Below are positions 1 to 64,000 of a stretch of DNA of 64,000 bases, in pieces (the stretch's first letter is position 1; every line of letters starts with the position of its first letter). Under the pieces are notes generated by a model, which saw nothing but the letters and a program-made list of their open reading frames with translations, was not told the DNA's origin and did no database searches. The stretch comes from Conexivisphaerales archaeon (lineage in GTDB: Archaea > Thermoproteota > Nitrososphaeria > Conexivisphaerales > DTJL01), in NCBI GenBank assembly GCA_038728585.1, contig JAVYTR010000004.1:1-64000 (forward strand). The letters run 5' to 3'. The translations under genes were made by a program, and so were the position numbers.

Positions 1-199
1 CAAATCGGACGGAGCTGATATACCTTCAAGCCTTCCTCGCTCCTCTGTTTGTTGGAAACATCCTCCTTATCTGAAGATACATTGCAATCCCGCCTCAATC
101 TATGAAGTAGTAGATCAGAACCTCACTGATGACTTTCAAGTTCATGTTTTTAATGACTTAATAGCCTCAGGTATATATGAGGATGCTCAAAGGATTTCC

Positions 200-1045
200 T
201 TATTCGAACAGAGCAACCTTCCTGCTCCTCTCCCAGTAATACTGGTAGAGTTCGGTGCACCATCGTATGAATTGAAAATCAGCTCCTGCAAATCCTGTTC
301 TGAAATCGACCTTCCCTGAAAGGTCCGGAAGGCAGAAGCCTGCTGCCTGTTCGTTTATCACCATCGCAATGTGAACATCACTCAGAGTTCCTATTTCGGC
401 CCTGCTACCCAGTCTCTCCTTTATTATCGAAAGCTCCTTTCTATCGACAACGTCAGTCGTTATCAATCTGACTGGTATAGGCTTTGTAAGAGCACTGGTT
501 GCAATGCTTTCACCAGTCACTATTGGCTGGTCAGACATCAGCCAAAGGAATTCGTTTGCCTGCATCATAGCATTCTCAATGTACCTCAAGATCATGCTTA
601 TGTTATCAACGAACATGCCTTCAGAAAGTTCCCCTATTCTTTCAACGAAATGGGCTGGGAGGTAAGACAGTTCATGCGTCAGAAAAGTCTCCTTATGCTG
701 AGCTATAAATTCCGTAGCTCTCAAAGATTGCAAGAGGATGCGACCAAAGGGAGTTATCTTATAAAATCCCACTTGGTCCTTTTCAATCAGCCCTTGCTCA
801 TAAAGTCTGTGGAGGTGCCTTGTGCACTCCTGATTTGTCGCATTAATCAACTTCGAACATTGAGTCAACCTCTTCCTTCCTCTGCTGACCTCTTTAAGTA
901 TCTTCAGCCTATCTTGGTTTGAAACGGCGAATAGTAGTTCCTCAACAATCTGTTCCGCATCTTTTTTACTACTATTGTTATCACTTAGCAGTTCACTGTT
1001 ATGACCAGATACATTATTCATTGACCCATCCGAACCCATTGCCAA
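200..1045 (-). CDS. FilR1-like winged-helix transcriptional regulator
   Basis: 281-residue archaeal transcription factor. Residues about 30-105 form a winged helix (AVSNQDRLKILKEVS, then TNQECTRHLHRLYEQGLIEK as recognition helix). The remaining ~170 residues resemble the FilR1/DUF1724 middle domain of archaeal regulators, which is thought to sense a small ligand. The ~28 residues before the fold are polar and Ser/Asn-rich, so the true start could be a later codon. It is divergent from the SRPBCC genes at 1234 and 1707, which it may control. That link is inferred from position only. Confidence 0.8.
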   Translation of the reverse strand: MAMGSDGSMNNVSGHNSELLSDNNSSKKDAEQIVEELLFAVSNQDRLKILKEVSRGRKRLTQCSKLINATNQECTRHLHRLYEQGLIEKDQVGFYKITPFGRILLQSLRATEFIAQHKETFLTHELSYLPAHFVERIGELSEGMFVDNISMILRYIENAMMQANEFLWLMSDQPIVTGESIATSALTKPIPVRLITTDVVDRKELSIIKERLGSRAEIGTLSDVHIAMVINEQAAGFCLPDLSGKVDFRTGFAGADFQFIRWCTELYQYYWERSRKVALFE

Positions 1046-1233
1046 TACCCTTTGTCGGCTTATTCACTTTGGTTACTTTTATTTGTTCTTTTTGTAGACC
1101 CAATGTGTCATCCAATCATAGGGAGAAATGGAGCCCTTTAGCATTGGGGTCTCAGCTAGAGTAAATTCGATTGGTGATTTCTCACTAATCTTGTTTACTA
1201 GCCTTTTTCTATGTCATGTTATAACCTATTCCT

Positions 1234-1677
1234 ATGACAAGAAAATACGGAAGAATAAAACAGGAAATGGTTTTTCCTGCGTCACCAGAGGAAATATACG
1301 ATATGCTCGTAGACCCAGCCAAGCATTCAGAGTTTACGGGATTCAAGGCAGAAAATGAAGCGAGGGTCGGAGGAAGGTTCATGGCAGGCGATGGATACAT
1401 CATAGGAAAGAACATAGCTCTTCGACCTGGCTTGAGAATAGTCCAGGAATGGAAGACAAAGGAATGGCCTGATGGATATCCTCCTTCAATTCTGAAGATA
1501 ACGCTAAGGAAGGAAGGAGATGGGACAAAGATGATATTGGAACAAACAAGAGTTCCTTCTTCCCAGGCTGAGTATTATGCAAAAGGATGGAAGGAATACT
1601 ACTGGAAGCCTCTTCTGAGCTATCTGCAAAGCAAAAGAAGAGACAGAAGCTCTGTGTTAAATATCAAAACAGAATAA
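1234..1677 (+). CDS. SRPBCC (AHSA1/START-like) ligand-binding protein
   Basis: 147 residues with the signature of the AHSA1 branch of the SRPBCC helix-grip fold: the N-terminal strand IKQEMVFPASPEEIYDMLVD, GGRFMAGDGYIIGKN in the middle, and a C-terminal amphipathic helix with GWKEYYWKPL. The fold binds hydrophobic ligands or acts as an Hsp90-activator-like domain; neither role can be assigned. No signal peptide, so cytosolic. A second SRPBCC gene follows 29 bases later on the same strand. Confidence 0.82.
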   Translation: MTRKYGRIKQEMVFPASPEEIYDMLVDPAKHSEFTGFKAENEARVGGRFMAGDGYIIGKNIALRPGLRIVQEWKTKEWPDGYPPSILKITLRKEGDGTKMILEQTRVPSSQAEYYAKGWKEYYWKPLLSYLQSKRRDRSSVLNIKTE

Positions 1678-1706
1678 AGCAAACTGGTGAGAGGCTAGAT
1701 TTATTA

Positions 1707-2165
1707 ATGAATTATGAAGATAACTATTCGCTTGAAAATCCTTCAGAATTGAAGTGGCGTCTTCACCTTAAATCTCCACCCAAGAAGGTGTACGAATTTA
1801 TTTCGACTGATGAAGGGAGAATGAAGTTTTGGGCAGAGGTATCAAAGACAAATGGAAAAATAATGAGCCTTAAGTTTGCTGATGGCCTGCAGCTCGAGTG
1901 CAAAATAATTGAGACAGAACCTTACAGGCATTTCTCGTTTGACTACTGGGGTAAAAGCGTTGTAACGTTTCTTCTGAAGAGTGACGGTCAGGGAGGAACC
2001 GACTTCACAGTTACAGATTTCAGAAGCACTGATAAGCCAAGATTAGAGACCTTGGCAGGATGGGTTTCCCTTCTTCTTACCCTAAAGGCCGCGGTCGATT
2101 TTCGTGTAGATTTGAGAAATCATGACACTAATAGAACATGGGACAATGGATACGTAGATAACTGA
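1707..2165 (+). CDS. SRPBCC-domain protein
   Basis: 152 residues from ATG 1707; an upstream in-frame start at 1587 would only add codons overlapping the previous gene. The pattern WRLHLKSPPKKVYEFISTDE, then KFWAEVSKTNGK and a C-terminal helix (GWVSLLLTLKAAVDFRVDLR) is typical of polyketide cyclase/AHSA1 SRPBCC proteins. The tandem arrangement suggests duplication or a heteromeric pair, but the two are quite divergent. Ligand unknown. Confidence 0.72.
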   Translation: MNYEDNYSLENPSELKWRLHLKSPPKKVYEFISTDEGRMKFWAEVSKTNGKIMSLKFADGLQLECKIIETEPYRHFSFDYWGKSVVTFLLKSDGQGGTDFTVTDFRSTDKPRLETLAGWVSLLLTLKAAVDFRVDLRNHDTNRTWDNGYVDN

Positions 2166-2412
2166 CTAAGATAAAACCTTCTGACGTAACGAAAAGATAT
2201 GAAAAATGCATTTCCTTGGTTAACTCTCAAAACTTTGGCAGAGCCTTGCTTTAGAAGTATGATGAGACTGTGTTCTTCCAACAAACAAACAACCTCGAAA
2301 TGTACGTACAAAAAATGTGGGTCGCACGGAAGAGTTTTTGTTAGGAATATGTATAGCGTTCATCTAATCAACAAATGGCTTTGGTAGCATATCAGCTCAT
2401 AGCGAAACGGCT

Positions 2413-2985
2413 TTAGTCTATCACGTGTTCACAGGCCTGGTCTCTCCAGACCATACATTTAACCAGCTTGACATCTCTGGCATCGAACATCCTTTTTAAC
2501 AACGTAGAATGAAAACTCTGGCAGACTGCTTCATGATGTTCCATTGCGAGCTTTATAACGGGACAGTTATAACTCAACACTCTCTTTTTAGTTTCTTCTT
2601 CCTCTATTTTAACCATAAAACCAAAATCGTTCAAAAATGAAGCCTCTTCTTTATCGATTGCTTGGGAATATACCTTTTCTGCTACCCTCTGCATATACTC
2701 CTTATCTCTACCACTATCCTTTTTCAATTCTCCCACTAGTAAGTTCATTAGCTCGCTGTATCTGGTTGCCAGCGCTTCTCTTCCTTCTTCGCTTGGAGTA
2801 TAGACTCTAGCCGGTCTGCCAACACCTTTTGCTCTGTAAGATGATATGATTTTTCCTTCGTTTATGAGGTCTTCAAGATGCCTTCTAACGGCGCTCTTCT
2901 GGATCGATAATGCTGCTGCAATGGCGTCAGCTGTATCATAGCCACGCATTACGAGCGACAGGATTCTTAGCTTTGTTTCCCTCAT
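2413..2985 (-). CDS. SufR/ArsR-like winged-helix regulator with a four-Cys C-terminus
   Basis: 190 residues. The N-terminal ~75 form a winged helix (IQKSAVRRHLEDLINEGKI and a GVGRPARVYTPSEEG wing). The C-terminal domain carries C141, C155, C177 and C185, an arrangement like the Fe-S cluster ligands of SufR-type repressors, so redox, iron or Fe-S sensing is the best guess. It is divergent from the secreted-protein gene at 3050. A perfect 15-bp palindrome lies against that gene's start codon and is a candidate operator. No suf genes are nearby, so the target is unknown. Confidence 0.78.
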   Translation of the reverse strand: MRETKLRILSLVMRGYDTADAIAAALSIQKSAVRRHLEDLINEGKIISSYRAKGVGRPARVYTPSEEGREALATRYSELMNLLVGELKKDSGRDKEYMQRVAEKVYSQAIDKEEASFLNDFGFMVKIEEEETKKRVLSYNCPVIKLAMEHHEAVCQSFHSTLLKRMFDARDVKLVKCMVWRDQACEHVID

Positions 2986-3034
2986 AACCTACACCCCATA
3001 ATAAAAACACATAAATGTATTTATATTTCTTTTC

Positions 3035-3049
3035 TTCACCTTAGGTGAA
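3035..3049. promoter_or_regulatory. 15-bp palindrome, candidate operator
   Basis: TTCACCT-T-AGGTGAA is a perfect inverted repeat with 7-bp arms. It ends at the base before the ATG at 3050, and its right arm contains the AGGTGA ribosome-binding-like sequence. It lies in the short divergent gap between the SufR-like regulator and the secreted protein. Binding by that regulator is inferred. Confidence 0.5.
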
Positions 3050-4066
3050 ATGGTATCAAATACTATATTCGCAATAACTACGATCGTTCTTCTCATACTC
3101 GCTGTCTCAGGTTTTGCACTTTACGCTTTTAACCTATCTCAAAATGGCTCGGTTCAGCAACAGATCACTTCTCTTCAATCTCAAGTAAATAGCCTGAACA
3201 CTCAGTTAAGCCTTGCAAAAGGTCAGATAGCTTCACTTCAACAGGATATAATTGCAGCGAAGATGGCAAGAACTCCTGGTTTTTACAATGGCGAGGTTGT
3301 AACTTTCTTCTATCCTTATAATTTCAACTGTACACCCTCTCTATCAACATACTTCCCTCAGCAAAGTAGCATTTCGAGTCTCACAAATTGTGAAGTAGGT
3401 GCTGGTAACGCAACGGCTGAGCAGGGGGCAGTGCCATTGTGGATACTTGTTCCTGCATATGCTGGTCTTTCAATATTTGGAGTTCAGGCTCTTGGTGCAA
3501 CCAGCCTTGGATTTCCAACTTTTCAAAACCAGACTATAATAACACAGTGCGGAGCAAGCGGGACACCTTCAGCCTGCCCAGACCATCCTTTGCTTCTTTA
3601 CTCACCATTCTTCGCAGCTGTTGAAAAGAATCTTGGTATAGATAATGGATATGGAGGCCTTCCCGAAGGGGTACTGCCAACGCCAGCTCATGACCATCTC
3701 ATAAACTGCTGCTTGAAAGTTGTTCCATGGTATAGTATAGTTGTGCTGGTCTTCGACCCGAACATCATGCCCAATGCTGTTACCGGAACCTGCACACAAG
3801 TTGTCCCATCAAACCTGACTGACCCAACTGGGAACTGCCTCAGCTCATTTCAGAACCTTGAAAATGCACTTAACACGCATTCATCTGCTGTCATTTCAGC
3901 AAACCAGAATAACCCGATATGGTCTACTTTAAATAACCCCTCAAATCAAGTAATCATACCAGGCGTTGCAACCGTAGCACAGATAAGTAATACAAACAGC
4001 AACCTCTTTGAGCATTTCACTGTGAATGAAACAAACCCCTACCTTTGGAATTCTACTCCACCATAA
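3050..4066 (+). CDS. membrane-anchored or secreted extracellular protein, unknown function
   Basis: 338 residues. Residues ~5-27 form one hydrophobic segment (signal anchor), and ~33-70 a Gln/Ser-rich coiled coil (QQQITSLQSQVNSLNTQLS). The remainder is a compact extracellular domain rich in aromatics, Asn and Thr, with several N-x-S/T sites and ~9 cysteines that could form disulfides (FNCTP, TNCEV, TQCGAS, INCCLK, TGTCTQ, GNCLSS). I do not recognise the domain. The start ATG follows AGGTGA directly and overlaps a palindromic operator. It is probably exposed on the outer face of the membrane. Confidence 0.8.
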   Translation: MVSNTIFAITTIVLLILAVSGFALYAFNLSQNGSVQQQITSLQSQVNSLNTQLSLAKGQIASLQQDIIAAKMARTPGFYNGEVVTFFYPYNFNCTPSLSTYFPQQSSISSLTNCEVGAGNATAEQGAVPLWILVPAYAGLSIFGVQALGATSLGFPTFQNQTIITQCGASGTPSACPDHPLLLYSPFFAAVEKNLGIDNGYGGLPEGVLPTPAHDHLINCCLKVVPWYSIVVLVFDPNIMPNAVTGTCTQVVPSNLTDPTGNCLSSFQNLENALNTHSSAVISANQNNPIWSTLNNPSNQVIIPGVATVAQISNTNSNLFEHFTVNETNPYLWNSTPP

Positions 4067-4117
4067 ATTAATGTTCATTTATTTTTCCAGAATTACCTGG
4101 ATAGCGTGACGCAATAG

Positions 4118-4645
4118 ATGAGCCTATTCGGACGGCGTTTCAACTCATTAAGCAATGATTATTTACTAGTGAACTTAATTAGGACGTTGAAGGCATTGAA
4201 CACATCAAGTGACAAAAACTTCATTCTATTATATGATTCTGACTGTGGAGTCTGTAGTAGGTTCAAGAGGATGGTGCAGCTGCTGGATTGGAACAGGAAG
4301 ATTGACTATCAATCCCTTGCTGACCCGAAATCGAACAGAATTCTTACTCAAGTGCCTGAAGAATTGAAAATTTCGTTTTCTCACCTAGTACTTCCAAACG
4401 GGATTGTCTTGACCGGGTCTGCCTATCTTTCCGATCTACTAGATATCTTACCGCCGACAAGATATACACTAGGTGTATTGGCTAGATTTCCGCCCATACT
4501 GAGTTTTTTCACCTTCCTGTTTGATGTCTTATCGAGATTGCATGACACATCATTTTGCAAAGCAGGTATCAGGTCTAAAGATAATAGGCTTTCTTCCCAA
4601 GAGCTCCTGACGAGTCAACTGGAATACGTAAAATTATGGAAGTAA
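4118..4645 (+). CDS. DCC-family (DUF393) thiol-disulfide oxidoreductase-like protein
   Basis: 175 residues. The family hallmark is present: FILLYDSDCGVCSRFKR, with the CxxC pair just after a beta strand, followed by a PxGxVLTGSAYLSDLL segment and a hydrophobic C-terminal half (GVLARFPPILSFFTFLFDVL). DUF393 proteins are thioredoxin-like, but their substrates are mostly unknown. The ~35 residues before the domain look variable, so the start is uncertain. It lies 51 bases after the secreted Cys-containing protein, so a disulfide-related partnership is possible but unproven. Confidence 0.8.
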   Translation: MSLFGRRFNSLSNDYLLVNLIRTLKALNTSSDKNFILLYDSDCGVCSRFKRMVQLLDWNRKIDYQSLADPKSNRILTQVPEELKISFSHLVLPNGIVLTGSAYLSDLLDILPPTRYTLGVLARFPPILSFFTFLFDVLSRLHDTSFCKAGIRSKDNRLSSQELLTSQLEYVKLWK

Positions 4646-4973
4646 CATGTGTGAAGCACAATGACTCTAACGAGAACCTTCAGCACTGAGAAGATTTGGC
4701 GGAGCGAATGATTACCCGCCTTCAATGTACCCGAAATACCAGGTGAAGATGGGAAATCTCCATGTGAAGCTAGTTTGTAATTCTTTGTAAGATGCCAAAG
4801 TCAGCGATACTCCGTAGGACATGAGAGCAGGGACTGATATCAAGCGATAGCGGGCCCGCTATCATATGCTGTTGGGTCTCTCCTTTCTACTTCAGAATCT
4901 TCTCCAGGTGGGTCTGTCATACCAGTATTTTTCATCAGAGTGGTATGAAAAGACTCTCCACTAAGGGTGTGAT
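4646..4973. other. gene-free gap between convergent genes, containing a perfect 18-bp palindrome
   Basis: No credible coding sequence in 328 bases. At 4846-4863 the sequence GATAGCGGGCCCGCTATC is its own reverse complement over all 18 bases. It sits between two convergent genes and could act as a two-way terminator hairpin or a protein-binding site. No T-tract follows it, so a classical intrinsic terminator is doubtful. Confidence 0.5.
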
Positions 4974-6338
4974 CTACGTGGCTCTATTGAATTGCAACAC
5001 AGAAAACAGTGATTTCTTCTCTTCTATTCCTTTAAGTTCATGTTCACCCTTGTCCTCGAACGAAATGCCTGAACCATACACCAGGTCCCTTACGGTGCTC
5101 GACACGAGAATCTCGTTCGGTGAAGCCAGATTCATTATTCTCGATGCTATGTGAACTGCTATGCCACCCACATCAAATTCGCTGAATATGCATTCTCCTG
5201 TGTGCAAGCCCGCTCTGATTTGGATACCAAGACCGTTGAGAGATTCCCTGATCGAACAGACGCACCTCAGCGCTCTCGTCGGGCCGTCAAAGGTGGCTAG
5301 GAAGCCGTCCCCTGTACTCTTTATCACAACCCCTCTATTTTTCTGAACTTCTTCCCTGACTATTCTATCATGCCTCTCGAGCAACTCCATCCACCTTGCG
5401 TCACCAAGGTCAGCAGCCTTACTCGTAGAGCCAACTATATCTGTAAAGAGAACAGTTGCGAGCATTCTGTCGACAGGAGCTGCCGAGCCGATGTTCAGCA
5501 TAAATTCCCTTGCTTCGCTAAGAATTCTCTCATTAAGCTTGGAGTCCACAAAGAAATAATGGTCTGTGCCTTCTAGCTCGACCATTTTCGCGCCGGGTAT
5601 GTGCTTCGCAATATACCTTCCTTCCTCTATATTCACATTTTTGTCGTCCCTGAGATGGATGACGAGTGTCGGAATTCGAATTGTCGGAAGGACGTGCCTT
5701 ACGTCCATGTTAATGTCAGATTTGGCTAGGGCTATCAAGGCGCCCGGGGTAGAACCCATCCTCAAAATCTCCCAGACCCAACGTATGAACTTTTCATCCC
5801 CGATCCTGCTTGGAGCCAATACTGAGACAGCACGCTCGGCCCTCTCTCTTGTTCCCCAAAGCCGCTCGATCCATTCGAGTCTGGCTTCCTGCTCCTCTCG
5901 TCTTTCCACCCATGGGTAATCTGGTGACCACGAGCCTTTGGCCTCACCGCCATACAGTATGAGCCCTTTCGTCCTCGACGGGTAGCTGGCTGCAAAGAGT
6001 ATGCTCATGGGCACACCCTCAGAGACCCCAAAGAGGACAGCATTATCGAACTGTGCTGCGTCCATTACAGCCCTTATGTCATCCATTCTGTCAGCGTATG
6101 TCGGTACCCCCGCTTGACGGTCAGACAAGCCAGTTCCCCTTTTGTCGAAAAGAACGACTTTCGCGAATTCAGCAAGCCCCTCCAGAAATCTCCGGTATCC
6201 AGGCTCCTTCCACATATAGTCAAGATGCGATATCGAGCCTGGTGTGAGAACGATGTTAATTCGCCCCTTGCCAAAGAGCTGATAGGCTATGTGAACATCA
6301 CCACTCTTTGCGTACCTGACCGGGGGCTTGAACAACAC
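4974..6338 (-). CDS. alpha/beta-hydrolase fused to a class III adenylate/guanylate cyclase domain
   Basis: About 454 residues. The N-terminal half is an alpha/beta hydrolase (VRYAKSGDVHIAYQLFG, FDKRGTGLSD, FGVSEGVPM nucleophile elbow with Ser, and a late Asp...GTDHYF His). The C-terminal half is a class III cyclase: ATVLFTDIVGSTSKAA (first metal Asp), STGDGFLATF (second metal Asp), then GIAVHIASRI where classical cyclases have Asn-x3-Arg; the Asn position is His. A possible TTG start exists at 6356, but a TATATATA box at 6357-6365 overlaps it, which favours the GTG at 6338, 24 bases downstream. Such fusions are common in actinobacteria and proteobacteria, so horizontal transfer is likely. It probably makes cAMP or is a sensory relative. 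Confidence 0.88.
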   Translation of the reverse strand: MLFKPPVRYAKSGDVHIAYQLFGKGRINIVLTPGSISHLDYMWKEPGYRRFLEGLAEFAKVVLFDKRGTGLSDRQAGVPTYADRMDDIRAVMDAAQFDNAVLFGVSEGVPMSILFAASYPSRTKGLILYGGEAKGSWSPDYPWVERREEQEARLEWIERLWGTRERAERAVSVLAPSRIGDEKFIRWVWEILRMGSTPGALIALAKSDINMDVRHVLPTIRIPTLVIHLRDDKNVNIEEGRYIAKHIPGAKMVELEGTDHYFFVDSKLNERILSEAREFMLNIGSAAPVDRMLATVLFTDIVGSTSKAADLGDARWMELLERHDRIVREEVQKNRGVVIKSTGDGFLATFDGPTRALRCVCSIRESLNGLGIQIRAGLHTGECIFSEFDVGGIAVHIASRIMNLASPNEILVSSTVRDLVYGSGISFEDKGEHELKGIEEKKSLFSVLQFNRAT

Positions 6339-6356
6339 AAACGTTAGGGACGCCAA

Positions 6357-6670
6357 TTATATATAAATCTTGGGTGCTGAACCCATTGCAACATTCTTCG
6401 TCCTTGCCGATTGTCAGTCCTGTTCCAGCAGCGTGGAGGAGCGCCCTCCGTTAACCGTCAGCTCACCAGACCACTGCAAAGGTGGCTTACGACGGCAGAA
6501 CCTCAATTACTCGAGTATGTCAACGAACGAGGAATTAAATCCCCCAGCTTTCAGAATGTGAAGAGGTGGACATGGAAAGCGGAGAGCAACAGTTCAACAG
6601 GGAGAGAGCTTAGCTTTTCGAGGCGCTTGGCCCAGTTTATCCCATCAGTCGACACTGCGAAGCCTATCGC
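6357..6670. other. non-coding or degraded stretch
   Basis: Begins with the minus-strand TATATATA promoter of the cyclase gene. The remainder has short open frames on both strands, but none has recognisable domains or a promoter. It may be remnants of a foreign insertion together with the pseudogene to the right. I see no repeat or integrase. Confidence 0.4.
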
Positions 6671-7344
6671 TCATTGACGATTGAAAGAGCTGTGCCACAT
6701 ATTGTAATGTGTGCCGTTAAACAGTCCGAACGCTCCTAACGTTCCGCTCGAATCCCATGAACCAATTGGTCCTGGCACAAGTACTGGATTTTGCGGATAT
6801 GCGATGCATACGCTAGATGCTGGTGTGTTGGCTGAATATGCATAGTGTAGGCTTGTAAGCACTAAAAGCGAACATCCAAAGATGATTGATTCTAGTCTTG
6901 GGATCTCAAGGCGCGAATACACATCTGACCACCTCGGTAAGTGTCTACGAAGATGATGAACCTGATGGAGTGGATGCAGTAAAGGTGAAACTGTAAGACG
7001 CGTTTGCACATGACCCACGTACGTTGCAGTGAAATCAAAGGTAAGATCTGTGGTATTGAAGCATTGACCATTAGAAATCGGAAACAATGTGGGAGCGCCA
7101 ATACGCGTACCTGTCATCGAAACCGACTAATGATTATTACCAGTCCATGATAAGCAAATTCCTGGTGCCTCATTGATACTATTTGCTTGATTGTTCGTAG
7201 ATGTGCAAGATGATGTTCCTACGAGAGGTAAAGATTGCAAGATGTCGCCGTTAAGCTCAGACCCACTTTGGCGCGGGCTGACGGAACTAACGAGATGACT
7301 ACGATAAATGCGAGGAAAGATAGAATCAGCCGTTGCTGATTCAT
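6671..7344 (-). pseudogene. decayed secreted-protein gene
   Basis: Reading leftward from ATG 7344 gives a convincing signal peptide (MNQQRLILSFLAFIVVISLV, then a PSARA-type cleavage site). The frame stops within ~15 codons of the cleavage site. In the next frame a secreted-type sequence continues (SELNGDILQSLPLVG, SCTSTNNQAN) to a TAG at 7127-7129, then goes on in the same frame from ATG 7117 (TGTRIGAPTLFPISNGQC, NTTDLTFDFTATYVG). A middle part looks frame-shifted before PGPIGSWDSSGTLGAFGLFN near the end. At least one frameshift and one nonsense codon are needed to join it, so I call it a pseudogene. Family unknown. Confidence 0.45.
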
Positions 7345-7743
7345 GAAATAACTAGACCGGCCTAGACAGTCTTAAAGTTTACGAGCACACCAGTCGATCG
7401 AAAGGTGAGCCACATCACCCCTCTGAGACGTCATGACAATGAGAGTCTCCCGTTCAGGCGGAGACAGGGACGGCTACCATGAATGGCATCGTCACACGAT
7501 ACCCATCGGTCTTTCTTCCTCGATCACTCCCGATGAATACTAGTCCTCTCTAGCCTATGTGAACAGCCAACCAATTTCTTGCAATCAATTCGACATCCTC
7601 GCTTCTTCGTTGAGTTTGTAAGCAGAGTGGCACATAACCAAGCGAGAACGGAGTTTAATTACTGATCCAAGTTACGTATTCAGTATGTCCCACAGATCCG
7701 GTAATCTGGAGGTGGGGAAAAAGGAATTGGCACCAAAAGATGA
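7345..7743. other. non-coding stretch next to tRNA-Arg
   Basis: No open frame of interest, repeat or RNA signature seen. It joins the 3' side of tRNA-Arg (minus strand), a position where integrated elements often end, but I find no integrase or att repeat. Confidence 0.35.
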
Positions 7744-7819
7744 CGGGCCCGGTGGGACTTGAACCCACGATCCTCAGCTCCGGAGGCTGATGCCGTGATC
7801 CATGCTTGGCCACGGGCCC
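7744..7819 (-). tRNA. tRNA-Arg (CCG anticodon)
   Basis: The minus strand folds into a canonical 76-nt cloverleaf: acceptor GGGCCCG/CGGGCCC, anticodon arm TCAGC-CTCCGGA-GCTGA with anticodon CCG (reads CGG, Arg), T arm GTGGG-TTCAAGT-CCCAC, discriminator G. No intron and no encoded CCA. Confidence 0.93.
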
Positions 7820-8022
7820 GTGCCACAACCATGATACGGCTCGGTATTATGTTTCCTGCTGTTAGGTTTTACTTGAAACTATCTTCATTATATTTTGAAT
7901 GGTTTAAGAGCGATATAGGCTTCTAAAGACTAGCCAACATAGGCTAGCAAATCTGTTTCTCATTGACAAAGCTAAAAGTCTGAGCACAGTTTAAATCGTG
8001 CATGTAAAGATAAGTAGGTTGC

Positions 8023-8466
8023 ATGCTTTCCAGAAAGACTATTTCGACTGATGAGGTCTTTGATAAGTGTAAAGTTATAGCGGTTGTTGGTGCTTCAAAG
8101 AATCCTGAGAAGGAAGCACATCAGATACCTCTTTACCTGAAGCAAAATGGATACCAGATTATTCCTGTCAATCCCACCGCTGACCTGATCTTCGGACAAA
8201 AGGCCTACCCGACTCTGCTGCAGATTCCAGATGAAGTTGCTTTAACAATAGATGTCGTGGATGTATTCAGGCCGAGTGATGAACTTCCTGAAATTGCTGA
8301 ACAAGTTATTGAGTTAGGAAGGAGAATAGGGAAGAAATATATCTTCTGGGCCCAGCTCGGTCTGGAAAACGAGGCTGCGAAGAAAAAACTCGCAGAAGCG
8401 GGTTTTCCCTACGTAATGAACAGCTGCATGATGGTTGAGCATAGGAGGATATTTAGAAAAACCTGA
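8023..8466 (+). CDS. CoA-binding domain protein (YccU-like)
   Basis: 147 residues spanning a whole CoA_binding_2 Rossmann-like domain: VIAVVGASKNPEKEAHQIP near the N-terminus, then GYQIIPVNP, and the C-terminal NSCMMVEHRRI typical of the YccU family, where the Cys is often conserved. Family members bind CoA but lack the ligase domains of acetyl-CoA/succinyl-CoA synthetases. Likely cytosolic. Monocistronic; the next gene starts ~100 bases later behind a short tetranucleotide repeat. Confidence 0.88.
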   Translation: MLSRKTISTDEVFDKCKVIAVVGASKNPEKEAHQIPLYLKQNGYQIIPVNPTADLIFGQKAYPTLLQIPDEVALTIDVVDVFRPSDELPEIAEQVIELGRRIGKKYIFWAQLGLENEAAKKKLAEAGFPYVMNSCMMVEHRRIFRKT

Positions 8467-8493
8467 TAAAGTCAGTTCATCCGTGAATGACTG

Positions 8494-8525
8494 GATTGAT
8501 TGATGGATGGATGGATGGATGGATT
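8494..8525 (+). repeat. TGGA tetranucleotide microrepeat
   Basis: Five exact TGGA units at 8504-8523, preceded by the related ATTGATTGA. They lie in the gap upstream of the class II aldolase gene, just before its TATA-like TTATATTC. Slippage could change promoter spacing to the upstream gene, but probably not expression. Confidence 0.7.
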
Positions 8526-8569
8526 GACGGATACCAGCTTATATTCTACCATATTGACCGGTGATGAGA

Positions 8570-9196
8570 ATGAGCACGGAAAAAGCTTCAGAAGTCCTTG
8601 CGCATACGATAAGAAGACTCTACAACAGAGGACTTGTGTCAGGAGTGGGCGGCAACGCCAGTCTGATTCTTCCTGGCAGAAAAGAGATAATCATAACCCC
8701 GTCAGGTTATTTCAAGGGAGGAGTTGAAAAAGGAGATGTTCTTAGAGTGTCTATCGACGGGAAACTGCTGCAGAAGGGCATACCATCGAGCGACCTGCCA
8801 ACCCATCTGGTTGTATACAGAATGAGGGAAGATGTTAATGCCATAGTTCATGGACACCCTGCAAAGGCTGTAGCGATGATAACTTCTGATATTGAGATAC
8901 CAGCCATGACGCCAGAGCATGCTGTGCTGATAAAGGCGATAAAGGTTATTGACTTTGCAGCTCCTGGAAGAGAATGCGCTGAAGCTGTACAGAAAGTCCT
9001 TGACAGGGAGACAGATGTGATAGGAGTCAAGAACCATGGATTCTTTGCATTTGGTAAGGACCTTCATGATGCAGCTTCAAAGATCGAAGTGCTGGAGGAG
9101 ACTGCAAGGATATATTCGTCTATGAGGCAGTTTGGAAGGGTTTCTCCTCTAAGCAAGGAAGAAGTAGAAAGAATCAGAAGAGTGTACAAAAAATAG
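8570..9196 (+). CDS. class II aldolase/adducin family protein (fuculose-phosphate aldolase-like)
   Basis: About 208 residues covering the full domain: VSGVGGNASLILPG (phosphate loop), ITPSGY, then the Zn-binding VHGHPAKAVA and the late NHGFFAFGKDL with a further His. These match L-fuculose/ribulose-phosphate aldolases, which cleave sugar phosphates to dihydroxyacetone phosphate and an aldehyde. The actual substrate is unclear. In-frame starts exist at 8561 (GTG), 8564 and 8570 (ATG). TTATATTC centred at 8543 puts a leaderless start at 8570. Confidence 0.87.
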   Translation: MSTEKASEVLAHTIRRLYNRGLVSGVGGNASLILPGRKEIIITPSGYFKGGVEKGDVLRVSIDGKLLQKGIPSSDLPTHLVVYRMREDVNAIVHGHPAKAVAMITSDIEIPAMTPEHAVLIKAIKVIDFAAPGRECAEAVQKVLDRETDVIGVKNHGFFAFGKDLHDAASKIEVLEETARIYSSMRQFGRVSPLSKEEVERIRRVYKK

Positions 9197-9200
9197 GTTG

Positions 9201-9557
9201 TTAACTCAGCTTGACCAGCTGCTGGCCTTCCCCAGCTGGAGATATTACCACAGCTGTACCAAACGCTATTATTTCGTCCATTGTATTGCCTATCTCCGTT
9301 GAGTCGAACATTACGCTTATCACAGCATTCGCTCCTAAAGACTCTGCATGCTGCGCAAGTCTGTCGAGCGCCTGCTGCCTTGCCTGGTGAGCCATCTCGG
9401 TATATTCAACAATCTCCCCGCCGGCAAGAGTCCTAAGGCCTGCGATTATGTTACCACCCAGTCCCCTTGACCTGACAGTAATTCCGTAAACCAAGCCTAT
9501 CACTTTATCAACCTTGTAGCCAGGCACATAATTTGTGGTGAATAGAGAAACAGCCAT
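9201..9557 (-). CDS. YbjQ/UPF0145 family protein
   Basis: 118 residues, the standard family length. Typical features are TTNYVPGYKVDKVIGLVYG at the start, SRGLGGNIIAGLRTLAGGEI in the middle and ARQQALDRLAQHAESLGANAV before the final beta strand. The family forms pentameric small beta-rich proteins with no firm function; heavy-metal binding has been suggested. It converges on the aldolase gene, with 4 bases between them. Confidence 0.9.
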   Translation of the reverse strand: MAVSLFTTNYVPGYKVDKVIGLVYGITVRSRGLGGNIIAGLRTLAGGEIVEYTEMAHQARQQALDRLAQHAESLGANAVISVMFDSTEIGNTMDEIIAFGTAVVISPAGEGQQLVKLS

Positions 9558-10010
9558 AGCAGAATCAACCTGGTCTAGGGTATTATAGGTTTACTGATAT
9601 CAATCGACCATTTAAAGCATCGCTGAACATAGAATGGGTTTCAATGACTGCAAAATTAGGGCTTTATACGATTCTGCTTTTTTTGACTTGATTTTTTATC
9701 GTTTATGTTAAGGATTCTGCTCTCGGCTGTGGAAGGTATCGTCTCTCCACTTTCTGCAAGTGGGTCGTTGTTCGGGTTCGAAAGATCCTATGAACCCCAT
9801 ATGAAGCGAAAATCTGAACTTTGTATGCAAAAAATAGATATCTTTTGACTCAAAAGACTGGTTTGGCAGGTGAATTATTGTGTTGAGCAGGTTACAGAAA
9901 TTTCTATGATTTGTATAATCTATTGTAGAGCGCTATGATTAAGCTGATATATTTTAACTGTGGATGCGGGTAAAACTTAAATGAGGCATGACCAATAAAA
10001 ACGGTTTAGG
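9558..10010. other. intergenic region upstream of acetyl-CoA synthetase
   Basis: No coding sequence seen in 453 bases. A GGGTTC (9774-9779) / GAACCC (9792-9797) inverted repeat could make a small hairpin. An A/T-rich AAACTTAAAT near 9972-9981 is the likely TATA box for the gene starting at 10011. The length suggests room for activator sites, but none is recognisable. Confidence 0.4.
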
Positions 10011-11996
10011 ATGTCTGTAAACTGGGCGTTACCTTTTGACGAAAAGATCCTCCCTGAAGACAAAAGAAAAGTTATTGATATACAGACATACCATGAAATA
10101 CACAAGAAGAGTATAAACAGCTACAGGGACTTCTGGGCAGATGTGGCAAAAGAGCTTGAGTGGTACAAGCCATGGGAGAAAGTACTTAATGATTCTAACC
10201 CACCGTTTTACAAGTGGTTCGCAGGAGGAGAGCTAAACGCTACCTATCTGTGCGTAGATAGGCATGCGAAGACATGGAGAAAGAACAAAGTGGCAATTCT
10301 ATGGGAAGGTGAGCCTGTAGAAAGAGGAGTGCCCAAAGAGGTTAGGAAGATCACATATGGTGAACTGTACAGGCAAGTTAACAGAGTAGCTTACATGCTA
10401 AAGACTGTGTACGGGCTGAAGAAAGGAGATATGATAGGAATTTATCTTCCCATGATACCAGAGCTTCCAATAGTGATGCTAGCAGCTTCAAGGCTTGGCA
10501 TTACATACAGTGTTGTCTTTTCAGGCTTTAGCGCTGATGCAATAGCAGAGAGAATGAACGATGCTGAGGCCAAGTTGATAATAACCGCAGATGGAGGATG
10601 GAGAGCAGGCAAAGTCGTTCCTTTAAAGGCTATAGTTGACGAAGCGCTGAAGAAGACTACAACAGTTCGAAATGTCCTTGTGGTGAAGAGAATAGGAAAC
10701 GAGGTTAATATGCAAAAGGGAAGGGATGCATACTTTGAAGAAGTTCTAGAAACGATTCCGATTAACGCTACTGTCGAGCCTGTGAGCGTGAAATCTGAAG
10801 ACATTCTGTACGTGCTTTACACTTCTGGCACGACTGGTAAACCAAAGGGACAGGTGCATGATGTGGGAGGCTATCTTACATTATTGCATGCAACTATGAA
10901 GTGGGTATTCGACATAAGGGACGATGATGTATACTGGTGCACAGCAGACATAGGCTGGGTTACGGGGCATTCGTACATTGTGTACGGTCCACTTATGGAG
11001 GGGGCAACAACGCTCATGTTCGAAGGCTCATTGACTTATCCTGAGCCAGATAGGTGGGTTTCGATAATAGAAAGGCATGGAGTGAATGTGCTGTACACAT
11101 CTCCTACAGCTATAAGAGGATGGATGAAGTTTGGACCTGAATGGGTTACCAAGCATGATACATCATCAGTAAGGCTGATGCATTCAGTTGGAGAGCCGAT
11201 AAACCCAGAAGCATTCAGGTGGTTCTATAAATACGTAGGACGGGAAAAGATACCGTTTGGCAGTACATGGTGGATGACTGAGACAGGTGGAATACTGATA
11301 AGCCATCTGCCTGGATTATACCTAGTTCCCATGAAGCCGGGAACTAATGGACATCCTATTCTCGGAATAGATGCTGACGTAGTGAACGAGAACGGTATAC
11401 CTCAAAAAGCTGAAGAAAGAGGCTACCTAGTCATAAAGAATCCCTGGCCTGGAATGCCTCTTACGATATACAAAGACCCAGAAAGGTTCAAGCAGGTATA
11501 CTACAGCAGGTTCAACGGGTATTTCTATACATCAGATTACGCGGTCAAGGATAAAGATGGATACTTCTGGATACTGGGTAGAGCTGACGAAGTGATAAAG
11601 GTTGCTGGTCACAGACTTGGTACTTATGAGCTGGAATCTGCTCTGATACAGCATAGTGCCGTTGCAGAGGCTGCAGTGGTAGGAGTACCTGATGAAGTAA
11701 AAGGAGAAGTGCCTGTCGCATTTGTTATTCTGAGGCAAGGGAATGAAGCAAGCGAAAAGTTGACCAAGGAGCTTAATCAGTGGGTAAGAGAAAAGGTAGG
11801 TCCTATAGCCTCTTTGCAAAATGTATTCTTTGTGTCAAAGCTTCCAAAGACCAGAAGTGCAAAGATAATGAGGAGAGTTGTACAGGCAGTAGCAGTGGGG
11901 AAGCCTGTCGGCGATGTAACAACGCTTGAAGACCAGGCTTCGGTAGATGAGGTAAAGAAGGCCTATACCGAACTACAAAGAGAAGTATCCAGATAG
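10011..11996 (+). CDS. acs: acetyl-CoA synthetase (AMP-forming)
   Basis: 661 residues, full length for ACS. It activates acetate with ATP and CoA to acetyl-CoA through acetyl-AMP. Visible motifs: the adenylate loop LYTSGTTGKPKG (~residues 269-280), GWVTGHSYIVYGPL, the acetate-pocket TWWMTETGG (Trp limits substrate size), the hinge YFWILGRADEVIKVAGHR, and the C-terminal catalytic Lys in PKTRSAKIMRR (~617). Other short-chain acids are possible. With PEP carboxykinase and FBPA/P in the window it fits acetate assimilation. Confidence 0.95.
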   Translation: MSVNWALPFDEKILPEDKRKVIDIQTYHEIHKKSINSYRDFWADVAKELEWYKPWEKVLNDSNPPFYKWFAGGELNATYLCVDRHAKTWRKNKVAILWEGEPVERGVPKEVRKITYGELYRQVNRVAYMLKTVYGLKKGDMIGIYLPMIPELPIVMLAASRLGITYSVVFSGFSADAIAERMNDAEAKLIITADGGWRAGKVVPLKAIVDEALKKTTTVRNVLVVKRIGNEVNMQKGRDAYFEEVLETIPINATVEPVSVKSEDILYVLYTSGTTGKPKGQVHDVGGYLTLLHATMKWVFDIRDDDVYWCTADIGWVTGHSYIVYGPLMEGATTLMFEGSLTYPEPDRWVSIIERHGVNVLYTSPTAIRGWMKFGPEWVTKHDTSSVRLMHSVGEPINPEAFRWFYKYVGREKIPFGSTWWMTETGGILISHLPGLYLVPMKPGTNGHPILGIDADVVNENGIPQKAEERGYLVIKNPWPGMPLTIYKDPERFKQVYYSRFNGYFYTSDYAVKDKDGYFWILGRADEVIKVAGHRLGTYELESALIQHSAVAEAAVVGVPDEVKGEVPVAFVILRQGNEASEKLTKELNQWVREKVGPIASLQNVFFVSKLPKTRSAKIMRRVVQAVAVGKPVGDVTTLEDQASVDEVKKAYTELQREVSR

Positions 11997-12098
11997 AATT
12001 TTTCGACAATCCAAACTAAAAACTGAGGTTCAAACCCCACTCACAGCAATACGTATCTAAACTAAACTTTAAAGCCACTGTCTTCAACTGCCTGCCAT

Positions 12099-13763
12099 AT
12101 GCCTTCTGCCTATGATGCTGTTGTAGACCTGGCAAAGAGAAGAGGCTTTTTCTGGCCTGCGTATGAGACGTACGGAGGATCTGCTGGGCTTTACGTTCTA
12201 GGAAACCTTGGGGTTAAACTGGCAGATAAAATAGTGAGAACATGGAAAGAAGTGTTTGTCAGAAAAAACGACTTTGCCGAAGTTGATACTCCAAATCTTG
12301 TTCCTGAAGCAATACTTCAGGCTTCGGGTCATGTATCCAACTTCAAAGACCCTATGGCTGAATGCCAGAATTGTCATAGGCGTTTCAGGGCAGACCATCT
12401 GGCAGCTGAGGCAGGAGTGAAGGTTGCTCATACCAGAGATTTACCAGAACTTCTGCAGCGAATCAAGTGCCCAACATGTGGAAAAATTGCAGGATGGATC
12501 ATCTCCGACTTCCTGACGATGTTTGAAACCAGGCTAGGGCCTTACGCAAATGCCAAAGGCTATCTTAGACCTGAAACGGCTCAGGGTATATTTGTCGAAT
12601 TCAAGAGGATATTTGAAACAGAGAGAGAAAGGCTGCCAATAGGAGTGGCTCAGGTGGGTAGAGGCTTCAGAAATGAAATTTCTCCGAGGCAGGGGCTGGT
12701 AAGGCTTAGAGAATTCAGGATGCTTGAGGTTGAACTATTCTTCGACCCTGAAAACCCGGGTTGTGGAATGCTTAATCCCTTGACTCTTGAAACAAAAATA
12801 AGAATCATAGCAGGCGAAGGAGAAGAAAAGGATGTATCTGCATCTCTAGGTGAGGCTGTCAAGTCAGGAAGGATTGTAAACGAATGGATGGCATACATGA
12901 TTCTTATGGCTCAGGAATTTCTGATAAAGATAGGAGTGCCGAGGGAAGCGATAAGGTTCAGGGAGGTTGCGGAAGAGGAAAGAGCTCATTACTCAAGACA
13001 GACTTTTGACGTTGAGGTTAGCATAGATGGCTTTGGATGGTTAGAGGTTGCAGGAATAGCTTACAGAACAGATTTCGACCTTACTGCGCATATGAAAGCA
13101 ACAGGAAGCGATTACTCAGTAGCTGTCCCTCTGCAAAGACCATTAAAGGAGAAGCTTAAGACCTGGGGAATAAATGTAGAGAAACTGAAGCAAGCATATC
13201 CTGAAAAATGGAAGGATATAATGGCGGAGTATTCAAAGTTCAAGGATAGAAAGGGCGAGCCTCCTGAAATTATGGCAGGTGTCAAGATCGATAAGAGCGT
13301 ATATTTTATCAAGGAGGAGGTTGCCGAAATAATGCACAGGAAATTCATTCCGCACGTAGTAGAGCCGAGTTTTGGTCTTGAGAGGCTGATGCTTGCATCT
13401 CTCTGCCACAGCTACAGAGAGAAAGAAGAAAGGGTGATACTTTCTCTGCCTCCTTATCTCTCTCCTGTGTCAGTCTGCGTCTTTCCCCTTGTTTCAAACG
13501 ATGAGATGATAAAGGTTGCAAGGGATTATGAAAGAAGACTGAAGGGCGCAGGGTTTGATACGTTCTATGATGAATCAGGCACCATAGGGAGAAGATACGC
13601 AAGAGCTGATGAGATAGGGACGCCTCTCTGCATAACTGTTGACAACCAGACTTTGCAGGACCAAACAGTAACCTTCAGGGACAGGGATTCATGGAAGCAG
13701 TACAGGGTAGAATCAGCAAATCTGGAGGAAGAGGTTGCAAGGGTGATTTATCAGGTCAGATGA
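12099..13763 (+). CDS. glyS: glycyl-tRNA synthetase (archaeal/eukaryal dimeric type)
   Basis: 554 residues. Class II synthetase charging tRNA-Gly. It begins with the typical RRGFFWPAYETYGGSAGLY, has a Zn-ribbon-like insert (CQNCHRRF...CPTCGK), motif 2 around GRGFRNEISPRQGLVRLREF, motif 3 in PSFGLERLMLA, and a C-terminal anticodon-binding domain (DTFYDESGTIGRRYARADE). CTTTAAAG about 30 bases before the ATG suggests a short-leader or leaderless transcript. The last 8 bases overlap the convergent transporter gene. Confidence 0.96.
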   Translation: MPSAYDAVVDLAKRRGFFWPAYETYGGSAGLYVLGNLGVKLADKIVRTWKEVFVRKNDFAEVDTPNLVPEAILQASGHVSNFKDPMAECQNCHRRFRADHLAAEAGVKVAHTRDLPELLQRIKCPTCGKIAGWIISDFLTMFETRLGPYANAKGYLRPETAQGIFVEFKRIFETERERLPIGVAQVGRGFRNEISPRQGLVRLREFRMLEVELFFDPENPGCGMLNPLTLETKIRIIAGEGEEKDVSASLGEAVKSGRIVNEWMAYMILMAQEFLIKIGVPREAIRFREVAEEERAHYSRQTFDVEVSIDGFGWLEVAGIAYRTDFDLTAHMKATGSDYSVAVPLQRPLKEKLKTWGINVEKLKQAYPEKWKDIMAEYSKFKDRKGEPPEIMAGVKIDKSVYFIKEEVAEIMHRKFIPHVVEPSFGLERLMLASLCHSYREKEERVILSLPPYLSPVSVCVFPLVSNDEMIKVARDYERRLKGAGFDTFYDESGTIGRRYARADEIGTPLCITVDNQTLQDQTVTFRDRDSWKQYRVESANLEEEVARVIYQVR

Positions 13764-15009
13764 TGGTGTACAAAAGGTATGCATTAAGTGCAAGGATCAC
13801 TACTGCAGACAGGTAACCCAGGTAGCTTAGAAGCTTTCCGTTGGTGAATTCGCCCATAATGCTCCTCTTGGAAGTGAATATGACGAGAGGCAGCATGGGT
13901 AGAGGTAACATCAGGCTGAGGATAACTTGACTATAAACTAGGAGCTGCAAGGGCTGGAATCCCAATAGGATAGCTGCTGTTGTTGGAATGACGTTGATAA
14001 ATCTAGTGACAAGTCTCCTGAGGATAGGGTTAAATCTGGCACCGAGAAGACCCTCCATTACAGCTTGACCTGATAAAGTACCTGTTATCGAAGAGGAAAG
14101 GCCAGATGCTAGAAGCGTTACGCCGAATATTGTGGCTGCAACAGGGCCGAAGAGTGGTCTAAGAATGTGGTATGCTTCAGTGACACTCTGCACATTACTG
14201 TAGTTCGGATAGAATACGCTTGCAGCTAGCACCATGATGGCAACGTTAACAAGAGCTGCAACACCGAGCAGTATCGCTGTTTCTGCTAGATGCAACTTCA
14301 TCAGCTCCTTCCTGTCAGCCCCGAAGCCGTTGTTCAGCTTGCTCTTAGTCAGCCAGGAATGCACATACACCGCATGGGGCATCACGGTTGCTCCTATTAT
14401 CCCTACACCTACAAGTATCGTCTGGGAATTGACATCAGGATAGACCGAATGTATCAGTATCTGAGAAGGATCTGCACCAGCAACGAACAGCTCATAGAGA
14501 AACCCTAGACCTATTATGGAGACCCAAAGGGCAAAGAGGCTTTCTACAACCCTGAACCTTCTGGAAGATACTGCCAGTATTATCAGCACATCAAGAGCTC
14601 CAAAGATGGAGCCAATCAGCAGAGGTACTCCAAAAAGTATGTTCAGAGCCAGAACAGTACCAAGATACTCTGCCAGGTCTGTTGATGCTATCGCCACTTC
14701 AGATGCAAGCCAGTAGGGTATTGTGTATTCTTTCCTATTTCCCAGACTGAGCCTTATCTGCTCAGCTAGGTCTCTGCCTGTAGCTATTCCGAATTTTCCA
14801 GAGAGATATTGAAAAAGCATTGCCATCAGGCTTGCCAGCCATACCAGCCATAGCAGGTCGTAATTGAACCTGGCTCCACCTGCTAAATCTGTCCCATAAT
14901 TCCCTGGGTCCATGTAGGCTACACTTACTATCAGTGCTGGACCGCTATACTTTAGCAGTCTTGTGATGAAATGCTCCTCCTTCTTCTGGGGCTGTATCTG
15001 GCTGCGCAA
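13756..15009 (-). CDS. mntH: Nramp family divalent metal (Mn2+/Fe2+) transporter
   Basis: 417 residues, about 11 membrane segments. The metal-site signature in TM1 is intact (SVAYMDPGNYGTDLAGGA: Asp and Asn of DPGN), as is the TM6 MPHAVYVHS motif, so it should be a proton-coupled Mn2+/Fe2+ importer. The start is TTG at 15009; the minus-strand box GTTATATGC centred near 15036 places transcription start at that codon. It is divergent from a DtxR-family regulator 95 bases away, the classic arrangement of a regulated manganese transporter. Confidence 0.92.
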   Translation of the reverse strand: MRSQIQPQKKEEHFITRLLKYSGPALIVSVAYMDPGNYGTDLAGGARFNYDLLWLVWLASLMAMLFQYLSGKFGIATGRDLAEQIRLSLGNRKEYTIPYWLASEVAIASTDLAEYLGTVLALNILFGVPLLIGSIFGALDVLIILAVSSRRFRVVESLFALWVSIIGLGFLYELFVAGADPSQILIHSVYPDVNSQTILVGVGIIGATVMPHAVYVHSWLTKSKLNNGFGADRKELMKLHLAETAILLGVAALVNVAIMVLAASVFYPNYSNVQSVTEAYHILRPLFGPVAATIFGVTLLASGLSSSITGTLSGQAVMEGLLGARFNPILRRLVTRFINVIPTTAAILLGFQPLQLLVYSQVILSLMLPLPMLPLVIFTSKRSIMGEFTNGKLLSYLGYLSAVVILALNAYLLYTII

Positions 15010-15103
15010 TTACATGTTGGTAGATATTAGATGCATATAACTTTTTTTGATTTGACTAAAGTTGCAAAGCCGTATCTCCTTAAATACTTGTCTGAGACAG
15101 CTT
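15010..15103. promoter_or_regulatory. divergent promoter region, Mn transporter / DtxR regulator
   Basis: Holds two opposed TATA-like boxes: GTTATATGC on the minus strand (15032-15040) for the Nramp gene and TTAAATA on the plus strand (15080-15086) for the regulator. A metal-regulated operator is expected between them, but I cannot point to a convincing palindrome. Confidence 0.55.
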
Positions 15104-15532
15104 ATGTTATTGACTGCAAGGCTCCTTTACAGGCCCTCAAGGGGCAAAAGCGGCAAGCAGGCTGCTGTTGAAGATTATGTGGAAGTGATAAACCATCTCA
15201 TAAAGGAGAAGGGCTATGCTTCTCAATCTGATGTTGCCGAAAGGCTTGGAGTTAGCCCGCCCAGCGTATCTTCTATGCTAAGGAAGCTGCATGAAAGAGG
15301 ATACGTTTCTCACGTGAAGTATAGAGGTGTTGCTTTGACTGATGAAGGAAAGAAGTTGGCAGAGAGGATGGAGAAGAGGCACATGATCCTTGCAGAATTC
15401 TTCACGACCATAGGTGTAGGAAAGGATATTGCAATGGAGGATGCTGAGCATATAGAACACTATCTGCACAAGGAGACGGTTCAGAAGATAGCTGAGCTGA
15501 CAAAGAAGCTAAAGGGCCAGTTGAAGGGCTAA
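15104..15532 (+). CDS. DtxR/MntR family metal-dependent regulator
   Basis: 142 residues from ATG 15104. The N-terminal winged helix (VEDYVEVINHLIKEKGYASQSDVAERLGVSPPSVSSMLRKL) is highly typical of MntR/DtxR. The dimerisation domain carries metal-ligand-like His/Glu residues (EKRHMILAEFF, MEDAEHIEHYLHKETVQKI). There is no SH3-like C-terminal domain, so it is MntR-sized. It probably represses the divergent Nramp gene when Mn2+ or Fe2+ is replete. TTAAATA sits 21 bases before the ATG, so a TTG at 15110 is an alternative start. Confidence 0.9.
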   Translation: MLLTARLLYRPSRGKSGKQAAVEDYVEVINHLIKEKGYASQSDVAERLGVSPPSVSSMLRKLHERGYVSHVKYRGVALTDEGKKLAERMEKRHMILAEFFTTIGVGKDIAMEDAEHIEHYLHKETVQKIAELTKKLKGQLKG

Positions 15533-16312
15533 AGCTACAAAAGCTGCAAATGAAGCAGAAAGTATGTTCACTGCGTTGTTTCCTATCCATGACAGGCCCT
15601 TAACTCTTCTTGCCTTTTCGGAGCAGTGCACAGACTTTTCTGTTTTCTGACCGCAGACCTGACAGATATAGTAGCCCTGCAAAGTTGCCCCGAGCAGGCT
15701 GTCTATGTTGGACCCAAGCATACCTGCGATAACTGTAACTATCACGTATCGAAATTCTATTATCCCCATGAGATAGGCAAGAATACCAAAAACTACTGAG
15801 CCTATCAGCTCTGCAAACAGACCTAGTAAGGTTATACCCCCGCTTCTTCCAGGCTCAACTTCAAGAAAAGGATTGGCTATGTAATGTGGTTTATTTTTAC
15901 TCAGTAAACCTATTTCTGTAGCAAGTGTATCTGAAAGAGATGAAGCTATAGATGCAACAAAGAGAACTTCAAGTAAAGGGTCCCTGAAAATCCAGTACAG
16001 AAACGCGAAGAGGCTTGCAAGACTACCGTTTGCCAGTACATTTTTCGCCCCTCTTGCTCCACCCTTCTCTTCGGCGGCGTTCAGCTTTGACTTGAAGCTG
16101 TACCTGAACCTCGTTGCCAGAGTTGCAACAGCAAAGAAGAGAATCAGATAGACAACCCAAGTCCATCCTGCAGTCAAACCCACGACTGCTCCCATAATGA
16201 ATGCAGCCAATGTGCCACCAGTATCTGTAGCTCTATACCTGTAGGATGCTAAGGATATCGATGCAAGTAATGCTAGGCCTAACAGGTCAAGACCCAGCTG
16301 CAGCGCCAGCAT
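15509..16312 (-). CDS. DUF92 integral membrane protein (VTE6-like)
   Basis: 267 residues with ~6-7 membrane segments and the DUF92/TIGR00297 signatures: ATDTGGTLAAFIMG, FALAT-like VATLATRFRY, SLSDTLATEIGLLS and GRSGGITLLG. Plant and cyanobacterial relatives (VTE6) are phytyl-phosphate kinases; a prenyl-phosphate kinase role here is inference. A soluble loop with CQVCGQKTEKSVHC near residue 220 could bind Zn. The 3' end overlaps the convergent DtxR gene by 24 bases. Confidence 0.87.
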   Translation of the reverse strand: MLALQLGLDLLGLALLASISLASYRYRATDTGGTLAAFIMGAVVGLTAGWTWVVYLILFFAVATLATRFRYSFKSKLNAAEEKGGARGAKNVLANGSLASLFAFLYWIFRDPLLEVLFVASIASSLSDTLATEIGLLSKNKPHYIANPFLEVEPGRSGGITLLGLFAELIGSVVFGILAYLMGIIEFRYVIVTVIAGMLGSNIDSLLGATLQGYYICQVCGQKTEKSVHCSEKARRVKGLSWIGNNAVNILSASFAAFVALALQLAL

Positions 16313-16363
16313 ATGGAGGGCAGAATGGATGGGGTTTATACACAGTTCGGTTTTATGATATGA

Positions 16364-17059
16364 TTATTCTGCCATTGACCTGAGAGCAGCTATAACTTCC
16401 TCTTGGCTGTATGAATCGGTAGATGCAAGTATCAGTCTCTCCTTCTCCGCTAATTCGATTGCTAAGCTATCAACCTGCTTGATACCATGGATAACAACCA
16501 TCCTAGGCTTCAAAGGGGAGACCCTCACCGCAACCATGGGGCTTCTTCCCAGACCAACCTTTGTGAACACAACCACCCTTTCCGTGCTAGCACCATATAT
16601 TTTGTAAAATTCTGTGCCTGATAGTGCATATATTGTCCTCAAGCTGTCCAAAACTGTATATCCGAAGAGAAGCCTTTCAAGTTGCTCCTTACCAGTCAGC
16701 ACTTCGCATCGGAGTGACTCGACAACTCTCCTGGCAGGTATTGGGTCAGAGTATTCGCCTATGGAGAGGATCGCACCAGCTTCGTTCACAAAGGGGGCTG
16801 AAGAAAGAAGCTTTCCTTCTCTTTTATCCAGCTCTATGAGGGCGCTGACAAACCTTTTGAGAAAAGTAGAGCCGGGTGATTTCCTTCTTCCGTTCTCGTA
16901 ATCGCTCAGCACCGAAGGAGATATTTTCATCTTTCTTGCCAGTTCAGCCTGGGCTATCCCTGCCTTCTCCCTCCATGCCTTCATCGCCTTGCCAGGGTTC
17001 TGGCTGAGCGCAAGCTGACCTGCCATTTTAATTATCAGTTCGTCATAAGGCTCCTGCAT
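16364..17059 (-). CDS. XRE-type HTH regulator, archaeal COG1709-like
   Basis: 231 residues from ATG 17059. Residues ~28-75 are a Cro/C1 HTH (WREKAGIAQAELARKMKISPSVLSDYENGRRKSPG). The ~150 residues after it form a conserved archaeal domain of unknown role with FLKRFVSALIELDK and VAVRVSPLKPRMVVIHGIK. An ATG eight codons upstream (17083) overlaps the TATA-like TTAAATA of the same strand, so the internal start is preferred. It precedes the HerA-NurA genes but is on a separate transcript downstream of them; target unknown. Confidence 0.82.
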   Translation of the reverse strand: MQEPYDELIIKMAGQLALSQNPGKAMKAWREKAGIAQAELARKMKISPSVLSDYENGRRKSPGSTFLKRFVSALIELDKREGKLLSSAPFVNEAGAILSIGEYSDPIPARRVVESLRCEVLTGKEQLERLLFGYTVLDSLRTIYALSGTEFYKIYGASTERVVVFTKVGLGRSPMVAVRVSPLKPRMVVIHGIKQVDSLAIELAEKERLILASTDSYSQEEVIAALRSMAE

Positions 17060-17155
17060 CACTGCGTCATTTGACGTATGCATATTTAACGATTGCCATA
17101 CGTAACCTGTTTTACTTGGAGAAAAAGCGTTAAATAAGATTCTTCTCTTTCGTTT

Positions 17156-18622
17156 TTATGCCCTGGCCTCTGCGACATTCCTTGTGAAGAAGAGTCTTGT
17201 CCTTCCCATACTCTGGAATTCAGCCTCAAGTGTCCTGATGACAACAGGCAGGTCTCCTACAACCTTACCTAGTACCAGACAGCTTCTGGGTTGTAGAGAC
17301 CTCACTATGCTCTTTACTGTTTCGAAATCCGTCATAGATGCCTGTGCCACCATTTCTATATCCTTCTCGTTCGTGAAGTTGTAAAGGAATATGTTATCTG
17401 CTTGCCTGTATATGTCTGAACCTATAGCATCAGGTTGGTTGGTTATGAAGGTGCTGAAGACGCCAAAGTGCCTCATCCTTGTTATCAGGTCTTCCCAGTA
17501 AGTGTGTCTTAGATAGAGATGAGCCTCTTCTGCGAACAGGAAGACAGGTTCGATGACTCTGTGCTCTAGAGATTCTACAAGCTTTGCTAGAATTACTTCG
17601 ACTATCATTCTTCTTGAAAGCGGGGTTGAATCACCCAGAGCAACGACCATCGCACCTCCTTCATCCATCTTTGTAAATTCATCCTCGAGAGTCATGCAGT
17701 ATCTGGGGTTGTCTGATATCAGGTCTGAAGATAATAGGCTGTAGAACCTGGAGAGCAGAGCATCTTTTACAAACTCATTGCAGTGCCAGTGCATTATCGT
17801 ATCTTCCATATCCTTCAGAGTAACTCTACCTGACTGCTCAAGATAGTCCCATATCCTCATGAATTCTCTCAACGTTGCCCCTGGAACTTCAAGCGTGTGC
17901 TGAAGCAAGTCAACCATTATCCTCTTTCCAAGATACCTCAGACCAAACTTCAGATTGTATCCAGGCTGAAGTACTTTTATTTTCTTAGCATACCTGCTAG
18001 GCATGCCTGACTTATCAAGGGCCAGACCTGAGTACTCTCCGTTAAGGTCGAAGATAACGAGCTTGGCTCCGTAGTCCAGAAGGCCTGCTACGAGAAGCTT
18101 TGCAAGATGTGACTTGCCAGCCTCCTTCCTGCCAGTTATTATGTTGAGTCTGCCGTCCAGCTCTTCTGCATTTACAAAAAACTCCTCCCCAGCTATCGAC
18201 CTACCAAGTCTTATCCTTCTCTGGCCCTGCAGATGCATTAGCGAATATAGCTCATCTATGCTCACTCTGCTGATTACGCTTGAGCTCCTGCTCGGAAGCC
18301 AGCCTGAATCGTTCATCTTTTCTCCTCCGTTGATTATTCCTCTAACTTTGCATTTCAGTATCCTGGCATCCTTTATCATTCTGCCCAGGCTTTCAACCTG
18401 AAGCGGGTCCTGTTTCACAAGAGACGAGGACGAGAAGAGTTCATCCCTCAGCAGGTCCTCCTGCACGCCAGGAGAGTCGAGGTAGGATGAATCGTAAACC
18501 TGCACTATCATCGAAGTGTTCTGAATGTTATCCTCTATCTTGAGATATTCCCCTCTGAAGAATGGCTCTCCAGGAAGTGCAAGGATTTGAACTTCATCAC
18601 CTTCCTTTGAGAGCACTTTCAT
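17156..18622 (-). CDS. herA: HerA-type DNA translocase/helicase
   Basis: 488 residues. The N-terminal ~130 form a beta-rich HAS-barrel-like domain. The FtsK/HerA ATPase follows with Walker A G164-RKEAGKS, Walker B-like VFLFAEEAHLYL (Glu at the first acidic position), then TRMRHFGVFSTFITNQPDAI (sensor region) and a C-terminal arginine-containing segment. HerA forms a hexameric ring that, with NurA, resects DNA ends for recombination. The start overlaps the NurA stop by 4 bases, so they are translationally coupled and probably one complex. Confidence 0.9.
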   Translation of the reverse strand: MKVLSKEGDEVQILALPGEPFFRGEYLKIEDNIQNTSMIVQVYDSSYLDSPGVQEDLLRDELFSSSSLVKQDPLQVESLGRMIKDARILKCKVRGIINGGEKMNDSGWLPSRSSSVISRVSIDELYSLMHLQGQRRIRLGRSIAGEEFFVNAEELDGRLNIITGRKEAGKSHLAKLLVAGLLDYGAKLVIFDLNGEYSGLALDKSGMPSRYAKKIKVLQPGYNLKFGLRYLGKRIMVDLLQHTLEVPGATLREFMRIWDYLEQSGRVTLKDMEDTIMHWHCNEFVKDALLSRFYSLLSSDLISDNPRYCMTLEDEFTKMDEGGAMVVALGDSTPLSRRMIVEVILAKLVESLEHRVIEPVFLFAEEAHLYLRHTYWEDLITRMRHFGVFSTFITNQPDAIGSDIYRQADNIFLYNFTNEKDIEMVAQASMTDFETVKSIVRSLQPRSCLVLGKVVGDLPVVIRTLEAEFQSMGRTRLFFTRNVAEARA

Positions 18623-19689
18623 CTCTTGTAACCCTCCAGCCTGCCTAGGATCGCCCTTCTGATGCTGAAAGATGGTAAAACTGTCGTCCCCTCATTTCTG
18701 GCCAGCCTGCTTTTTACAGATGCCTCTTCAGATGCTGTAAATATTGAAAGCAGATGCGCAGACCTCAGAGTTTCAGGGTAGCCGTTGGTTATCAGGTCGC
18801 TCAGCATAATTGAAGGGATGAGCTTATCAGGCGCCTGCGTGACAGGGATATCCATTCGTAGGGGTATACCGTCTCCAGAAAGCTTTGCAAGGTACGAGTT
18901 TGCTGCCAACCCTGATATGAATAGCCTGACGACCTCTGTCACATCAAGATAAGCAGGCTTCTGCAGCGAATAGAGAAGAGATTCTATCCTCTGCAGCTGC
19001 TTTATTTTTGTATTCTTTGTTATGGCAGCAACGTAATTTCCCCTCTGCGAAGATTCTGCGATAATCTGTTTCAAACTTGCATCCTTCACTTCGAAGTTGG
19101 ACTCCTTCAGTGAACCGTCAACCAGCAGTATTCCGTCAGACATATTGCAGGCAAGTTGATATGCGAGAATTCTTTCAAGGAGAACCCTGAGTGCTCTGGC
19201 TGCAATCGAAGAGTCATGCAGTATGAGGTTTCTGGGAACCTTCTCAAAGAAGTTAAGTGAATCTATGTTCCTTTCACCTATGTAGAAGACCAAGGGTCCT
19301 ATGAGATATGCTTGATTTTTCCCTTTGCTCCTGGCTGCGACTGCAGCCTTTCCGCTCAGGATAAAACCATCTTCTGCTTCCCCCAGAACTATCACACTTG
19401 AATCTATTCCAACTATATCCCTCTCTTCGCCATTGCCTAGACTGATTTCTTCTGGCGCTTCTACTTCGCAGCAGCCGGAGGAAATTTCAGAGGACCAACC
19501 TCTCATCGGTTGCTGTTCCTCTCCCCCTCTGTAAAACACAAGAGCCTTACCTCTTAAGAAGGTCAAGCTATCAGCAGAAAGGCTGCTGATCTGTTCAGGC
19601 AAAGAGGAGAATGAATTAGCAAAAGAAGAAGAGGATAAGGAAGAGGAAGAAGATGATGAAGGTGCAGCTGAATCAAATGATGCTGTCAT
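18619..19689 (-). CDS. nurA: NurA domain nuclease
   Basis: About 356 residues. The NurA core is marked by DIVGIDSSVIVLGEAEDG (first catalytic Asp) and GILLVDGSLKESN (second Asp), then helices ending in a C-terminal SRLARNEG. NurA is a Mn2+-dependent 5'-3' exo/endonuclease working with HerA. The N-terminus holds a long Ser run (~residues 9-22), unusual for the family and probably disordered. AGGAGGT lies 8 bases before ATG 19689 and only 2 before ATG 19695, so the downstream ATG is preferred. Confidence 0.85.
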   Translation of the reverse strand: MTASFDSAAPSSSSSSSLSSSSFANSFSSLPEQISSLSADSLTFLRGKALVFYRGGEEQQPMRGWSSEISSGCCEVEAPEEISLGNGEERDIVGIDSSVIVLGEAEDGFILSGKAAVAARSKGKNQAYLIGPLVFYIGERNIDSLNFFEKVPRNLILHDSSIAARALRVLLERILAYQLACNMSDGILLVDGSLKESNFEVKDASLKQIIAESSQRGNYVAAITKNTKIKQLQRIESLLYSLQKPAYLDVTEVVRLFISGLAANSYLAKLSGDGIPLRMDIPVTQAPDKLIPSIMLSDLITNGYPETLRSAHLLSIFTASEEASVKSRLARNEGTTVLPSFSIRRAILGRLEGYKR

Positions 19690-19733
19690 ACCCATTTACC
19701 TCCTGACACATGGGTAATGTTTAATTGATTGTT

Positions 19734-19803
19734 CATCTTGGGCAACAATAGGGGAGCGATGAATATTAATAAATATTGCGCAATAGCATCTTGCGCAACA
19801 ATA
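19734..19803. promoter_or_regulatory. repeated operator-like elements in a divergent promoter
   Basis: CATCTTGGGCAACAATA at 19734-19750 recurs as CATCTTGCGCAACAATA at 19787-19803 with one mismatch, 53 bases apart. Between them, ATTGCGCAATA (19775-19785) is a related palindrome. They flank the A/T-rich TTAATAAATATT. The position between the NurA-HerA operon and a small winged-helix gene suggests co-regulation by one of the adjacent winged-helix proteins (inference). Confidence 0.55.
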
Positions 19804-19820
19804 ATCAGGTGCATGAACGA

Positions 19821-20198
19821 ATGAGCTCTACAATAATACACATCAAGCTCAAGAGGGGAAGCTGGGAGATAGACCTGGACTGTCCAGAAGACAGAGTTAC
19901 AGAGGTTATTCAGAAAGTTCTGGCGGGGCTGGAGACATCAGGTGCAATCCAGAAGCAGGAGAACGAACAAAGAGGAACTACGTGCAAGAATCTGCTTGAG
20001 CAGATGTGGAAGGAAGGATGGTTTTCTCAACCCAGAAGTCTGTCAGAGGTCGATGAAGAACTGGGAAGAAGAGGTTACCACTACGACAGGACTGCTGTTT
20101 CACACAGCCTTACAGACTTGGTGAGGGAGCAGGTTCTGAGCAGAGAAGGAGCTCCTAGAAATTACAGGTATGTGCAGAAGAAGCCTCCTCAGGGATGA
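19821..20198 (+). CDS. small beta-hairpin + winged-helix protein (paralogue 1 of 3)
   Basis: 125 residues from ATG 19821. An N-terminal strand pair (TIIHIKLKRGSWEIDLDCPED) is followed by a linker and a C-terminal winged helix (LLEQMWKEGWFSQPRSLSEVDEELGRRGYHYDRTAVSHSLTDLVREQ). The architecture matches the two genes at 20200 and 20700 on the other strand. It is divergent from the NurA-HerA operon with repeated operator-like elements in between. Function unknown; DNA binding is inferred from the fold. Confidence 0.75.
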   Translation: MSSTIIHIKLKRGSWEIDLDCPEDRVTEVIQKVLAGLETSGAIQKQENEQRGTTCKNLLEQMWKEGWFSQPRSLSEVDEELGRRGYHYDRTAVSHSLTDLVREQVLSREGAPRNYRYVQKKPPQG

Positions 20199-20199
20199 A

Positions 20200-20703
20200 T
20201 CACTTTGCGGCAGAGATTTGTCTGGAGAGCCATTCTATGCCCATCGTATTTATGAAATAATAGGTACCGTCGTTGACTACCACCCTCTCCACATAGCCTG
20301 CTTTGACGAGTTCGCTCAGCCTAGAGCTTATTGACTTTGGGTTAAGGCCTGTTGTCCTCTCAAGCTCCTGCAGTGTCAGCCTTGAACTCTGCTGCTTTCC
20401 TGATTCTGCAGCGATCTTAGCTGCCACTAGCTGAAGAGCTATAACCAGCTTATCGCTCAGAGCTTTCTGGGTTAACACCCTTGGCCCCTCAGGTGTTATT
20501 CTGACATAATCAGAAAATTTGTTTATCAGGTCGCTCAGGGAGTAATTGAGGTAGACCTTTCTTGCCAGGTTAAAAGTAGGTACCAGCTGGGATGCTAGTC
20601 TGTTCACCTCAAGCGCAACCTGTTCGGCCTCTCCCTCTATGTCTGTTTCAAAGCTGTCTATCTTTACGTGAACCTTCATTCTTCCCGTCTCCTGCGCACT
20701 CAA
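20200..20703 (-). CDS. small beta-hairpin + winged-helix protein (paralogue 2 of 3)
   Basis: 167 residues: N-terminal strand pair MKVHVKIDSFETDIEGEAEQ, a central helical part (ARKVYLNYSLSDLINKFSDYV), and a C-terminal winged helix (RLTLQELERTTGLNPKSISSRLSELVKAGYVERV). Start ATG 20703 overlaps the stop of the 20700 gene, so the two are one operon. The stop lies one base from the convergent paralogue. Likely a DNA-binding accessory factor; role unknown. Confidence 0.78.
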   Translation of the reverse strand: MSAQETGRMKVHVKIDSFETDIEGEAEQVALEVNRLASQLVPTFNLARKVYLNYSLSDLINKFSDYVRITPEGPRVLTQKALSDKLVIALQLVAAKIAAESGKQQSSRLTLQELERTTGLNPKSISSRLSELVKAGYVERVVVNDGTYYFINTMGIEWLSRQISAAK

Positions 20704-21191
20704 CTGACTTCAGCCTCACCTACCTGCAGCACTTCAGGTTTGAATTCTTGGGATAAAAGACTTGTTGGCAGTGTGTAGACAAACTCTCCGTCAGGCTGCT
20801 TGAACCGCCTTAGTTTCCCCTCCTTTGCCAGTCTGAGCAGAGCTACTGCTACAGATTGCTTCGGATAGATCAAACCGAAAGTTTCGAGAGAATCCTTAAC
20901 CTCCAGCAGCTTTCTTGGCTGTCTCCCCCAACCGCTCGAAAAAAGCTTCAGAATTATGGAGGGTAAAGATTCACCCTTTCCAAACGTGAGCTCGGGGAGC
21001 TGATGCTGCAAAGTCTGCTCATGAACCTGCTCATTTGCCTTTGCAGCAGAGTTGCTTTCTCTCCCTGCTCCGAGCCTTGCGAATATGTCAGGAATGGATG
21101 AAAAGAATTCTCCAACCTCTTCCTTGCTTCCTTCGACTTCGACTTCTCTATCCCCAAGCTTTACCCTGACCTTCATTATTCTCTCCGACAT
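20700..21191 (-). CDS. small beta-hairpin + winged-helix protein (paralogue 3 of 3)
   Basis: 163 residues: MKVRVKLGDREVEVEGSKEE at the N-terminus (same strand-turn-strand as its neighbours), a polar linker, and a winged helix from about residue 85 (SIILKLFSSGWGRQPRKLLEVKDSLETFG). The phrase GW-x-x-QPR is shared with paralogue 1 (GWFSQPR), supporting common descent. First gene of a two-gene operon; the GatE-GatD operon ends 41 bases upstream on the same strand. Confidence 0.78.
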   Translation of the reverse strand: MSERIMKVRVKLGDREVEVEGSKEEVGEFFSSIPDIFARLGAGRESNSAAKANEQVHEQTLQHQLPELTFGKGESLPSIILKLFSSGWGRQPRKLLEVKDSLETFGLIYPKQSVAVALLRLAKEGKLRRFKQPDGEFVYTLPTSLLSQEFKPEVLQVGEAEVS

Positions 21192-21232
21192 CCTATCTCC
21201 ATGTGAAAGAGTTAGTTATATGCGTTATTTTT

Positions 21233-23194
21233 TCAATTATCAATGTTCTTCAGCTCTTCTTCAATCGCTTTCCTTAGTTCTGAGCTGACTAGGCTGCCAT
21301 CAACCCTACCCCTTACCTTCTGCATAACCATACCCATCAGGGCGCTGAAAGCTCTTTCACGCCTCTCATGAATAATCTCTTTCTCCTGCCTTACAATCTC
21401 TCTGACCAAAGAAGAGAGGTCTTCTCTGCTGAGTCTTTGAACCCCAAGTTTCTGCATCGCTTCCTTCAGGTCTTTTGATTCCCCCTTGGCTATAGACCTT
21501 AGCATGTCCAGTGATACTTCCTTCGCCACTTCGCCCTTGGATAGCATTTCGAAGAGGTCAAGTAGTGTAGCATCTTTGATTTTAGCTGCAACATCAATAC
21601 CTTCTCTTCTCAAACTGACAAGTCCTTCTGTAAGCAGGGATGCAACGAATGATGGCTGAAGAGAAGAGCTGGAGCAGACTGTGTTGAACAGCTCGAGGTA
21701 ATCGGAATCTAGTATCTTTTCTGCCTGTTCATCTTTAAGCCCGTATTTTTTCTTGAGCTGCTCAACCTGCTCATCCCATGAAGGAGGTATCAGCTTATCT
21801 ATCCTTGTTATTAGTTCATCAGTTATGGGAATGGGTGGAATATCCGTCTCAGGGTACATTCTTGCCGACCCAGGTCTTGGCCTGATGAATCTGGTCTCCC
21901 CCTCATCTGTGGCAGCTCTGGTTTCTGCAGGAGGGCCGAGCAAAGCCTGCTCAAGCCTTCTGCAGAGAGCTTGCATGCAGAGCCTGGCTCTGTTCTCCTC
22001 TCCTACGACCAGGATGAATGCATCACCATAATAATGATGATGATGACCATCATTATCATTGTTGTCATTATCATCTTCATCCCTGCATTGCAGTACTCCT
22101 CTAACCCTGGTGACCTCATCTTTGCTTATTCCGTAGCTGGGCAGTTCATCGGAATGGAACAAACCCCCAAGGGTGTAGAACCTTGCTATATCTGCAAGCT
22201 CCTTACCCAGCCTCATGTTTGGTTTTGGTTCAAGAGAGAGCAGGCCCTTCATCCCCTTTACCTTTACAGCAAGAACCTTCTCCCCTCTCTTTATGCCAGA
22301 AATTATTATCTTGCTGGCTGTGTCTGAAAAGATTGATGATACGTCAACTATCTGCTCGTCCATGAACCCGTTTTTCAATCCTCTATCCTTCATGATTCTG
22401 GCCAGTTCTCTCAACCAGAGCTGTCTCTCAGCTTCGAACTGCACAACCCTTGACACAAGGTCAAGCTGCTGAACACCCTTTACCTCTATTATCTCACCAT
22501 TCATCACTGATATGTTGATATCCTGTCTTACAGAGCCGAGGCCCTTCTCCATTCTCCCAGTGGCTTTTAGAAGCCTGCCGAGAGCAAGAGCTATTTCCTG
22601 AATCGCTTTTGGTGATGCAGTCACAGGCTCGAGCGAGACTTCTATAAGCGGGATGCCGAGTCTGTCAAGGGAGAACCTTCTTTCTCCAGCATTGCTGTCA
22701 AGTATTCTTGCTGCATCCTCCTCTAGGGTAACTGTCTGAACACCTATCTCCTTGCCTTTTACTCTGAATGAACCTCCAATGCCGACCACCATAGTCCTCT
22801 GGAAGCCTGTTGTGTTAGACCCATCTATCACCATCTTCCTCATCACCTGGATTTCGTCCACAACTTCAGAGTTCAGTATTCTGCATACCATAATGGCTGT
22901 TTCAAGAGCATGTTTGTTTATGTCGTGTGGAGGCTCTTCGTCTGCCTCAACCAGACAGCTTGATTCTCTACCTGCCACATAACTTATCCAGAGACCCTTC
23001 TTTGCTTCGAAGAGCGCTGCAGGGTCTACTTCGCCCAGCTCGCTCTCGCTCGGCCTGAACCGCCTTCTGAAGGTCTTTCCTTCTTCCTCCTTGACTGGTG
23101 GACAGGAGCAGAAGAGCTTGGCTGAGCTCCTTAGCTGCCTGTGAATCTCCAGCCCAACCTTCAGGTTTATCTTCTCCGGGTCAATAGTGCTCAT
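21233..23194 (-). CDS. gatE: Glu-tRNA(Gln) amidotransferase subunit E
   Basis: 653 residues; archaea-specific GatE, which binds Glu-tRNA(Gln) and supplies the kinase/amide-transfer site converting it to Gln-tRNA(Gln). It has the GatB-like core (KVGLEIHRQL, ARILDSNAGERRFSLDRLGIPLIEVSLEP, GSVRQDINISV), an AspRS-like insertion (ARMYPETDIPPIPI) and the C-terminal YqeY/GatB tail. An in-frame run of Asp/Asn/His codons (22022-22080) makes a low-complexity insert in the middle. The start overlaps the GatD stop by 4 bases. Confidence 0.95.
   Translation of the reverse strand: MSTIDPEKINLKVGLEIHRQLRSSAKLFCSCPPVKEEEGKTFRRRFRPSESELGEVDPAALFEAKKGLWISYVAGRESSCLVEADEEPPHDINKHALETAIMVCRILNSEVVDEIQVMRKMVIDGSNTTGFQRTMVVGIGGSFRVKGKEIGVQTVTLEEDAARILDSNAGERRFSLDRLGIPLIEVSLEPVTASPKAIQEIALALGRLLKATGRMEKGLGSVRQDINISVMNGEIIEVKGVQQLDLVSRVVQFEAERQLWLRELARIMKDRGLKNGFMDEQIVDVSSIFSDTASKIIISGIKRGEKVLAVKVKGMKGLLSLEPKPNMRLGKELADIARFYTLGGLFHSDELPSYGISKDEVTRVRGVLQCRDEDDNDNNDNDGHHHHYYGDAFILVVGEENRARLCMQALCRRLEQALLGPPAETRAATDEGETRFIRPRPGSARMYPETDIPPIPITDELITRIDKLIPPSWDEQVEQLKKKYGLKDEQAEKILDSDYLELFNTVCSSSSLQPSFVASLLTEGLVSLRREGIDVAAKIKDATLLDLFEMLSKGEVAKEVSLDMLRSIAKGESKDLKEAMQKLGVQRLSREDLSSLVREIVRQEKEIIHERRERAFSALMGMVMQKVRGRVDGSLVSSELRKAIEEELKNIDN
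22022..22080 (-). repeat. trinucleotide-rich microsatellite inside gatE
   Basis: ATAATGATGATGATG-like and CATTATCATTGTTGTCATTATCATC runs, read on the coding strand as Asp/Asn then four His codons. The repeat is in frame and expands a surface loop between ...VLQCRDED and DAFILVVG. Confidence 0.7.
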
Positions 23195-24492
23195 AGCAGT
23201 CTCCTCTCCTGAATCTCTCCCCTGAGGTTGGTAGCCATTACCTTACCAACATTCGAGGGGTCAAAATTCGCGAGCACCCACATCAACTTGGCTAGGGCCA
23301 CTTCTGAGAGCATGTCGCCCAAAGGCAAAACTCCGATGTTTAACAGGTCTCTCCCCGTGTCATAAACAGTCATTCTTACACTTCCGTTTATGCACTGGCT
23401 TGTCATTCCAACGAAGGCTCCTCTCTTTATCGCATAGTCTATCGCTTCATAAGAAGTGCTGGGAGCATGACCGAGCCCTGTCCCTTCGAGTATGAAACCT
23501 CTAACTCCCATATCAACCAGGTTCTTTATAATCGAAGCGTGGAATCCTGGGTATATCTTAAGCAAGGCAACTCTATCATCAAATTTCTCTAATACTCTGA
23601 ATGGAGCATTGCTTTCAGTCTTGATCTCCTGCAAAAATTCTATTTTATTGTCCTTCAGCCTTGCAACCGGTGTGCTGTTGACAGACTTGAAAGCATCCCT
23701 TCTGCTTGTATGAAGCTTCCTGACCCTCACACCACTATGTACAGCTATCTCATCATCGCTGGGCCCTTCATGCATAACTACAAAGACTCCTTTCGCTTTT
23801 GATCCTGCTGCGAACCTGACAGCACCTATCAGGTTGCTGGCAGAGTCAGATGATGGTCTGTCCGACGACCTCTGCGAGCCTACAAGCACTACTGGTATTG
23901 GAGGAGATTCCAATGCAAACGATAGAGCTGCAGAGGTATAATGCATTGTGTCTGTCCCATGAGTAATTACAACACCATCATAGCCCTCGTTTATTGCATT
24001 CTCAACCCTCTTGGCTATTTTGGACCAGTGTTCACTAGTCATGTTTTCGCTGTATATACTGAAAAGTATATCAGTGGAAACATCAGCTATTGAAGATAAT
24101 TCGGGGACTAGATGATACAGCTCTTCTGAGGATATTGCGGCCCTGACACCTCCTGTCCTGTAATCGACCCTGCTGGCTATTGTTCCCCCTGTGCCAAGTA
24201 TCAATATCTTTGGCAGACCCTCAACTCGTTCAGGCCTTGGAGGTAGGGTGAAAGTTGGTTCTTTCCCCTTTCCTATCACCTTAACAGATCTGATCTTGCT
24301 TGCAGCTATCCCGATGTTATAGCCATTCTTCAGCTTGACTACCACATGCTCTGAATCTGCATACTGGTATCGGGGCATAAGGACTCCTTCTATACTTCTT
24401 GAGCCTGTAACTATGATTATGTCATCCCCGACAGAGCATCCTGCACTACTTAGAATTTCGAAGAGTTTGCCTTTGTACCCCTCAAGCGTCAT
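23191..24492 (-). CDS. gatD: Glu-tRNA(Gln) amidotransferase subunit D
   Basis: 433 residues. An N-terminal beta-barrel domain (~1-75) precedes an L-asparaginase-like domain that releases ammonia from Gln or Asn for GatE. Catalytic motifs: ILGTGGTIASRVDYRTGG (nucleophile Thr), VVITHGTDTMHYTSAAL (second Thr/Asp), and a later Lys region. The GatDE pair implies Gln-tRNA is made by transamidation; the tRNA-Gln substrate is encoded at 29.4 kb. Confidence 0.95.
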   Translation of the reverse strand: MTLEGYKGKLFEILSSAGCSVGDDIIIVTGSRSIEGVLMPRYQYADSEHVVVKLKNGYNIGIAASKIRSVKVIGKGKEPTFTLPPRPERVEGLPKILILGTGGTIASRVDYRTGGVRAAISSEELYHLVPELSSIADVSTDILFSIYSENMTSEHWSKIAKRVENAINEGYDGVVITHGTDTMHYTSAALSFALESPPIPVVLVGSQRSSDRPSSDSASNLIGAVRFAAGSKAKGVFVVMHEGPSDDEIAVHSGVRVRKLHTSRRDAFKSVNSTPVARLKDNKIEFLQEIKTESNAPFRVLEKFDDRVALLKIYPGFHASIIKNLVDMGVRGFILEGTGLGHAPSTSYEAIDYAIKRGAFVGMTSQCINGSVRMTVYDTGRDLLNIGVLPLGDMLSEVALAKLMWVLANFDPSNVGKVMATNLRGEIQERRLL

Positions 24493-24619
24493 ACGGCGCT
24501 GATTGTGTATTATGCTTATAATTAAGTTTCATTCACTTTTGAACGGCAAAGTTCGTTTCGTAATCAAAAAAGAAAGAACAGATAAACAGCCAGCTACTTT
24601 CCCGATATTGCCTATCAGC

Positions 24620-24961
24620 CTAGCGAATGACCGGCAAAACAATTATTCCAAAGAGCATCAGGCACAGAACAGCTATCGAAAGTATTATGTAGACCTTATC
24701 TCTAGACCAGATATAATCAAGCGCTAGTTCAAAGACCCTAGCTACGGGGGTCAGTATAAGCACAATCACTCCCAGCAGAATTACCCCTTCAGCATTTCCT
24801 GCAAGAAGTAATCTCAATACGTCTGAGGCTGAAAGACTGCTTGTTTGGGTGAATGTGCTCTGCCCTGAAATGTAGAAGAGTACCAGACCTGAAACAACCA
24901 GTATTGCAGAGGTGACCACTCCTACTCTGAGAGTAAGACTGATTATCCTTTCAAGTTTCAA
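24620..24961 (-). CDS. DUF1634 membrane protein
   Basis: 113 residues with three membrane segments (LRVGVVTSAILVVSGLVLFY; GVILLGVIVLILTPVARV; VYIILSIAVLCLMLFGIIVL), the pattern of DUF1634. Such genes commonly sit beside TauE/SafE permeases, as here, where its start overlaps the permease stop by 4 bases. It is probably a helper subunit; no activity is known. Confidence 0.85.
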   Translation of the reverse strand: MKLERIISLTLRVGVVTSAILVVSGLVLFYISGQSTFTQTSSLSASDVLRLLLAGNAEGVILLGVIVLILTPVARVFELALDYIWSRDKVYIILSIAVLCLMLFGIIVLPVIR

Positions 24962-25812
24962 AGTGTTACACCCAACCCCTTCAATATGAGTTCTATGCCC
25001 AGAAGTATGAGAACAGCTGTAAAGATCTGCCTCAACCTCCTGCTGAAGAGCTTGTTCAGATACCTTGTGCCGATTGTTGAACCAATTAGCACCCCAGGTA
25101 TAGTCGCAGCAACGTATATTGGGTCTATGAAGCCAAGTGCCCAGTAGAGTCCTGAGCTTGTTGCAGCAGTTACGCCTATCATAAAATTGCTTGTCGCTGT
25201 GGTTATCTTGAAAGGCAGGGACATAATCACATCCATAGCAAGAACCTTGAACGCGCCAGAACCTATTCCGAGTAGGCCTGACATCATTCCGGCAACAAAC
25301 ATGCCAGCAACACCAAACGGATATCTTCTTCCTGAATATTCGACCTGCTGATGAAGTGCTTCATCATTGTATCTGCCTGTCAGCTTCAGCTTTTTGGTGA
25401 AGTAGTCAGGCTTTACGTTGCCTGGTAGTTCGCTTTTCATTTTCATAAAGTTTGGCAAAGTCGAAAAGATCAGTACAGCTCCAAACAGAATGGAGATTAC
25501 GTAGATCAGGCCTGCCCTTTGTATTGTATACAGGAGAAGAGAGCCGGTTATCGCACCTGCAGTTGTTCCTATTTCAAGCGAGATCCCTATGGACATGTTT
25601 GAGAGCTCGTCTTTTACGTATGCTGAAGCAGCACCGCTGGATGTTGCGATGGTAGATATCAAAGAAGTTCCAAGAGCATATTGAATCGGGGTTCTCAGGA
25701 AGATAACGAATAGCGGAGTCAGCACTACGCCTCCCCCAAGTCCAGTCAGAGAACCGAGAAGTCCGGCAAGTATTGCTGCCAGAAAGATCTCCAGGGGGAT
25801 AAAAGGACTCAC
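24958..25812 (-). CDS. TauE/SafE (TSUP) family anion exporter
   Basis: 284 residues, ~8 membrane segments, in two repeats: AILAGLLGSLTGLGGGVVLTPL at the start and VAGMMSGLLGIGSGAFKV in the second half. TSUP proteins export sulfite, organosulfonates or related anions; the substrate is not evident. Operon with DUF1634 downstream. A hydrophilic loop (KMKSELPGNVKPDYFTKKLK) separates the halves. Confidence 0.9.
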   Translation of the reverse strand: MSPFIPLEIFLAAILAGLLGSLTGLGGGVVLTPLFVIFLRTPIQYALGTSLISTIATSSGAASAYVKDELSNMSIGISLEIGTTAGAITGSLLLYTIQRAGLIYVISILFGAVLIFSTLPNFMKMKSELPGNVKPDYFTKKLKLTGRYNDEALHQQVEYSGRRYPFGVAGMFVAGMMSGLLGIGSGAFKVLAMDVIMSLPFKITTATSNFMIGVTAATSSGLYWALGFIDPIYVAATIPGVLIGSTIGTRYLNKLFSRRLRQIFTAVLILLGIELILKGLGVTL

Positions 25813-25956
25813 GCCATTGCCTCATTGTTTTGACCTAAAAATATTTGATATGATTGATCAAAATGTCTGGTTTATTTCCATTTGAGGACAAGCATCTGCT
25901 CAATAAAAACGATGGCAAGTCTGACTTAAATACTCAAAGCTAAGATTCTCGATTGC

Positions 25957-26847
25957 ATGAAGTCTAGGGTTGCAGTAATAGGCGACTTGGTGATTGACCA
26001 TTTCTATTATCATGATTTAGCAATAGAAAAAGGAGGAAACTATCTTCTTGAGGGGATGAAAAGCCAGCCCGGAGGGGTTGCTGGAAACATCGCCTTTTAT
26101 CTAAAACAGTTTGGTGTTGAGCCAGTTGTCTTCTCAGCTGTTGGAAAAGATGAGGAAGGGAAGTACCTGCTCTCTGACCTTGAAAAATCAGGGATAAAGA
26201 CTGAACATATCAGAATAGCTGAAGGAAAGAGCGGCTTCCTGATCGTTATTGTCGGGTCTGATGGAGAGAGGACCATGCTGGGGAGCAGAGGTGTGGCCAA
26301 CTTTTACATGCCAGATAGCGAAGAGATAATCTCCTCTTCACCCTCGTGGATCCATGTATCTGGCTACATGCTTCTTGGCAGAAGGGGAAAAGAAATATGG
26401 AGAGAAGCGGTCAGGGCAAAGAGGGAGCTAGGGGTCAATTTATCCCTCGGCCTCGAAGGAATGCAGAACGTCAAAATAGATGTCGAAGAAGATGCCTCCA
26501 TAATCTTCTGTAATAGAATGGAATTCCAGATGTATTTTGGCTCTGATTATGAAGCGGTAGCAAAAAAGTTCAAGCCTACGATTATTGTAAAGTCAGGCCC
26601 CGAGGGTTGCTATCTTCTAAAAGATGAAGTTACCAGGGTAGAGGGAGTTAAGACAAAGATCGTCAAGGATACCACCGGTGCAGGAGACCTTTTCGATGCT
26701 GCTGTCATCACTTCATTACTAGCTGGCAGAGAGATAATTGACTCTTGCAGAACAGCAAATTACCTAGCTTCTGTGAAAGTAAGCAAGAAAGGAACACGAA
26801 TGAACTTTGGAATGAGCCTTTTAAGAAAACTTTTCAGTAGCAGGTAA
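25957..26847 (+). CDS. PfkB family carbohydrate kinase
   Basis: 296 residues. PfkB hallmarks: GDLVIDHFYY at the N-terminus, QPGGVAGNIAFYLKQFG (sugar-binding GG), and KDTTGAGDLFDAA (~residues 236-248) with the catalytic Asp and anion hole. It phosphorylates a sugar or nucleoside using ATP; the substrate is not predictable. It converges with a BtpA-family gene 16 bases away. Confidence 0.9.
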   Translation: MKSRVAVIGDLVIDHFYYHDLAIEKGGNYLLEGMKSQPGGVAGNIAFYLKQFGVEPVVFSAVGKDEEGKYLLSDLEKSGIKTEHIRIAEGKSGFLIVIVGSDGERTMLGSRGVANFYMPDSEEIISSSPSWIHVSGYMLLGRRGKEIWREAVRAKRELGVNLSLGLEGMQNVKIDVEEDASIIFCNRMEFQMYFGSDYEAVAKKFKPTIIVKSGPEGCYLLKDEVTRVEGVKTKIVKDTTGAGDLFDAAVITSLLAGREIIDSCRTANYLASVKVSKKGTRMNFGMSLLRKLFSSR

Positions 26848-26863
26848 ACTTTGCGAGCATCAT

Positions 26864-27661
26864 CTACTGGTTTATCTCTTTTACCAGGTTCATAAGCTTC
26901 TTTACTCTCTCCACATCTACCCGATTTCTTACCTGACCTTCTTGCTTGAAGTAGGTGCCTATTATAGCTGCGTCAGCTAGCTTGAGCAGAACCCTGGCGT
27001 TGCTTGGGTGAACACCACTGCCAACTATAACCCTTGAATATCTTTTGGCTATTTTGATGTCAGATGGTTGAGGAGCGCTCCCAGTCCTTTCGCCTGTTAC
27101 TATTATTGCATCAGCCAGCCCCCTTTCGACTGTGTCGATAACAGCGAGCTCGAGCCTTCTTGTTGATAGGGGAGAGGCATGTTTACTGTGCACATCAGCC
27201 CAGATGGCTATTGATTCAGCGTTCAACGCTCTTCTGTATCTTAACAGTTTGTAGGCATTACCCTCAATTATACCCTGGTCTGTCACGTAGGCATCTGTAA
27301 GAATGTTTGCCCTTATGAATCTGGCACCGCATGAGCTTGCTATCGCCATGGAAGCTATGCTGTCGTTTCTCAGTACGTTTATACCTATGGGAAGCGAAGT
27401 ACTTTTCAAAATTTCAGCGCAGGCTCTGGTCATAGAGGCCACTGTCTCCTTGGGTACATCATCTTTGTAAAACGGCATGTCGTTAAAGTTCTCAACCATG
27501 ATACCATCGACTCGTCCCTCCTCCAGAGCCTTCACGTCTGCAAGCGCTGAATCAATTACAGTGTCGAGACGCTCGAAAAGTGGCGATCCGGGAAGAGGCT
27601 TGAGATGCACCATTCCTATTATGGCAAGTCTTTTGTCAGGGAAAGGCCAGTTCGCTTGCAC
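26864..27661 (-). CDS. BtpA family (SgcQ-like) TIM-barrel protein
   Basis: 265 residues with the family start IIGMVHLKPLPGSPLF, then VDGIMVENFNDMPFY, PIGINVLRND, WADVHSKHASPLS and VIVGSGVHPSN near the C-terminal phosphate-binding end. BtpA was named for photosystem I assembly in cyanobacteria, but archaeal members are unlinked to photosynthesis and look like barrel enzymes of sugar or nucleoside metabolism. Convergent with the PfkB kinase, so a shared pathway is possible. Confidence 0.9.
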   Translation of the reverse strand: MQANWPFPDKRLAIIGMVHLKPLPGSPLFERLDTVIDSALADVKALEEGRVDGIMVENFNDMPFYKDDVPKETVASMTRACAEILKSTSLPIGINVLRNDSIASMAIASSCGARFIRANILTDAYVTDQGIIEGNAYKLLRYRRALNAESIAIWADVHSKHASPLSTRRLELAVIDTVERGLADAIIVTGERTGSAPQPSDIKIAKRYSRVIVGSGVHPSNARVLLKLADAAIIGTYFKQEGQVRNRVDVERVKKLMNLVKEINQ

Positions 27662-27795
27662 AACATTTGCTTGGAAACCATCTTAAATAAGGTTTAGAAG
27701 GAAGAAAAGGGAGTGTCTAAAATTGCTCCATACGTCGATTGTCGATTAACTAGGGACTATCAACCTGAACCCGGTAAAATATTTAGACCTGTTCC

Positions 27796-29313
27796 TTGAA
27801 GGCGAAGCCTGTTTTGCAAGAACTGATTGACATCATTAATGAAACACTGGAGAATGTCACTATAATAGACAATCCATCAACCCCTGTTCTGAGAGAGAGG
27901 GCAGCTAAATATTCTGTGAAGAACAACCTTGATTTGCTGCTGTTTCATACGAAAGTTACTGCAAGAAGTCCGGAATCGACTGTAGACGATGTTAACAGGT
28001 TGCAAGATGACGGCAAGAAGGGCTTGCTGGATGAGATGAAGAGAATAAAAGAATATCTCAAAGGTAAGACTCTCTACAGAATAGACAGGAATATTGGCAC
28101 ATGTTCTAGAACAGCACTAAAGGCAACAGCATTTGTATCAGCAGATTATCCGCATCTAGCGCTTATGTTTCAGTTGAATTATTTCCCTCCCCAAGAAGAT
28201 AGGCAATCAGATATCATTACGCTTGATCTGCCGGAATGGCCCAAGAAAGCTGTGTACGTAGACCCAGAATGCAATGTCAACATCATACTGGGAAGTGATT
28301 ACTACGGAGAACTGAAGATGAGTGCTCTCCGGCTCGCGATGAACTACAGCAGGGAGAGGCTTGATTCTTTGGGAGTACATGCCGGAGGAAAGGTCTTTGA
28401 AATAATTAACTCCGGAGGAAAGATTGAGAGAAGAGGAGCCCTTCTTTTTGGTTTGAGTGGTACAGGCAAGACAACCTTGACAGTGTCGGACCATGGTATC
28501 AGGAATCCTGAAGCAGTCTACGTTAAGCAGGACGACATAATGATACTTGGTAAAGATGGATATGCTGCTGGTACAGAAATGAACCTATATCCAAAGACTG
28601 AGAGCGTCAATGGCCTGAACGAGCTGAAGCCTGCAGTGATAAATCAGCAAGCTATACTTGAAAATGTTGCTGTAAACGAAGGAAAGGTAGATTTTGATGA
28701 TGTAAAATTCAATTCGAACGGAAGGGCAATAGCAATAAGGGAACTAGTAAGCAACGTTAATGGTACTATCGATATACCCAGGGTTGATTTCCTCTTTTAC
28801 ATAACCAGAAGGAAGGACATCCCTCCTGCAGGAAGACTTGTGAGCAAGGAGCAGTCTGTTGCTTACTTCATGCTTGGAGAATCAATTATGACATCTGCTG
28901 GTACAATGGACAAGAGCCTGATAGGAAAGGCAATGAGGGTACCAGGCTTCGATCCCTTCATAATTCCTCCGAAATGGAAGTCAGGCAAGAGACTTCTGGA
29001 GATTCTTGAAAGGTGTGACTGGATATCTTCTTACGTGATAAATACGGGGCATGTGGGGGAGAATAAGATACCTCCTGAAATGACAAAGCGATTGATACTT
29101 GCAATAGTAAGGGGTGAAGCTGAGTGGGTCTATGATGAAGACCTGAGGTATCAAGTGCTTAAATCAGCTCCAGGTGTTGACCTAGCACGATTTGACCCCC
29201 ATTCTGTTTATGGGGAAGAATATGGGCGGATGATGACTGAGCTGAGAAACGAAAGAAGAAATTACATCATACAGAACTTTCCGGAAATATCTTACTTGGC
29301 TGATGCTCTTTAG
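27796..29313 (+). CDS. pckA: phosphoenolpyruvate carboxykinase (ATP)
   Basis: 505 residues. It converts oxaloacetate + ATP to PEP + CO2, the first gluconeogenic step. ATP-type signatures: the kinase-1a P-loop FGLSGTGKTTLTV (~residues 217-228), YVKQDDIMIL (kinase-2/metal Asp pair), FYITRRKDIPPAGRL, and a C-terminal GAEWVYD-like adenine region. The start is TTG; the A/T-rich AAAATATTTAG box is ~16 bases upstream, so the exact start is slightly uncertain. Confidence 0.94.
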   Translation: MKAKPVLQELIDIINETLENVTIIDNPSTPVLRERAAKYSVKNNLDLLLFHTKVTARSPESTVDDVNRLQDDGKKGLLDEMKRIKEYLKGKTLYRIDRNIGTCSRTALKATAFVSADYPHLALMFQLNYFPPQEDRQSDIITLDLPEWPKKAVYVDPECNVNIILGSDYYGELKMSALRLAMNYSRERLDSLGVHAGGKVFEIINSGGKIERRGALLFGLSGTGKTTLTVSDHGIRNPEAVYVKQDDIMILGKDGYAAGTEMNLYPKTESVNGLNELKPAVINQQAILENVAVNEGKVDFDDVKFNSNGRAIAIRELVSNVNGTIDIPRVDFLFYITRRKDIPPAGRLVSKEQSVAYFMLGESIMTSAGTMDKSLIGKAMRVPGFDPFIIPPKWKSGKRLLEILERCDWISSYVINTGHVGENKIPPEMTKRLILAIVRGEAEWVYDEDLRYQVLKSAPGVDLARFDPHSVYGEEYGRMMTELRNERRNYIIQNFPEISYLADAL

Positions 29314-29360
29314 TCAAACTAAAATACCTATTGCAGAAGAGGTGAAAGTGATAGCCCGGA

Positions 29361-29496
29361 AGCCCGGTCGAGGCGAAAGCCGCCGAATCTAGCGGCCAAG
29401 GATCCCAGGCTCTGGATCTCCTAAAAATGGGCGAAGACTCACCTCATTTGGTGAGAGGGGAACCCTGGGGACAGAGGTTCGAATCCTCTCCGGGCT
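29361..29496 (+). tRNA. tRNA-Gln (CTG) with at least one intron, probably two
   Basis: Acceptor AGCCCGG/CCGGGCT, T arm AGAGG-TTCGAAT-CCTCT (29473-29489), anticodon stem CCCAGG (29404-29409) / CCTGGG (29464-29469) around loop CTCTGG with anticodon CTG. About 47 extra bases (29416-29462) in the anticodon loop form an archaeal intron near 37/38. About 18 further bases lie between the acceptor stem and the D arm (ATCT-AGCGGCCAA-GGAT), suggesting a second intron. AGCCCGG occurs twice (29353 and 29361), so the 5' end is ambiguous. Confidence 0.85.
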
Positions 29497-29750
29497 ATCG
29501 CTAAAACATTTGTTCCACTTTTAATTTAACCGTAGAAAAATGTCGTAAGAAGGAAGCCGTATATCGAGAAAGATATGGTGAAATTAGCTCTGAACGCTGA
29601 CCAATATAGAACAGGTCGAAGAAACTAAAATGCGACGTTACTTATGCTTATGTGTTATGTGGAGGATTCTGCTACAAGAAGGATTTTGCTTGAATTGGGA
29701 GGTGAGAATGATATATGCGCAGATAGGTCAGCAGTGCTACCTCTAGCAGC

Positions 29751-30362
29751 CTAGTCTCTTGTTCTGGTCAAGGACCATTCAAGCGCATAGGCAGGAATTA
29801 AGTCAACTCCATCTACTCTTCCTGCTTCTGAACCTGTAACCAAAACAGACCTTTCAGCGTTCACCTCCCTGCTGAGCCTGTAAAGTACTTTTGCATCTCT
29901 TTGGCTGTAGGTCATTTTTACTTCTACGGCTACCCTCTGACCATTCATCAGCAGAACATCAATTTCTTTATTGCCTCTTCTGAAGAAGTTTCTAGCTGCA
30001 AGTGCATTTACCACGTACGTTTCCAAAACGCTTCCTCTGTCGCTATAGAATGTTTCTTCAGAAAGAGCATAAATGAGCGAAGTTGTAGATGGATAGTATT
30101 TTCTAAGCTTCCTTGATGAGGACATAGTCGATGGCCTGTAGTTTGCGAGTGACCTGAGCAACATTGTGCTTTCAAAGTGATAAAGATATTTTGAAACAGT
30201 TATTCTACTTATGCCGAAATCCTTTGATATGCTGTAAAGGTTTACCAAGCTGCAAGGTCTTGACACTATTGCGAACAATATCTTTTCTAGCGCTAGGGGG
30301 TCTCTTCTACCATACAGTGAAGGTATATCTCTTAGGATAATTCTCTCAATGATACTGTTCAT
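29751..30362 (-). CDS. C-terminal half of a split AAA_14/DUF4143 ATPase
   Basis: 203 residues equal to the region after the ATPase core of archaeal AAA_14/DUF4143 proteins: a winged helix (SISKDFGISRITVSKYLYHFESTMLL), YYPSTTSLIYALS, and the PD-(D/E)xK-like GNKEIDVLLM...VAVEVKMTY characteristic of DUF4143. Its ATG overlaps the stop of the N-terminal half in TAATG. A one-base change would fuse the two, so it is either a frameshifted gene or a coupled two-subunit version. Confidence 0.72.
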   Translation of the reverse strand: MNSIIERIILRDIPSLYGRRDPLALEKILFAIVSRPCSLVNLYSISKDFGISRITVSKYLYHFESTMLLRSLANYRPSTMSSSRKLRKYYPSTTSLIYALSEETFYSDRGSVLETYVVNALAARNFFRRGNKEIDVLLMNGQRVAVEVKMTYSQRDAKVLYRLSREVNAERSVLVTGSEAGRVDGVDLIPAYALEWSLTRTRD

Positions 30363-31024
30363 TATATATCTTTTACCAGCCTTGAATCACTCCACTCCGC
30401 TATTTCAGGAAAGCCTGCCTTTGCCAAATAATCAGAAAAATAGGGTTCAAGCATAGAGTTGGGTTCCTTAACATCCAGCCCTCTTAGCTGCAAGAACTCC
30501 CTGAATGTAAGTGGATAAACCTCTACAAAGAAGAATCTTCCGGCAAGAGATTTCAAAGCATTTTCAGATAGTAATAGAAAGGACGAGCCAGAAAGGTAGA
30601 ACTTTATGTTAGGGTACAAATCGTAGAACCTCTTTACTGTACCGACCCAGTCGGGTGAATATTGCACTTCGTCCAAAAAGATGTAGAGCTTTCCAGCTTC
30701 GTAAAGAGTCTTGCGCAATACACTTCTTTCATAAGTCTCAAGTACATCCTTCACCCTTTCACCTTTCTCCTCAAACGAATAGTATAGTATATTCCTTTCA
30801 TTCACTTTCTTCAGTAGTTCTTCGATGATCTGGTACAGAATTGTAGTCTTTCCAACCTGCCTGAGTCCTGTGAGTATTGTTATCTGCCTCTTATCTAGCA
30901 AATTGAAAGCAGAACCGAACGGAGCTCTTCTATATTCAAGTGCTAATTCCTTTCTTACCTTGCCGGTTAGCCACCACTCGTTGTATCTTTCGATATCTTT
31001 TAGTTGCACATAGGTATATTCCAA
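30362..31024 (-). CDS. N-terminal AAA_14 ATPase half of a split gene
   Basis: 220 residues with the AAA_14 domain: Walker A LTGLRQVGKTTILYQ, Walker B LYIFLDEVQY, sensor FYLSGSSFLLLS, and RFFFVEVYPLTFREFLQL. It ends at LVKDI, exactly where intact homologues continue into the DUF4143 part found in the next gene. The proteins resemble nucleotide-driven switches of unknown role, often in mobile or toxin-like contexts. Confidence 0.75.
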   Translation of the reverse strand: MEYTYVQLKDIERYNEWWLTGKVRKELALEYRRAPFGSAFNLLDKRQITILTGLRQVGKTTILYQIIEELLKKVNERNILYYSFEEKGERVKDVLETYERSVLRKTLYEAGKLYIFLDEVQYSPDWVGTVKRFYDLYPNIKFYLSGSSFLLLSENALKSLAGRFFFVEVYPLTFREFLQLRGLDVKEPNSMLEPYFSDYLAKAGFPEIAEWSDSRLVKDI

Positions 31025-31252
31025 TTAACCAATAATTATACATTTGGTATATCAGAGTTTACTTATTTTGCGAAACTTTTCCTCTTCTGATGCCTCTTCT
31101 GCTGAGGAATTTTTGAAGTGAAACCATGTATGAATCAGCAGCTTAAGCACCACTCCAAAGATTCAAAATGTCGGAAGTTATTTCTGAGTAGTTCGTACCT
31201 GATAAAAGCAATACGAAGATTTAATTGCAACCGCTTGCAAGAGTTTCGCAAG

Positions 31253-31675
31253 ATGGAAAGGTCAGCTGGGGGAGTCGTCTTTTATGATGCTGGTGGCGAC
31301 GGTCCAGTCTATCTGCTTATGTCCAACCGGAAGGGTTACTGGGAATTTCCAAAAGGACATGTAGATGCAGGAGAAACTGACGAAGAAGCAGCACTGAGAG
31401 AAGTTAAGGAAGAAACAGGGCTTTCTGATGTAAAAATACTGCCTGGCTTTAAGGTTAAGATAAGGTATACATATTCCAAAGATGGGAAGAAATCACCAAA
31501 GGAAGTTATATTCTTCCTGATGAAGGCTGAGCCCAGACAGATAGAAGTTTCAGAGGAGCATACAGGTTACGTCTGGCTCAGATACGATGACGCTATAAGA
31601 AAGGTCAGCTACGAAAACGCAAGAAAAGTACTAGAAAGAGCGCACAGGTTTCTTACGCAGGGTAAGGCTGATTGA
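31253..31675 (+). CDS. Nudix hydrolase (diadenosine-polyphosphate type)
   Basis: 140 residues from ATG 31253, where the fold begins (RSAGGVVFYD). The Nudix box GHVDAGETDEEAALREVKEETGL is complete except that it is read here in short pieces: GHVDAGETDEE then AALREVKEETGL. The Ap4A-hydrolase-like GYWEFPKGH precedes it. It hydrolyses a nucleoside diphosphate linked to another moiety. TTTAATTG lies about 29 bases upstream. The stop overlaps AlaX, so they are co-transcribed. Confidence 0.88.
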   Translation: MERSAGGVVFYDAGGDGPVYLLMSNRKGYWEFPKGHVDAGETDEEAALREVKEETGLSDVKILPGFKVKIRYTYSKDGKKSPKEVIFFLMKAEPRQIEVSEEHTGYVWLRYDDAIRKVSYENARKVLERAHRFLTQGKAD

Positions 31676-32415
31676 GGTTCGAAGAGATAGTTGCTGGTCT
31701 GCCTGAAACGAAGCTTACATACTGGGAAGACCCTTACAGAAAAGAGGATAAGTCAAACCTTATAGCTGCAGCAAAGGAGGGCGGAAACTACTACGTGGTT
31801 CTCGACTCCACAATCTTCCATCCCAAAAGCGGTGGTCAGCCGAGCGATACTGGAACTCTGGCAAATGAGAAGTTTACTTTAAGTGTAAAGAAGGTCTTCA
31901 GGGTAGGCAATCATGTAGTACTTTTTGGCAAGGCGCAGGGAGAACCGAAACCAGACGAAGTGCTTCAAAGGATTGACTGGGAGAAGAGGTATCTATACAT
32001 GAGAAGGCATGCAGCAGCTCATCTTTTTGATGCTGCACTTGACAACGTCAGAGGAACTGCCTGCGACCCGGTTGATTCATGGCTTGGAGATGATTCTTAC
32101 GTTGGGTACAGGGGGAAGGCTGTTACACAAGACGAGATCAAAGCTATGATGGAGTTTGTGGAAGACTGCATAAGAAAAGACCTGAAGGTCACAAGCAGGA
32201 TAGTTGACAGGAGTGAAGTGAAGGAAGAAAGGTCTTTGTGGAGAAATGTTTTGGAGAGCCTTGAAAAGGTAAGGATAGTGCAGATAGACAACTTCAAGCC
32301 GATTCCTTGCGGAGGGACTCATGTGGATAGACTTGGCGAGATACGAAAGGTTGCTTTAAGGGATGTTAGACAGAATGATGATATATTCAGAATGTATTAC
32401 GATGTGGTTGACTAA
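31672..32415 (+). CDS. alaX: AlaX alanyl-tRNA editing protein
   Basis: 247 residues, AlaX-M/L size. The editing domain keeps its Zn ligands: RRHAAAHLF (HxxxH) and PCGGTHV (Cys, His), plus STIFHPKSGGQPSDTG. It hydrolyses Ser-tRNA(Ala) or Gly-tRNA(Ala) in trans. TTG start at 31672 overlaps the Nudix stop (TTGA), implying coupled translation. Convergent with an ion-permease gene by 4 bases. Confidence 0.93.
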   Translation: MRFEEIVAGLPETKLTYWEDPYRKEDKSNLIAAAKEGGNYYVVLDSTIFHPKSGGQPSDTGTLANEKFTLSVKKVFRVGNHVVLFGKAQGEPKPDEVLQRIDWEKRYLYMRRHAAAHLFDAALDNVRGTACDPVDSWLGDDSYVGYRGKAVTQDEIKAMMEFVEDCIRKDLKVTSRIVDRSEVKEERSLWRNVLESLEKVRIVQIDNFKPIPCGGTHVDRLGEIRKVALRDVRQNDDIFRMYYDVVD

Positions 32416-33683
32416 GCATGCAGTTCGAAGAAGACCAGTAGAAGAAGCAGTAAGGTGCAGATAGCAGTTAGAGGTATGCCCTTCTTTGCAAAAGCTACAT
32501 AAGAGAATCTGATTCCGTTTCTTTCTGCTTCGTTCGCCACTATCAGGTTGCTTGCAGCCCCCAGCAAAGTCAGAGCACCGGCTAGGGTACTAGATGCGGC
32601 AAAAGCACTCCAGTATATGGCTGAAAAGCTGCCTGTTGGAATCAGCGTCTTAAAGAGAGGGAGCAAGAGTGCAGTAAGAGGTACATTACTCAGAACCTGG
32701 CTCAGCAAGAGACTGCTAAGAGTTATAAATATCACCAGATTGCCACCGCTAACAAGGTTTAGGAATGGGTAGATGGCTGAAACCAGCCCTCCAGAATACA
32801 GCGCCTGTGTGAAGATAAAGAGGCCTGCGAACATAACAAGGATCTTCCAATCTGTCTTGACTATTATCTCCCTTCTTCTACTCGAAAGGAGAAGCAGGAG
32901 CAGCGCGCCTATGAGAGAGGCGTATGAGAGAGTAAAACTTGTGGAGATATGGAAAAGCTGAAGAGTATCGGATAGAAGCATAAGAGCTATCGCTGCCATA
33001 AGCGAAATTCTTGATATTCTTGAAAGCTTTTCATCTTTAATCACTTCGAGGTTTCTGACGTCTATCCTTTTGTGCTGGTTCTTGATATCCCTATACATGT
33101 ATATGGCAAGGAGCAGAAGAGAAACTAGGCTGAAGGGAAAGAGGTAGTATACAAACTGCAGCAGTGGAGCTTTTATCCCGCTTTCCGTAGCTATCAGCAT
33201 GTTCTGAGGATTACCCATAGGGGTCATGGCGCTTCCCAGTGTTACCGCGAAGGCTAACGTATAGAGCAGGGGAAGTGGATTTGCTCCTGTCTTCTTTGAA
33301 TAACTGAGCAGGATAGGTGTTCCCATGATTACCAGAGAATCGTTCATAATGACGCTTGATGCAAGACCTAGCCCTACAGAAAGCAACAAAGAAAGTTGAA
33401 ATGGTGATCTTGCCTTTTTTATCAACCAGTTTGAGAATGATTCAAGGTCGCCAGAGATCTCCAGCCCCTTGCTGATGGTGAACATTCCGAAGAGAAATAT
33501 CATCACTTGCGGGTCTATGCTAAGAACCGCCTGGAGAGGCCCTACAAGGCCTGTTGCAAGACAGAAGACTGAGCCTACGAGGAAGACTGCCCACATCGGC
33601 ACAATCAGGTTACCATTTCTTCTGAGCAGAAGAAGGGAGAGCACAAGCAAGAAAGCAAATAGCGACAGAAAAAACTGCAGCAT
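32412..33683 (-). CDS. ArsB/NhaD-type ion permease
   Basis: 423 residues with ~11 membrane segments in two repeats. Family features: FLFGMFTISKGLE, GLASSVIMNDSLVIMGTPILL (conserved NDS), AVTLGSAMTPMGNPQNMLI (GNPQN ion site), and in the second half QVLSNVPLTALLLP and LTLLGAASNLIVA. The superfamily includes arsenite exporters, Na+/H+ antiporters and carboxylate carriers; substrate unknown. No ars genes are nearby. Confidence 0.9.
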   Translation of the reverse strand: MLQFFLSLFAFLLVLSLLLLRRNGNLIVPMWAVFLVGSVFCLATGLVGPLQAVLSIDPQVMIFLFGMFTISKGLEISGDLESFSNWLIKKARSPFQLSLLLSVGLGLASSVIMNDSLVIMGTPILLSYSKKTGANPLPLLYTLAFAVTLGSAMTPMGNPQNMLIATESGIKAPLLQFVYYLFPFSLVSLLLLAIYMYRDIKNQHKRIDVRNLEVIKDEKLSRISRISLMAAIALMLLSDTLQLFHISTSFTLSYASLIGALLLLLLSSRRREIIVKTDWKILVMFAGLFIFTQALYSGGLVSAIYPFLNLVSGGNLVIFITLSSLLLSQVLSNVPLTALLLPLFKTLIPTGSFSAIYWSAFAASSTLAGALTLLGAASNLIVANEAERNGIRFSYVAFAKKGIPLTAICTLLLLLLVFFELHA

Positions 33684-33736
33684 AGTCTTTCACGACTCTT
33701 AACCTGATTATGATTCTGGTCTCCAGCCTTGGAGCC

Positions 33737-33862
33737 TCAGAAGCCTTCTATATCAGTTATATTCAGTTCTTTGAAAATTCTATCAATCTTTTCAGATAGC
33801 AGCATTTCCTTCTTGCCTTTGATATCTATATCCTGAGTTCTCTGGTCAATCTGCTTGGGCAA
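33737..33862 (-). CDS. 41-residue small protein with a leaderless promoter
   Basis: A short frame from TTG 33862 encodes a charged, amphipathic peptide (MPKQIDQRTQDIDIKGKKEM, then LLSEKIDRIFKELNITDIEGF). The minus-strand TTATATG box centred near 33890 is about 27 bases from the TTG, the exact spacing seen at other leaderless genes in this window. It is divergent from a ribbon-helix-helix-like gene, an arrangement seen in small regulatory pairs. Function unknown; it needs homology support. Confidence 0.42.
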   Translation of the reverse strand: MPKQIDQRTQDIDIKGKKEMLLSEKIDRIFKELNITDIEGF

Positions 33863-33969
33863 TACCTGTAGGTCAAGAAGTATTCACATATAAGGATAGC
33901 GGTATAGCGGTGGAAACGTATATACCTGGATACCGAATTACCGTCTGGGCGAAGGGACGGCAGCAGAGA

Positions 33970-34149
33970 ATGCCTAAAGTCAAGACGAGTGTTTCAATCG
34001 ACAAGGAGGTCTGGACCGCTTTCCTACTTTACTGTCTGGAGAAATACGGAAACACTAGAAAAGCCAGCGAAGAACTTCAAGCTGCGCTTGTTGAGCATAT
34101 GAAGAGAAACCCTTTAAAGAAAAATAATATAGCTATGCAGAATGGTTGA
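33970..34149 (+). CDS. small ribbon-helix-helix-like protein
   Basis: 59 residues from ATG 33970 (a GTG at 33910 would add 20). The sequence KVKTSVSIDKEVWTAFLLYCLEKYGNTRKASEELQAAL has the strand-helix-helix pattern of RHH/CopG-like DNA-binding proteins widespread in archaea. Probably dimeric DNA binder; target unknown. It lies 71 bases before tRNA-Val. Confidence 0.7.
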   Translation: MPKVKTSVSIDKEVWTAFLLYCLEKYGNTRKASEELQAALVEHMKRNPLKKNNIAMQNG

Positions 34150-34220
34150 TTCATTGTTAAGCCACCATATACATTCTAGGAGTTAATATTTTTTATCTGA
34201 CACTTTTGCAGCTTGAGTGT

Positions 34221-34309
34221 GGGCGTGTGGTCCAGTGGTCTAAGACACCGCTCTCACAGGATATCCGAGAAGACAGCGGGAATCGGAGGTCCGAATCCTC
34301 CCACGCCCA
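34221..34309 (+). tRNA. tRNA-Val (CAC) with a short intron
   Basis: Acceptor GGGCGTG (34221-34227) / CACGCCC (34302-34308), D arm GTCC-AGTGGTCTAA-GAC, anticodon stem CCGCT (34248-34252) / AGCGG (34275-34279), loop CTCACA...C with anticodon CAC at 34255-34257. About 15 extra bases (34259-34273) are an intron after position 37. The T loop reads TCCGAAT, with C instead of the nearly universal T at position 55. Reading the anticodon as CTC (Glu) would break two stem pairs. Confidence 0.86.
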
Positions 34310-34948
34310 TTACCTACAATGCAAGAACATGCAGCAACATCGTCGCTGAGTCAGGCTGACCTACTTGTGGTGGTTATGAGCTTGAGACCAATTGTACTGA
34401 ATTTTTGCAAGGAATTGATTCCTTCTCATTCTTTGTATAATTTGTTGTCCTGAACTTTACCACCCTGAAAATACCAAATCTCCTTACAATCCGAGAAAGT
34501 TTTACAGCACTTTATTGCTAAGTATTCGTCGACGGATTTCAGTGCAAGACACCATATTTTCACCAATATTCATTCCTGGTTTCTTATGTCTGAGATATCA
34601 GCACCGTAAAGGCATGAATTGATAGCAAGTGACCGTCAATCTGCAAGGTCTACTTAATTGGGTTTAGAGGAATAACAGCGTCCACACTGTTTATCAATAC
34701 TAATCGTCTCCACAGTCTTCTGCAAGGTTAAACCCTTCATAAATACCAACTAATTTTCCCAAGATCCACATTGGTCTTCTCATATGAAGGTGAATAGATC
34801 AAACTTTATAGTCTCTGAATTGCACTGTACCTCCTTTTCGCTGGCACAGCACTAAGACATTACTTTTGTATTGTAGAAACAGATTAGTTCTTATGATGAT
34901 AGTATCGATGATTACACTTAAATTGAGATGCTCTGACCTTCTGCCGGA
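34310..34948. other. intergenic region, no gene seen
   Basis: 639 bases with stops in all frames and no RNA signature I can recognise. ACTTAAATTG at 34917-34926 is the probable TATA box for the UspA gene at 34949. Confidence 0.45.
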
Positions 34949-35488
34949 TTGAACGAGGCAGAAAGATACCACGAACGAGAGAACTCACGCCTTACTGATG
35001 CGAGTTCTGAAGGAGGCGATTACTATGGAATCATGCTCAACAAAATGCAGTCAGATGAGCAGACGAAGGAAGACTCCTTATCTTTGCTTGTAGGGTTTGA
35101 TGGCTCGGAGCAGGCAAAAAGGGCACTTTTAGTGGGTTCGGACCTTGTAAGAGGTAACAGCAACTGTACCATCCACATAGCGTATGTGGTGCAGCCAACT
35201 GCTGGCCTACTTGAACCCTTAACTGATGAGTTCATGGTGTCTCTCAAGAAGAATGGCATGTCCATACTCTCATATGGAGAAAGTCTTGTAAAAAATCAGG
35301 GTGCAAGAATAGTAAAACATCTTGAGTGGGGAAATCCAAGCGAGGAGATGCTGAAACTGGCAGAAAAGTTACATCCTAGATTTGTCCTTTTGGGAACCAT
35401 AAAGCATTCTCCTACCGAGAGAGTCCTTGGAACGATCTCCTCCATTTTTCTGAGATCGCGACGTTTTAACCTGATCATAGTCCCATAG
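34949..35488 (+). CDS. universal stress protein (UspA) domain protein
   Basis: 179 residues; Usp fold from about residue 43 (SLSLLVGFDGSEQAKRALLVGSDLV). The C-terminal ATP-binding G-x2-G-x9-G(S/T) stretch is partly kept: FVLLGTIKHSPTERVLGTISSIFLRS. The ~40-residue N-terminal extension is polar. The start is TTG, ~27 bases after ACTTAAATTG, consistent with leaderless expression; a later ATG (MLNKMQ) is the alternative. The 3' end overlaps the convergent complex I-like gene by 14 bases. Confidence 0.82.
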   Translation: MNEAERYHERENSRLTDASSEGGDYYGIMLNKMQSDEQTKEDSLSLLVGFDGSEQAKRALLVGSDLVRGNSNCTIHIAYVVQPTAGLLEPLTDEFMVSLKKNGMSILSYGESLVKNQGARIVKHLEWGNPSEEMLKLAEKLHPRFVLLGTIKHSPTERVLGTISSIFLRSRRFNLIIVP

Positions 35489-37466
35489 ATAACACATAAT
35501 ACCCTAGAACGAATACCATAGCAATCAATATGTATGCCACGTACATTCCGAGGTTTCCCTGCATGATCTTGCTGCTTACGAAAGAGGAGACAACATTCCC
35601 CCACTTTGATAGTACGTCGTAAATCGGCTTGAATAGGTCGAATGTACTCAGATTTACAAGAATTCTTGAATCCTTCTCGTCACCATCTCCTACTTTCAGT
35701 TTACTCTCTTTTGTACGCAACAGGAATGAAAGCATCAATCTTATCGGAGAACTATATCCAAAAGAGTTATACCTATTAGGGGAATCTTCTTCGCCTTTTT
35801 CACCAGCATACCAACCTCTCGTCCTCCTTATCCTCCATCTGCCGCCATAACGCGATATCATTGCAGGTACCAGCAGGCAGCCCAAAAGAAACAGGGCAGT
35901 GAAGGTGGGAGAGAATCCACCAAACGGCTTCCCTGACAGAATCACAAAGTATGCTGGCACACCTAAAAGGCCTGTTGCAAAAACATTGAAGACGAAAGTG
36001 CCGACAACGGATTCGATTCCCTTTGCTGCTAGGTAGAGTGTTAAAGGTGCGGCTACCCCGAGAACAACTATTACAGATGATAACAATATAAGTGCAGCAT
36101 AAATTAATTTAGGCTGTGCAGTTTCTTCGCTGCTATTAGTCTGCACAAGAATACCAAATCCATACAGTTTTGTCATGGAAACCATGGTCATTCCTGTTGC
36201 TAGAGCAACTACAGCACCTATGAAGATGCAAATCAGTTGACTGATGATATCAGGGAAACGGAAGAATTGGAAGATTGATTCAAGTATCATCCACTCAGAT
36301 ACGAAACCAGCAATCGGAGGTGCGGCTTGAAGAGACAAGATAGCAAACATACCTATGATAGTCAATAGGGTATTCTTCTTATCGAAATGTGTCTGTTTGT
36401 TCAGGTCAAAGCTCCCTCTTAACTTCCCTGCCCAGCCTGATATAAGAAATAGAGACCCTTTCGATACGGAATGTGAGAATGAGTGAAACATCGCAGCCAA
36501 GAGAGAGAATGTAGCTAAAAGCATAAGATTGTAATATGATGAAAGAATGTAGATTCCAAAGGATACCAGAATGAGCCCGTTATTTTCGATCGTACTGTAC
36601 GCCGGTACTCCCTTTGAATGCTCTGAAACAGCCCCATACAGCGCACCGAACAATACTGGCAAAGCGCCTATCCCCAATGTTATCCATCCCCACCATAACT
36701 GGTAGTTTCGTAAGGTATATAGAACTTGGAAGATACCATAAACGCCCATCAATGTCAATGTTGATGATAGTAGAGCAGAGGAATTGGTGGGAGCTCTAGA
36801 ATGAGCCATGGGAAGCCACTCGACCATGTGAAAAGGAGCTATGCCCATCTTCATCGAGAAACCCAACAAAGCCAGCAGAAAGATAGAAGATGATTGAATC
36901 ATTGAAGTAATGCTTATCTGATCACCAAGGTAAAAAGAATGGGATGCTGCGAATATACCGGCGAACGACAGTGTTACAAGCAATGTGCTCAGCTCACCAA
37001 AAACCAGAAAAGTGTAAGCCGCCTGCCTCAGAGGACCTCTGTCTCCTTCCCCCTGCAGTATCATAAAGAATGAAGCAATTGTCATCGTTTCCCAAGAAGC
37101 GAGGAATGAGATTGAATCCATACTTAACATTATGAGGAACATTGACAGCATAGACAGTAATACCAGCAAAGAGAGTTTGTTCGAGTAGTCAGAATCATAA
37201 TCAAGAGAAAAAATACTGACAGAAAACCATACTATCGATGAGATCAACAAGAAATAGGAAGCCCGAACCGAAAGGCCAAGATGGAAGATACCTAGCTCGA
37301 CTAACGGTACAGACGAACCTGTTACCAGAACTGCAACAGATAGGACAAAAAGGAATAAGGCCGCGATCGAACCCATAAGATAAGAAGCTCTTTTCGAAAA
37401 AGCTGAAAGGATTATACCGACAACATAAGAGGAAAGTGCAATGAGTAATATAGGCAAAAGACTCAT
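35475..37466 (-). CDS. proton-pumping antiporter-like subunit (HyfB/NuoL-like) of an Ehr-type complex
   Basis: 663 residues, ~16 membrane segments. The Nuo/Mrp antiporter core includes FLASWETMTIASFFM (conserved Glu of TM5), MKMGIAPFHMVEWLPMAHSRAPTNSSALLS (Lys/His of the proton channel) and LLATFSLLAAMFHSFSHSVSKGSLFL. The C-terminal ~120 residues extend into an amphipathic region (STFDLFKPIYDVLSKWGN) and a last TM helix, as in HyfB. Last gene of the six-gene operon. Should move H+ or Na+ across the cytoplasmic membrane, driven by the redox arm. Confidence 0.88.
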   Translation of the reverse strand: MSLLPILLIALSSYVVGIILSAFSKRASYLMGSIAALFLFVLSVAVLVTGSSVPLVELGIFHLGLSVRASYFLLISSIVWFSVSIFSLDYDSDYSNKLSLLVLLSMLSMFLIMLSMDSISFLASWETMTIASFFMILQGEGDRGPLRQAAYTFLVFGELSTLLVTLSFAGIFAASHSFYLGDQISITSMIQSSSIFLLALLGFSMKMGIAPFHMVEWLPMAHSRAPTNSSALLSSTLTLMGVYGIFQVLYTLRNYQLWWGWITLGIGALPVLFGALYGAVSEHSKGVPAYSTIENNGLILVSFGIYILSSYYNLMLLATFSLLAAMFHSFSHSVSKGSLFLISGWAGKLRGSFDLNKQTHFDKKNTLLTIIGMFAILSLQAAPPIAGFVSEWMILESIFQFFRFPDIISQLICIFIGAVVALATGMTMVSMTKLYGFGILVQTNSSEETAQPKLIYAALILLSSVIVVLGVAAPLTLYLAAKGIESVVGTFVFNVFATGLLGVPAYFVILSGKPFGGFSPTFTALFLLGCLLVPAMISRYGGRWRIRRTRGWYAGEKGEEDSPNRYNSFGYSSPIRLMLSFLLRTKESKLKVGDGDEKDSRILVNLSTFDLFKPIYDVLSKWGNVVSSFVSSKIMQGNLGMYVAYILIAMVFVLGYYVLSMGL

Positions 37467-37475
37467 TGTCAGTGT

Positions 37476-38195
37476 TCACCTCTTTCTACCCATAGCTAAA
37501 AGTAGGCCTTGAATGAACTGGATTGGAGAAGGCGGACATCCTGGAATGAAAATGTCAACGGGTATTATCTCTTCGACAGGTGAGACAAAATTCGGCGAGT
37601 TTGCGAAAACACCACCGGATAACGCACATGCTCCTGCAGCTATCACGACCTTTGGTTCAGGCATACTCTCGTATGTCGTTACTATGTATTCTACCATCGA
37701 CCGGTTTGGAGCCCCCAGAACAAGTAGAGCGTCTGCATGCTTCGGAGAATTGGTGAACGTTATACCCAGCCTCGATACATCATAGAAGGGATTAGCCATG
37801 TTCAGAGCTTCGAGGTTACAGGCGTTGCATGAGCCGCTATCTATAATGAAGACATGAAGTGATTTTTTGAAGATCTTGGCCCTTTCTTCTGAGTAGATTT
37901 TGCTGTTTGCGACTGCATTCAATGCCTGCGAAATCTTTTCATCGTTTCGGTCGAATACGAAGCCTGCATCTGCACATTTTGCGCAGTAGATGCACCTGTT
38001 CATAATTATCTTCTTATTCTTGGTGTCTATTGCTCCAGTTGGGCATACCTTTTTACCCTCTCCCCAATCAGATTCCTGGCCGGGCTCTGGGGGGATGTTC
38101 GATAAAGGTATCTCATCCCTTGTGGGAATCTGTCTTGGAAACTTCGTCGTAGGAGAACCATTCTTCAAACCTTTAATCATCCAGAATTTTGGCAT
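37476..38195 (-). CDS. ferredoxin-domain + NuoB/HyfI-like Fe-S subunit
   Basis: 239 residues. The N-terminal part holds one ferredoxin-type [4Fe-4S] site (VCPTGAI plus NRCIYCAKC). The C-terminal part is NuoB/HyfI-like and keeps the N2-type cluster ligands: SGSCNACNLEALN, GACALSGG and IPGCPPSP. It therefore fuses HyfH-like and HyfI-like functions in a short polypeptide. It docks against the large subunit encoded just upstream. The retained clusters show the electron path is intact up to the site that has lost NiFe. Confidence 0.88.
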   Translation of the reverse strand: MPKFWMIKGLKNGSPTTKFPRQIPTRDEIPLSNIPPEPGQESDWGEGKKVCPTGAIDTKNKKIIMNRCIYCAKCADAGFVFDRNDEKISQALNAVANSKIYSEERAKIFKKSLHVFIIDSGSCNACNLEALNMANPFYDVSRLGITFTNSPKHADALLVLGAPNRSMVEYIVTTYESMPEPKVVIAAGACALSGGVFANSPNFVSPVEEIIPVDIFIPGCPPSPIQFIQGLLLAMGRKR

Positions 38196-38201
38196 GTTGT
38201 T

Positions 38202-39545
38202 TCACCTATCTGAATCTGCAAAGGAAAGACCAAACGATTCGTAGTTAAACTGGAAGTCTGTGAAGAGATTGTCCGTCATACTGATGGCAAAGGGAATAAA
38301 GTTGATTAATGAAGGCGGTCGAATATGGATGAAGGATATCCTACCATCTGCGTCAAGTTTCAACACGTGGACAAGGTCACCAGACGGGGATTCAATTCTG
38401 CTTAGGGCAACTGCTTCAGTCTTTCTCTCTCCAAAGATCTTTTTTCCTGTGCCTCTAGAGGGCATCCTGTCAAGCAATTCTTGGAGAACCACCTGGCTGG
38501 ATTGAATCTCGTTCAGCCTGACAAGCAGCCTAGCCAGAGCGTCACACCCTTTCTCTGTTTCTATAGGAACAAATATTTCATTGTAGGGACCAAATGGGAA
38601 AGTCAATCTGTCATCCAACTGTATTCCTGATCCCCTAGCGGTTGGCCCCACTGCGCCAAGTGTATATGCTACCTCCCTAGGCAGCTTTCCAGTTTCCTGC
38701 ATTCTGTCAAGAAACATTCTCGAAGAAAGAAAGTATTCTGTTAGAGAAGCTGCCTCCCTGCAGATGCTCTGGATCTGCTTTATCAGTTCTGACCTAGCCT
38801 TTCCTTGAAGGTCGACCCGTACGTCTGCTAGCCTGTTGAAACCGAAGAAATACCTATGGAAAAAGTACTTTGAGTTGAGTCTCAAACATCTTTCCTTAAG
38901 TGAATTGATCAGGTTTACAGCTACATTCTGAGATGCTGCTTCCGCCAACCTACCAAAGACATGAAGATGGTTGTAGATCCTCTCCATCTCTATGGCTACA
39001 GCCCTCACCCAATCTATGTAGGGTTCAACTTCGACGCCTAATAGCTGTTCGGCAGCCGTCAAGAAGCATGTCGAATATGATGCCGAAAAATTCCCAACCT
39101 CTCTCTCAATTAGCAGTGTAGAGTCCTCAACCGTATGTCCAAGGAGCATTTTCTCTATTCGCCTTGTCTTATATCCCAAAACAGGAATTGTATTGAGTAT
39201 CTTTTCCCCGTATGTATCAAGGATGAATTTTCCACTTTCCTGAATTCCCCAGCTGACAGGTCCATAATTAAATTTGAATAAACCGTAGCCATCCACTACG
39301 TTTTGCACGTCAAACTGGTAGGGTTTGTCATGGTCTGATCTTAAGAAGTCTATAAGAGCCAGCAACTGTCTTTCCGCTTTTGGTATACCTTCGGTTAGTA
39401 CGCTCTTGTGCTGAATGTTATCGTTCACCAGTGTGTAATCTTTCCCCTCCAAAGTGAAAGATGTAGCAAACTGAAAGTTATCGCCCAGATAGGCCACATC
39501 TTTCTGTAAGACCATCTTTTCAGGCTTCAAGTACATCGCTTTCAC
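38202..39545 (-). CDS. NuoCD/HyfG-like large subunit without NiFe ligands
   Basis: 447 residues. The N-terminal ~110 are NuoC-like; the remainder is hydrogenase large-subunit/NuoD-like (YGPVSWGIQESGKFIL, LGYKTRRIEKMLLGHT, YIDWVRAVAIEMERIYNHLH). Where HyfG has an N-terminal CxxC, this has LLIEREVGNFSASYSTC without a pair; where the C-terminal DPCxxC belongs it has YESFGLSFADSDR. The four-Cys NiFe site is absent, and the NuoD quinone-site His (YxHRG) is Thr (YKTRR). Neither hydrogenase nor ordinary quinone chemistry is expected, matching Ehr complexes. Confidence 0.87.
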   Translation of the reverse strand: MKAMYLKPEKMVLQKDVAYLGDNFQFATSFTLEGKDYTLVNDNIQHKSVLTEGIPKAERQLLALIDFLRSDHDKPYQFDVQNVVDGYGLFKFNYGPVSWGIQESGKFILDTYGEKILNTIPVLGYKTRRIEKMLLGHTVEDSTLLIEREVGNFSASYSTCFLTAAEQLLGVEVEPYIDWVRAVAIEMERIYNHLHVFGRLAEAASQNVAVNLINSLKERCLRLNSKYFFHRYFFGFNRLADVRVDLQGKARSELIKQIQSICREAASLTEYFLSSRMFLDRMQETGKLPREVAYTLGAVGPTARGSGIQLDDRLTFPFGPYNEIFVPIETEKGCDALARLLVRLNEIQSSQVVLQELLDRMPSRGTGKKIFGERKTEAVALSRIESPSGDLVHVLKLDADGRISFIHIRPPSLINFIPFAISMTDNLFTDFQFNYESFGLSFADSDR

Positions 39546-40951
39546 CCCAAGAATGGAGATACAAGGACCCCGACTGTTATGATCCCCAATATCATTGACA
39601 GTATCAGATTGACGGCTGGGACAATCACCGAAGACGCTTCCTCCTTCACAAACTCAAGATTTGAGCTTTGTTGCCCCATACCAAAGACGATCAAAACCGC
39701 AAGTCTGTTTAGGTTTACGAAGGTTAATAGTATAGACACAAAAAGCAGTGCTGCCACAAGGTAATATTCAGTCTGGATTGCTGCTATGATTATGAGAAAC
39801 TCACCTATGAAAACACCAAACGGTGGAGCCCCTGAGACCGCCAAACATGAAAGTAGAAAGATATAGCCTGAATACCTTAACTTGGTCGCAACCCCCGATA
39901 CTTCGGATATTTTCTTTGAATTCAAGTTCACTAATATGTTTCCAGCCGCGTAAAATGCTGCCGATTTGGCAAGAGCGTGAGATATAATCTGCACAATAGA
40001 ACCCACCAGACCTATTCCTCCAAGAGCCAGCCCAGTCAGAATTATACCCATGTTCTCCATAGAAGAATATGCAAGCATTCTTTTGTAGTTCCGCTGGCTC
40101 CCAATAATAAGAGAGGCCAGAAGCGCGGTCAGAACTCCGATTCCTATGCTGAAGTCTCTCGCTACATGAAAGTAAGCAGTATCGTTGATGATACTAAGGT
40201 TTCTGTATACAGCATAAAGTGCTGTAGGCAGAAGTATCCCCGAAAACATGGCACTTATGGGTGAAGGGGCCTCGCTGTGGGCATCAGGCAGCCAGGTATG
40301 CACAGGCGCTATGCCTGCTTTCGTACCATACCCGACTACAGCCAAACCGGAAGCTAGGGCCAAGACGGCAGGGTTGGAGACATGAGTCGAAAGCAGCGTT
40401 GATAGAACAAGAGTCTGCTCAGCGTAGTAAATGAACAAGACAGATATAAGTGAGGCGACTAGCCCTGCAGATACTATGATTGTATATCTCCAGGCAGCTT
40501 CTATGCTAGTCTTCTCTTTTTCCAAGGCTACAAGGAGCGCACTGGTTACTGTTGTAGCTTCTATTCCTATCCATAGGAGACCGACATTGTTCACTAATAC
40601 TGAGAACAGCATAGTAAATACGAATAGGTTTAAGAGCGAATAGTACCATCTGAATCTTATCAGAGGTTCCTTTATTCTTTTAATGTAGAAGGACGAATAG
40701 ATTGAAGAAGTCAGGTAAACCATTGATATTGTCAAAAGTATGAATTTCGTTGTTGTGTCTACAAAGAATAATCCACTTTTAAGAGTTACACCTGAAAAGA
40801 TCAATAATGCGGAGAGAAATAGGTCTGTGAGGGAAGCTACCAGTGCAGCAATGTAACCTGTTCTCTTCATTCCAAAAAGCGAGATTACTGACGCTGCTGC
40901 TGGTGCAACTAGAAAGGTTACAATGAGGTCAAAGAACAACATGAAGCTCAA
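39542..40951 (-). CDS. antiporter-like membrane subunit (HyfF/NuoN-like)
   Basis: 469 residues, ~14 membrane segments. Proton-channel residues are retained: LLWIGIEATTVTSALLV (TM5 Glu), VVGYGTKAGIAPVHTWLPDAHSEAPSPISAMFSG (TM7 Lys, His), and KRMLAYSSMENMGIIL. The start overlaps the stop of the gene upstream and the stop overlaps the large subunit start, giving tight coupling. Second antiporter-like subunit, so the complex could translocate at least two ions per cycle. Confidence 0.9.
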   Translation of the reverse strand: MSFMLFFDLIVTFLVAPAAASVISLFGMKRTGYIAALVASLTDLFLSALLIFSGVTLKSGLFFVDTTTKFILLTISMVYLTSSIYSSFYIKRIKEPLIRFRWYYSLLNLFVFTMLFSVLVNNVGLLWIGIEATTVTSALLVALEKEKTSIEAAWRYTIIVSAGLVASLISVLFIYYAEQTLVLSTLLSTHVSNPAVLALASGLAVVGYGTKAGIAPVHTWLPDAHSEAPSPISAMFSGILLPTALYAVYRNLSIINDTAYFHVARDFSIGIGVLTALLASLIIGSQRNYKRMLAYSSMENMGIILTGLALGGIGLVGSIVQIISHALAKSAAFYAAGNILVNLNSKKISEVSGVATKLRYSGYIFLLSCLAVSGAPPFGVFIGEFLIIIAAIQTEYYLVAALLFVSILLTFVNLNRLAVLIVFGMGQQSSNLEFVKEEASSVIVPAVNLILSMILGIITVGVLVSPFLG

Positions 40952-41595
40952 CCCTTTAATTCTTCAAGGTCAGGTGACTCCAGCGTCTTGAGAGCTCCCC
41001 TGACATCTGATAGTATTACCCCAACCAATATGACACCAAGGATATCAAGCACTACAGCGAATTCTATCAAAAGTGGTAGCGTGGGTGATAACAAGCCTCC
41101 TAAGTAAAGTACGGCGTTTTCTTCCTCGAGAAACCCTGCAAGCTGCATAAGGGCGTTCCTTCTTGTAATTATCAACAAGAGCCCTAGAAACACAATCGCT
41201 AAAGGTACAACCATAAGCTGGTTTTTGAAGAGAGGAAGTATTGTACTGCTGAAGAGCACGTAAGCAAGGAATATTATGATAACACCAAGTATTACAAATG
41301 ATGGATTTTTTCTGGCATTCTCTCTCAGACTATACTTAAAGCGACGAACCTGGTACAGCATAACCCAAGGTATGATGATGCCCCTTGCAACAAGTGTAAT
41401 TACAGCAACATAAATCAGCGTGAAGTCTGAATATGAAAGATAGAGGAGTGCGAAGGCTCCTGCCAAAACAAAAGATTGAATTGATACCGCCCGGATTGTA
41501 GGATCAACAAATGTCTGGCTTTGAAGATAGAGCGACGTTATTACAAGCAGTATACCCATAAAAGCAGAGGCACTGCTAGTGGGGTCTGTAAGCAT
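40948..41595 (-). CDS. HyfE-like membrane subunit (NuoK-related)
   Basis: 215 residues, ~6-7 membrane segments. HyfE pattern: SDFTLIYVAVITLVARGIIIPWVML in the middle and GFLEEENAVLYLGGL with a buried Glu pair, then PLLIEFAVVLDILGVILV. AAGGTGAT lies upstream of the ATG as a ribosome-binding site. Bridges the HyfC-like and antiporter subunits. Confidence 0.86.
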   Translation of the reverse strand: MLTDPTSSASAFMGILLVITSLYLQSQTFVDPTIRAVSIQSFVLAGAFALLYLSYSDFTLIYVAVITLVARGIIIPWVMLYQVRRFKYSLRENARKNPSFVILGVIIIFLAYVLFSSTILPLFKNQLMVVPLAIVFLGLLLIITRRNALMQLAGFLEEENAVLYLGGLLSPTLPLLIEFAVVLDILGVILVGVILSDVRGALKTLESPDLEELKG

Positions 41596-41604
41596 ACTTG
41601 TGTA

Positions 41605-42567
41605 TCACCTTGAAAGAGAAAAAGCGACAACCGAGAGAAGCCCAAGACTGAAGGATATGGCCAAGAAATCCAAGATCTTAAACAGCCTCAACTTTGAGAA
41701 TGTTTCTTCAACAACAACCACTATAGTGACTACAAACAAGAGCTTTAGCATTAATGTTCCTACGGAAATAAAAGCACCCAAAATCCCGCTATTGCCAAAA
41801 ATACCCCAAGGTAAAATAAAAACGTTGACAAAAACTGACATCAACATGAACTGCTTCATGTAGCTTCCCCATTTTGACAACGCAAGAAGCTTACCAGAGT
41901 ATTCCATAATCTTAGCATCATCCAGCATACCCAGCTCCATGAGACCAGAGCTTTCAACTGGTAGCTTACCAGTCTCTGTCAGAAGCAGCATGAAAAAGGC
42001 CACAGTAACCAAAATGTGAGTGGGAGAGATGTAAGTTTCGAGAGAACTTGACAGCAGATTGTTAGTAACATACGGATTGTTTGTTCCTGTGATTAAAGCG
42101 ACCGCAATGAAAACCATTATTAAAGTGGGCTCGGCAAAAGCTGTAAATGTAATACTTCTGCTTGCACCCATTAGCGAATAATGAGTACCAGCGTCAATTG
42201 CTGCTATTATTCCCATTATGCCAGCAAAACCGAACATGAGCGCCCCGCCCAAAAAGTCTAAAAGTATACCGTAAGGCAGCGGATACGGAGTTATTATTGG
42301 TATGACTAGAGAGATGACGACGTAGGCACTGAAGGAAGCTAAGGGCGCTAATACGAAAAGAGAAGAAGATTTGGCTGGTATGAGAATTTCCTTCTTTAAG
42401 AGCTTTGTAATATCATAGTATGGCTGCAAAATAGGAGGACCTTTTCTTGATTCTATAATTCCTTTGAATCTATTAATCAGACCTTGTACTATAGGGGAAA
42501 GGGAAATTACGGTAGCTACCTGCAGCAGGTTGATTGCTTGAATTTCGATAAGAGAGGTCATCGACAT
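41605..42567 (-). CDS. HyfC/NuoH-like membrane subunit
   Basis: 320 residues, 8 membrane segments. It anchors the redox arm. Family motifs: IIESRKGPPILQPYYDITKLLKKE (shown here as its two halves, SRKGPPILQPYYD and ITKLLKKE), SFTAFAEPTL-like SITFTAFAEPTLIM, LPVESSGLMELGMLDDAKIM and EYSGKLLALSKWGS. First gene of the operon. Two upstream elements could control it: a CAAATAAAC box near 42606 with an inverted repeat at 42586-42600, and the palindrome/TATA pair at 42701-42724. Confidence 0.9.
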   Translation of the reverse strand: MSMTSLIEIQAINLLQVATVISLSPIVQGLINRFKGIIESRKGPPILQPYYDITKLLKKEILIPAKSSSLFVLAPLASFSAYVVISLVIPIITPYPLPYGILLDFLGGALMFGFAGIMGIIAAIDAGTHYSLMGASRSITFTAFAEPTLIMVFIAVALITGTNNPYVTNNLLSSSLETYISPTHILVTVAFFMLLLTETGKLPVESSGLMELGMLDDAKIMEYSGKLLALSKWGSYMKQFMLMSVFVNVFILPWGIFGNSGILGAFISVGTLMLKLLFVVTIVVVVEETFSKLRLFKILDFLAISFSLGLLSVVAFSLSR

Positions 42568-42585
42568 ATCACTCAGTTAGAAAAG

Positions 42586-42600
42586 AACATGAAACATGTT
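42586..42600. promoter_or_regulatory. inverted repeat between TATA box and start of the Ehr operon
   Basis: AACATG-AAA-CATGTT, 6-bp perfect arms. On the minus strand it lies just after the TATA-like CAAATAAAC (42602-42610) and before the ATG at 42567, a repressor-type position. Confidence 0.4.
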
Positions 42601-42700
42601 AGTTTATTTGAAATCAGCAGGAACTTAAGAAAGGCAAGGCAAGTTTGCAACTGGCTGGGGAAAGGGGGCATCATAATGCCAGTGGGGCTAACGAATGAGT

Positions 42701-42724
42701 TACTTAAATGTAACGGTTGTTACA
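42701..42724 (-). promoter_or_regulatory. TGTAAC-N4-GTTACA palindrome abutting a TATA box (site A)
   Basis: Minus strand reads TGTAACAACCGTTACA (42709-42724) followed directly by TTTAAGTA (TATA-like). The palindrome occupies the BRE position of a promoter pointing at the Ehr operon. Predicted transcription start is about 42678, giving a ~110-base leader. The same module occurs at sites B and C. Confidence 0.7.
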
Positions 42725-42734
42725 TTACATCCTT

Positions 42735-43277
42735 CTACCTGTTGACCTTCTCGGGTTCAGCTCTTTCAGCGAACTGCGCCAGCATTGCCCTGCATTCCAA
42801 CAACTTTTTCTCCACCTTGTCTGCGTCTTCTTTTCTCGTCATTCCTTGTCCAAGCACATTCTTATACCATCTCTCAAGACTCTCCAGGCCCTCTTCAAGC
42901 TCGTCGGTCTCTTCTGGAGTTACGTTTCCGGACTCCATGTTTTGATTCACTTCTGTCAAGAACTCCTGACATTCTTCGTAGATCTCATCCAACTGTTTGC
43001 TCCTGTCATCTTCGAATACATGAATTAGCTTTCTTAGGTCATCCTCAGTTTTACACCTTGCTTTGAAAGCTATAATTGTTCCAAGGTTTCCGAACTCCTT
43101 CTTTACCTGCGAGATGATGGAATCTGCGTTCTTGTTGTCAGAAACAATGCAAATTGATACGGACGGATAGACAGCACCGAGCTTTTTGAAAATCCTCCAA
43201 GCACGAACCCTTATTTTAGATGGCTCGTTTGGCAGGTCGTACATTACTATCGCCCATTCCTTATTATGATTGTTCAT
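42735..43277 (-). CDS. ChrB N-terminal-domain-like protein
   Basis: 180 residues from ATG 43277 (an ATG at 43310 would add 11). The first ~90 match the ChrB N-terminal domain: KEWAIVMYDLPNEPSKIRVRAWRIFKKLGAVYPSVSICIV, here seen as KEWAIVMYDLPNEPSK and RVRAWRIFKKLGAVYPSV. This is a ferredoxin-like fold related to PaaX C-domains. The rest is a long Glu-rich helical tail. ChrB relatives take part in chromate or oxidative stress regulation. Site B lies in its promoter, so it may autoregulate. No chromate transporter is present. Confidence 0.78.
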   Translation of the reverse strand: MNNHNKEWAIVMYDLPNEPSKIRVRAWRIFKKLGAVYPSVSICIVSDNKNADSIISQVKKEFGNLGTIIAFKARCKTEDDLRKLIHVFEDDRSKQLDEIYEECQEFLTEVNQNMESGNVTPEETDELEEGLESLERWYKNVLGQGMTRKEDADKVEKKLLECRAMLAQFAERAEPEKVNR

Positions 43278-43374
43278 GTCGGACCGTTGACTTCTGTCAA
43301 AAAATATCATTAGGTAATAACCTTACCGGTTTCTTCTTACATGTATAGCAGATTAATTTGAATTCATAGCCAAG

Positions 43375-43396
43375 TTTAAATGTAACTATTGTTACA
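43375..43396 (-). promoter_or_regulatory. TGTAAC-N4-GTTACA palindrome abutting a TATA box (site B)
   Basis: Minus strand: TGTAACAATAGTTACA (43381-43396) then TTTAAA (43375-43380). It drives the ChrB-like gene, with predicted start near 43350. The site also lies 226 bases upstream of the plus-strand MutS-like pair and could influence it. Confidence 0.72.
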
Positions 43397-43621
43397 GAAT
43401 ACAGCGATGCTTCCTCCTTCTTCTTGTTTATTCTATACTGGGGAATCGATAAATTTACTAGTTGGATGGATAGATAGTTACAAACTCAGCAAAAACGTCG
43501 TAGAACCGCTCGTTTATAGACATGAAAGAATTACAAGAAAGGTTGTTTACCGATACCACAATTCAAAGCTCAAAACTCAACACTTGATAGTAACCCAGAC
43601 CTTGTCCGCGGTGTAGGGTTC

Positions 43622-45169
43622 TTGTTTAGTAGTGTTCTCTTTAGGTCAGACTTACATCAAAGAGTACCGCATAAAGTCGATGAAGAAACTTTGGCAAACC
43701 TAAACCTCGATAAGGTTTTCGAATGGGTGACGTTACCGAAACATGAGTACAACATAAAAAAGTTCTTCATGGACCATCTCGAGTCAGAGGAACAGATATA
43801 CTACAGGCAAAAGATTTTTCAGGATCTAAAAGATTGTCATCTGAAGGAGAGCGTTGAGCAGTTTTGTAAGAGTATGCTTGATATGCAAAGGGGAATTCAA
43901 CGGAAAGATAAACTATATTCAGAATTGCAGAAGATCGGATACCATTTGGACTTGGTGCTAGCTTACTGTAAATCAGTTCAGGAATTCGCCGAATCATTGA
44001 GGAAAGCAATGTTAAGATCTGAAGGGATGAATGAATTCAGGGAATACCTTATTGATTACGTCAAGTCTGACCAATTTAGGTCTATGCACCATGAGGCTGA
44101 ACGCTTGAAGAAAAACCTAACAACACTAACTTACTGCATTAGGTTACAAGGACTAAAGGTAACTGTAAAGAAATATGAGCAAGAGATCGATTACAGAGAC
44201 GAGATAGCAGAGTTATTTGCAATATTTCGCAATGCAAACCCAAAGGATTTTAGTATAAAATTCCACGATATTATCGAGATGAATCATGTGGAATCTCAAA
44301 TACTGGAATTTGTTAGTAAGATTTACGAACAAACCTTTCTGGAACTCAAATCCTTCTATGACCGTACAATCAATTTTATAGACCAAACACTAGACAGGTT
44401 TTGTATAGAGATACAGTTTTACATTTCTTATCTTACATTTATAGGAACTATTGAAGACCTTGGTCTAGAGTTTTGTTACCCACGCATAGTCAGACCTGGT
44501 GAACGTATTTTGGCAAAGGAAGCCTTTGACATAGCCTTGGCGTACAAACTCTCAAAAGAGCGTATAAAGCCAGTAAAGAACGATTTTGAACTGGATGAAA
44601 AAGAGCGAGTGATAGTTGTCACAGGACCCAATCAGGGAGGAAAGTCGACCTTTGCGAGGATGTTCGGACAGCTGCATTACTTGGCATGTATCGGTTGCCC
44701 CGTCCCTGCAAGAGAAGCAAGTCTACTTCTTTATGACCATCTTTATTCACATTTTGAGAAAGAAGAACTGACCGAAAACCTTAGGGGTAAGTTACATGAT
44801 GATCTGCTGCGTTTACATGAGATTCTGCATAACGCTACATCCAGTAGTGTAATAATAATGAACGAAACGTTTTCAAGTGCCACACTTGAGGATTCGAGGT
44901 TTCTAGGTAGAAAGATACTAGAAAAGATACTGGCAATCGGAGCTGTATGCGTCTATGTTACTTTCATATATGATCTTTCGAAACTTTCACCCTGCATAGT
45001 CAGCATGGTGGCAGTGGTTGATAGTTCAGACCCCACTGTTAGGACCTACAAGATCATCAGAAAGGAGGCTGACGGCAAGGCATATGCTATAATGATAGCA
45101 AAGAAGTACGGGCTGACATACGACGAGATAAGGAGGCGGTTAAACTATGCAAGTATTCTTGATGCATAA
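43622..45169 (+). CDS. MutS-related ATPase, first of a tandem pair
   Basis: 515 residues from TTG 43622. The start FSSVLFRSDLHQR and LNLDKVFEWVT fit the N-terminus of a bacterial MutS-like subfamily found as gene pairs. Central helical lever/clamp region, then the ATPase domain: Walker A VTGPNQGGKST (~335-343), Walker B SSVIIMNETFSSAT (Asn414-Glu415 where MutS has Asp-Glu), and a C-terminal switch region. The mismatch-binding domain I is absent, so it is not a canonical mismatch sensor. Overlaps the second ATPase gene by 23 bases, implying a heterodimer. Confidence 0.82.
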   Translation: MFSSVLFRSDLHQRVPHKVDEETLANLNLDKVFEWVTLPKHEYNIKKFFMDHLESEEQIYYRQKIFQDLKDCHLKESVEQFCKSMLDMQRGIQRKDKLYSELQKIGYHLDLVLAYCKSVQEFAESLRKAMLRSEGMNEFREYLIDYVKSDQFRSMHHEAERLKKNLTTLTYCIRLQGLKVTVKKYEQEIDYRDEIAELFAIFRNANPKDFSIKFHDIIEMNHVESQILEFVSKIYEQTFLELKSFYDRTINFIDQTLDRFCIEIQFYISYLTFIGTIEDLGLEFCYPRIVRPGERILAKEAFDIALAYKLSKERIKPVKNDFELDEKERVIVVTGPNQGGKSTFARMFGQLHYLACIGCPVPAREASLLLYDHLYSHFEKEELTENLRGKLHDDLLRLHEILHNATSSSVIIMNETFSSATLEDSRFLGRKILEKILAIGAVCVYVTFIYDLSKLSPCIVSMVAVVDSSDPTVRTYKIIRKEADGKAYAIMIAKKYGLTYDEIRRRLNYASILDA

Positions 45170-46667
45170 AGATAGGGATTTTGACCTGAATATCCTTCCA
45201 GAAAACGCAGAAGAATTGGTTACGGACCTTGGAATGGAAGGTCTAATTGGCGTCATGTCCTCTGGGGATAAATTCATCGCAACAGTCGTCAAAACGGCAC
45301 TCCTCCAGAACCTCACAAGCGTGGACACGATAAAGTACAGACAGGATATTCTTTTAGATTTTTTAGACAAACCAGGAATTTTGAAGTCAATCTACTTGTT
45401 GGCTACAAACGCATTGGAAGAAGAAAGAAAAAACTGGTTCTTCCTGATAACGAGCCCATCGCCGGACCTTCTTCTCTACAGGTCGGTCGCTATTATCGAG
45501 ATGTTCTCGAGGTATCTCAGAGATTTAAGAGATCTGCTTGTTGCGAATGATCCGAACTTCAAATCCGAGGGATTAAAAGGGCTTGTTTCCAGGTTAGTGA
45601 ATAAATTAACAGATAACTATTTTGAAATGCTAAGGGAAAAGCTAAGAGAACTAAAGTTTGAAGATGGAATGCTGTTCTCTGTAAGGTTGGGTGAAGCGTT
45701 AAAGGGAACAGATTACACGCTGAGGAAGCAGATTAACAGAAAGAAAAATTGGCGCTTTCTAAGAAGGTCTAAAGACGAATTCAGTTTTGAAATCGCAGAC
45801 AGAGACGAAGCAGGAGCCGATGCGCTTGCGCAACTGAGGGAAAGGGCAGTAAATGATGTTGCAAATCTTCTAGCTCAATCTGCTGAAACGTTGCATAATT
45901 TCTTCACTTCACTTAAAGCAGAAACCGGTTTTTACATAGGTTGCCTGAACCTCGTTGATTATATGAAAGAAAAGAATCTACAATATTGCTTTCCATCACC
46001 TCTTAAAGGTGGGTTTTGGCTTTCCGCAAGCTCTCTCTATGATATCTCGTTAGCGATAAACGGCAATAGACAGATTGTGCCAAACGATATACAAGCTGAT
46101 GGTAAAAGAATGATAGTTATAACTGGAGCCAACGAAGGAGGTAAATCAACGTTCTTGAAGAGCATCGGCATGGCGTTCATTATGATGCAGTGCGGCATGG
46201 TAGTCTGTGCCAAGAGCTTCAAAGCAACTATCTGCGAAGGGCTATTCACTCATTTCAGAAAGAAAGAAGACCAGAATATGCAGAGTGGAAAGCTTGAGGA
46301 AGAACTGATCAGACTGAACAAGATTGTAGCTAATCTTAAGCCTTCTTCAATAATTCTGATGAACGAATCCCTAGCATCGACGAACGAACATGAAGGTTCC
46401 GAAATTGCCATGCAGGTGACGGAAGCATTGGTAGAAGGAGGCGTAAGGGTCTTTTTCGTTACCCATTTGTATGACTTCGCCGCAAGAGTCAAATCAAAGC
46501 TCAATGGTCTGGTACTGTTTCTGAAGGCGGAGAGGCTAGAAGACGGGACAAGAACGTTTAGAATAATAGAAGGGGAACCTCTTGCAACAAGTTTTGGAAG
46601 GGATTTATACAAACAGATCTTCGAAGATAAAGCACAAGAAGCTTTTTTGGAGAACCAGGTCAAATAA
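45147..46667 (+). CDS. MutS-related ATPase, second of a tandem pair
   Basis: 506 residues beginning MQVFLMHKDRDFDL, typical for the second member of the pair. Walker A VITGANEGGKST (~326-334), Walker B SSIILMNESLASTNEHEG (Asn406-Glu407 again replacing Asp-Glu), and VFFVTHLYDFAARV as the following strand/His switch. No domain I or nuclease domain. The conserved D-to-N change in both partners suggests a subfamily property rather than decay. Confidence 0.82.
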   Translation: MQVFLMHKDRDFDLNILPENAEELVTDLGMEGLIGVMSSGDKFIATVVKTALLQNLTSVDTIKYRQDILLDFLDKPGILKSIYLLATNALEEERKNWFFLITSPSPDLLLYRSVAIIEMFSRYLRDLRDLLVANDPNFKSEGLKGLVSRLVNKLTDNYFEMLREKLRELKFEDGMLFSVRLGEALKGTDYTLRKQINRKKNWRFLRRSKDEFSFEIADRDEAGADALAQLRERAVNDVANLLAQSAETLHNFFTSLKAETGFYIGCLNLVDYMKEKNLQYCFPSPLKGGFWLSASSLYDISLAINGNRQIVPNDIQADGKRMIVITGANEGGKSTFLKSIGMAFIMMQCGMVVCAKSFKATICEGLFTHFRKKEDQNMQSGKLEEELIRLNKIVANLKPSSIILMNESLASTNEHEGSEIAMQVTEALVEGGVRVFFVTHLYDFAARVKSKLNGLVLFLKAERLEDGTRTFRIIEGEPLATSFGRDLYKQIFEDKAQEAFLENQVK

Positions 46668-46942
46668 CTCCAAGCCTACGCATAAGATTAGAACAGATAT
46701 AAGAAGCTGTTCACTTTAGGCAACTTAAAATCAATAAAAAGTGGATGAAGAATTGTAGTTTCAAGCGTTATAACAAAAGTATCTGGCGTCACAGAACAGA
46801 TTGCTAGAGGGATGTTTTTGGGTCTGTTGGTTTTAGGTCCAAAACGAAAACCTTCTTCTTACACCATGTTATTGTATTAGCACCTAATTCAAATTTTTCT
46901 GGTCAGCATGAATTCATCAGCTTTTTCTGAAGCCTGGCGTTT

Positions 46943-47383
46943 CTAGATCAATCTCTTCACATCAAGAATCACACGCACAAGATAATCGTCGGGTCTGAAT
47001 TGGATGTTGTTAGGGTCGATAAATGCCCAATCGATAGCTTCCCTGGTGGAATGAACTTCAGTGTTTTCACCTACGAATGAATAATAGCAGATTATGACAA
47101 TGTGCGTAATTACTCCCTTTATTGATTTGAAATCTTCATACACGCCAAGAAGAGACAGGTCATCGATGTCAACACCTACTTCCTCTTTTACTTCTCTTCT
47201 AGCTGCTTCGGCCAGCGTTTCGTTCTTGTTAGGATAACCTTGGGGAAGTACCCATTGAGCGTGGTATGGTTCATCCTCTTCCTTGATCACAAGAAGCTTC
47301 CTGTTCCGTATAAGAGCTACAGAGACCAGCACAACAAGGTTTGGGTCTGAGAATTCATTACGTCTGAGGTTATGCATCTTCAT
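46943..47383 (-). CDS. Nudix hydrolase
   Basis: 146 residues. Complete Nudix box, in two pieces GYPNKNETLAEAARRE and VKEEVGV; strand PYHAQWVLPQ precedes it. The substrate (NTP clean-up, ADP-ribose or NADH) is not predictable. It follows the metallophosphoesterase gene by 48 bases on the same strand and probably shares its promoter with site C. Confidence 0.87.
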   Translation of the reverse strand: MKMHNLRRNEFSDPNLVVLVSVALIRNRKLLVIKEEDEPYHAQWVLPQGYPNKNETLAEAARREVKEEVGVDIDDLSLLGVYEDFKSIKGVITHIVIICYYSFVGENTEVHSTREAIDWAFIDPNNIQFRPDDYLVRVILDVKRLI

Positions 47384-47431
47384 TTTCTTTGAAGCTCCTC
47401 GTTCTGATATGACCCACTTCAGTAACCCCCA

Positions 47432-48115
47432 TTACGAAACATAGCCGATAAAAATGTATGTCTTCTCATCAGCAGAGAGTCTACTCTTCAGGCCATGAAG
47501 CATCCTCTCTATGTCATACCGAAACCTATGAAGACGCGCTTCTCTCTTGGCAGTGTCTAGAATAGTGCATGATGCCTTAGAATTTCCATCCCTAGGGATT
47601 CCAACGCTGCACGCGTTGATTATCCACTTTTTACCTTCTTTGGCCTCATAAGGTATATGAGCATCTCCCAGTAGGATCAAGTCCTCCTGACCTGTGGGGA
47701 TCGACACTGCTTCTTCTTTGCTTAAGTACCCATAAAGCTCATCATCTGGCGAAGCATGTACTCCATATATTTTTATACCGTCATATTCGATATTCAGATG
47801 CCTTTCTGCCTTGCCAAGCAGACCCAGCACTTCTCTGGGCATGTATTGTAAAGTTATGAGCCTCTTGGTCAGCATCGAAGCTTCATGCGTACAAGGGCTA
47901 CTCCTGCAGTCCGTACCGAAGGATGCTGCGAAGTCATGGTTTCCTAGAACCCTCTTGGTATCTAACTGTTGCAGTACTCGCCAGACTTCATACTGACAAG
48001 GCCCAAAGTCGACTAGATCGCCAAGAAACATGACTTCTTCAGAGCTTGTGCTGTTAAAGACCTTTTGCAAGGCGTATATATTAGAGTGTATACCAGATAT
48101 AATGAATGGCTTCAA
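47432..48115 (-). CDS. calcineurin-like metallophosphoesterase, altered metal site
   Basis: 227 residues. Motifs: GDLVDFGP, VLGNHDFAAS, YGVHASP and LLGDAHIP are intact. The first motif, normally SDxHGN, reads SGIHSN: the metal-binding Asp8 is Gly and HGN is HSN. This would weaken one metal site, so activity is doubtful or unusual. TTG start at 48115 lies 27-28 bases from the minus-strand CTTATAATC box, consistent with leaderless expression from site C. Confidence 0.85.
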   Translation of the reverse strand: MKPFIISGIHSNIYALQKVFNSTSSEEVMFLGDLVDFGPCQYEVWRVLQQLDTKRVLGNHDFAASFGTDCRSSPCTHEASMLTKRLITLQYMPREVLGLLGKAERHLNIEYDGIKIYGVHASPDDELYGYLSKEEAVSIPTGQEDLILLGDAHIPYEAKEGKKWIINACSVGIPRDGNSKASCTILDTAKREARLHRFRYDIERMLHGLKSRLSADEKTYIFIGYVS

Positions 48116-48138
48116 CGGTTCCCAGGATAATTGGATAC

Positions 48139-48163
48139 GATTATAAGTGTAACTAGTGTTACA
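48139..48163 (-). promoter_or_regulatory. TGTAAC-N4-GTTACA palindrome abutting a TATA box (site C)
   Basis: Minus strand: TGTAACACTAGTTACA (48148-48163) followed by CTTATAATC (48139-48147). It precedes the leaderless phosphoesterase start at 48115 by the expected spacing. Same arrangement as sites A and B. Confidence 0.72.
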
Positions 48164-48262
48164 GCAGCTAGTGTTTTCAACTATCCGATTGGTCGTTTAA
48201 GAACGTGCATTCAGAACCTTTCAACTGCCAGATAAATGTACCCATAAACTGAGTAAACATCC

Positions 48263-48634
48263 TTACCTCTTATGATATTTTTCGAACAGTTCTTCCTCTT
48301 TTCGAATGTATTCTTCGTCATACTTGAGGCCAAGCACTTTACAGAGTGTCTTCTTCTCTGCTTCAAGACCGAGGATCGCAATAGCATAACTACCACAAGT
48401 TCGATATAACTCGTAATATTTGAAGGTTAAAGATGCGACTTTCGAAGATAATGGTGCATGCAGTGACATGAGTTGGGAGTGTTCTCTGTTAAGATTTTGA
48501 ATTTCACTATCAAGATCATGAAGCTGTGTTTCATTACAATCCTCAAGTGCGGCCTTTACAAGGTCCCCTGGCTTCACGTTAAGCCTTTTGGCGAGAGTAT
48601 TAATTTTCTCTGCCTGACTTCTCGAAAATCTCAA
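48263..48634 (-). CDS. small helical protein, fluoride-riboswitch operon gene 2
   Basis: 123 residues from TTG 48634. N-terminal FSRSQAEKINTLAKRLNVKP resembles a small HTH/RHH-type helical start; the remainder is a likely coiled coil (SEIQNLNREHSQLMSLHA) and a Lys/Glu-rich tail. No membrane segment. It follows the 94-residue gene by 21 bases and so lies under the same riboswitch. No recognised family. Confidence 0.6.
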   Translation of the reverse strand: MRFSRSQAEKINTLAKRLNVKPGDLVKAALEDCNETQLHDLDSEIQNLNREHSQLMSLHAPLSSKVASLTFKYYELYRTCGSYAIAILGLEAEKKTLCKVLGLKYDEEYIRKEEELFEKYHKR

Positions 48635-48655
48635 TCTTGACCAACCAACACATGT

Positions 48656-48940
48656 TTAGCTCTTCTTAGATAAAGAAAGCGATTCTCTCAGCCTTCTGTT
48701 ATCATCCTCCAGCTCTTCGATCCTCTTAATCATCCAGTTGTAATCATCTTCTGCTTCTTTTATCATACTGGTAAGCCTCTGGTAAGTTGATTCAATCCTT
48801 GGAAGGTCTGCTTTAAGGAAATCCACTCGGCTCTTGAGTTGAGTCAACTCCAAATTTTTAGCGTAACATTCTATCTTATGCATCAATTGGTCTGGTGTTA
48901 GATTTTTGTTCCTGTTCAAAAAGTTAGGCAGTTTAAACAA
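48656..48940 (-). CDS. small coiled-coil protein, fluoride-riboswitch operon gene 1
   Basis: 94 residues from TTG 48940, the only in-frame start after a TAG 18 bases upstream. A short basic head (KLPNFLNRNKNLTPDQ) is followed by continuous heptad-like helix (LTQLKSRVDFLKADLPRI, MIKRIEELEDDNRRLRESL). No membrane segments, so not Fluc/CrcB or CLC-F. AGGAG lies 12 bases before the TTG, just after the riboswitch expression platform. An alternative tiny frame (48933-48995, ATG start, 20 codons) overlaps its start. Confidence 0.6.
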   Translation of the reverse strand: MFKLPNFLNRNKNLTPDQLMHKIECYAKNLELTQLKSRVDFLKADLPRIESTYQRLTSMIKEAEDDYNWMIKRIEELEDDNRRLRESLSLSKKS

Positions 48941-48950
48941 TATGGAACCA

Positions 48951-48981
48951 CTCTCCTAAGTGTCCAAACCTACTTCCTACT
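48951..48981 (-). promoter_or_regulatory. predicted expression platform of the fluoride riboswitch
   Basis: Minus-strand AGTAGGA (48975-48981) is complementary to aptamer TCCTACT (49026-49032), and GGTTTGGACA (48961-48970) to aptamer TGTCCAAACC (49053-49062); the Shine-Dalgarno-like AGGAG (48953-48957) follows. Forming these helices would break the aptamer, suggesting a switch. Confidence 0.6.
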
Positions 48982-49023
48982 AGTTCTTCCTTCATCCACG
49001 GACCTTCCTCTCCTTTGCGCAGC

Positions 49024-49088
49024 AGAGTAGGATTCATCAGCTCCGGAGGAGCGGTTTGGACATCAGGTCCGGGCGGAATCCATCGCCT
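49024..49088 (-). ncRNA. fluoride riboswitch aptamer (crcB motif)
   Basis: Minus strand shows all consensus blocks in order: GGCGATGG, ATTCCGCC, an inserted hairpin GGAC-CTGAT-GTCC, AAACCGCTCC-TCC-GGAGC, TGATGAATCCTAC. Stems: P1 GGATTC/GAATCC (49076-49081 with 49030-49035), P3 GCTCC/GGAGC (49040-49052), pseudoknot GGCG/CGCC (49084-49087 with 49072-49075). The minus-strand box GAATAAATACC (49108-49118) would start transcription at about 49088, placing the aptamer at the very 5' end of the RNA. Confidence 0.9.
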
Positions 49089-49184
49089 AAGCTTCAGATG
49101 ATGCTAAGGTATTTATTCTTTGCTTGACTTGGCAGACGATGCAATGCCGGAAGAAAGTTACCCCATGATAAAGTGGTGTCATGA

Positions 49185-49634
49185 ATGATTGAAGGGATTG
49201 ATAAATACCACAAGACTGGGATGAGGAGAATTAAGGCACCTCAGGGAGTGCTCAGAACTCTGATAATAGCTCTTGCTTCAAAATCGCCTGTGACTGGTAA
49301 AGATATAATCGAGAAGATAAAAAAGGAGTCAGACGGAAAGTGGACACCAAGCCCCGGCTCTGTCTACTATATTATCGAAAAACTTGTTACAGAACAGATG
49401 ATAATGCAGATGCCTCATGCTGAGGAGAAGAGTTACATAGCAACCAGCAAGGGGTTGGAAGTACTGAAGGAAGAAGGAAAGAGCCTAAAGGATTCTGTTG
49501 CATGGAGCCTCATGGTCTTATCTATGCTTGTCGATACAGTAGAACCAGAAGAAAGACAGAGGATGCAGTTGATACACAGGATAATGAACCTGTCAAAAGA
49601 AAAGATATCTGAACTTGCCTCGATTATTGGTTAG
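49185..49634 (+). CDS. PadR-family transcriptional regulator
   Basis: 149 residues. PadR winged helix: PQGVLRTLIIALASKSPVTGKDIIEKI, then WTPSPGSVYYIIEKLVTEQMI, followed by a C-terminal helical dimerisation arm (EERQRMQLIHRIMNLSKE). PadR proteins are usually repressors that sense aromatic or other small molecules. It is divergent from the fluoride-riboswitch operon and just upstream of OsmC. Confidence 0.9.
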   Translation: MIEGIDKYHKTGMRRIKAPQGVLRTLIIALASKSPVTGKDIIEKIKKESDGKWTPSPGSVYYIIEKLVTEQMIMQMPHAEEKSYIATSKGLEVLKEEGKSLKDSVAWSLMVLSMLVDTVEPEERQRMQLIHRIMNLSKEKISELASIIG

Positions 49635-49639
49635 CATCG

Positions 49640-49647
49640 TTTATATC
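49640..49647 (+). promoter_or_regulatory. TATA box of the leaderless OsmC gene
   Basis: TTTATATC centred at 49643, 27 bases before ATG 49670; it overlaps the end of the PadR gene region. This spacing decides the OsmC start. Confidence 0.6.
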
Positions 49648-49669
49648 GATGAGGTGGAGAGTCTTCTTC

Positions 49670-50107
49670 ATGTCAGAAAGCGGACCAGAAGTCGTTTTGA
49701 CAAGAACCGAAGGATACAGATTTGCCGTACAGTTTGACGATGAAGCAAAGACGATGATATACATGGATGAACCGCCACCCCTCAGCAAAGGAAATGGCCC
49801 CAACGCAAGCAGATTACTTGCAGCTTCAGTTGCCAATTGCCTTTCTGCAAGCCTGCTGTTCTGTCTTACCAAGGTGCATGTTGAAGTTATAGGGATAACT
49901 GCAAGAGCAAGGCCGGTATCTGCGAGGAACGAGCAGGGTTATTGGCGGGTCAAAGAGATATTCGTGGATATACATGTGAAGCTGAAAGGTGAAGATGCAG
50001 GGATAAACAGGTGCCTCAGCATATTTGAAAATTATTGTGTAGTTACTGGAAGCGTGAGAAAGGGAATAGATGTGCATGTAAACGTCAGCACAGAAAAGGT
50101 CAGCTAA
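49670..50107 (+). CDS. OsmC-family protein
   Basis: 145 residues from ATG 49670, chosen by its TATA box (49640-49647). OsmC fold: FDDEAKTMIYMDEPPPLSKGNGPNASRLLAASVANCLSAS, seen as GPNASRLLAASVANCLSAS with the first redox Cys, and FENYCVVTGSVRKGIDV with the second. OsmC proteins reduce organic hydroperoxides using paired Cys thiolates. Neighbouring PadR may control it, but its own promoter is present. Confidence 0.88.
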   Translation: MSESGPEVVLTRTEGYRFAVQFDDEAKTMIYMDEPPPLSKGNGPNASRLLAASVANCLSASLLFCLTKVHVEVIGITARARPVSARNEQGYWRVKEIFVDIHVKLKGEDAGINRCLSIFENYCVVTGSVRKGIDVHVNVSTEKVS

Positions 50108-50149
50108 ATTGGTAAAGGATTAATAATCCATACTCATAACTGCAAAAAC

Positions 50150-50839
50150 GTGGTAGACCAGCTCTTCCTTGTCAACTCACTCCTTCAACTAGCCAGCGGG
50201 ATAGTTGCCCTATCAGTCAGCTTCACAGCTTTCAGGTATATGAGGTTGGTCGAGAACGACATACTCAGGTTTCTCAGTTTCGGCTTCATGCTTCTCGGTA
50301 TAGGGCTCGTCTTTGGCGCCTCTCTTATGCTTCTGATCTCGTTTAACATAGGCAGGATAGTAGAAGACCTGGAGCTGGTTTACGTCGCCACAGTCACTTA
50401 CCTGATACTTCAAGCTCTGGCATACTTTACGTTTGCAGTAGGTTATGCAAGGGGGGCCTATGGCAGAGTAAAAGAGGAGGTATCATCAGCTCTTTTCTAT
50501 TTACCAACAATGGCTCTTCCCAGGCTTCCAAGAAGTTACCTCCTTCTGGGAACTCATATAAACGCAGCTCTGCAGCTACTCATTCTGATTTTACTTGCAT
50601 TCGTGATCTTTCAGGGTGCTCTGATATATTCTAGAACGAAAGGAAGGTTTTCCTTGCTGGTTCTGTCTGGCTTCTGCCTCATCTTTATAGCCCACCTGAT
50701 AATGCTTGCATCATCGCTCATCCCTTCATCTTTTGTATTCACAGCTGGAGCAGCTGTTCAGTTCGCCGGTTTCCTTTCTCTGCTCGTTTTTCTTCTAAAC
50801 AGTGGGAGGGTTCATGCAGCCTCAAAGAACCCGCAGTAG
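50150..50839 (+). CDS. multi-pass membrane protein, unknown function
   Basis: 229 residues with about 7 membrane segments (LLQLASGIVALSVSFTAF, FLSFGFMLLGIGLVFGASLM, LQLLILILLAFVIFQGAL, FVFTAGAAVQFAGFLSLL). No catalytic motif. Its 3' end overlaps a winged-helix gene, so the two probably act together as a membrane sensor and regulator pair. Start GTG at 50150. Confidence 0.72.
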   Translation: MVDQLFLVNSLLQLASGIVALSVSFTAFRYMRLVENDILRFLSFGFMLLGIGLVFGASLMLLISFNIGRIVEDLELVYVATVTYLILQALAYFTFAVGYARGAYGRVKEEVSSALFYLPTMALPRLPRSYLLLGTHINAALQLLILILLAFVIFQGALIYSRTKGRFSLLVLSGFCLIFIAHLIMLASSLIPSSFVFTAGAAVQFAGFLSLLVFLLNSGRVHAASKNPQ

Positions 50840-51095
50840 GATAAGAATATATTACGACATCCTTCTCTCAGTCATGGAGGAAGGAAATGCAAAGCCAACT
50901 AGAGTGCTCTACAAGGCGAACCTTTCTTACGATAGGCTTGTGAAATACCTGGATGAGCTGGTCTCGAAGGGGCTTATTCAGGAGGTTCATGCTTCAGAGA
51001 ACAGGTACTATGTCATTACACAGCAGGGAGTAAAGTTCTTGGAAGAGGTCAAGAAGGCCGAAGCATTCCTTTCAGGTTTCGGCCTGTCACTCTGA
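50814..51095 (+). CDS. HTH_45-type winged-helix protein
   Basis: 93 residues from ATG 50814. Matches the archaeal HTH_45 winged helix: RIYYDILLSVMEEGNAKPTRVLYKANLSYDRLVKYLDELVSKGLI, seen in pieces, with wing ENRYYVITQQGVKFLEEV. A standalone DNA-binding protein, overlapping the membrane protein gene by 26 bases. Target unknown. Confidence 0.85.
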   Translation: MQPQRTRSRIRIYYDILLSVMEEGNAKPTRVLYKANLSYDRLVKYLDELVSKGLIQEVHASENRYYVITQQGVKFLEEVKKAEAFLSGFGLSL

Positions 51096-51198
51096 GGTTG
51101 CTGATATGTATGCTTCGTATATACGGAGCATACTTATGTAATTATATACCTAAGTAAACAACCTTGGAAATCGGAAAAGTGGGAGCTGGCTTCAAAAG

Positions 51199-52539
51199 AT
51201 GGGTCTGCAGGGTAACATAATCATATTTGGAGCTGACGGCTACATCGGCTGGCCATTAGCTTTACACCTTGGTCAGATAAGTGACGAAAAAATTGTTCTT
51301 GTAGACAACCTGGTAACAAGAAGGCTTGTCCGCTCGGTAAGGTCAGATTCGCTAGTCCCGATTCAGAGCATGCAGAAAAGGCTTGATGCATACAGAAGGC
51401 TGACCGGGAAGGATAACCTGGTATTCTACGCAGCTGATGCAAGGGATAGCGAAGTCGTTGACAGAATAATATCAACCTACAAGCCTTCAGGTGTCGTTCA
51501 CCTTGCCCAGCAGAGAAGTGCTCCGTTCAGCATGATAGACCAAGAGCATGCTGTTTACACTCAGCTTGCAAACATAGAGACCAACCTGAACATAATGTAT
51601 TCCATGATAAGGCATGTACCTGATTCTCATCTTCTTAAGATGGGGACTATGGGTGAATATGGAACCCCTGGTATAAAGATTACAGAGGGGGATGTAGAGA
51701 TAAGCGTCGATGGGAGAAAGAGCAGGCTGATGTTCCCTAGAACAGGACAGAGCTTTTATCATCTCAGCAAAGTCTTCGACACATTCAACGTAATGTTAGC
51801 CAACAGGGTTCACTCTCTGAGAGCGACTGATGTAATGCAGGGTGTAGTTTACGGAACTAGAACAGATGAGATAGTCGATGACAGCCTTGCTACAAGGTTC
51901 GATTTTGATTCGATATGGGGGACGGTTATAAACAAGTATGTTGTCCAAGCAGTTGTACTTAACAAGCTTCTGATATATGGAAAGGGAAGACAGAAGAGAG
52001 GCTTCCTTTCTCTCTACGACAGCATTAAATGCTTAACCCTGCTTTTGATGAACCCTCCAGAACCTGGAAGGTACAGGGTTGTAAACCAGCTGGACGAGAT
52101 ATATGATACTCTAACTCTTGCTCAAAAGGTGAGCAATATTGCCAAGGAATATGGAATCAGAGTTGAACTTGAAACAGTAAACAATCCAAGGGTTGAAGCA
52201 GAAGAGCACTTTTACGATGTGGAGCATAAGATTCTTCCCAGCCTCGGATTTACAAGGACAAAGAAGATGGATGAAGTGATAAGGGAGATATTCGAGACAG
52301 TAATTGCGAACAAGACAAGGGCTGAGTTAATGAAGCAGCTTGTGTATCCCACCGTTTACTGGAGAAATGCCAGACAGATAACTTCATCACAATTCCCGCT
52401 TCCAAAAGAGGTGCTGAAGGTGCTGACACCTGAAGAGATAATGATGTCGGAGAAGCAGCTCGAGGCTGAGCAGGTATACAGCGTCAACGTCAACGTCAAC
52501 GTCAACGTCAACGAGAATAGGCAGAGCCCATATTATTAG
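51199..52539 (+). CDS. UDP-sulfoquinovose synthase-like epimerase (SQD1/Agl3)
   Basis: 446 residues. Extended SDR: IIIFGADGYIGWPLALHL (NAD site), KMGTMGEYGTPGIKI (Thr with the EYGTP stretch typical of SQD1), and YHLSKVFDTFNVML (YxxxK). SQD1 converts UDP-glucose and sulfite to UDP-sulfoquinovose; archaeal Agl3 uses this for S-layer N-glycans. The gene ends in a (Val-Asn)5 tail encoded by a GTCAAC repeat. Adjacent glycosyltransferase and MFS genes fit a surface-glycan module. Confidence 0.9.
   Translation: MGLQGNIIIFGADGYIGWPLALHLGQISDEKIVLVDNLVTRRLVRSVRSDSLVPIQSMQKRLDAYRRLTGKDNLVFYAADARDSEVVDRIISTYKPSGVVHLAQQRSAPFSMIDQEHAVYTQLANIETNLNIMYSMIRHVPDSHLLKMGTMGEYGTPGIKITEGDVEISVDGRKSRLMFPRTGQSFYHLSKVFDTFNVMLANRVHSLRATDVMQGVVYGTRTDEIVDDSLATRFDFDSIWGTVINKYVVQAVVLNKLLIYGKGRQKRGFLSLYDSIKCLTLLLMNPPEPGRYRVVNQLDEIYDTLTLAQKVSNIAKEYGIRVELETVNNPRVEAEEHFYDVEHKILPSLGFTRTKKMDEVIREIFETVIANKTRAELMKQLVYPTVYWRNARQITSSQFPLPKEVLKVLTPEEIMMSEKQLEAEQVYSVNVNVNVNVNENRQSPYY
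52483..52512 (+). repeat. (GTCAAC)5 in-frame hexanucleotide repeat
   Basis: Five exact units encode Val-Asn five times in the C-terminal tail of the epimerase, outside the conserved domain. Copy number could vary by slippage without frameshift. Confidence 0.9.
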
Positions 52540-52554
52540 TCCTATACCATACCC

Positions 52555-53670
52555 ATGCAGGCTGGCGGAGTTGCTGCAACAGCCTGCCAGAGTGGGGATG
52601 GGTTGAGATTGACCGATGATCTGATCAGATGCTTAGTGCTGGCAGATTACGATGAGGTTTCAGGTGGACTGAGAAGAGCTGCGCATCTTAGACTGACTCA
52701 TCCGCCTGAGGGGGTTAAATACCAGGTAATGCTTGGCAAGAACTATCCAGTCAGGGTATCACATTACAAAGTAGACCCTTTATCGATCTTCCTGGTTGGG
52801 CTTAGATTTCTGGCTGAAGGGTCAACCATGGGAAATGCTGAAGATGCAGATATTCAGCATATCTTCTTCTGGAAGAGAGGGAGAAGAGGAATACCCGCTG
52901 TCCTCGAAAACGACCAGTCGTTATCCCAGTTCCTTTCAACCTATGTAGGTGTAGAGAATGAAATGAAGGAAAGGATCAGAAAGCTCTTTCTTCCTCTTAC
53001 AAATCTGAAGAGACTTAGGGCAGTAATCGTCTGGTCTGAATGGGGTAGAAGAGGGTTTGAGAGAGACGGGTTTGCGAAAGAAATGATAAAAGTGATCCCC
53101 CCACCCATCGATATACCTAGAGACACAGCAAAGACCCAGTCCCAGAGGATCCTGTTCATAGGCAGGGACTACGAAAGAAAGGGAGGAGACATAGCGCTGA
53201 AGACTTTCATCAACCTGGCGAAAGAATTTGAAGGGGTTGAGATGAGCTACGTAGGGCAAGTGGATGATGACGACCTGCTGAAGAGAGCTAAACAGACGGG
53301 TAGGTTCACTCACTATGAGAACCCGAACAATGCAGCTCTATATGGGAAGATCATTCCAGGATCCAGTATATTTCTACTTCCCAGCAGGTCCGAAGCTTTT
53401 GGAATAAGCATTTTAGAAGCAATGAGCTTTGCCCTGCCTGTGGTTGTTTCTGACCTCCCATCAGTAAGGGAAAACGTGATTGATGGATACAACGGGTTTC
53501 TCGTGAACGAAGAAAGGAGAAGTTATGAAGAAGCTTTGAGAATATTGCTTCAGGATGAAGCTAAGAGGAGGAAGCTTGGGCAGAACGCAAGGGAGTTTGT
53601 GAAGAATAAATTTTCCCCCTCAAAGGTAGGCTCAGAACTGAAGAGAGTGTATCTGGATTCTCTGGGGTGA
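52555..53670 (+). CDS. GT4-family glycosyltransferase
   Basis: 371 residues, GT-B fold. Recognisable parts: RILFIGRDYERKGGDIALKTF (start of the donor-binding domain) and SRSEAFGISILEAMSFALPVVVSDLPSVRENV, seen as EAFGISILEAMSFALP with the conserved E-x7-E. It transfers a sugar from an NDP donor. Located 16 bases after the sulfoquinovose synthase-like gene, so it may use that product. Confidence 0.9.
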   Translation: MQAGGVAATACQSGDGLRLTDDLIRCLVLADYDEVSGGLRRAAHLRLTHPPEGVKYQVMLGKNYPVRVSHYKVDPLSIFLVGLRFLAEGSTMGNAEDADIQHIFFWKRGRRGIPAVLENDQSLSQFLSTYVGVENEMKERIRKLFLPLTNLKRLRAVIVWSEWGRRGFERDGFAKEMIKVIPPPIDIPRDTAKTQSQRILFIGRDYERKGGDIALKTFINLAKEFEGVEMSYVGQVDDDDLLKRAKQTGRFTHYENPNNAALYGKIIPGSSIFLLPSRSEAFGISILEAMSFALPVVVSDLPSVRENVIDGYNGFLVNEERRSYEEALRILLQDEAKRRKLGQNAREFVKNKFSPSKVGSELKRVYLDSLG

Positions 53671-53676
53671 ATCTGA

Positions 53677-54837
53677 TTGCACAGCAGCAGCAGAAATACT
53701 GGAAGCATGATGAATGTTCAGTTTCTCTTCACCTTTATACTCAGGATCCTGAGTCTTGTTGTTCAGACTGTTCTGCCCCTGTATCTTTCCAGCACTCTGC
53801 ATCTGCCCAGCTATACTGTTGGGCTTATGATATCACTGCTTTGGATAGGTAACGCACTTGGTGCGATAACTGGTGCATTGCTTTTTAGAGGGTGGAGAAA
53901 GGGAGGATTAACCGGGCTTCTTCTGCTTGCAGCTTCTTTCTCAGGTTATTTCGCCTTCTCTTCCTACCATCTGCTCTCTCTATTCATCATGGCTGGAGGT
54001 TTTGGGAGTGGTCTGATCCAGCCTCTCCTTGCTCCATCGATGCATTCGAACTCCAGACCCAGCAGTCCTTTCAGGGGTATTTCTCTCTATTCAACAGCCC
54101 TTTCCCTGGCTCTTGTCCTAGGACCGCTAATATCGAGCATAGTCATAGGTCTGTCAAGCTTTAAAATGCTTTTCATTATGCTCTCTGCTATCTGCCTAAT
54201 CTCACTATCTTTACCGCTTATGGCGAGCAACAATGAAGATGGCTCAGAAAAGAAAGGTCTTTTAACAGGGCTGATACAGGTTTTCTCCAGAACTCTTCTT
54301 CTGCGCGATTTCAGGAGAGAATTCCTGATGAATCTTGTCTACTCCTTGACTCTACCTATAATTCTCTCCTTCGCAGGTATAGTGGCAGAAAAGGTGTATA
54401 ATTTTAGCTCCACAGATGTTCTGCTAAGCCTTACTGCGCTCTTTGCCATCTCGTCAACGATAAGGTTCTCTATGCGAAATACAGGAATTAAGAAATTTAG
54501 CAAGGTTATGCTACTTCCTGCTTCTTTGCTTCTTGTATCATCCATAATACTATATTTTGGGAATTCCTGGTTCTTGTTCTTAGCGGGACTGCTGCTCTTC
54601 TCAGTGCCACATGCTACAATCTATCCCTGGACGCTATACAACGTATTTCAGACTGTTGACAGAGAGAGGCTTGTCCAGGCTAGCTACATCTTTTCACTTT
54701 CCTCCGGTATCTCTGAATTCATATCCCCTCCTCTCACCTCATTTGCAATTTACTACTTGGGGATTGCACAGGGTATAGGAATAATGGTACCCTTCTCTAT
54801 TATTGCTCTTTTCATCGCTTTAACCATGTACAGATAA
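53677..54837 (+). CDS. MFS transporter
   Basis: About 386 residues with 11-12 membrane segments and MFS-like loop ALLFRGWRKGG after TM2. GGGGTGA overlapping the previous stop is a good ribosome-binding site for TTG 53677; ATG 53707 is the alternative. Substrate unknown; it may export a glycan precursor or sulfonate given its neighbours. Confidence 0.82.
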   Translation: MHSSSRNTGSMMNVQFLFTFILRILSLVVQTVLPLYLSSTLHLPSYTVGLMISLLWIGNALGAITGALLFRGWRKGGLTGLLLLAASFSGYFAFSSYHLLSLFIMAGGFGSGLIQPLLAPSMHSNSRPSSPFRGISLYSTALSLALVLGPLISSIVIGLSSFKMLFIMLSAICLISLSLPLMASNNEDGSEKKGLLTGLIQVFSRTLLLRDFRREFLMNLVYSLTLPIILSFAGIVAEKVYNFSSTDVLLSLTALFAISSTIRFSMRNTGIKKFSKVMLLPASLLLVSSIILYFGNSWFLFLAGLLLFSVPHATIYPWTLYNVFQTVDRERLVQASYIFSLSSGISEFISPPLTSFAIYYLGIAQGIGIMVPFSIIALFIALTMYR

Positions 54838-54878
54838 ACTAAAATCAGACCTGGCGAAGGAACTGACTTGGATGAGTT

Positions 54879-55301
54879 ATGATTGATATTGAAACTATCG
54901 GGCTGGAGTTTGAAACGAGCAAGGAAGGAGAGATATTGGATATAACAGACAACATAAACCAGGCGCTCCTGCAATCTCATATGAAGGAGGGCATGGCTGG
55001 CATCTTTGTTCAGGGGTCGACTGCAGCACTTGCTGTTATTGAATATGAGCAAGGGCTTCTGCTTGATTTTTATTCGATGCTGGAGAGAGTTGCGCCTAAG
55101 GATATTGTCTATCAGCATGAAAAGGCCTATCATGACGGGAACGGCCATTCACATGTAAGAGCATCCCTTCTGGGTCCTTCTCTGAATATACCTTTCATAG
55201 ACAGCAAGCTTGCACTGGGTACATGGCAGAGAGTTACTCTTCTGGAGTTAGATATCAGACCGAGAAAGAGAAGTGTGATTCTTCAGCTCATAGGAAAATG
55301 A
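54879..55301 (+). CDS. YjbQ/UPF0047 family protein
   Basis: 140 residues, family length. Hallmarks: FVQGSTAALAVIEYE, HEKAYHDGNGHSHVRASLLG (metal-binding His cluster), GTWQRVTLLELDIRPRKR. E. coli YjbQ has weak thiamine phosphate synthase activity; the physiological role is unclear. Confidence 0.93.
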   Translation: MIDIETIGLEFETSKEGEILDITDNINQALLQSHMKEGMAGIFVQGSTAALAVIEYEQGLLLDFYSMLERVAPKDIVYQHEKAYHDGNGHSHVRASLLGPSLNIPFIDSKLALGTWQRVTLLELDIRPRKRSVILQLIGK

Positions 55302-55449
55302 AGTTTATGCATTTACTGCGAAGAAGAACATTCAACGATTAGTTGAATAAAATCCATCATTCAGAATTGCAAATATCTATGCAAATGCATGTAGTATTTT
55401 GCAACATAACGCACCAGATTAAATATAGTTTACAGCAAGTTATAACTCG

Positions 55450-56166
55450 GTGATGGAAATGGTGTTCGTTGACAATCTGGGACTTGAGCTGGTCTCGCTA
55501 CCGATAGCTAGCCTTATGATAGTCTACATTACAGGAAGGGGTTACCTTGCAGGCAAATCTGGCAACTTCAACAGAGTGAGAGAAGTTCTGAAAGAAGGAG
55601 CAGTAGCTCTTGGTCTTATCGGTATGCTTGCTACAGTGCTTGCATTCTGGGGAGAAATGACCTGGACACTGCCTGGAAGCTACAACATACTCTTCGACGA
55701 CACATACCTTCTGATGGGAATAATCTTTCTGACGTTTGCAATATCAGTCCTTCTTAACAAGGGGACTTCAACCTCAGGAATGTTCGCAGCAATATCTGGT
55801 ATCTTCACCATATGGTATGGTCTGAATGCATACTGGCTTGGTATGACAAAGGAACCGCTAGCTCTACTCGGTATGTATGGCCTTTACGGACTCGCAGGCA
55901 TAGCCAGCTACCCCGCAATGAGAGTTGTGGACGCATTACTTCCGGCAACTGCACAGGCGCCTGAGATACAGGCTCAGATGAAGAGCCAGACTGTAGTTCA
56001 TGCATCCATGCAGATGTCTGGAAGGGCTGCTATAAAGCAGAACTGGCTTGTTAAGCACCCACTGCTTATACTTGGCATCTTCTGGGTACTGGTGTTGGCA
56101 GCAGGGATACTCTCGGGTTACGTGGCTATCAATACGATACCAGCGCACCTGAAGTCTCCTCCGTGA
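55450..56166 (+). CDS. DUF981 membrane protein
   Basis: 238 residues, ~7 membrane segments (LVSLPIASLMIVYITGRGYL, GAVALGLIGMLATVLAFWGEM, LLILGIFWVLVLAAGILSGYV). The FWGEMTWTLPGSYNILFDD stretch is characteristic of archaeal DUF981. No known activity; no neighbouring partner is obvious. Confidence 0.82.
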   Translation: MMEMVFVDNLGLELVSLPIASLMIVYITGRGYLAGKSGNFNRVREVLKEGAVALGLIGMLATVLAFWGEMTWTLPGSYNILFDDTYLLMGIIFLTFAISVLLNKGTSTSGMFAAISGIFTIWYGLNAYWLGMTKEPLALLGMYGLYGLAGIASYPAMRVVDALLPATAQAPEIQAQMKSQTVVHASMQMSGRAAIKQNWLVKHPLLILGIFWVLVLAAGILSGYVAINTIPAHLKSPP

Positions 56167-56187
56167 AACTTCCGACTGAGACCAGAC

Positions 56188-56778
56188 TTAAGGGACTGAG
56201 TAGGCTCCCTTTTTTATTGCTTTTATTCTGACAGTGCCTATGTTCAACTCTACCTTCTCTGCTATGTAATCGTACTGCTCGAGTACTCCTTTGACAAATT
56301 CAGCAGTGCATTCAGCAGATTCTATCTTTCTACCTGCCCCTGCAATATCCACCTGAATCGAATTCTGGTCGAGCATTGCGAGCTTGAAGTGCTTAACAGG
56401 TATAAGTATAAAGAAATCTTCAGCCATCTTCGCAAGAGAATCAACATCATCAGAGGACATTCTTAGCAATGCACCAACACTTTTGCCGAGGTTGTTGAAT
56501 GCAGAAACAGTCCATTCTTTATCTGTCTTAACAAGCTTTTCGTTCAGGTCGTCCATAAAATCAGAAGGAAGGGTTATCACATCTATTGTCTTGATTATCT
56601 GGTATGCATTCCAGAGCCTCCTCAAATCCCTCAGGTCTCCACCCTGTGAGTAGACAGTATGAACAAAGTCAAGAGCTTCGTTAGCAAACGCAAATATGGT
56701 CTTATTCTGCTGCTTCGCTACCTGAGAGAATTTTTCAAATACCTGGCTGTCAACCGAAAGATTTGTTCGCTTCAACAT
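56188..56778 (-). CDS. RHH-like N-terminus + sensor-like domain (divergent paralogue A)
   Basis: 196 residues. N-terminal RTNLSVDSQVFEKFSQVAKQQNKTIFAFANEAL is a strand-helix-helix start like RHH proteins, followed by a ~140-residue domain with VITLPSDFMDDL and FFILIPVKHFKLAML. It is clearly homologous to the gene at 56895. ATG 56778 lies about 27 bases from the minus-strand TATAATATA box (~56806), so it is leaderless. Function unknown. Confidence 0.78.
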   Translation of the reverse strand: MLKRTNLSVDSQVFEKFSQVAKQQNKTIFAFANEALDFVHTVYSQGGDLRDLRRLWNAYQIIKTIDVITLPSDFMDDLNEKLVKTDKEWTVSAFNNLGKSVGALLRMSSDDVDSLAKMAEDFFILIPVKHFKLAMLDQNSIQVDIAGAGRKIESAECTAEFVKGVLEQYDYIAEKVELNIGTVRIKAIKKGAYSVP

Positions 56779-56799
56779 TCATCAGCATCGAATTACAGG

Positions 56800-56875
56800 T
56801 ATATTATACTTATGATTTTGCCCGTTTTTTAAACACTAAAAAGAAAAATACTCAAGGCCTCAAACTTATTTATCT
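56800..56875. promoter_or_regulatory. divergent promoters of the paralogous pair
   Basis: Minus-strand AGTATAATATACC (~56801-56813) and plus-strand ACTTATTTA (~56865-56873) each sit about 26 bases from the two start codons at 56778 and 56895, showing two leaderless transcripts facing away from each other. Confidence 0.55.
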
Positions 56876-56894
56876 GTATCTTCTGACTTCAGTC

Positions 56895-57512
56895 ATGGCA
56901 AGGACGAACGTCGCTGTGGAGGAGACTGTCGCTTACATGCTGGCCGATGAAGCGGCGAGGCAGAACAAAACTCTTTACGCGTTTACAAACGAGCTGCTGA
57001 AGACGAGTCTCAGGATCTGCAGGGAAGGGGGCAACCTGAACGAAATATACCCTGCATGGAGGTTTTCAAAGATGACCAGGGAAGTTGATACGGTTCCTTT
57101 ACCAGGAGACCTTCTGGAGAAGATGATATCCAGGCTGAGCACTCTTGATGAAGGCTGGCTGCTGAAGACATGGCAGGAAGAAGGGGTAAGGATTGGAACA
57201 TACCTGCATATGTACGAGCCGACCTTCGAGAGGTTATCTGCTCTGGTTAAGGAGATGGAGTTTCTCTTACCAATAAAGAGGCTGGATATACTGAGGGTTG
57301 AAAGGCAGGACGGAGGGAGGTATATAGTCAGAGCTATAGGTGCTGGGCTCTCTCCATCGAGCACAAAGTGTGCAGAAGCGCTTCTGCAAGGCTTACTCAA
57401 TACTTATGCAATGACTGTAGTATCAAGCAGAGTTTCTGAAGGGATTATAGAGCTGGTTGTAGAAGTGATGCAGAAAGAAGAGGGAGAAGCAAAACCTACA
57501 GATCAGCCATGA
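56895..57512 (+). CDS. RHH-like N-terminus + sensor-like domain (divergent paralogue B)
   Basis: 205 residues from ATG 56895; 44 upstream in-frame codons overlap the promoter and are excluded. Shared with paralogue A: RTNVAVEETVAYMLADEA / NKTLYAFTNELLK, VPLPGDLLEKM, and FLLPIKRLDILRV. The C-terminus ends in acidic residues. The two could bind each other and regulate both promoters between them (inference). The stop overlaps the convergent pantoate kinase gene. Confidence 0.8.
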   Translation: MARTNVAVEETVAYMLADEAARQNKTLYAFTNELLKTSLRICREGGNLNEIYPAWRFSKMTREVDTVPLPGDLLEKMISRLSTLDEGWLLKTWQEEGVRIGTYLHMYEPTFERLSALVKEMEFLLPIKRLDILRVERQDGGRYIVRAIGAGLSPSSTKCAEALLQGLLNTYAMTVVSSRVSEGIIELVVEVMQKEEGEAKPTDQP

Positions 57513-58450
57513 TTCTGCTTCCTTTGCCTTATGTTTATTCTTATACCGCCTTCATAGAATTCTGAAACGGTTATCGTTGAGCTGGGATACTCTTTCCTTA
57601 GCATCTTGGCTAATTCATCAGCATGACTGTCTTTGACTATGCAGTGTGCTGCATCGCCTATCATATTCTGTGTGGCTGCTATGGCTCCGCCTTTCACCAT
57701 CAGGCCACAGATGGTATCAACTTCTTCTGTCATTATCCCGGTAAGCTGTGCAAACCTTCTGCTCTCGTTCAGCATATCCTTAGCGGTAGGTCTTTTCAGA
57801 ACCCTTTCAAGTGTTGAGTAGCCTATTCTGTTGATCGCAAGTATATGCTCCCTGGAGGTCAGAATTGGCCTCTTCGGCCTAGGCCTTATCGTTACTGCGA
57901 CAAGCTTCATCGAAGAGTAATCTTCAAGAAAAGGTTCAAGCTCGCATATCCCTGGCCCACCGGCTCTGGTTATGACACCTCCTGCGCCTGCTGAACTGTA
58001 GAGAGAGCCGACTGTTCCGAGGCCTGTGTGTGAGATTATCTCTGCCTCATGGGCTATCTGGGATGGCTGCTTGAGGGTGCATTTGACCTTTGATGTTGCC
58101 AATACAGCTATCGCTGCACCGAGCGCTGTAGACGCAGATGTACCGAAGCCAGAGCCCCATGGTATGGGAACTGTGTGATGAACTTCAAAATGTCCCTTTA
58201 TGCTGAAATTCTCTCTGATGAGTTGAATTACCCTGTGTGTTGTTGTGTTCTGCAACATCTTGCCGTCAAAATAAACTCTGTCAGAGTCATCTTCTATCAT
58301 CTCTGCCTCGGTCGAAGTCATCGACGAGAGCTTGAAGCCGCCTCCCCTTGCTCCTGCAAGCTGAAGAGGGACTACAGGTTCTCCCTTCTCATTCAAACCC
58401 TCTATGGTGAAGAATGAAGAAACTGCAGTAGGAACAAGAACCTGAAGCAA
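57503..58450 (-). CDS. pantoate kinase (archaeal CoA biosynthesis)
   Basis: 315 residues. GHMP-type kinase: PVPIPWGSGFGTSASTALGAAIA-like (seen as PIPWGSGFGTSASTALGAA) ATP loop, HTGLGTVGSLYSSAGAG and C-terminal EFYEGGIRIN. Archaea phosphorylate pantoate before joining beta-alanine, replacing bacterial pantothenate kinase. The gene follows an ECF S component by 13 bases on the same strand, which might import a precursor. Confidence 0.9.
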   Translation of the reverse strand: MLQVLVPTAVSSFFTIEGLNEKGEPVVPLQLAGARGGGFKLSSMTSTEAEMIEDDSDRVYFDGKMLQNTTTHRVIQLIRENFSIKGHFEVHHTVPIPWGSGFGTSASTALGAAIAVLATSKVKCTLKQPSQIAHEAEIISHTGLGTVGSLYSSAGAGGVITRAGGPGICELEPFLEDYSSMKLVAVTIRPRPKRPILTSREHILAINRIGYSTLERVLKRPTAKDMLNESRRFAQLTGIMTEEVDTICGLMVKGGAIAATQNMIGDAAHCIVKDSHADELAKMLRKEYPSSTITVSEFYEGGIRINIRQRKQNHG

Positions 58451-58463
58451 AAGCTAATCACTC

Positions 58464-59255
58464 TTACTGCTTTCTTCCGCTCAGGTATGGTGCCACGGGA
58501 GCCGCGAGCAGGAATGCAGCAGAGAGAACGACAAGAATTCTGAACCACGTTGCATAAGGTCCAAGAAGTCCTTCAAACGATGACTGGTAGCTTGCAAGAA
58601 GTATCACTAAGAGAGGTAGAGAGCTGAGCAGACCTGTCATGAAGATGCTTCTGGGTGTTTCTTTCTTCCACGTCGATATTGTGCTGTTAAGTATTGAAGA
58701 TATGCTCGATGCCTGAAGGGCACTCAGCAGAATCGGAAGAAGTATCTGCATGAAGGGTATCATGGTGCCGAGCCAGAAGAACGTGAAGAGAAGGGTTTGG
58801 GCTATCTGCTGTGAAAACGTAAGGCCTGGGATTGCTACAAAGACGACAACAGCTCCTGCTATAAGGTTCCCTACGAAAAGGGATATCAGAGTTGAATAGG
58901 TGTAACCGCTCCACGACTTTGCTTTATTCACCAGGTATCCGAAGATCAGAAACCCTATCAGGTTGGCAGGAAAACCTGCTACAAGAGCCAAGAAAGGGTT
59001 TGTCTTTCCAAGTGGTGTCAGGAATAATACATCTCCTATCAGTGAGCCAAATGCTGCACCAACTGCACCAACCCTGGCACCGAAGGCTATGGTGTAAAGT
59101 GCTGGAATGACGACACCAGGTCTGAACTCACCTATTACCAGAGGTACTGGCACAAGAGCGCTTAGGCCATTCACAACTGCATAAAGCGCAGCACATATGG
59201 CAACGTTTGCAACGTAAAAGGCAGGACTTCTCCTTCTGAGCTCCTGTTCGTTCAT
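58464..59255 (-). CDS. ECF-transporter S-component-like membrane protein
   Basis: 263 residues, ~7 membrane segments. S-component features: VANVAICAALYAVVNGLSAL, GEFRPGVVIPALYTIAFGARVGAVGAAFGSLIGDVL (AxxxA interaction motif region) and AGFPANLIGFLIFGYLV. S components give vitamin specificity to ECF importers. Its place in an operon with pantoate kinase suggests a pantothenate-related substrate, as inference. No A/T components nearby. Confidence 0.8.
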   Translation of the reverse strand: MNEQELRRRSPAFYVANVAICAALYAVVNGLSALVPVPLVIGEFRPGVVIPALYTIAFGARVGAVGAAFGSLIGDVLFLTPLGKTNPFLALVAGFPANLIGFLIFGYLVNKAKSWSGYTYSTLISLFVGNLIAGAVVVFVAIPGLTFSQQIAQTLLFTFFWLGTMIPFMQILLPILLSALQASSISSILNSTISTWKKETPRSIFMTGLLSSLPLLVILLASYQSSFEGLLGPYATWFRILVVLSAAFLLAAPVAPYLSGRKQ

Positions 59256-59312
59256 GAAAGAAGTTGGTTGCTATGCTAGCTTATTGGGGTTTGGTTCAAG
59301 AAGTTTAAACCG

Positions 59313-59846
59313 CTATATACTTCCGCGCTTTGCTATCACACTGCTGAATATCTTTTCTGGCTCAAGCACCGATACCCCAGCTATCCTACCGACTACTTCG
59401 ACAAGTATCACCTTGTCTGGTTCTTCAAGGTTTACTTTCTGGTCGAAGATTGCAGCTATCTCTTTGATCAACTTCATCGCATCTATTTCAGAGTGCCTTT
59501 TCTCGACCTGGACCTTGAAGGTCTCGTTCTTTCCTACAAGTCCAGATAGCTTCTTCGCTGAATCGACTATGCTTTCTATTGTCGAATCAGTTACCTCCTG
59601 AATGGGAATGAATCGCTGTATCAAATGCATCTTCCAGGGGTCCGAGCTCACAAGCTTCTTCAGCATATCAGGCAGCTGCATGACATCGAGCGAAGTCAGG
59701 CCGAAGATGAGCCCGCTGACATCTGTCACCTCAACCTTCGGCGAAGCATCACCCAGCTCAATCAGTATGTTCTTCGTCTCCCTGCAGGCTTCTGGCTCTC
59801 TTCCTCTTACTGTCGTAGCTATGAAGTTTGGTTTCTCTATCGGCAA
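59313..59846 (-). CDS. THUMP-domain protein (TAN1-like)
   Basis: 177 residues, nearly all THUMP: NFIATTVRGREPEACRETKNIL, LIQRFIPIQEV, NETFKVQVEKRHSEIDAMKL, and KVILVEVVGRIAGVSVL. It matches COG1818/TAN1, an RNA-binding partner for tRNA acetylation (ac4C12 in eukaryotes). Acts on tRNA in the cytosol. Confidence 0.9.
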   Translation of the reverse strand: MPIEKPNFIATTVRGREPEACRETKNILIELGDASPKVEVTDVSGLIFGLTSLDVMQLPDMLKKLVSSDPWKMHLIQRFIPIQEVTDSTIESIVDSAKKLSGLVGKNETFKVQVEKRHSEIDAMKLIKEIAAIFDQKVNLEEPDKVILVEVVGRIAGVSVLEPEKIFSSVIAKRGSI

Positions 59847-60008
59847 TTCGAATCTGCACCCTTTTCCCTAGCAGAATAGGAATTTATACTACAAACATGC
59901 AAATAAACCGCTGAAGCTATGGTTTTGATCAACTTCCATCTGACTATTCTTCCTTAGATATGTTTATAAGCAGTTGGTCGACGGCTAAACGACCCGCAGG
60001 GATTAGCC

Positions 60009-60104
60009 TTGGTACCTTTTGAAGAAGAGGAAGAAGAGTGGGAAGAAGAGGACGAGGACTTCGACGAAGACTTTGAAGACGAAGAAGAGGATGAAGAATT
60101 CTAA
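60009..60104 (+). CDS. 31-residue highly acidic small protein
   Basis: From TTG 60009 to TAA 60102-60104. After MVPF the sequence is almost only Glu and Asp with a few Phe/Trp (VPFEEEEEEWEEE, EDFDEDFEDEEED). TTTATAAG centred near 59966 gives transcription start ~59992, with GCAGGG as possible ribosome-binding site. A hairpin plus T-tract follows at once. DNA mimic, histone-tail-like or chaperone-like roles are possible but unproven. Confidence 0.6.
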   Translation: MVPFEEEEEEWEEEDEDFDEDFEDEEEDEEF

Positions 60105-60122
60105 AGGTAAAACCTCTTTTTT
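60105..60122 (+). terminator. hairpin plus T-tract terminator
   Basis: AGGT-AAA-ACCT followed by C and six Ts, directly after the acidic protein stop codon. Confidence 0.5.
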
Positions 60123-60192
60123 GCTCACCTTTTTAAGTTCTTCAACCTAACGTTTTTTAATATCTCTGTTTTAGTAGCTACCGACTGGTAAG

Positions 60193-61314
60193 ATGAAGGT
60201 TACCCTATCCGTTATCAAGGCAGATGTGGGAAGCATAGCTGGACACCATAAGGTTATTCCTGAGCAGCTCGAAGTTGCAAGGGAAGTCCTGGAAAGAGCA
60301 AAGAAAGATGGAAGGCTTCTTGATTTCTACGTTACTGCTGCAGGCGATGATATAGAGCTGATAATGACGCATAGAAAGGGAGCAGATAACACAGAGATAC
60401 ACGACTTGGCATGGAGAACGTTCAAGGAGGTGACAGACAGAGTCTCAAAGCCTATGAAGCTTTACGGAGCAGGTCAGGACCTGCTTTCAGACGCATTCTC
60501 AGGAAACCTAAGGGGAATGGGTCCAGGCTACGCCGAAGGAGAATTCGAAGAAAGAAAGAGCGAGCCAGTAATAGTGCTGATGGCGGATAAGACAGAGCCG
60601 GGAGCTTGGAACTGGCCTCTTTACAAGATATTTGCAGACCCGATGAGCAGCCCAGGGCTAGTTATCGATGGAACGATGAGGAAGGGATTCATATTCAGAG
60701 TAATGGATATGGTTGAAGACAAATTTGTTGATCTGAAGACCCCTGAAGAGAGTTATGAGCTGCTCGCTCTGATAGGTACTACAGGCAGGTACGCAGTGCA
60801 GAGCATATGGAGAAGGGCTGATATGACACTGGCAGCAGTAGCCTCGACGTCAAGACTGAGCTTCATGGCTGGTAGGTACGTAGGAAAGGATGACCCATGT
60901 CTGTGGATAAGAGTTCAGTCTGGCTATCCAGCTATGGGAGAAGTGCTTGATCCTTTTGCATTCCCTCACCTTGTAGCAGGGTGGACAAGGGGCTCTCACG
61001 TTGGTCCGCTGATACCTGTCTCTGAGAAGGACTCGAAATGCACAAGGTTCGATGGGCCTCCCAGGGTCGTTGCGCTGGGCTTTCAGATAACTGATGGTAA
61101 GCTGATAGGGCCAGCAGACCTGTTTGACGATGTTGCTTTTGATAATGCAAGAGAGGAAGCGAACAGAATAGCTGACTTCATGAGGAGGCATGGTCCATTT
61201 ATGCCTCACAGACTTGGCCCAGAGGAGATGGAATATACTCAGATGAACGAAGTACTGAAAGCGTTAAGTGCAAGGATGCGGCCAGCTAAAGAGATGCTAG
61301 TTGTACCTACTTGA
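60193..61314 (+). CDS. fbp: bifunctional fructose-1,6-bisphosphate aldolase/phosphatase
   Basis: 373 residues, full length. Archaeal class V FBPase that also condenses triose phosphates, allowing one-way gluconeogenesis. The start VIKADVGSIAGHH has the N-terminal metal/phosphate residues; DKTEPGAWNWPLYK follows; Schiff-base Lys232 and Tyr229 are in GRYVGKDDP, the positions known from Thermoproteus/Sulfolobus. Ends overlapping TPI by 14 bases, giving direct supply of DHAP/GAP. Confidence 0.96.
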   Translation: MKVTLSVIKADVGSIAGHHKVIPEQLEVAREVLERAKKDGRLLDFYVTAAGDDIELIMTHRKGADNTEIHDLAWRTFKEVTDRVSKPMKLYGAGQDLLSDAFSGNLRGMGPGYAEGEFEERKSEPVIVLMADKTEPGAWNWPLYKIFADPMSSPGLVIDGTMRKGFIFRVMDMVEDKFVDLKTPEESYELLALIGTTGRYAVQSIWRRADMTLAAVASTSRLSFMAGRYVGKDDPCLWIRVQSGYPAMGEVLDPFAFPHLVAGWTRGSHVGPLIPVSEKDSKCTRFDGPPRVVALGFQITDGKLIGPADLFDDVAFDNAREEANRIADFMRRHGPFMPHRLGPEEMEYTQMNEVLKALSARMRPAKEMLVVPT

Positions 61315-61993
61315 CAAAGGGATAAAAAAGCCATTACTAGTGATAAACTTCAAGAACTATGCGGTTACGCAGGGAGATAAGGCATTAGACCTAGCTTTAG
61401 CTGCTCAAAGAGTAGCAGTGCGCAAGAAGGTGCAGATAGCTGTCGCTCCTCCCATACCGACACTCTTTTACGTTGCAAAGAATGTGGAAATACCAGTCTT
61501 AGCTCAGCATTCTGATATTGCTGTTTCCGAAGCCTCAACAGGTCATCTGCCTATTTTTTCTCTAAAACCAAACAGAGTAAAAGGCAGTATAATCAACCAT
61601 AGCGAAAGAAGGCTGAATAAAGAGCAGATAGAGGAATCAACCAGGATGCTAAAGAGAGAAAAGCTCGTTTCCCTGGTCTGTGTCAGGGACAGCAAGGAGG
61701 CAGAAGAAGTAGCCTCATTTGCCCCAGATATCATAGCAGTTGAACCTCCTGAACTTATCGGCTCGGGCAAGGCTGTTTCAAAGGTCTCTCCAAGTTTGGT
61801 GTCAGATACTGTAAGAGCAGTGAAGAGAATTGACGAAAGCATAACTGTTCTCTGCGGGGCAGGGATAAGCTCGAAAGAGGATGTTCAGGCATCGATAGCT
61901 CTTGGGGCAGAGGGAGTGCTGGTAGCTAGTGCCATAGTCCTTTCAAAGAACCAGGAGAGTAGTATAGAGGATATGGCTGACAGGCTCAGCTGA
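61301..61993 (+). CDS. tpiA: triosephosphate isomerase (archaeal)
   Basis: 230 residues, the short archaeal TPI. Active site: NFKNY (Lys), LAQHSDI (His), IINHSERR, and IAVEPPELIGSG (catalytic Glu in AVEPPELIG), with C-terminal GAEGVLVASAI phosphate loop. It interconverts DHAP and glyceraldehyde-3-phosphate for FBPA/P upstream. TTG start is required by the overlap and the lack of an earlier usable ATG. Confidence 0.95.
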   Translation: MYLLDKGIKKPLLVINFKNYAVTQGDKALDLALAAQRVAVRKKVQIAVAPPIPTLFYVAKNVEIPVLAQHSDIAVSEASTGHLPIFSLKPNRVKGSIINHSERRLNKEQIEESTRMLKREKLVSLVCVRDSKEAEEVASFAPDIIAVEPPELIGSGKAVSKVSPSLVSDTVRAVKRIDESITVLCGAGISSKEDVQASIALGAEGVLVASAIVLSKNQESSIEDMADRLS

Positions 61994-62687
61994 ACCATAA
62001 CCTGTCAAGCAGAAAAGCTGCCTCTTTCAGGTTTCTCATCAGATAGTCTGGCCAAGCAGATTCCAGCTCATCTTTCTTACCAACACCATCTGTAAGAGCT
62101 ATAGAAGCGACCTTGGCCTCATGTGCAGCGAGGATGTCCATCGGTGTGTCTCCTACCATAACAGCATTCTCTGGCAAAACGTTAAACTTCTGGAGCGCCA
62201 TCTGCAGCCCTGAACCTGATGGTTTCAGGTCGGGCAGATTATCCCTGTGAAGTACATAGTCAAAAGTACCTGTTAGACCGAATCTTTCAAGACTTCGCTT
62301 CACTGCGTTTTTTCCTGAGTTGCTCACTATTGCTATGGGGACCCTGCCTCTGAACAGTTCTAACAGATACATGGCTCCCTCCTTCAATTCACATCTTTCA
62401 ACCGACTCGAGCTCGTATCTTTCTATTAGCTCAGAAAGCTCTTCAATCAGCCTGGTCTTCGTCTCAGTATCTGCAGGACTTGCTTTGATGACATGAAAAT
62501 AATCCCTAATCCTGTCGTTCAGGCTGAGACCGTTAGCTAGCAGATTTTTCTCAAGAAATCTCAAGGCTTCTAATTTTGCATCCAGGTTTCTGAATGTACT
62601 TGTTACTATTGTACCATCCAGGTCGATTAGGATTAGCGCTTTCCTGTTACTGTTCTGCACTGCCCCTTTTACATCTTCCTTCTGCAA
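61986..62687 (-). CDS. HAD-superfamily hydrolase (phosphoglycolate phosphatase-like)
   Basis: 233 residues. HAD motifs: ALILIDLDGTIVTS (nucleophile Asp), AIVSNSGKNAVKR (motif II), MVGDTPMDILAA (motif IV), with a helical cap in between. Converges on TPI and overlaps it by 8 bases. Substrate likely a small phospho-metabolite; not specified. Confidence 0.9.
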   Translation of the reverse strand: MQKEDVKGAVQNSNRKALILIDLDGTIVTSTFRNLDAKLEALRFLEKNLLANGLSLNDRIRDYFHVIKASPADTETKTRLIEELSELIERYELESVERCELKEGAMYLLELFRGRVPIAIVSNSGKNAVKRSLERFGLTGTFDYVLHRDNLPDLKPSGSGLQMALQKFNVLPENAVMVGDTPMDILAAHEAKVASIALTDGVGKKDELESAWPDYLMRNLKEAAFLLDRLWFS

Positions 62688-62718
62688 CGTGACGCAGGTG
62701 TTGCCTTTTGCTCGTATT

Positions 62719-63726
62719 TTAATTAGACTTTTGATTCACAAATCTGTGCAGCACGTAGCTTCCCGAGAGACCAGAGATGATCAAAGGAATTATATAGCTA
62801 GCCATCCTCCAAGCGAAGACCATCGGCCACGAAGAAATGCCGAAAGCTAGGCTGCAATAGTAATATACTCCAGCTTCAGCCAGTCCTGCACCTCCGAACG
62901 TTATTGGCAAATTACCTAGTATTACTGACGCAAATACCACCAAAAGGGATTGGAAAAAGCCAAGGTTTATGGAAAGACCTGCAGCAATGAAATAGAGGGT
63001 AGAGCCTGTCAATAATGCAAGAAGTATTGTGTAAATGGATAGGTAAAATAACTTAATTGTGTTCTTGCGATTGAGCGTTGTGTTGGCAGCCTCCTTGAGT
63101 TCCAAAAGTGCGGAATCAGCCTTCTCCACCACCTGGCTACCTCTTCTCTCGCCAAGAATTCTAGTTGCTAGTCTGCTGATGAAAGCAGGTATTCTGATTT
63201 TACCGCTTCTGGATACGAAGATGACCAGGGTCATGAGAGCAAGCATGAGAGAAGACAGAAGCGAAAGGATTGAGCCTAGGAACGATAGTCCTTCACTCAG
63301 GGCAAGGATACCAGATAAGAGAGAAAAGATACCTGTCGAGTATACATCGAAGATGATTTCGATGTAAGGTAGCCATAGGGCGGTGCCGGGTGCTATCCCT
63401 TTTGTCGTAAGCCATGCAGCCCTTGCAACTTCGCCTCCAACGTAAGCAGGAGTTGTCATTGCTACGAATTGGCTTCCTATCCTAACCGCTAGGCTCTCTG
63501 AAAGGCTGTATGGCCCCTTACTCGTAAACTTCTCTATTATGAACTTGAACCTGAGTCCTTGCAGTAAAAGAACCGCTACAGAAGAAATTGTTGCCAAGAG
63601 AAAGTAAATTGGATTGATCGAAAGGATCATTGATAGGTTGAAGTTGAATAAGGAAGCAACTATCACAAGTATGACTAGGCTGAAAGCTATACCTATCAGA
63701 GGCAGTAGGTTTTTTCTTGAACTCAA
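62719..63726 (-). CDS. LPG synthase TM-region-like integral membrane protein
   Basis: 335 residues, ~8-9 membrane segments with the family pattern: LRFKFIIEKF, AMTTPAYVGGEVARAAWLTTKG, LGNLPITFGGAGLAEAGVYYYCSLAFG. Related to flippase-like UPF0104 proteins. TTG start at 63726; the TATATATAACC box near 63756 is ~30 bases upstream. It may flip a lipid precursor; function not certain. Confidence 0.85.
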   Translation of the reverse strand: MSSRKNLLPLIGIAFSLVILVIVASLFNFNLSMILSINPIYFLLATISSVAVLLLQGLRFKFIIEKFTSKGPYSLSESLAVRIGSQFVAMTTPAYVGGEVARAAWLTTKGIAPGTALWLPYIEIIFDVYSTGIFSLLSGILALSEGLSFLGSILSLLSSLMLALMTLVIFVSRSGKIRIPAFISRLATRILGERRGSQVVEKADSALLELKEAANTTLNRKNTIKLFYLSIYTILLALLTGSTLYFIAAGLSINLGFFQSLLVVFASVILGNLPITFGGAGLAEAGVYYYCSLAFGISSWPMVFAWRMASYIIPLIISGLSGSYVLHRFVNQKSN

Positions 63727-63813
63727 CGAGGAGCTGTGGGTGCCTCGCCTAGGTTATATATATCCTGATGCATTGCTGTGGTGCATAAATATGGCTAGGG
63801 TGCAGTGATCTTG

Positions 63814-64000
63814 GTGACCAAGTACAAGCTTGCAGCTTTCGACCTTGACGGTACTCTAACGGAGGGAGAACCGAGCTGGGTTATACTACACAGAAGATTC
63901 AACACGATCGCAATAGGAGAGGAAGGAGAAAGGCTCTACTCGCAGGGTGCGATAACATACAGGGATTTTATTCTGAGAGATATATCTGCATGGCCTAAAC
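63814..64000 (+). CDS. HAD phosphatase, 5' part (SerB-like)
   Basis: Runs off the window end (62 codons seen). KYKLAAFDLDGTLTEGEPSW holds the HAD nucleophile motif; it resembles phosphoserine phosphatases. GTG 63814 lies 26 bases after ATAAATATG (63785-63793), so it is likely leaderless; TTG 63811 is the alternative. Divergent from the membrane protein gene. Confidence 0.75.
   Translation, partial: MTKYKLAAFDLDGTLTEGEPSWVILHRRFNTIAIGEEGERLYSQGAITYRDFILRDISAWPK

Follow-up and report, generated by a model that had tools for sequence, protein, structure and literature searches.

The window, i.e. the whole stretch of 64,000 nucleotides that was analysed, carries on its minus strand a fluoride riboswitch aptamer followed directly by two small genes, here called P1 and P2. 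Beyond them lie, among other genes, those of two MutS-like ATPases and an operon resembling complex I and formate hydrogenlyase (FHL). The features of the region are summarized in Table 1. P2 starts 21 nt after P1, which is the first gene of the predicted riboswitch transcript, and the gap and a TATA-like sequence preceding the phosphoesterase gene at 48115 suggest that this transcript ends after P2.

Table 1. Coordinates of the features distinguished in the region, with the basis of each assignment.
Feature	Position	Strand	Basis or remark
TATA-like promoter element AATAAATA	49110..49117	-	22-29 nt upstream of the first aptamer base
Fluoride riboswitch aptamer RF01734	49021..49096, core 49026-49088	-	cmscan, genome-wide uniqueness, pairing
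Pseudoknot 5′ strand GGAUU	49077..49081	-	pairs with 49030-49034
Aptamer segment TGTCCAAACC	49053..49062	-	perfect 10-nt pairing potential with 48961-48970 (anti-aptamer helix)
Pseudoknot 3′ strand AAUCC	49030..49034	-	pairs with 49077-49081
Second possible anti-aptamer strand AGTAGGA	48975..48981	-	complementary to TCCTACT, 49026-49032
Anti-aptamer strand GGTTTGGACA, proposed expression platform	48961..48970	-	just upstream of the ribosome-binding site
Possible Shine-Dalgarno sequence AGGAGAG	48951..48957	-	before P1 start; predicted accessibility
P1, 94 aa, predicted single long helix/coiled coil	48656..48940	-	TTG-start ORF, homologues in three other family genomes, AlphaFold2
P2, 123 aa, probable ribbon-helix-helix N-terminus and helical coiled-coil region	48263..48634	-	TTG-start ORF, family profile
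Calcineurin-like metallophosphoesterase	47432..48115	-	PF12850; 147 nt after P2, probably own promoter, outside operon
NUDIX hydrolase	46943..47383	-	PF00293
Two adjacent MutS-like ATPases	43622..46667	+	MutS_V
ChrB N-terminal-domain protein	42735-43310		PF20229
Six-gene complex-I/formate-hydrogenlyase-like operon	35475..42567	-	Pfam
Universal stress protein	34949..35488	+	PF00582

The covariance-model search proposed in the first-pass annotation returned a match to the full RF01734 model (positions 1-64) with a score of 42.3 bits (E 2.3e-8 over the window; cmscan, Rfam 15), above the gathering score of 34 bits and within a few bases of the crcB element that had been placed at 49024-49088. In the minus-strand RNA both the P1 stem (49084-49087/49072-49075) and the P2 stem (49048-49052/49040-49044) form, and all nine pairs of the P1 stem and the pseudoknot are present. 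Across the class, these P1-stem and pseudoknot pairs are kept in 54-55 of 55 aptamers despite several pair types, and the variable pairs exceed every shuffle. The aptamer is the only one in the 1.93-Mb genome (99.6% complete). We consider a chance or non-functional look-alike very improbable, because the runner-up in the genome (E ≤ 5) reaches only 13.9 bits and the aptamer is conserved in the family. The element is thus confirmed, as far as its sequence goes, as a genuine aptamer of the RF01734 class, with fluoride binding as its predicted property.

The placement of the aptamer at the 5′ end of an RNA, also predicted at first pass, is supported by the upstream TATA-like element. Its positions are invariant in all four family genomes and the aptamer core is near-invariant in the same leader alignment; its distance from the aptamer predicts a transcript start at or next to the latter. 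With P1 and P2 directly downstream on the same strand, the aptamer occupies, at sequence level, the position of a 5′ leader.

Potential for an expression platform was found between the aptamer and P1. The 10-nt pairing of TGTCCAAACC with GGTTTGGACA is the longest leader-aptamer complementarity, a length reached by 5 of 1000 shuffled sequences, and the helix is present in the minimum-energy fold. Leader-aptamer complementarity beyond that of shuffles was detected in this genome (p 0.005) and in the relatives G016 (p 0.036) and G023 (p 0.002), whose pairings are comparable, yet different; the leader of G026 showed no significant anti-aptamer pairing in this comparison. The second strand, AGTAGGA, would pair with a segment overlapping the pseudoknot strand and would nest inside the 10-nt helix. 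Over the whole class, the pseudoknot 3′ strand can pair with the next 80 nt over 6.24 nt on average, compared with 4.71 nt in shuffles (19 of 55 leaders at p ≤ 0.05); for the AGTAGGA/TCCTACT pair in this copy alone the complementarity is not significant (p = 0.225). The putative Shine-Dalgarno sequence is mostly paired in the predicted ligand-free fold and partly freed once the aptamer helices are imposed, a change that is clear solely in this leader. As a whole, the leader is not unusually stable relative to shuffles (z -1.7). Anti-aptamer pairing in the leader is therefore moderately supported, and it points to a translational ON switch operating by strand exchange, a direction and mechanism that we infer from the predicted folds.

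A 20-codon ORF (48933-48995, minus strand), preceded by a purine-rich stretch, overlaps the start codon of P1 as well as both strands of the anti-aptamer type and could encode a leader peptide. No counterpart was seen by eye in the leaders of the relatives.

P1 and P2 are real genes, as judged from their homologues in all three other family genomes, and the family profile of P2 retrieves its members with E values of 1e-56 to 1e-62 in four genomes. The description of the two products as small, soluble coiled-coil proteins was borne out, the ORFs being conserved and the AlphaFold2 models helical. P1 is modelled as one 78-residue helix (residues 16-93, pLDDT 90), and P2 as an all-helical protein in which two short N-terminal helices are followed by long ones (pLDDT 73.5, pTM 0.26). 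In Pfam scans P1 gave only generic coiled-coil matches below the cut-off and P2 nothing usable, and a sequence search of the PDB yielded no clear relative of either protein. The profile searches suggested at first pass thus found family and distant homologues, but no Pfam family above cut-off. In line with the earlier view, the proteins are not exporters, and the pattern is the same in all four family genomes.

The N-terminus of P2 resembles ribbon-helix-helix (RHH) proteins. A short N-terminal stretch is followed by predicted helices at residues 5-18 and 22-34, the best Foldseek matches are CopG, PutA-RHH, NikA and Arc-type structures (TM 0.5-0.7 by target length, all E > 1), and the family profile lists CopG chains in the PDB at E 0.1. 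For this N-terminus the profile also matches small archaeal ORFs that are themselves RHH_1/CcdA-like. With the RHH_1 profile, the best family member scored 12.8 bits against a cut-off of 20.5, and P2 of this genome gave no match. An RHH fold is our best guess for this part of P2, moderately supported by the models and profiles; with Foldseek E values above 1 and no RHH_1 match in this P2, DNA binding is predicted rather than established.

The order aptamer, P1, P2 was found in all four available family genomes, which represent three genera and share about 30-50% P1/P2 protein identity; the arrangement must accordingly be old and maintained, and the link of the aptamer to P1-P2 is well supported. 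Named metagenome-assembled genomes (MAGs) of the family are DRTY1_bin.15 (Nitrososphaeria archaeon), Centralia_MAG_53 (Thaumarchaeota archaeon) and YF1.bin89 (archaeon). In a wider contig search the single P2 sequence gave no match and the alignment retrieved only three MAGs of the family; no match was found on viral contigs. In G016 and G023 the two genes overlap by ATGA, which suggests coupled translation and a common complex. The aptamer preceding them is the sole one in each of these two genomes, and close orthologues of the FHL-like and MutS-like genes were not found there, which makes P1-P2 the most constant fluoride-sensing output of the family. The aptamer of G026, where the gene pair was read from its ORFs, scores 32.7 bits, just under the cut-off, and has one pseudoknot mismatch. 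In that genome P1-P2 is followed by an ORF that by eye resembles a tubulin/FtsZ-like GTPase (L054:1470-2663).

The CRCB domain (PF02537) had no match in this genome and none above the cut-off in 20 genomes of the order. One weak match in G016 (21.3 bits) was rejected, as it contains two internal stops. Fluoride-type CLC-F proteins carry a selectivity motif of the GREGT type; the single CLC of this genome (G000:C1) reads GLDGPSV, has no aptamer and, by this motif, does not appear to be of the fluoride type. Since in other families of the class the aptamer commonly stands before CrcB-like genes, none of which passes the cut-off in the 20 genomes of this order, the aptamer could be a relic that once drove an exporter since lost, with P1-P2 placed behind it by accident. 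We regard this as improbable: the linkage has persisted in four of four genomes over large divergence, the TATA element is conserved, and a compensatory U-A to G-C change in the pseudoknot of G016 argues against a decaying element. The loss of an exporter proposed at first pass is likewise not supported as a recent event, given that no CrcB passed the cut-off in 20 genomes of the order and that the linkage spans three genera.

Of 300 genomes sampled from the class, 71 carry fluoride aptamers. Read from the ORFs by eye, the genes that usually follow them are crcB accompanied by a DUF190-like gene, that of a 368-aa Na+/H+ antiporter-like protein, genes of FHL-like complexes, pairs of MutS-like ATPases and others. 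It had been assumed that known targets are exporters or fluoride-sensitive enzymes, a statement that is too narrow. RNAs of the crcB motif upstream of mutS and formate hydrogen lyase genes have been known since 2010 (Weinberg et al. 2010, PMC2864571), Na+/H+ antiporters and HAD phosphatases are among the targets reviewed in PMC11139923, and the FRM fluoride-resistance operon of Enterobacter cloacae, ppaC-uspA-eno-gpmA-crcB, includes a universal stress protein (PMC5533749). Our literature search found no report of fluoride riboswitches with coiled-coil targets or in Nitrososphaeria.

The first-pass annotation had named homologues lacking the aptamer as a result that would speak against its proposal, and such homologues exist. 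A phylum-wide profile search revealed P2 homologues in two genomes of another class, G319 (E 5e-9) and G340 (E 8e-8). Outside the family, an independent P1 profile matches best the gene just before each of them (E 1e-5 and 3e-4, respectively), so the P1-P2 pair is homologous as a unit. Neither pair has a fluoride aptamer. Other matches of the P2 profile were confined to the RHH-like N-terminus or to segments of other proteins, and we did not count them as P2 homologues. The aptamer-free loci (L113:2000-2817 and L114:611-1417) adjoin a transaldolase-like gene, and that of G319 (L113) also a GH127-like/arabinofuranosidase-like gene, both identified by eye.

It follows that the pair is not intrinsically fluoride-specific and, judging from these genomes, that it predates or is independent of fluoride control. 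Fluoride control within the family stands, but the idea of a dedicated fluoride protein is weakened. A wholly new fluoride component is no more than possible, since non-exporter targets are already known and P1-P2 also occurs without an aptamer. The neighbours of the aptamer-free pair would suit another reading, in which P1-P2 is a general regulatory module that the family placed under fluoride control, its targets including an unrecognised exporter elsewhere in the genome. Candidate anion transporters do occur, namely the CLC mentioned above and a CitMHS-type protein (32412-33683). We consider this reading unlikely, as any regulatory link to a transporter is hypothetical and the homology of the distant pair rests on helical proteins (P2 E 2e-9, P1 E 1e-5).

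Several neighbours of P1-P2 belong to gene types that are aptamer-linked in related genomes. In four genomes of the order, a pair orthologous to the MutS-like ATPases comes immediately after a fluoride aptamer, and so do homologues of the FHL-like genes in G026, G032, G086 and G185; G032 has one aptamer before its MutS-like pair and another before its FHL-like operon. The universal stress protein gene abuts the FHL-like operon, an arrangement also seen in the fluoride islands of G086 and G185, and a NUDIX homologue lies beside the aptamer in G026 too. Permissive searches of the region (E ≤ 3) and the genome (E ≤ 5) found no second, weak aptamer before the FHL-like or MutS-like genes of the window. 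That typical aptamer targets lack an aptamer of their own here makes a relay through P1-P2 an attractive proposal; comparison of the neighbouring promoters with that of P1 revealed no convincing shared inverted repeat or operator motif.

The ChrB_N gene occupies the slot before the FHL-like operon in which other genomes have a fluoride aptamer, and its product may have replaced the riboswitch as regulator. The 49-kDa-like subunit of the operon (38202-39545) has no CxxC motif, which makes a [NiFe] hydrogenase unlikely; from its sequence, the fluoride-associated FHL-like complex is more likely an ion-pumping relative of complex I, and the name "formate hydrogenlyase" given to fluoride-riboswitch targets may in many cases be wrong. 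Two Nitrosopumilaceae-like genomes (family guessed) contain islands with 6 and 8 fluoride aptamers in about 20 kb (G086:C37:52000-76000, L032+L033, and G185:C57:25000-49000, L034+L035, respectively), an unusually dense riboswitch regulon. By eye, these aptamers precede genes for TFB-like general transcription factors, for an MFS-like transporter and for a TIR-like protein, as well as a six-gene FHL-like operon and others, and the islands adjoin enolase-like, universal-stress-like and DUF190-like genes.

The MutS-like ATPases lie 1.6 kb from P1-P2 and belong to the riboswitch targets of the order, P1 is no more than a coiled coil, and the RHH assignment of P2 is only moderate. The switch could thus control a structural or protein partner, such as a scaffold, a factor that protects enzymes or a partner in DNA repair related to the MutS-like proteins, instead of a DNA-binding regulator. 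We hold this to be possible, though second to a regulatory role: G016, G023 and G026 keep P1-P2 without a close MutS-like pair, and the N-terminus of P2 scores best against RHH proteins.

We therefore favour, with a probability of about 0.45, a fluoride-ON switch for an RHH/coiled-coil P1-P2 complex that is most likely an accessory regulatory, DNA-binding component. The riboswitch would form the 5′ end of a two-gene mRNA. Without fluoride, the strand at 48961-48970, and perhaps that at 48975-48981, would invade the aptamer and contribute to hiding the ribosome-binding region; once fluoride is present, formation of the pseudoknotted aptamer would block the anti-aptamer helix, and P1-P2 would be made. 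The two proteins would most likely join in one complex through their coiled coils, with P2 supplying an RHH DNA-binding end, and play an accessory role in fluoride stress, of a regulatory or chromatin type. The complex may relay the signal to genes without their own aptamer, e.g. the neighbouring block of stress-protein, FHL-like and MutS-like genes. The switching direction, complex formation, DNA binding and target genes are all inferred, as is the function of P1-P2. TFB-like ORFs seen by eye behind fluoride aptamers in G185 and G086 provide a precedent for a relay from riboswitch to transcription factor. More tentatively, such a relay might be family-wide, with CrcB-less archaea answering fluoride through DNA-binding P1-P2 and reprogramming the stress island.

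Defence against fluoride is mostly pictured as export and replacement of the enzymes that it inhibits. The present case is a whole archaeal family, known so far only from metagenome-assembled genomes, that has no CrcB and has kept the switch on two proteins of neither type. In this family without a recognisable CrcB, what fluoride switches on is probably not a pump. Should P1-P2 contribute to tolerance, they would be a new component of fluoride defence or a riboswitch-controlled regulator of the fluoride response; the gene pair is a small, directly testable system.

Several known systems share parts of this arrangement. The mutS and formate hydrogen lyase gene types found behind crcB-motif RNAs by Weinberg et al. 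2010 (PMC2864571) are also present in the region, and their orthologues are aptamer-linked in related genomes, but here only P1-P2, and neither of these, stands behind an aptamer. The E. cloacae FRM operon (PMC5533749) similarly gathers stress genes, including one for a universal stress protein, in an island with a fluoride riboswitch; the present locus is archaeal and has no exporter or fluoride-inhibited enzyme under the switch. P2 shares with CopG-type RHH proteins (PF01402) the predicted layout of residues 1-34, its top Foldseek matches and a listing of CopG in the profile search, but differs in lacking a Pfam match above cut-off, in its long helical C-terminal part and in its coiled-coil partner P1. 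The aptamer itself conforms to RF01734 riboswitches in its full-length match above the gathering score, stems, pseudoknot and 5′-leader position. Its targets, in contrast to exporter, antiporter, enolase, mutS and formate-hydrogenlyase genes, are two unannotated helical proteins, and near the start codon an anti-aptamer helix, rather than an intrinsic terminator, is predicted as its expression platform.
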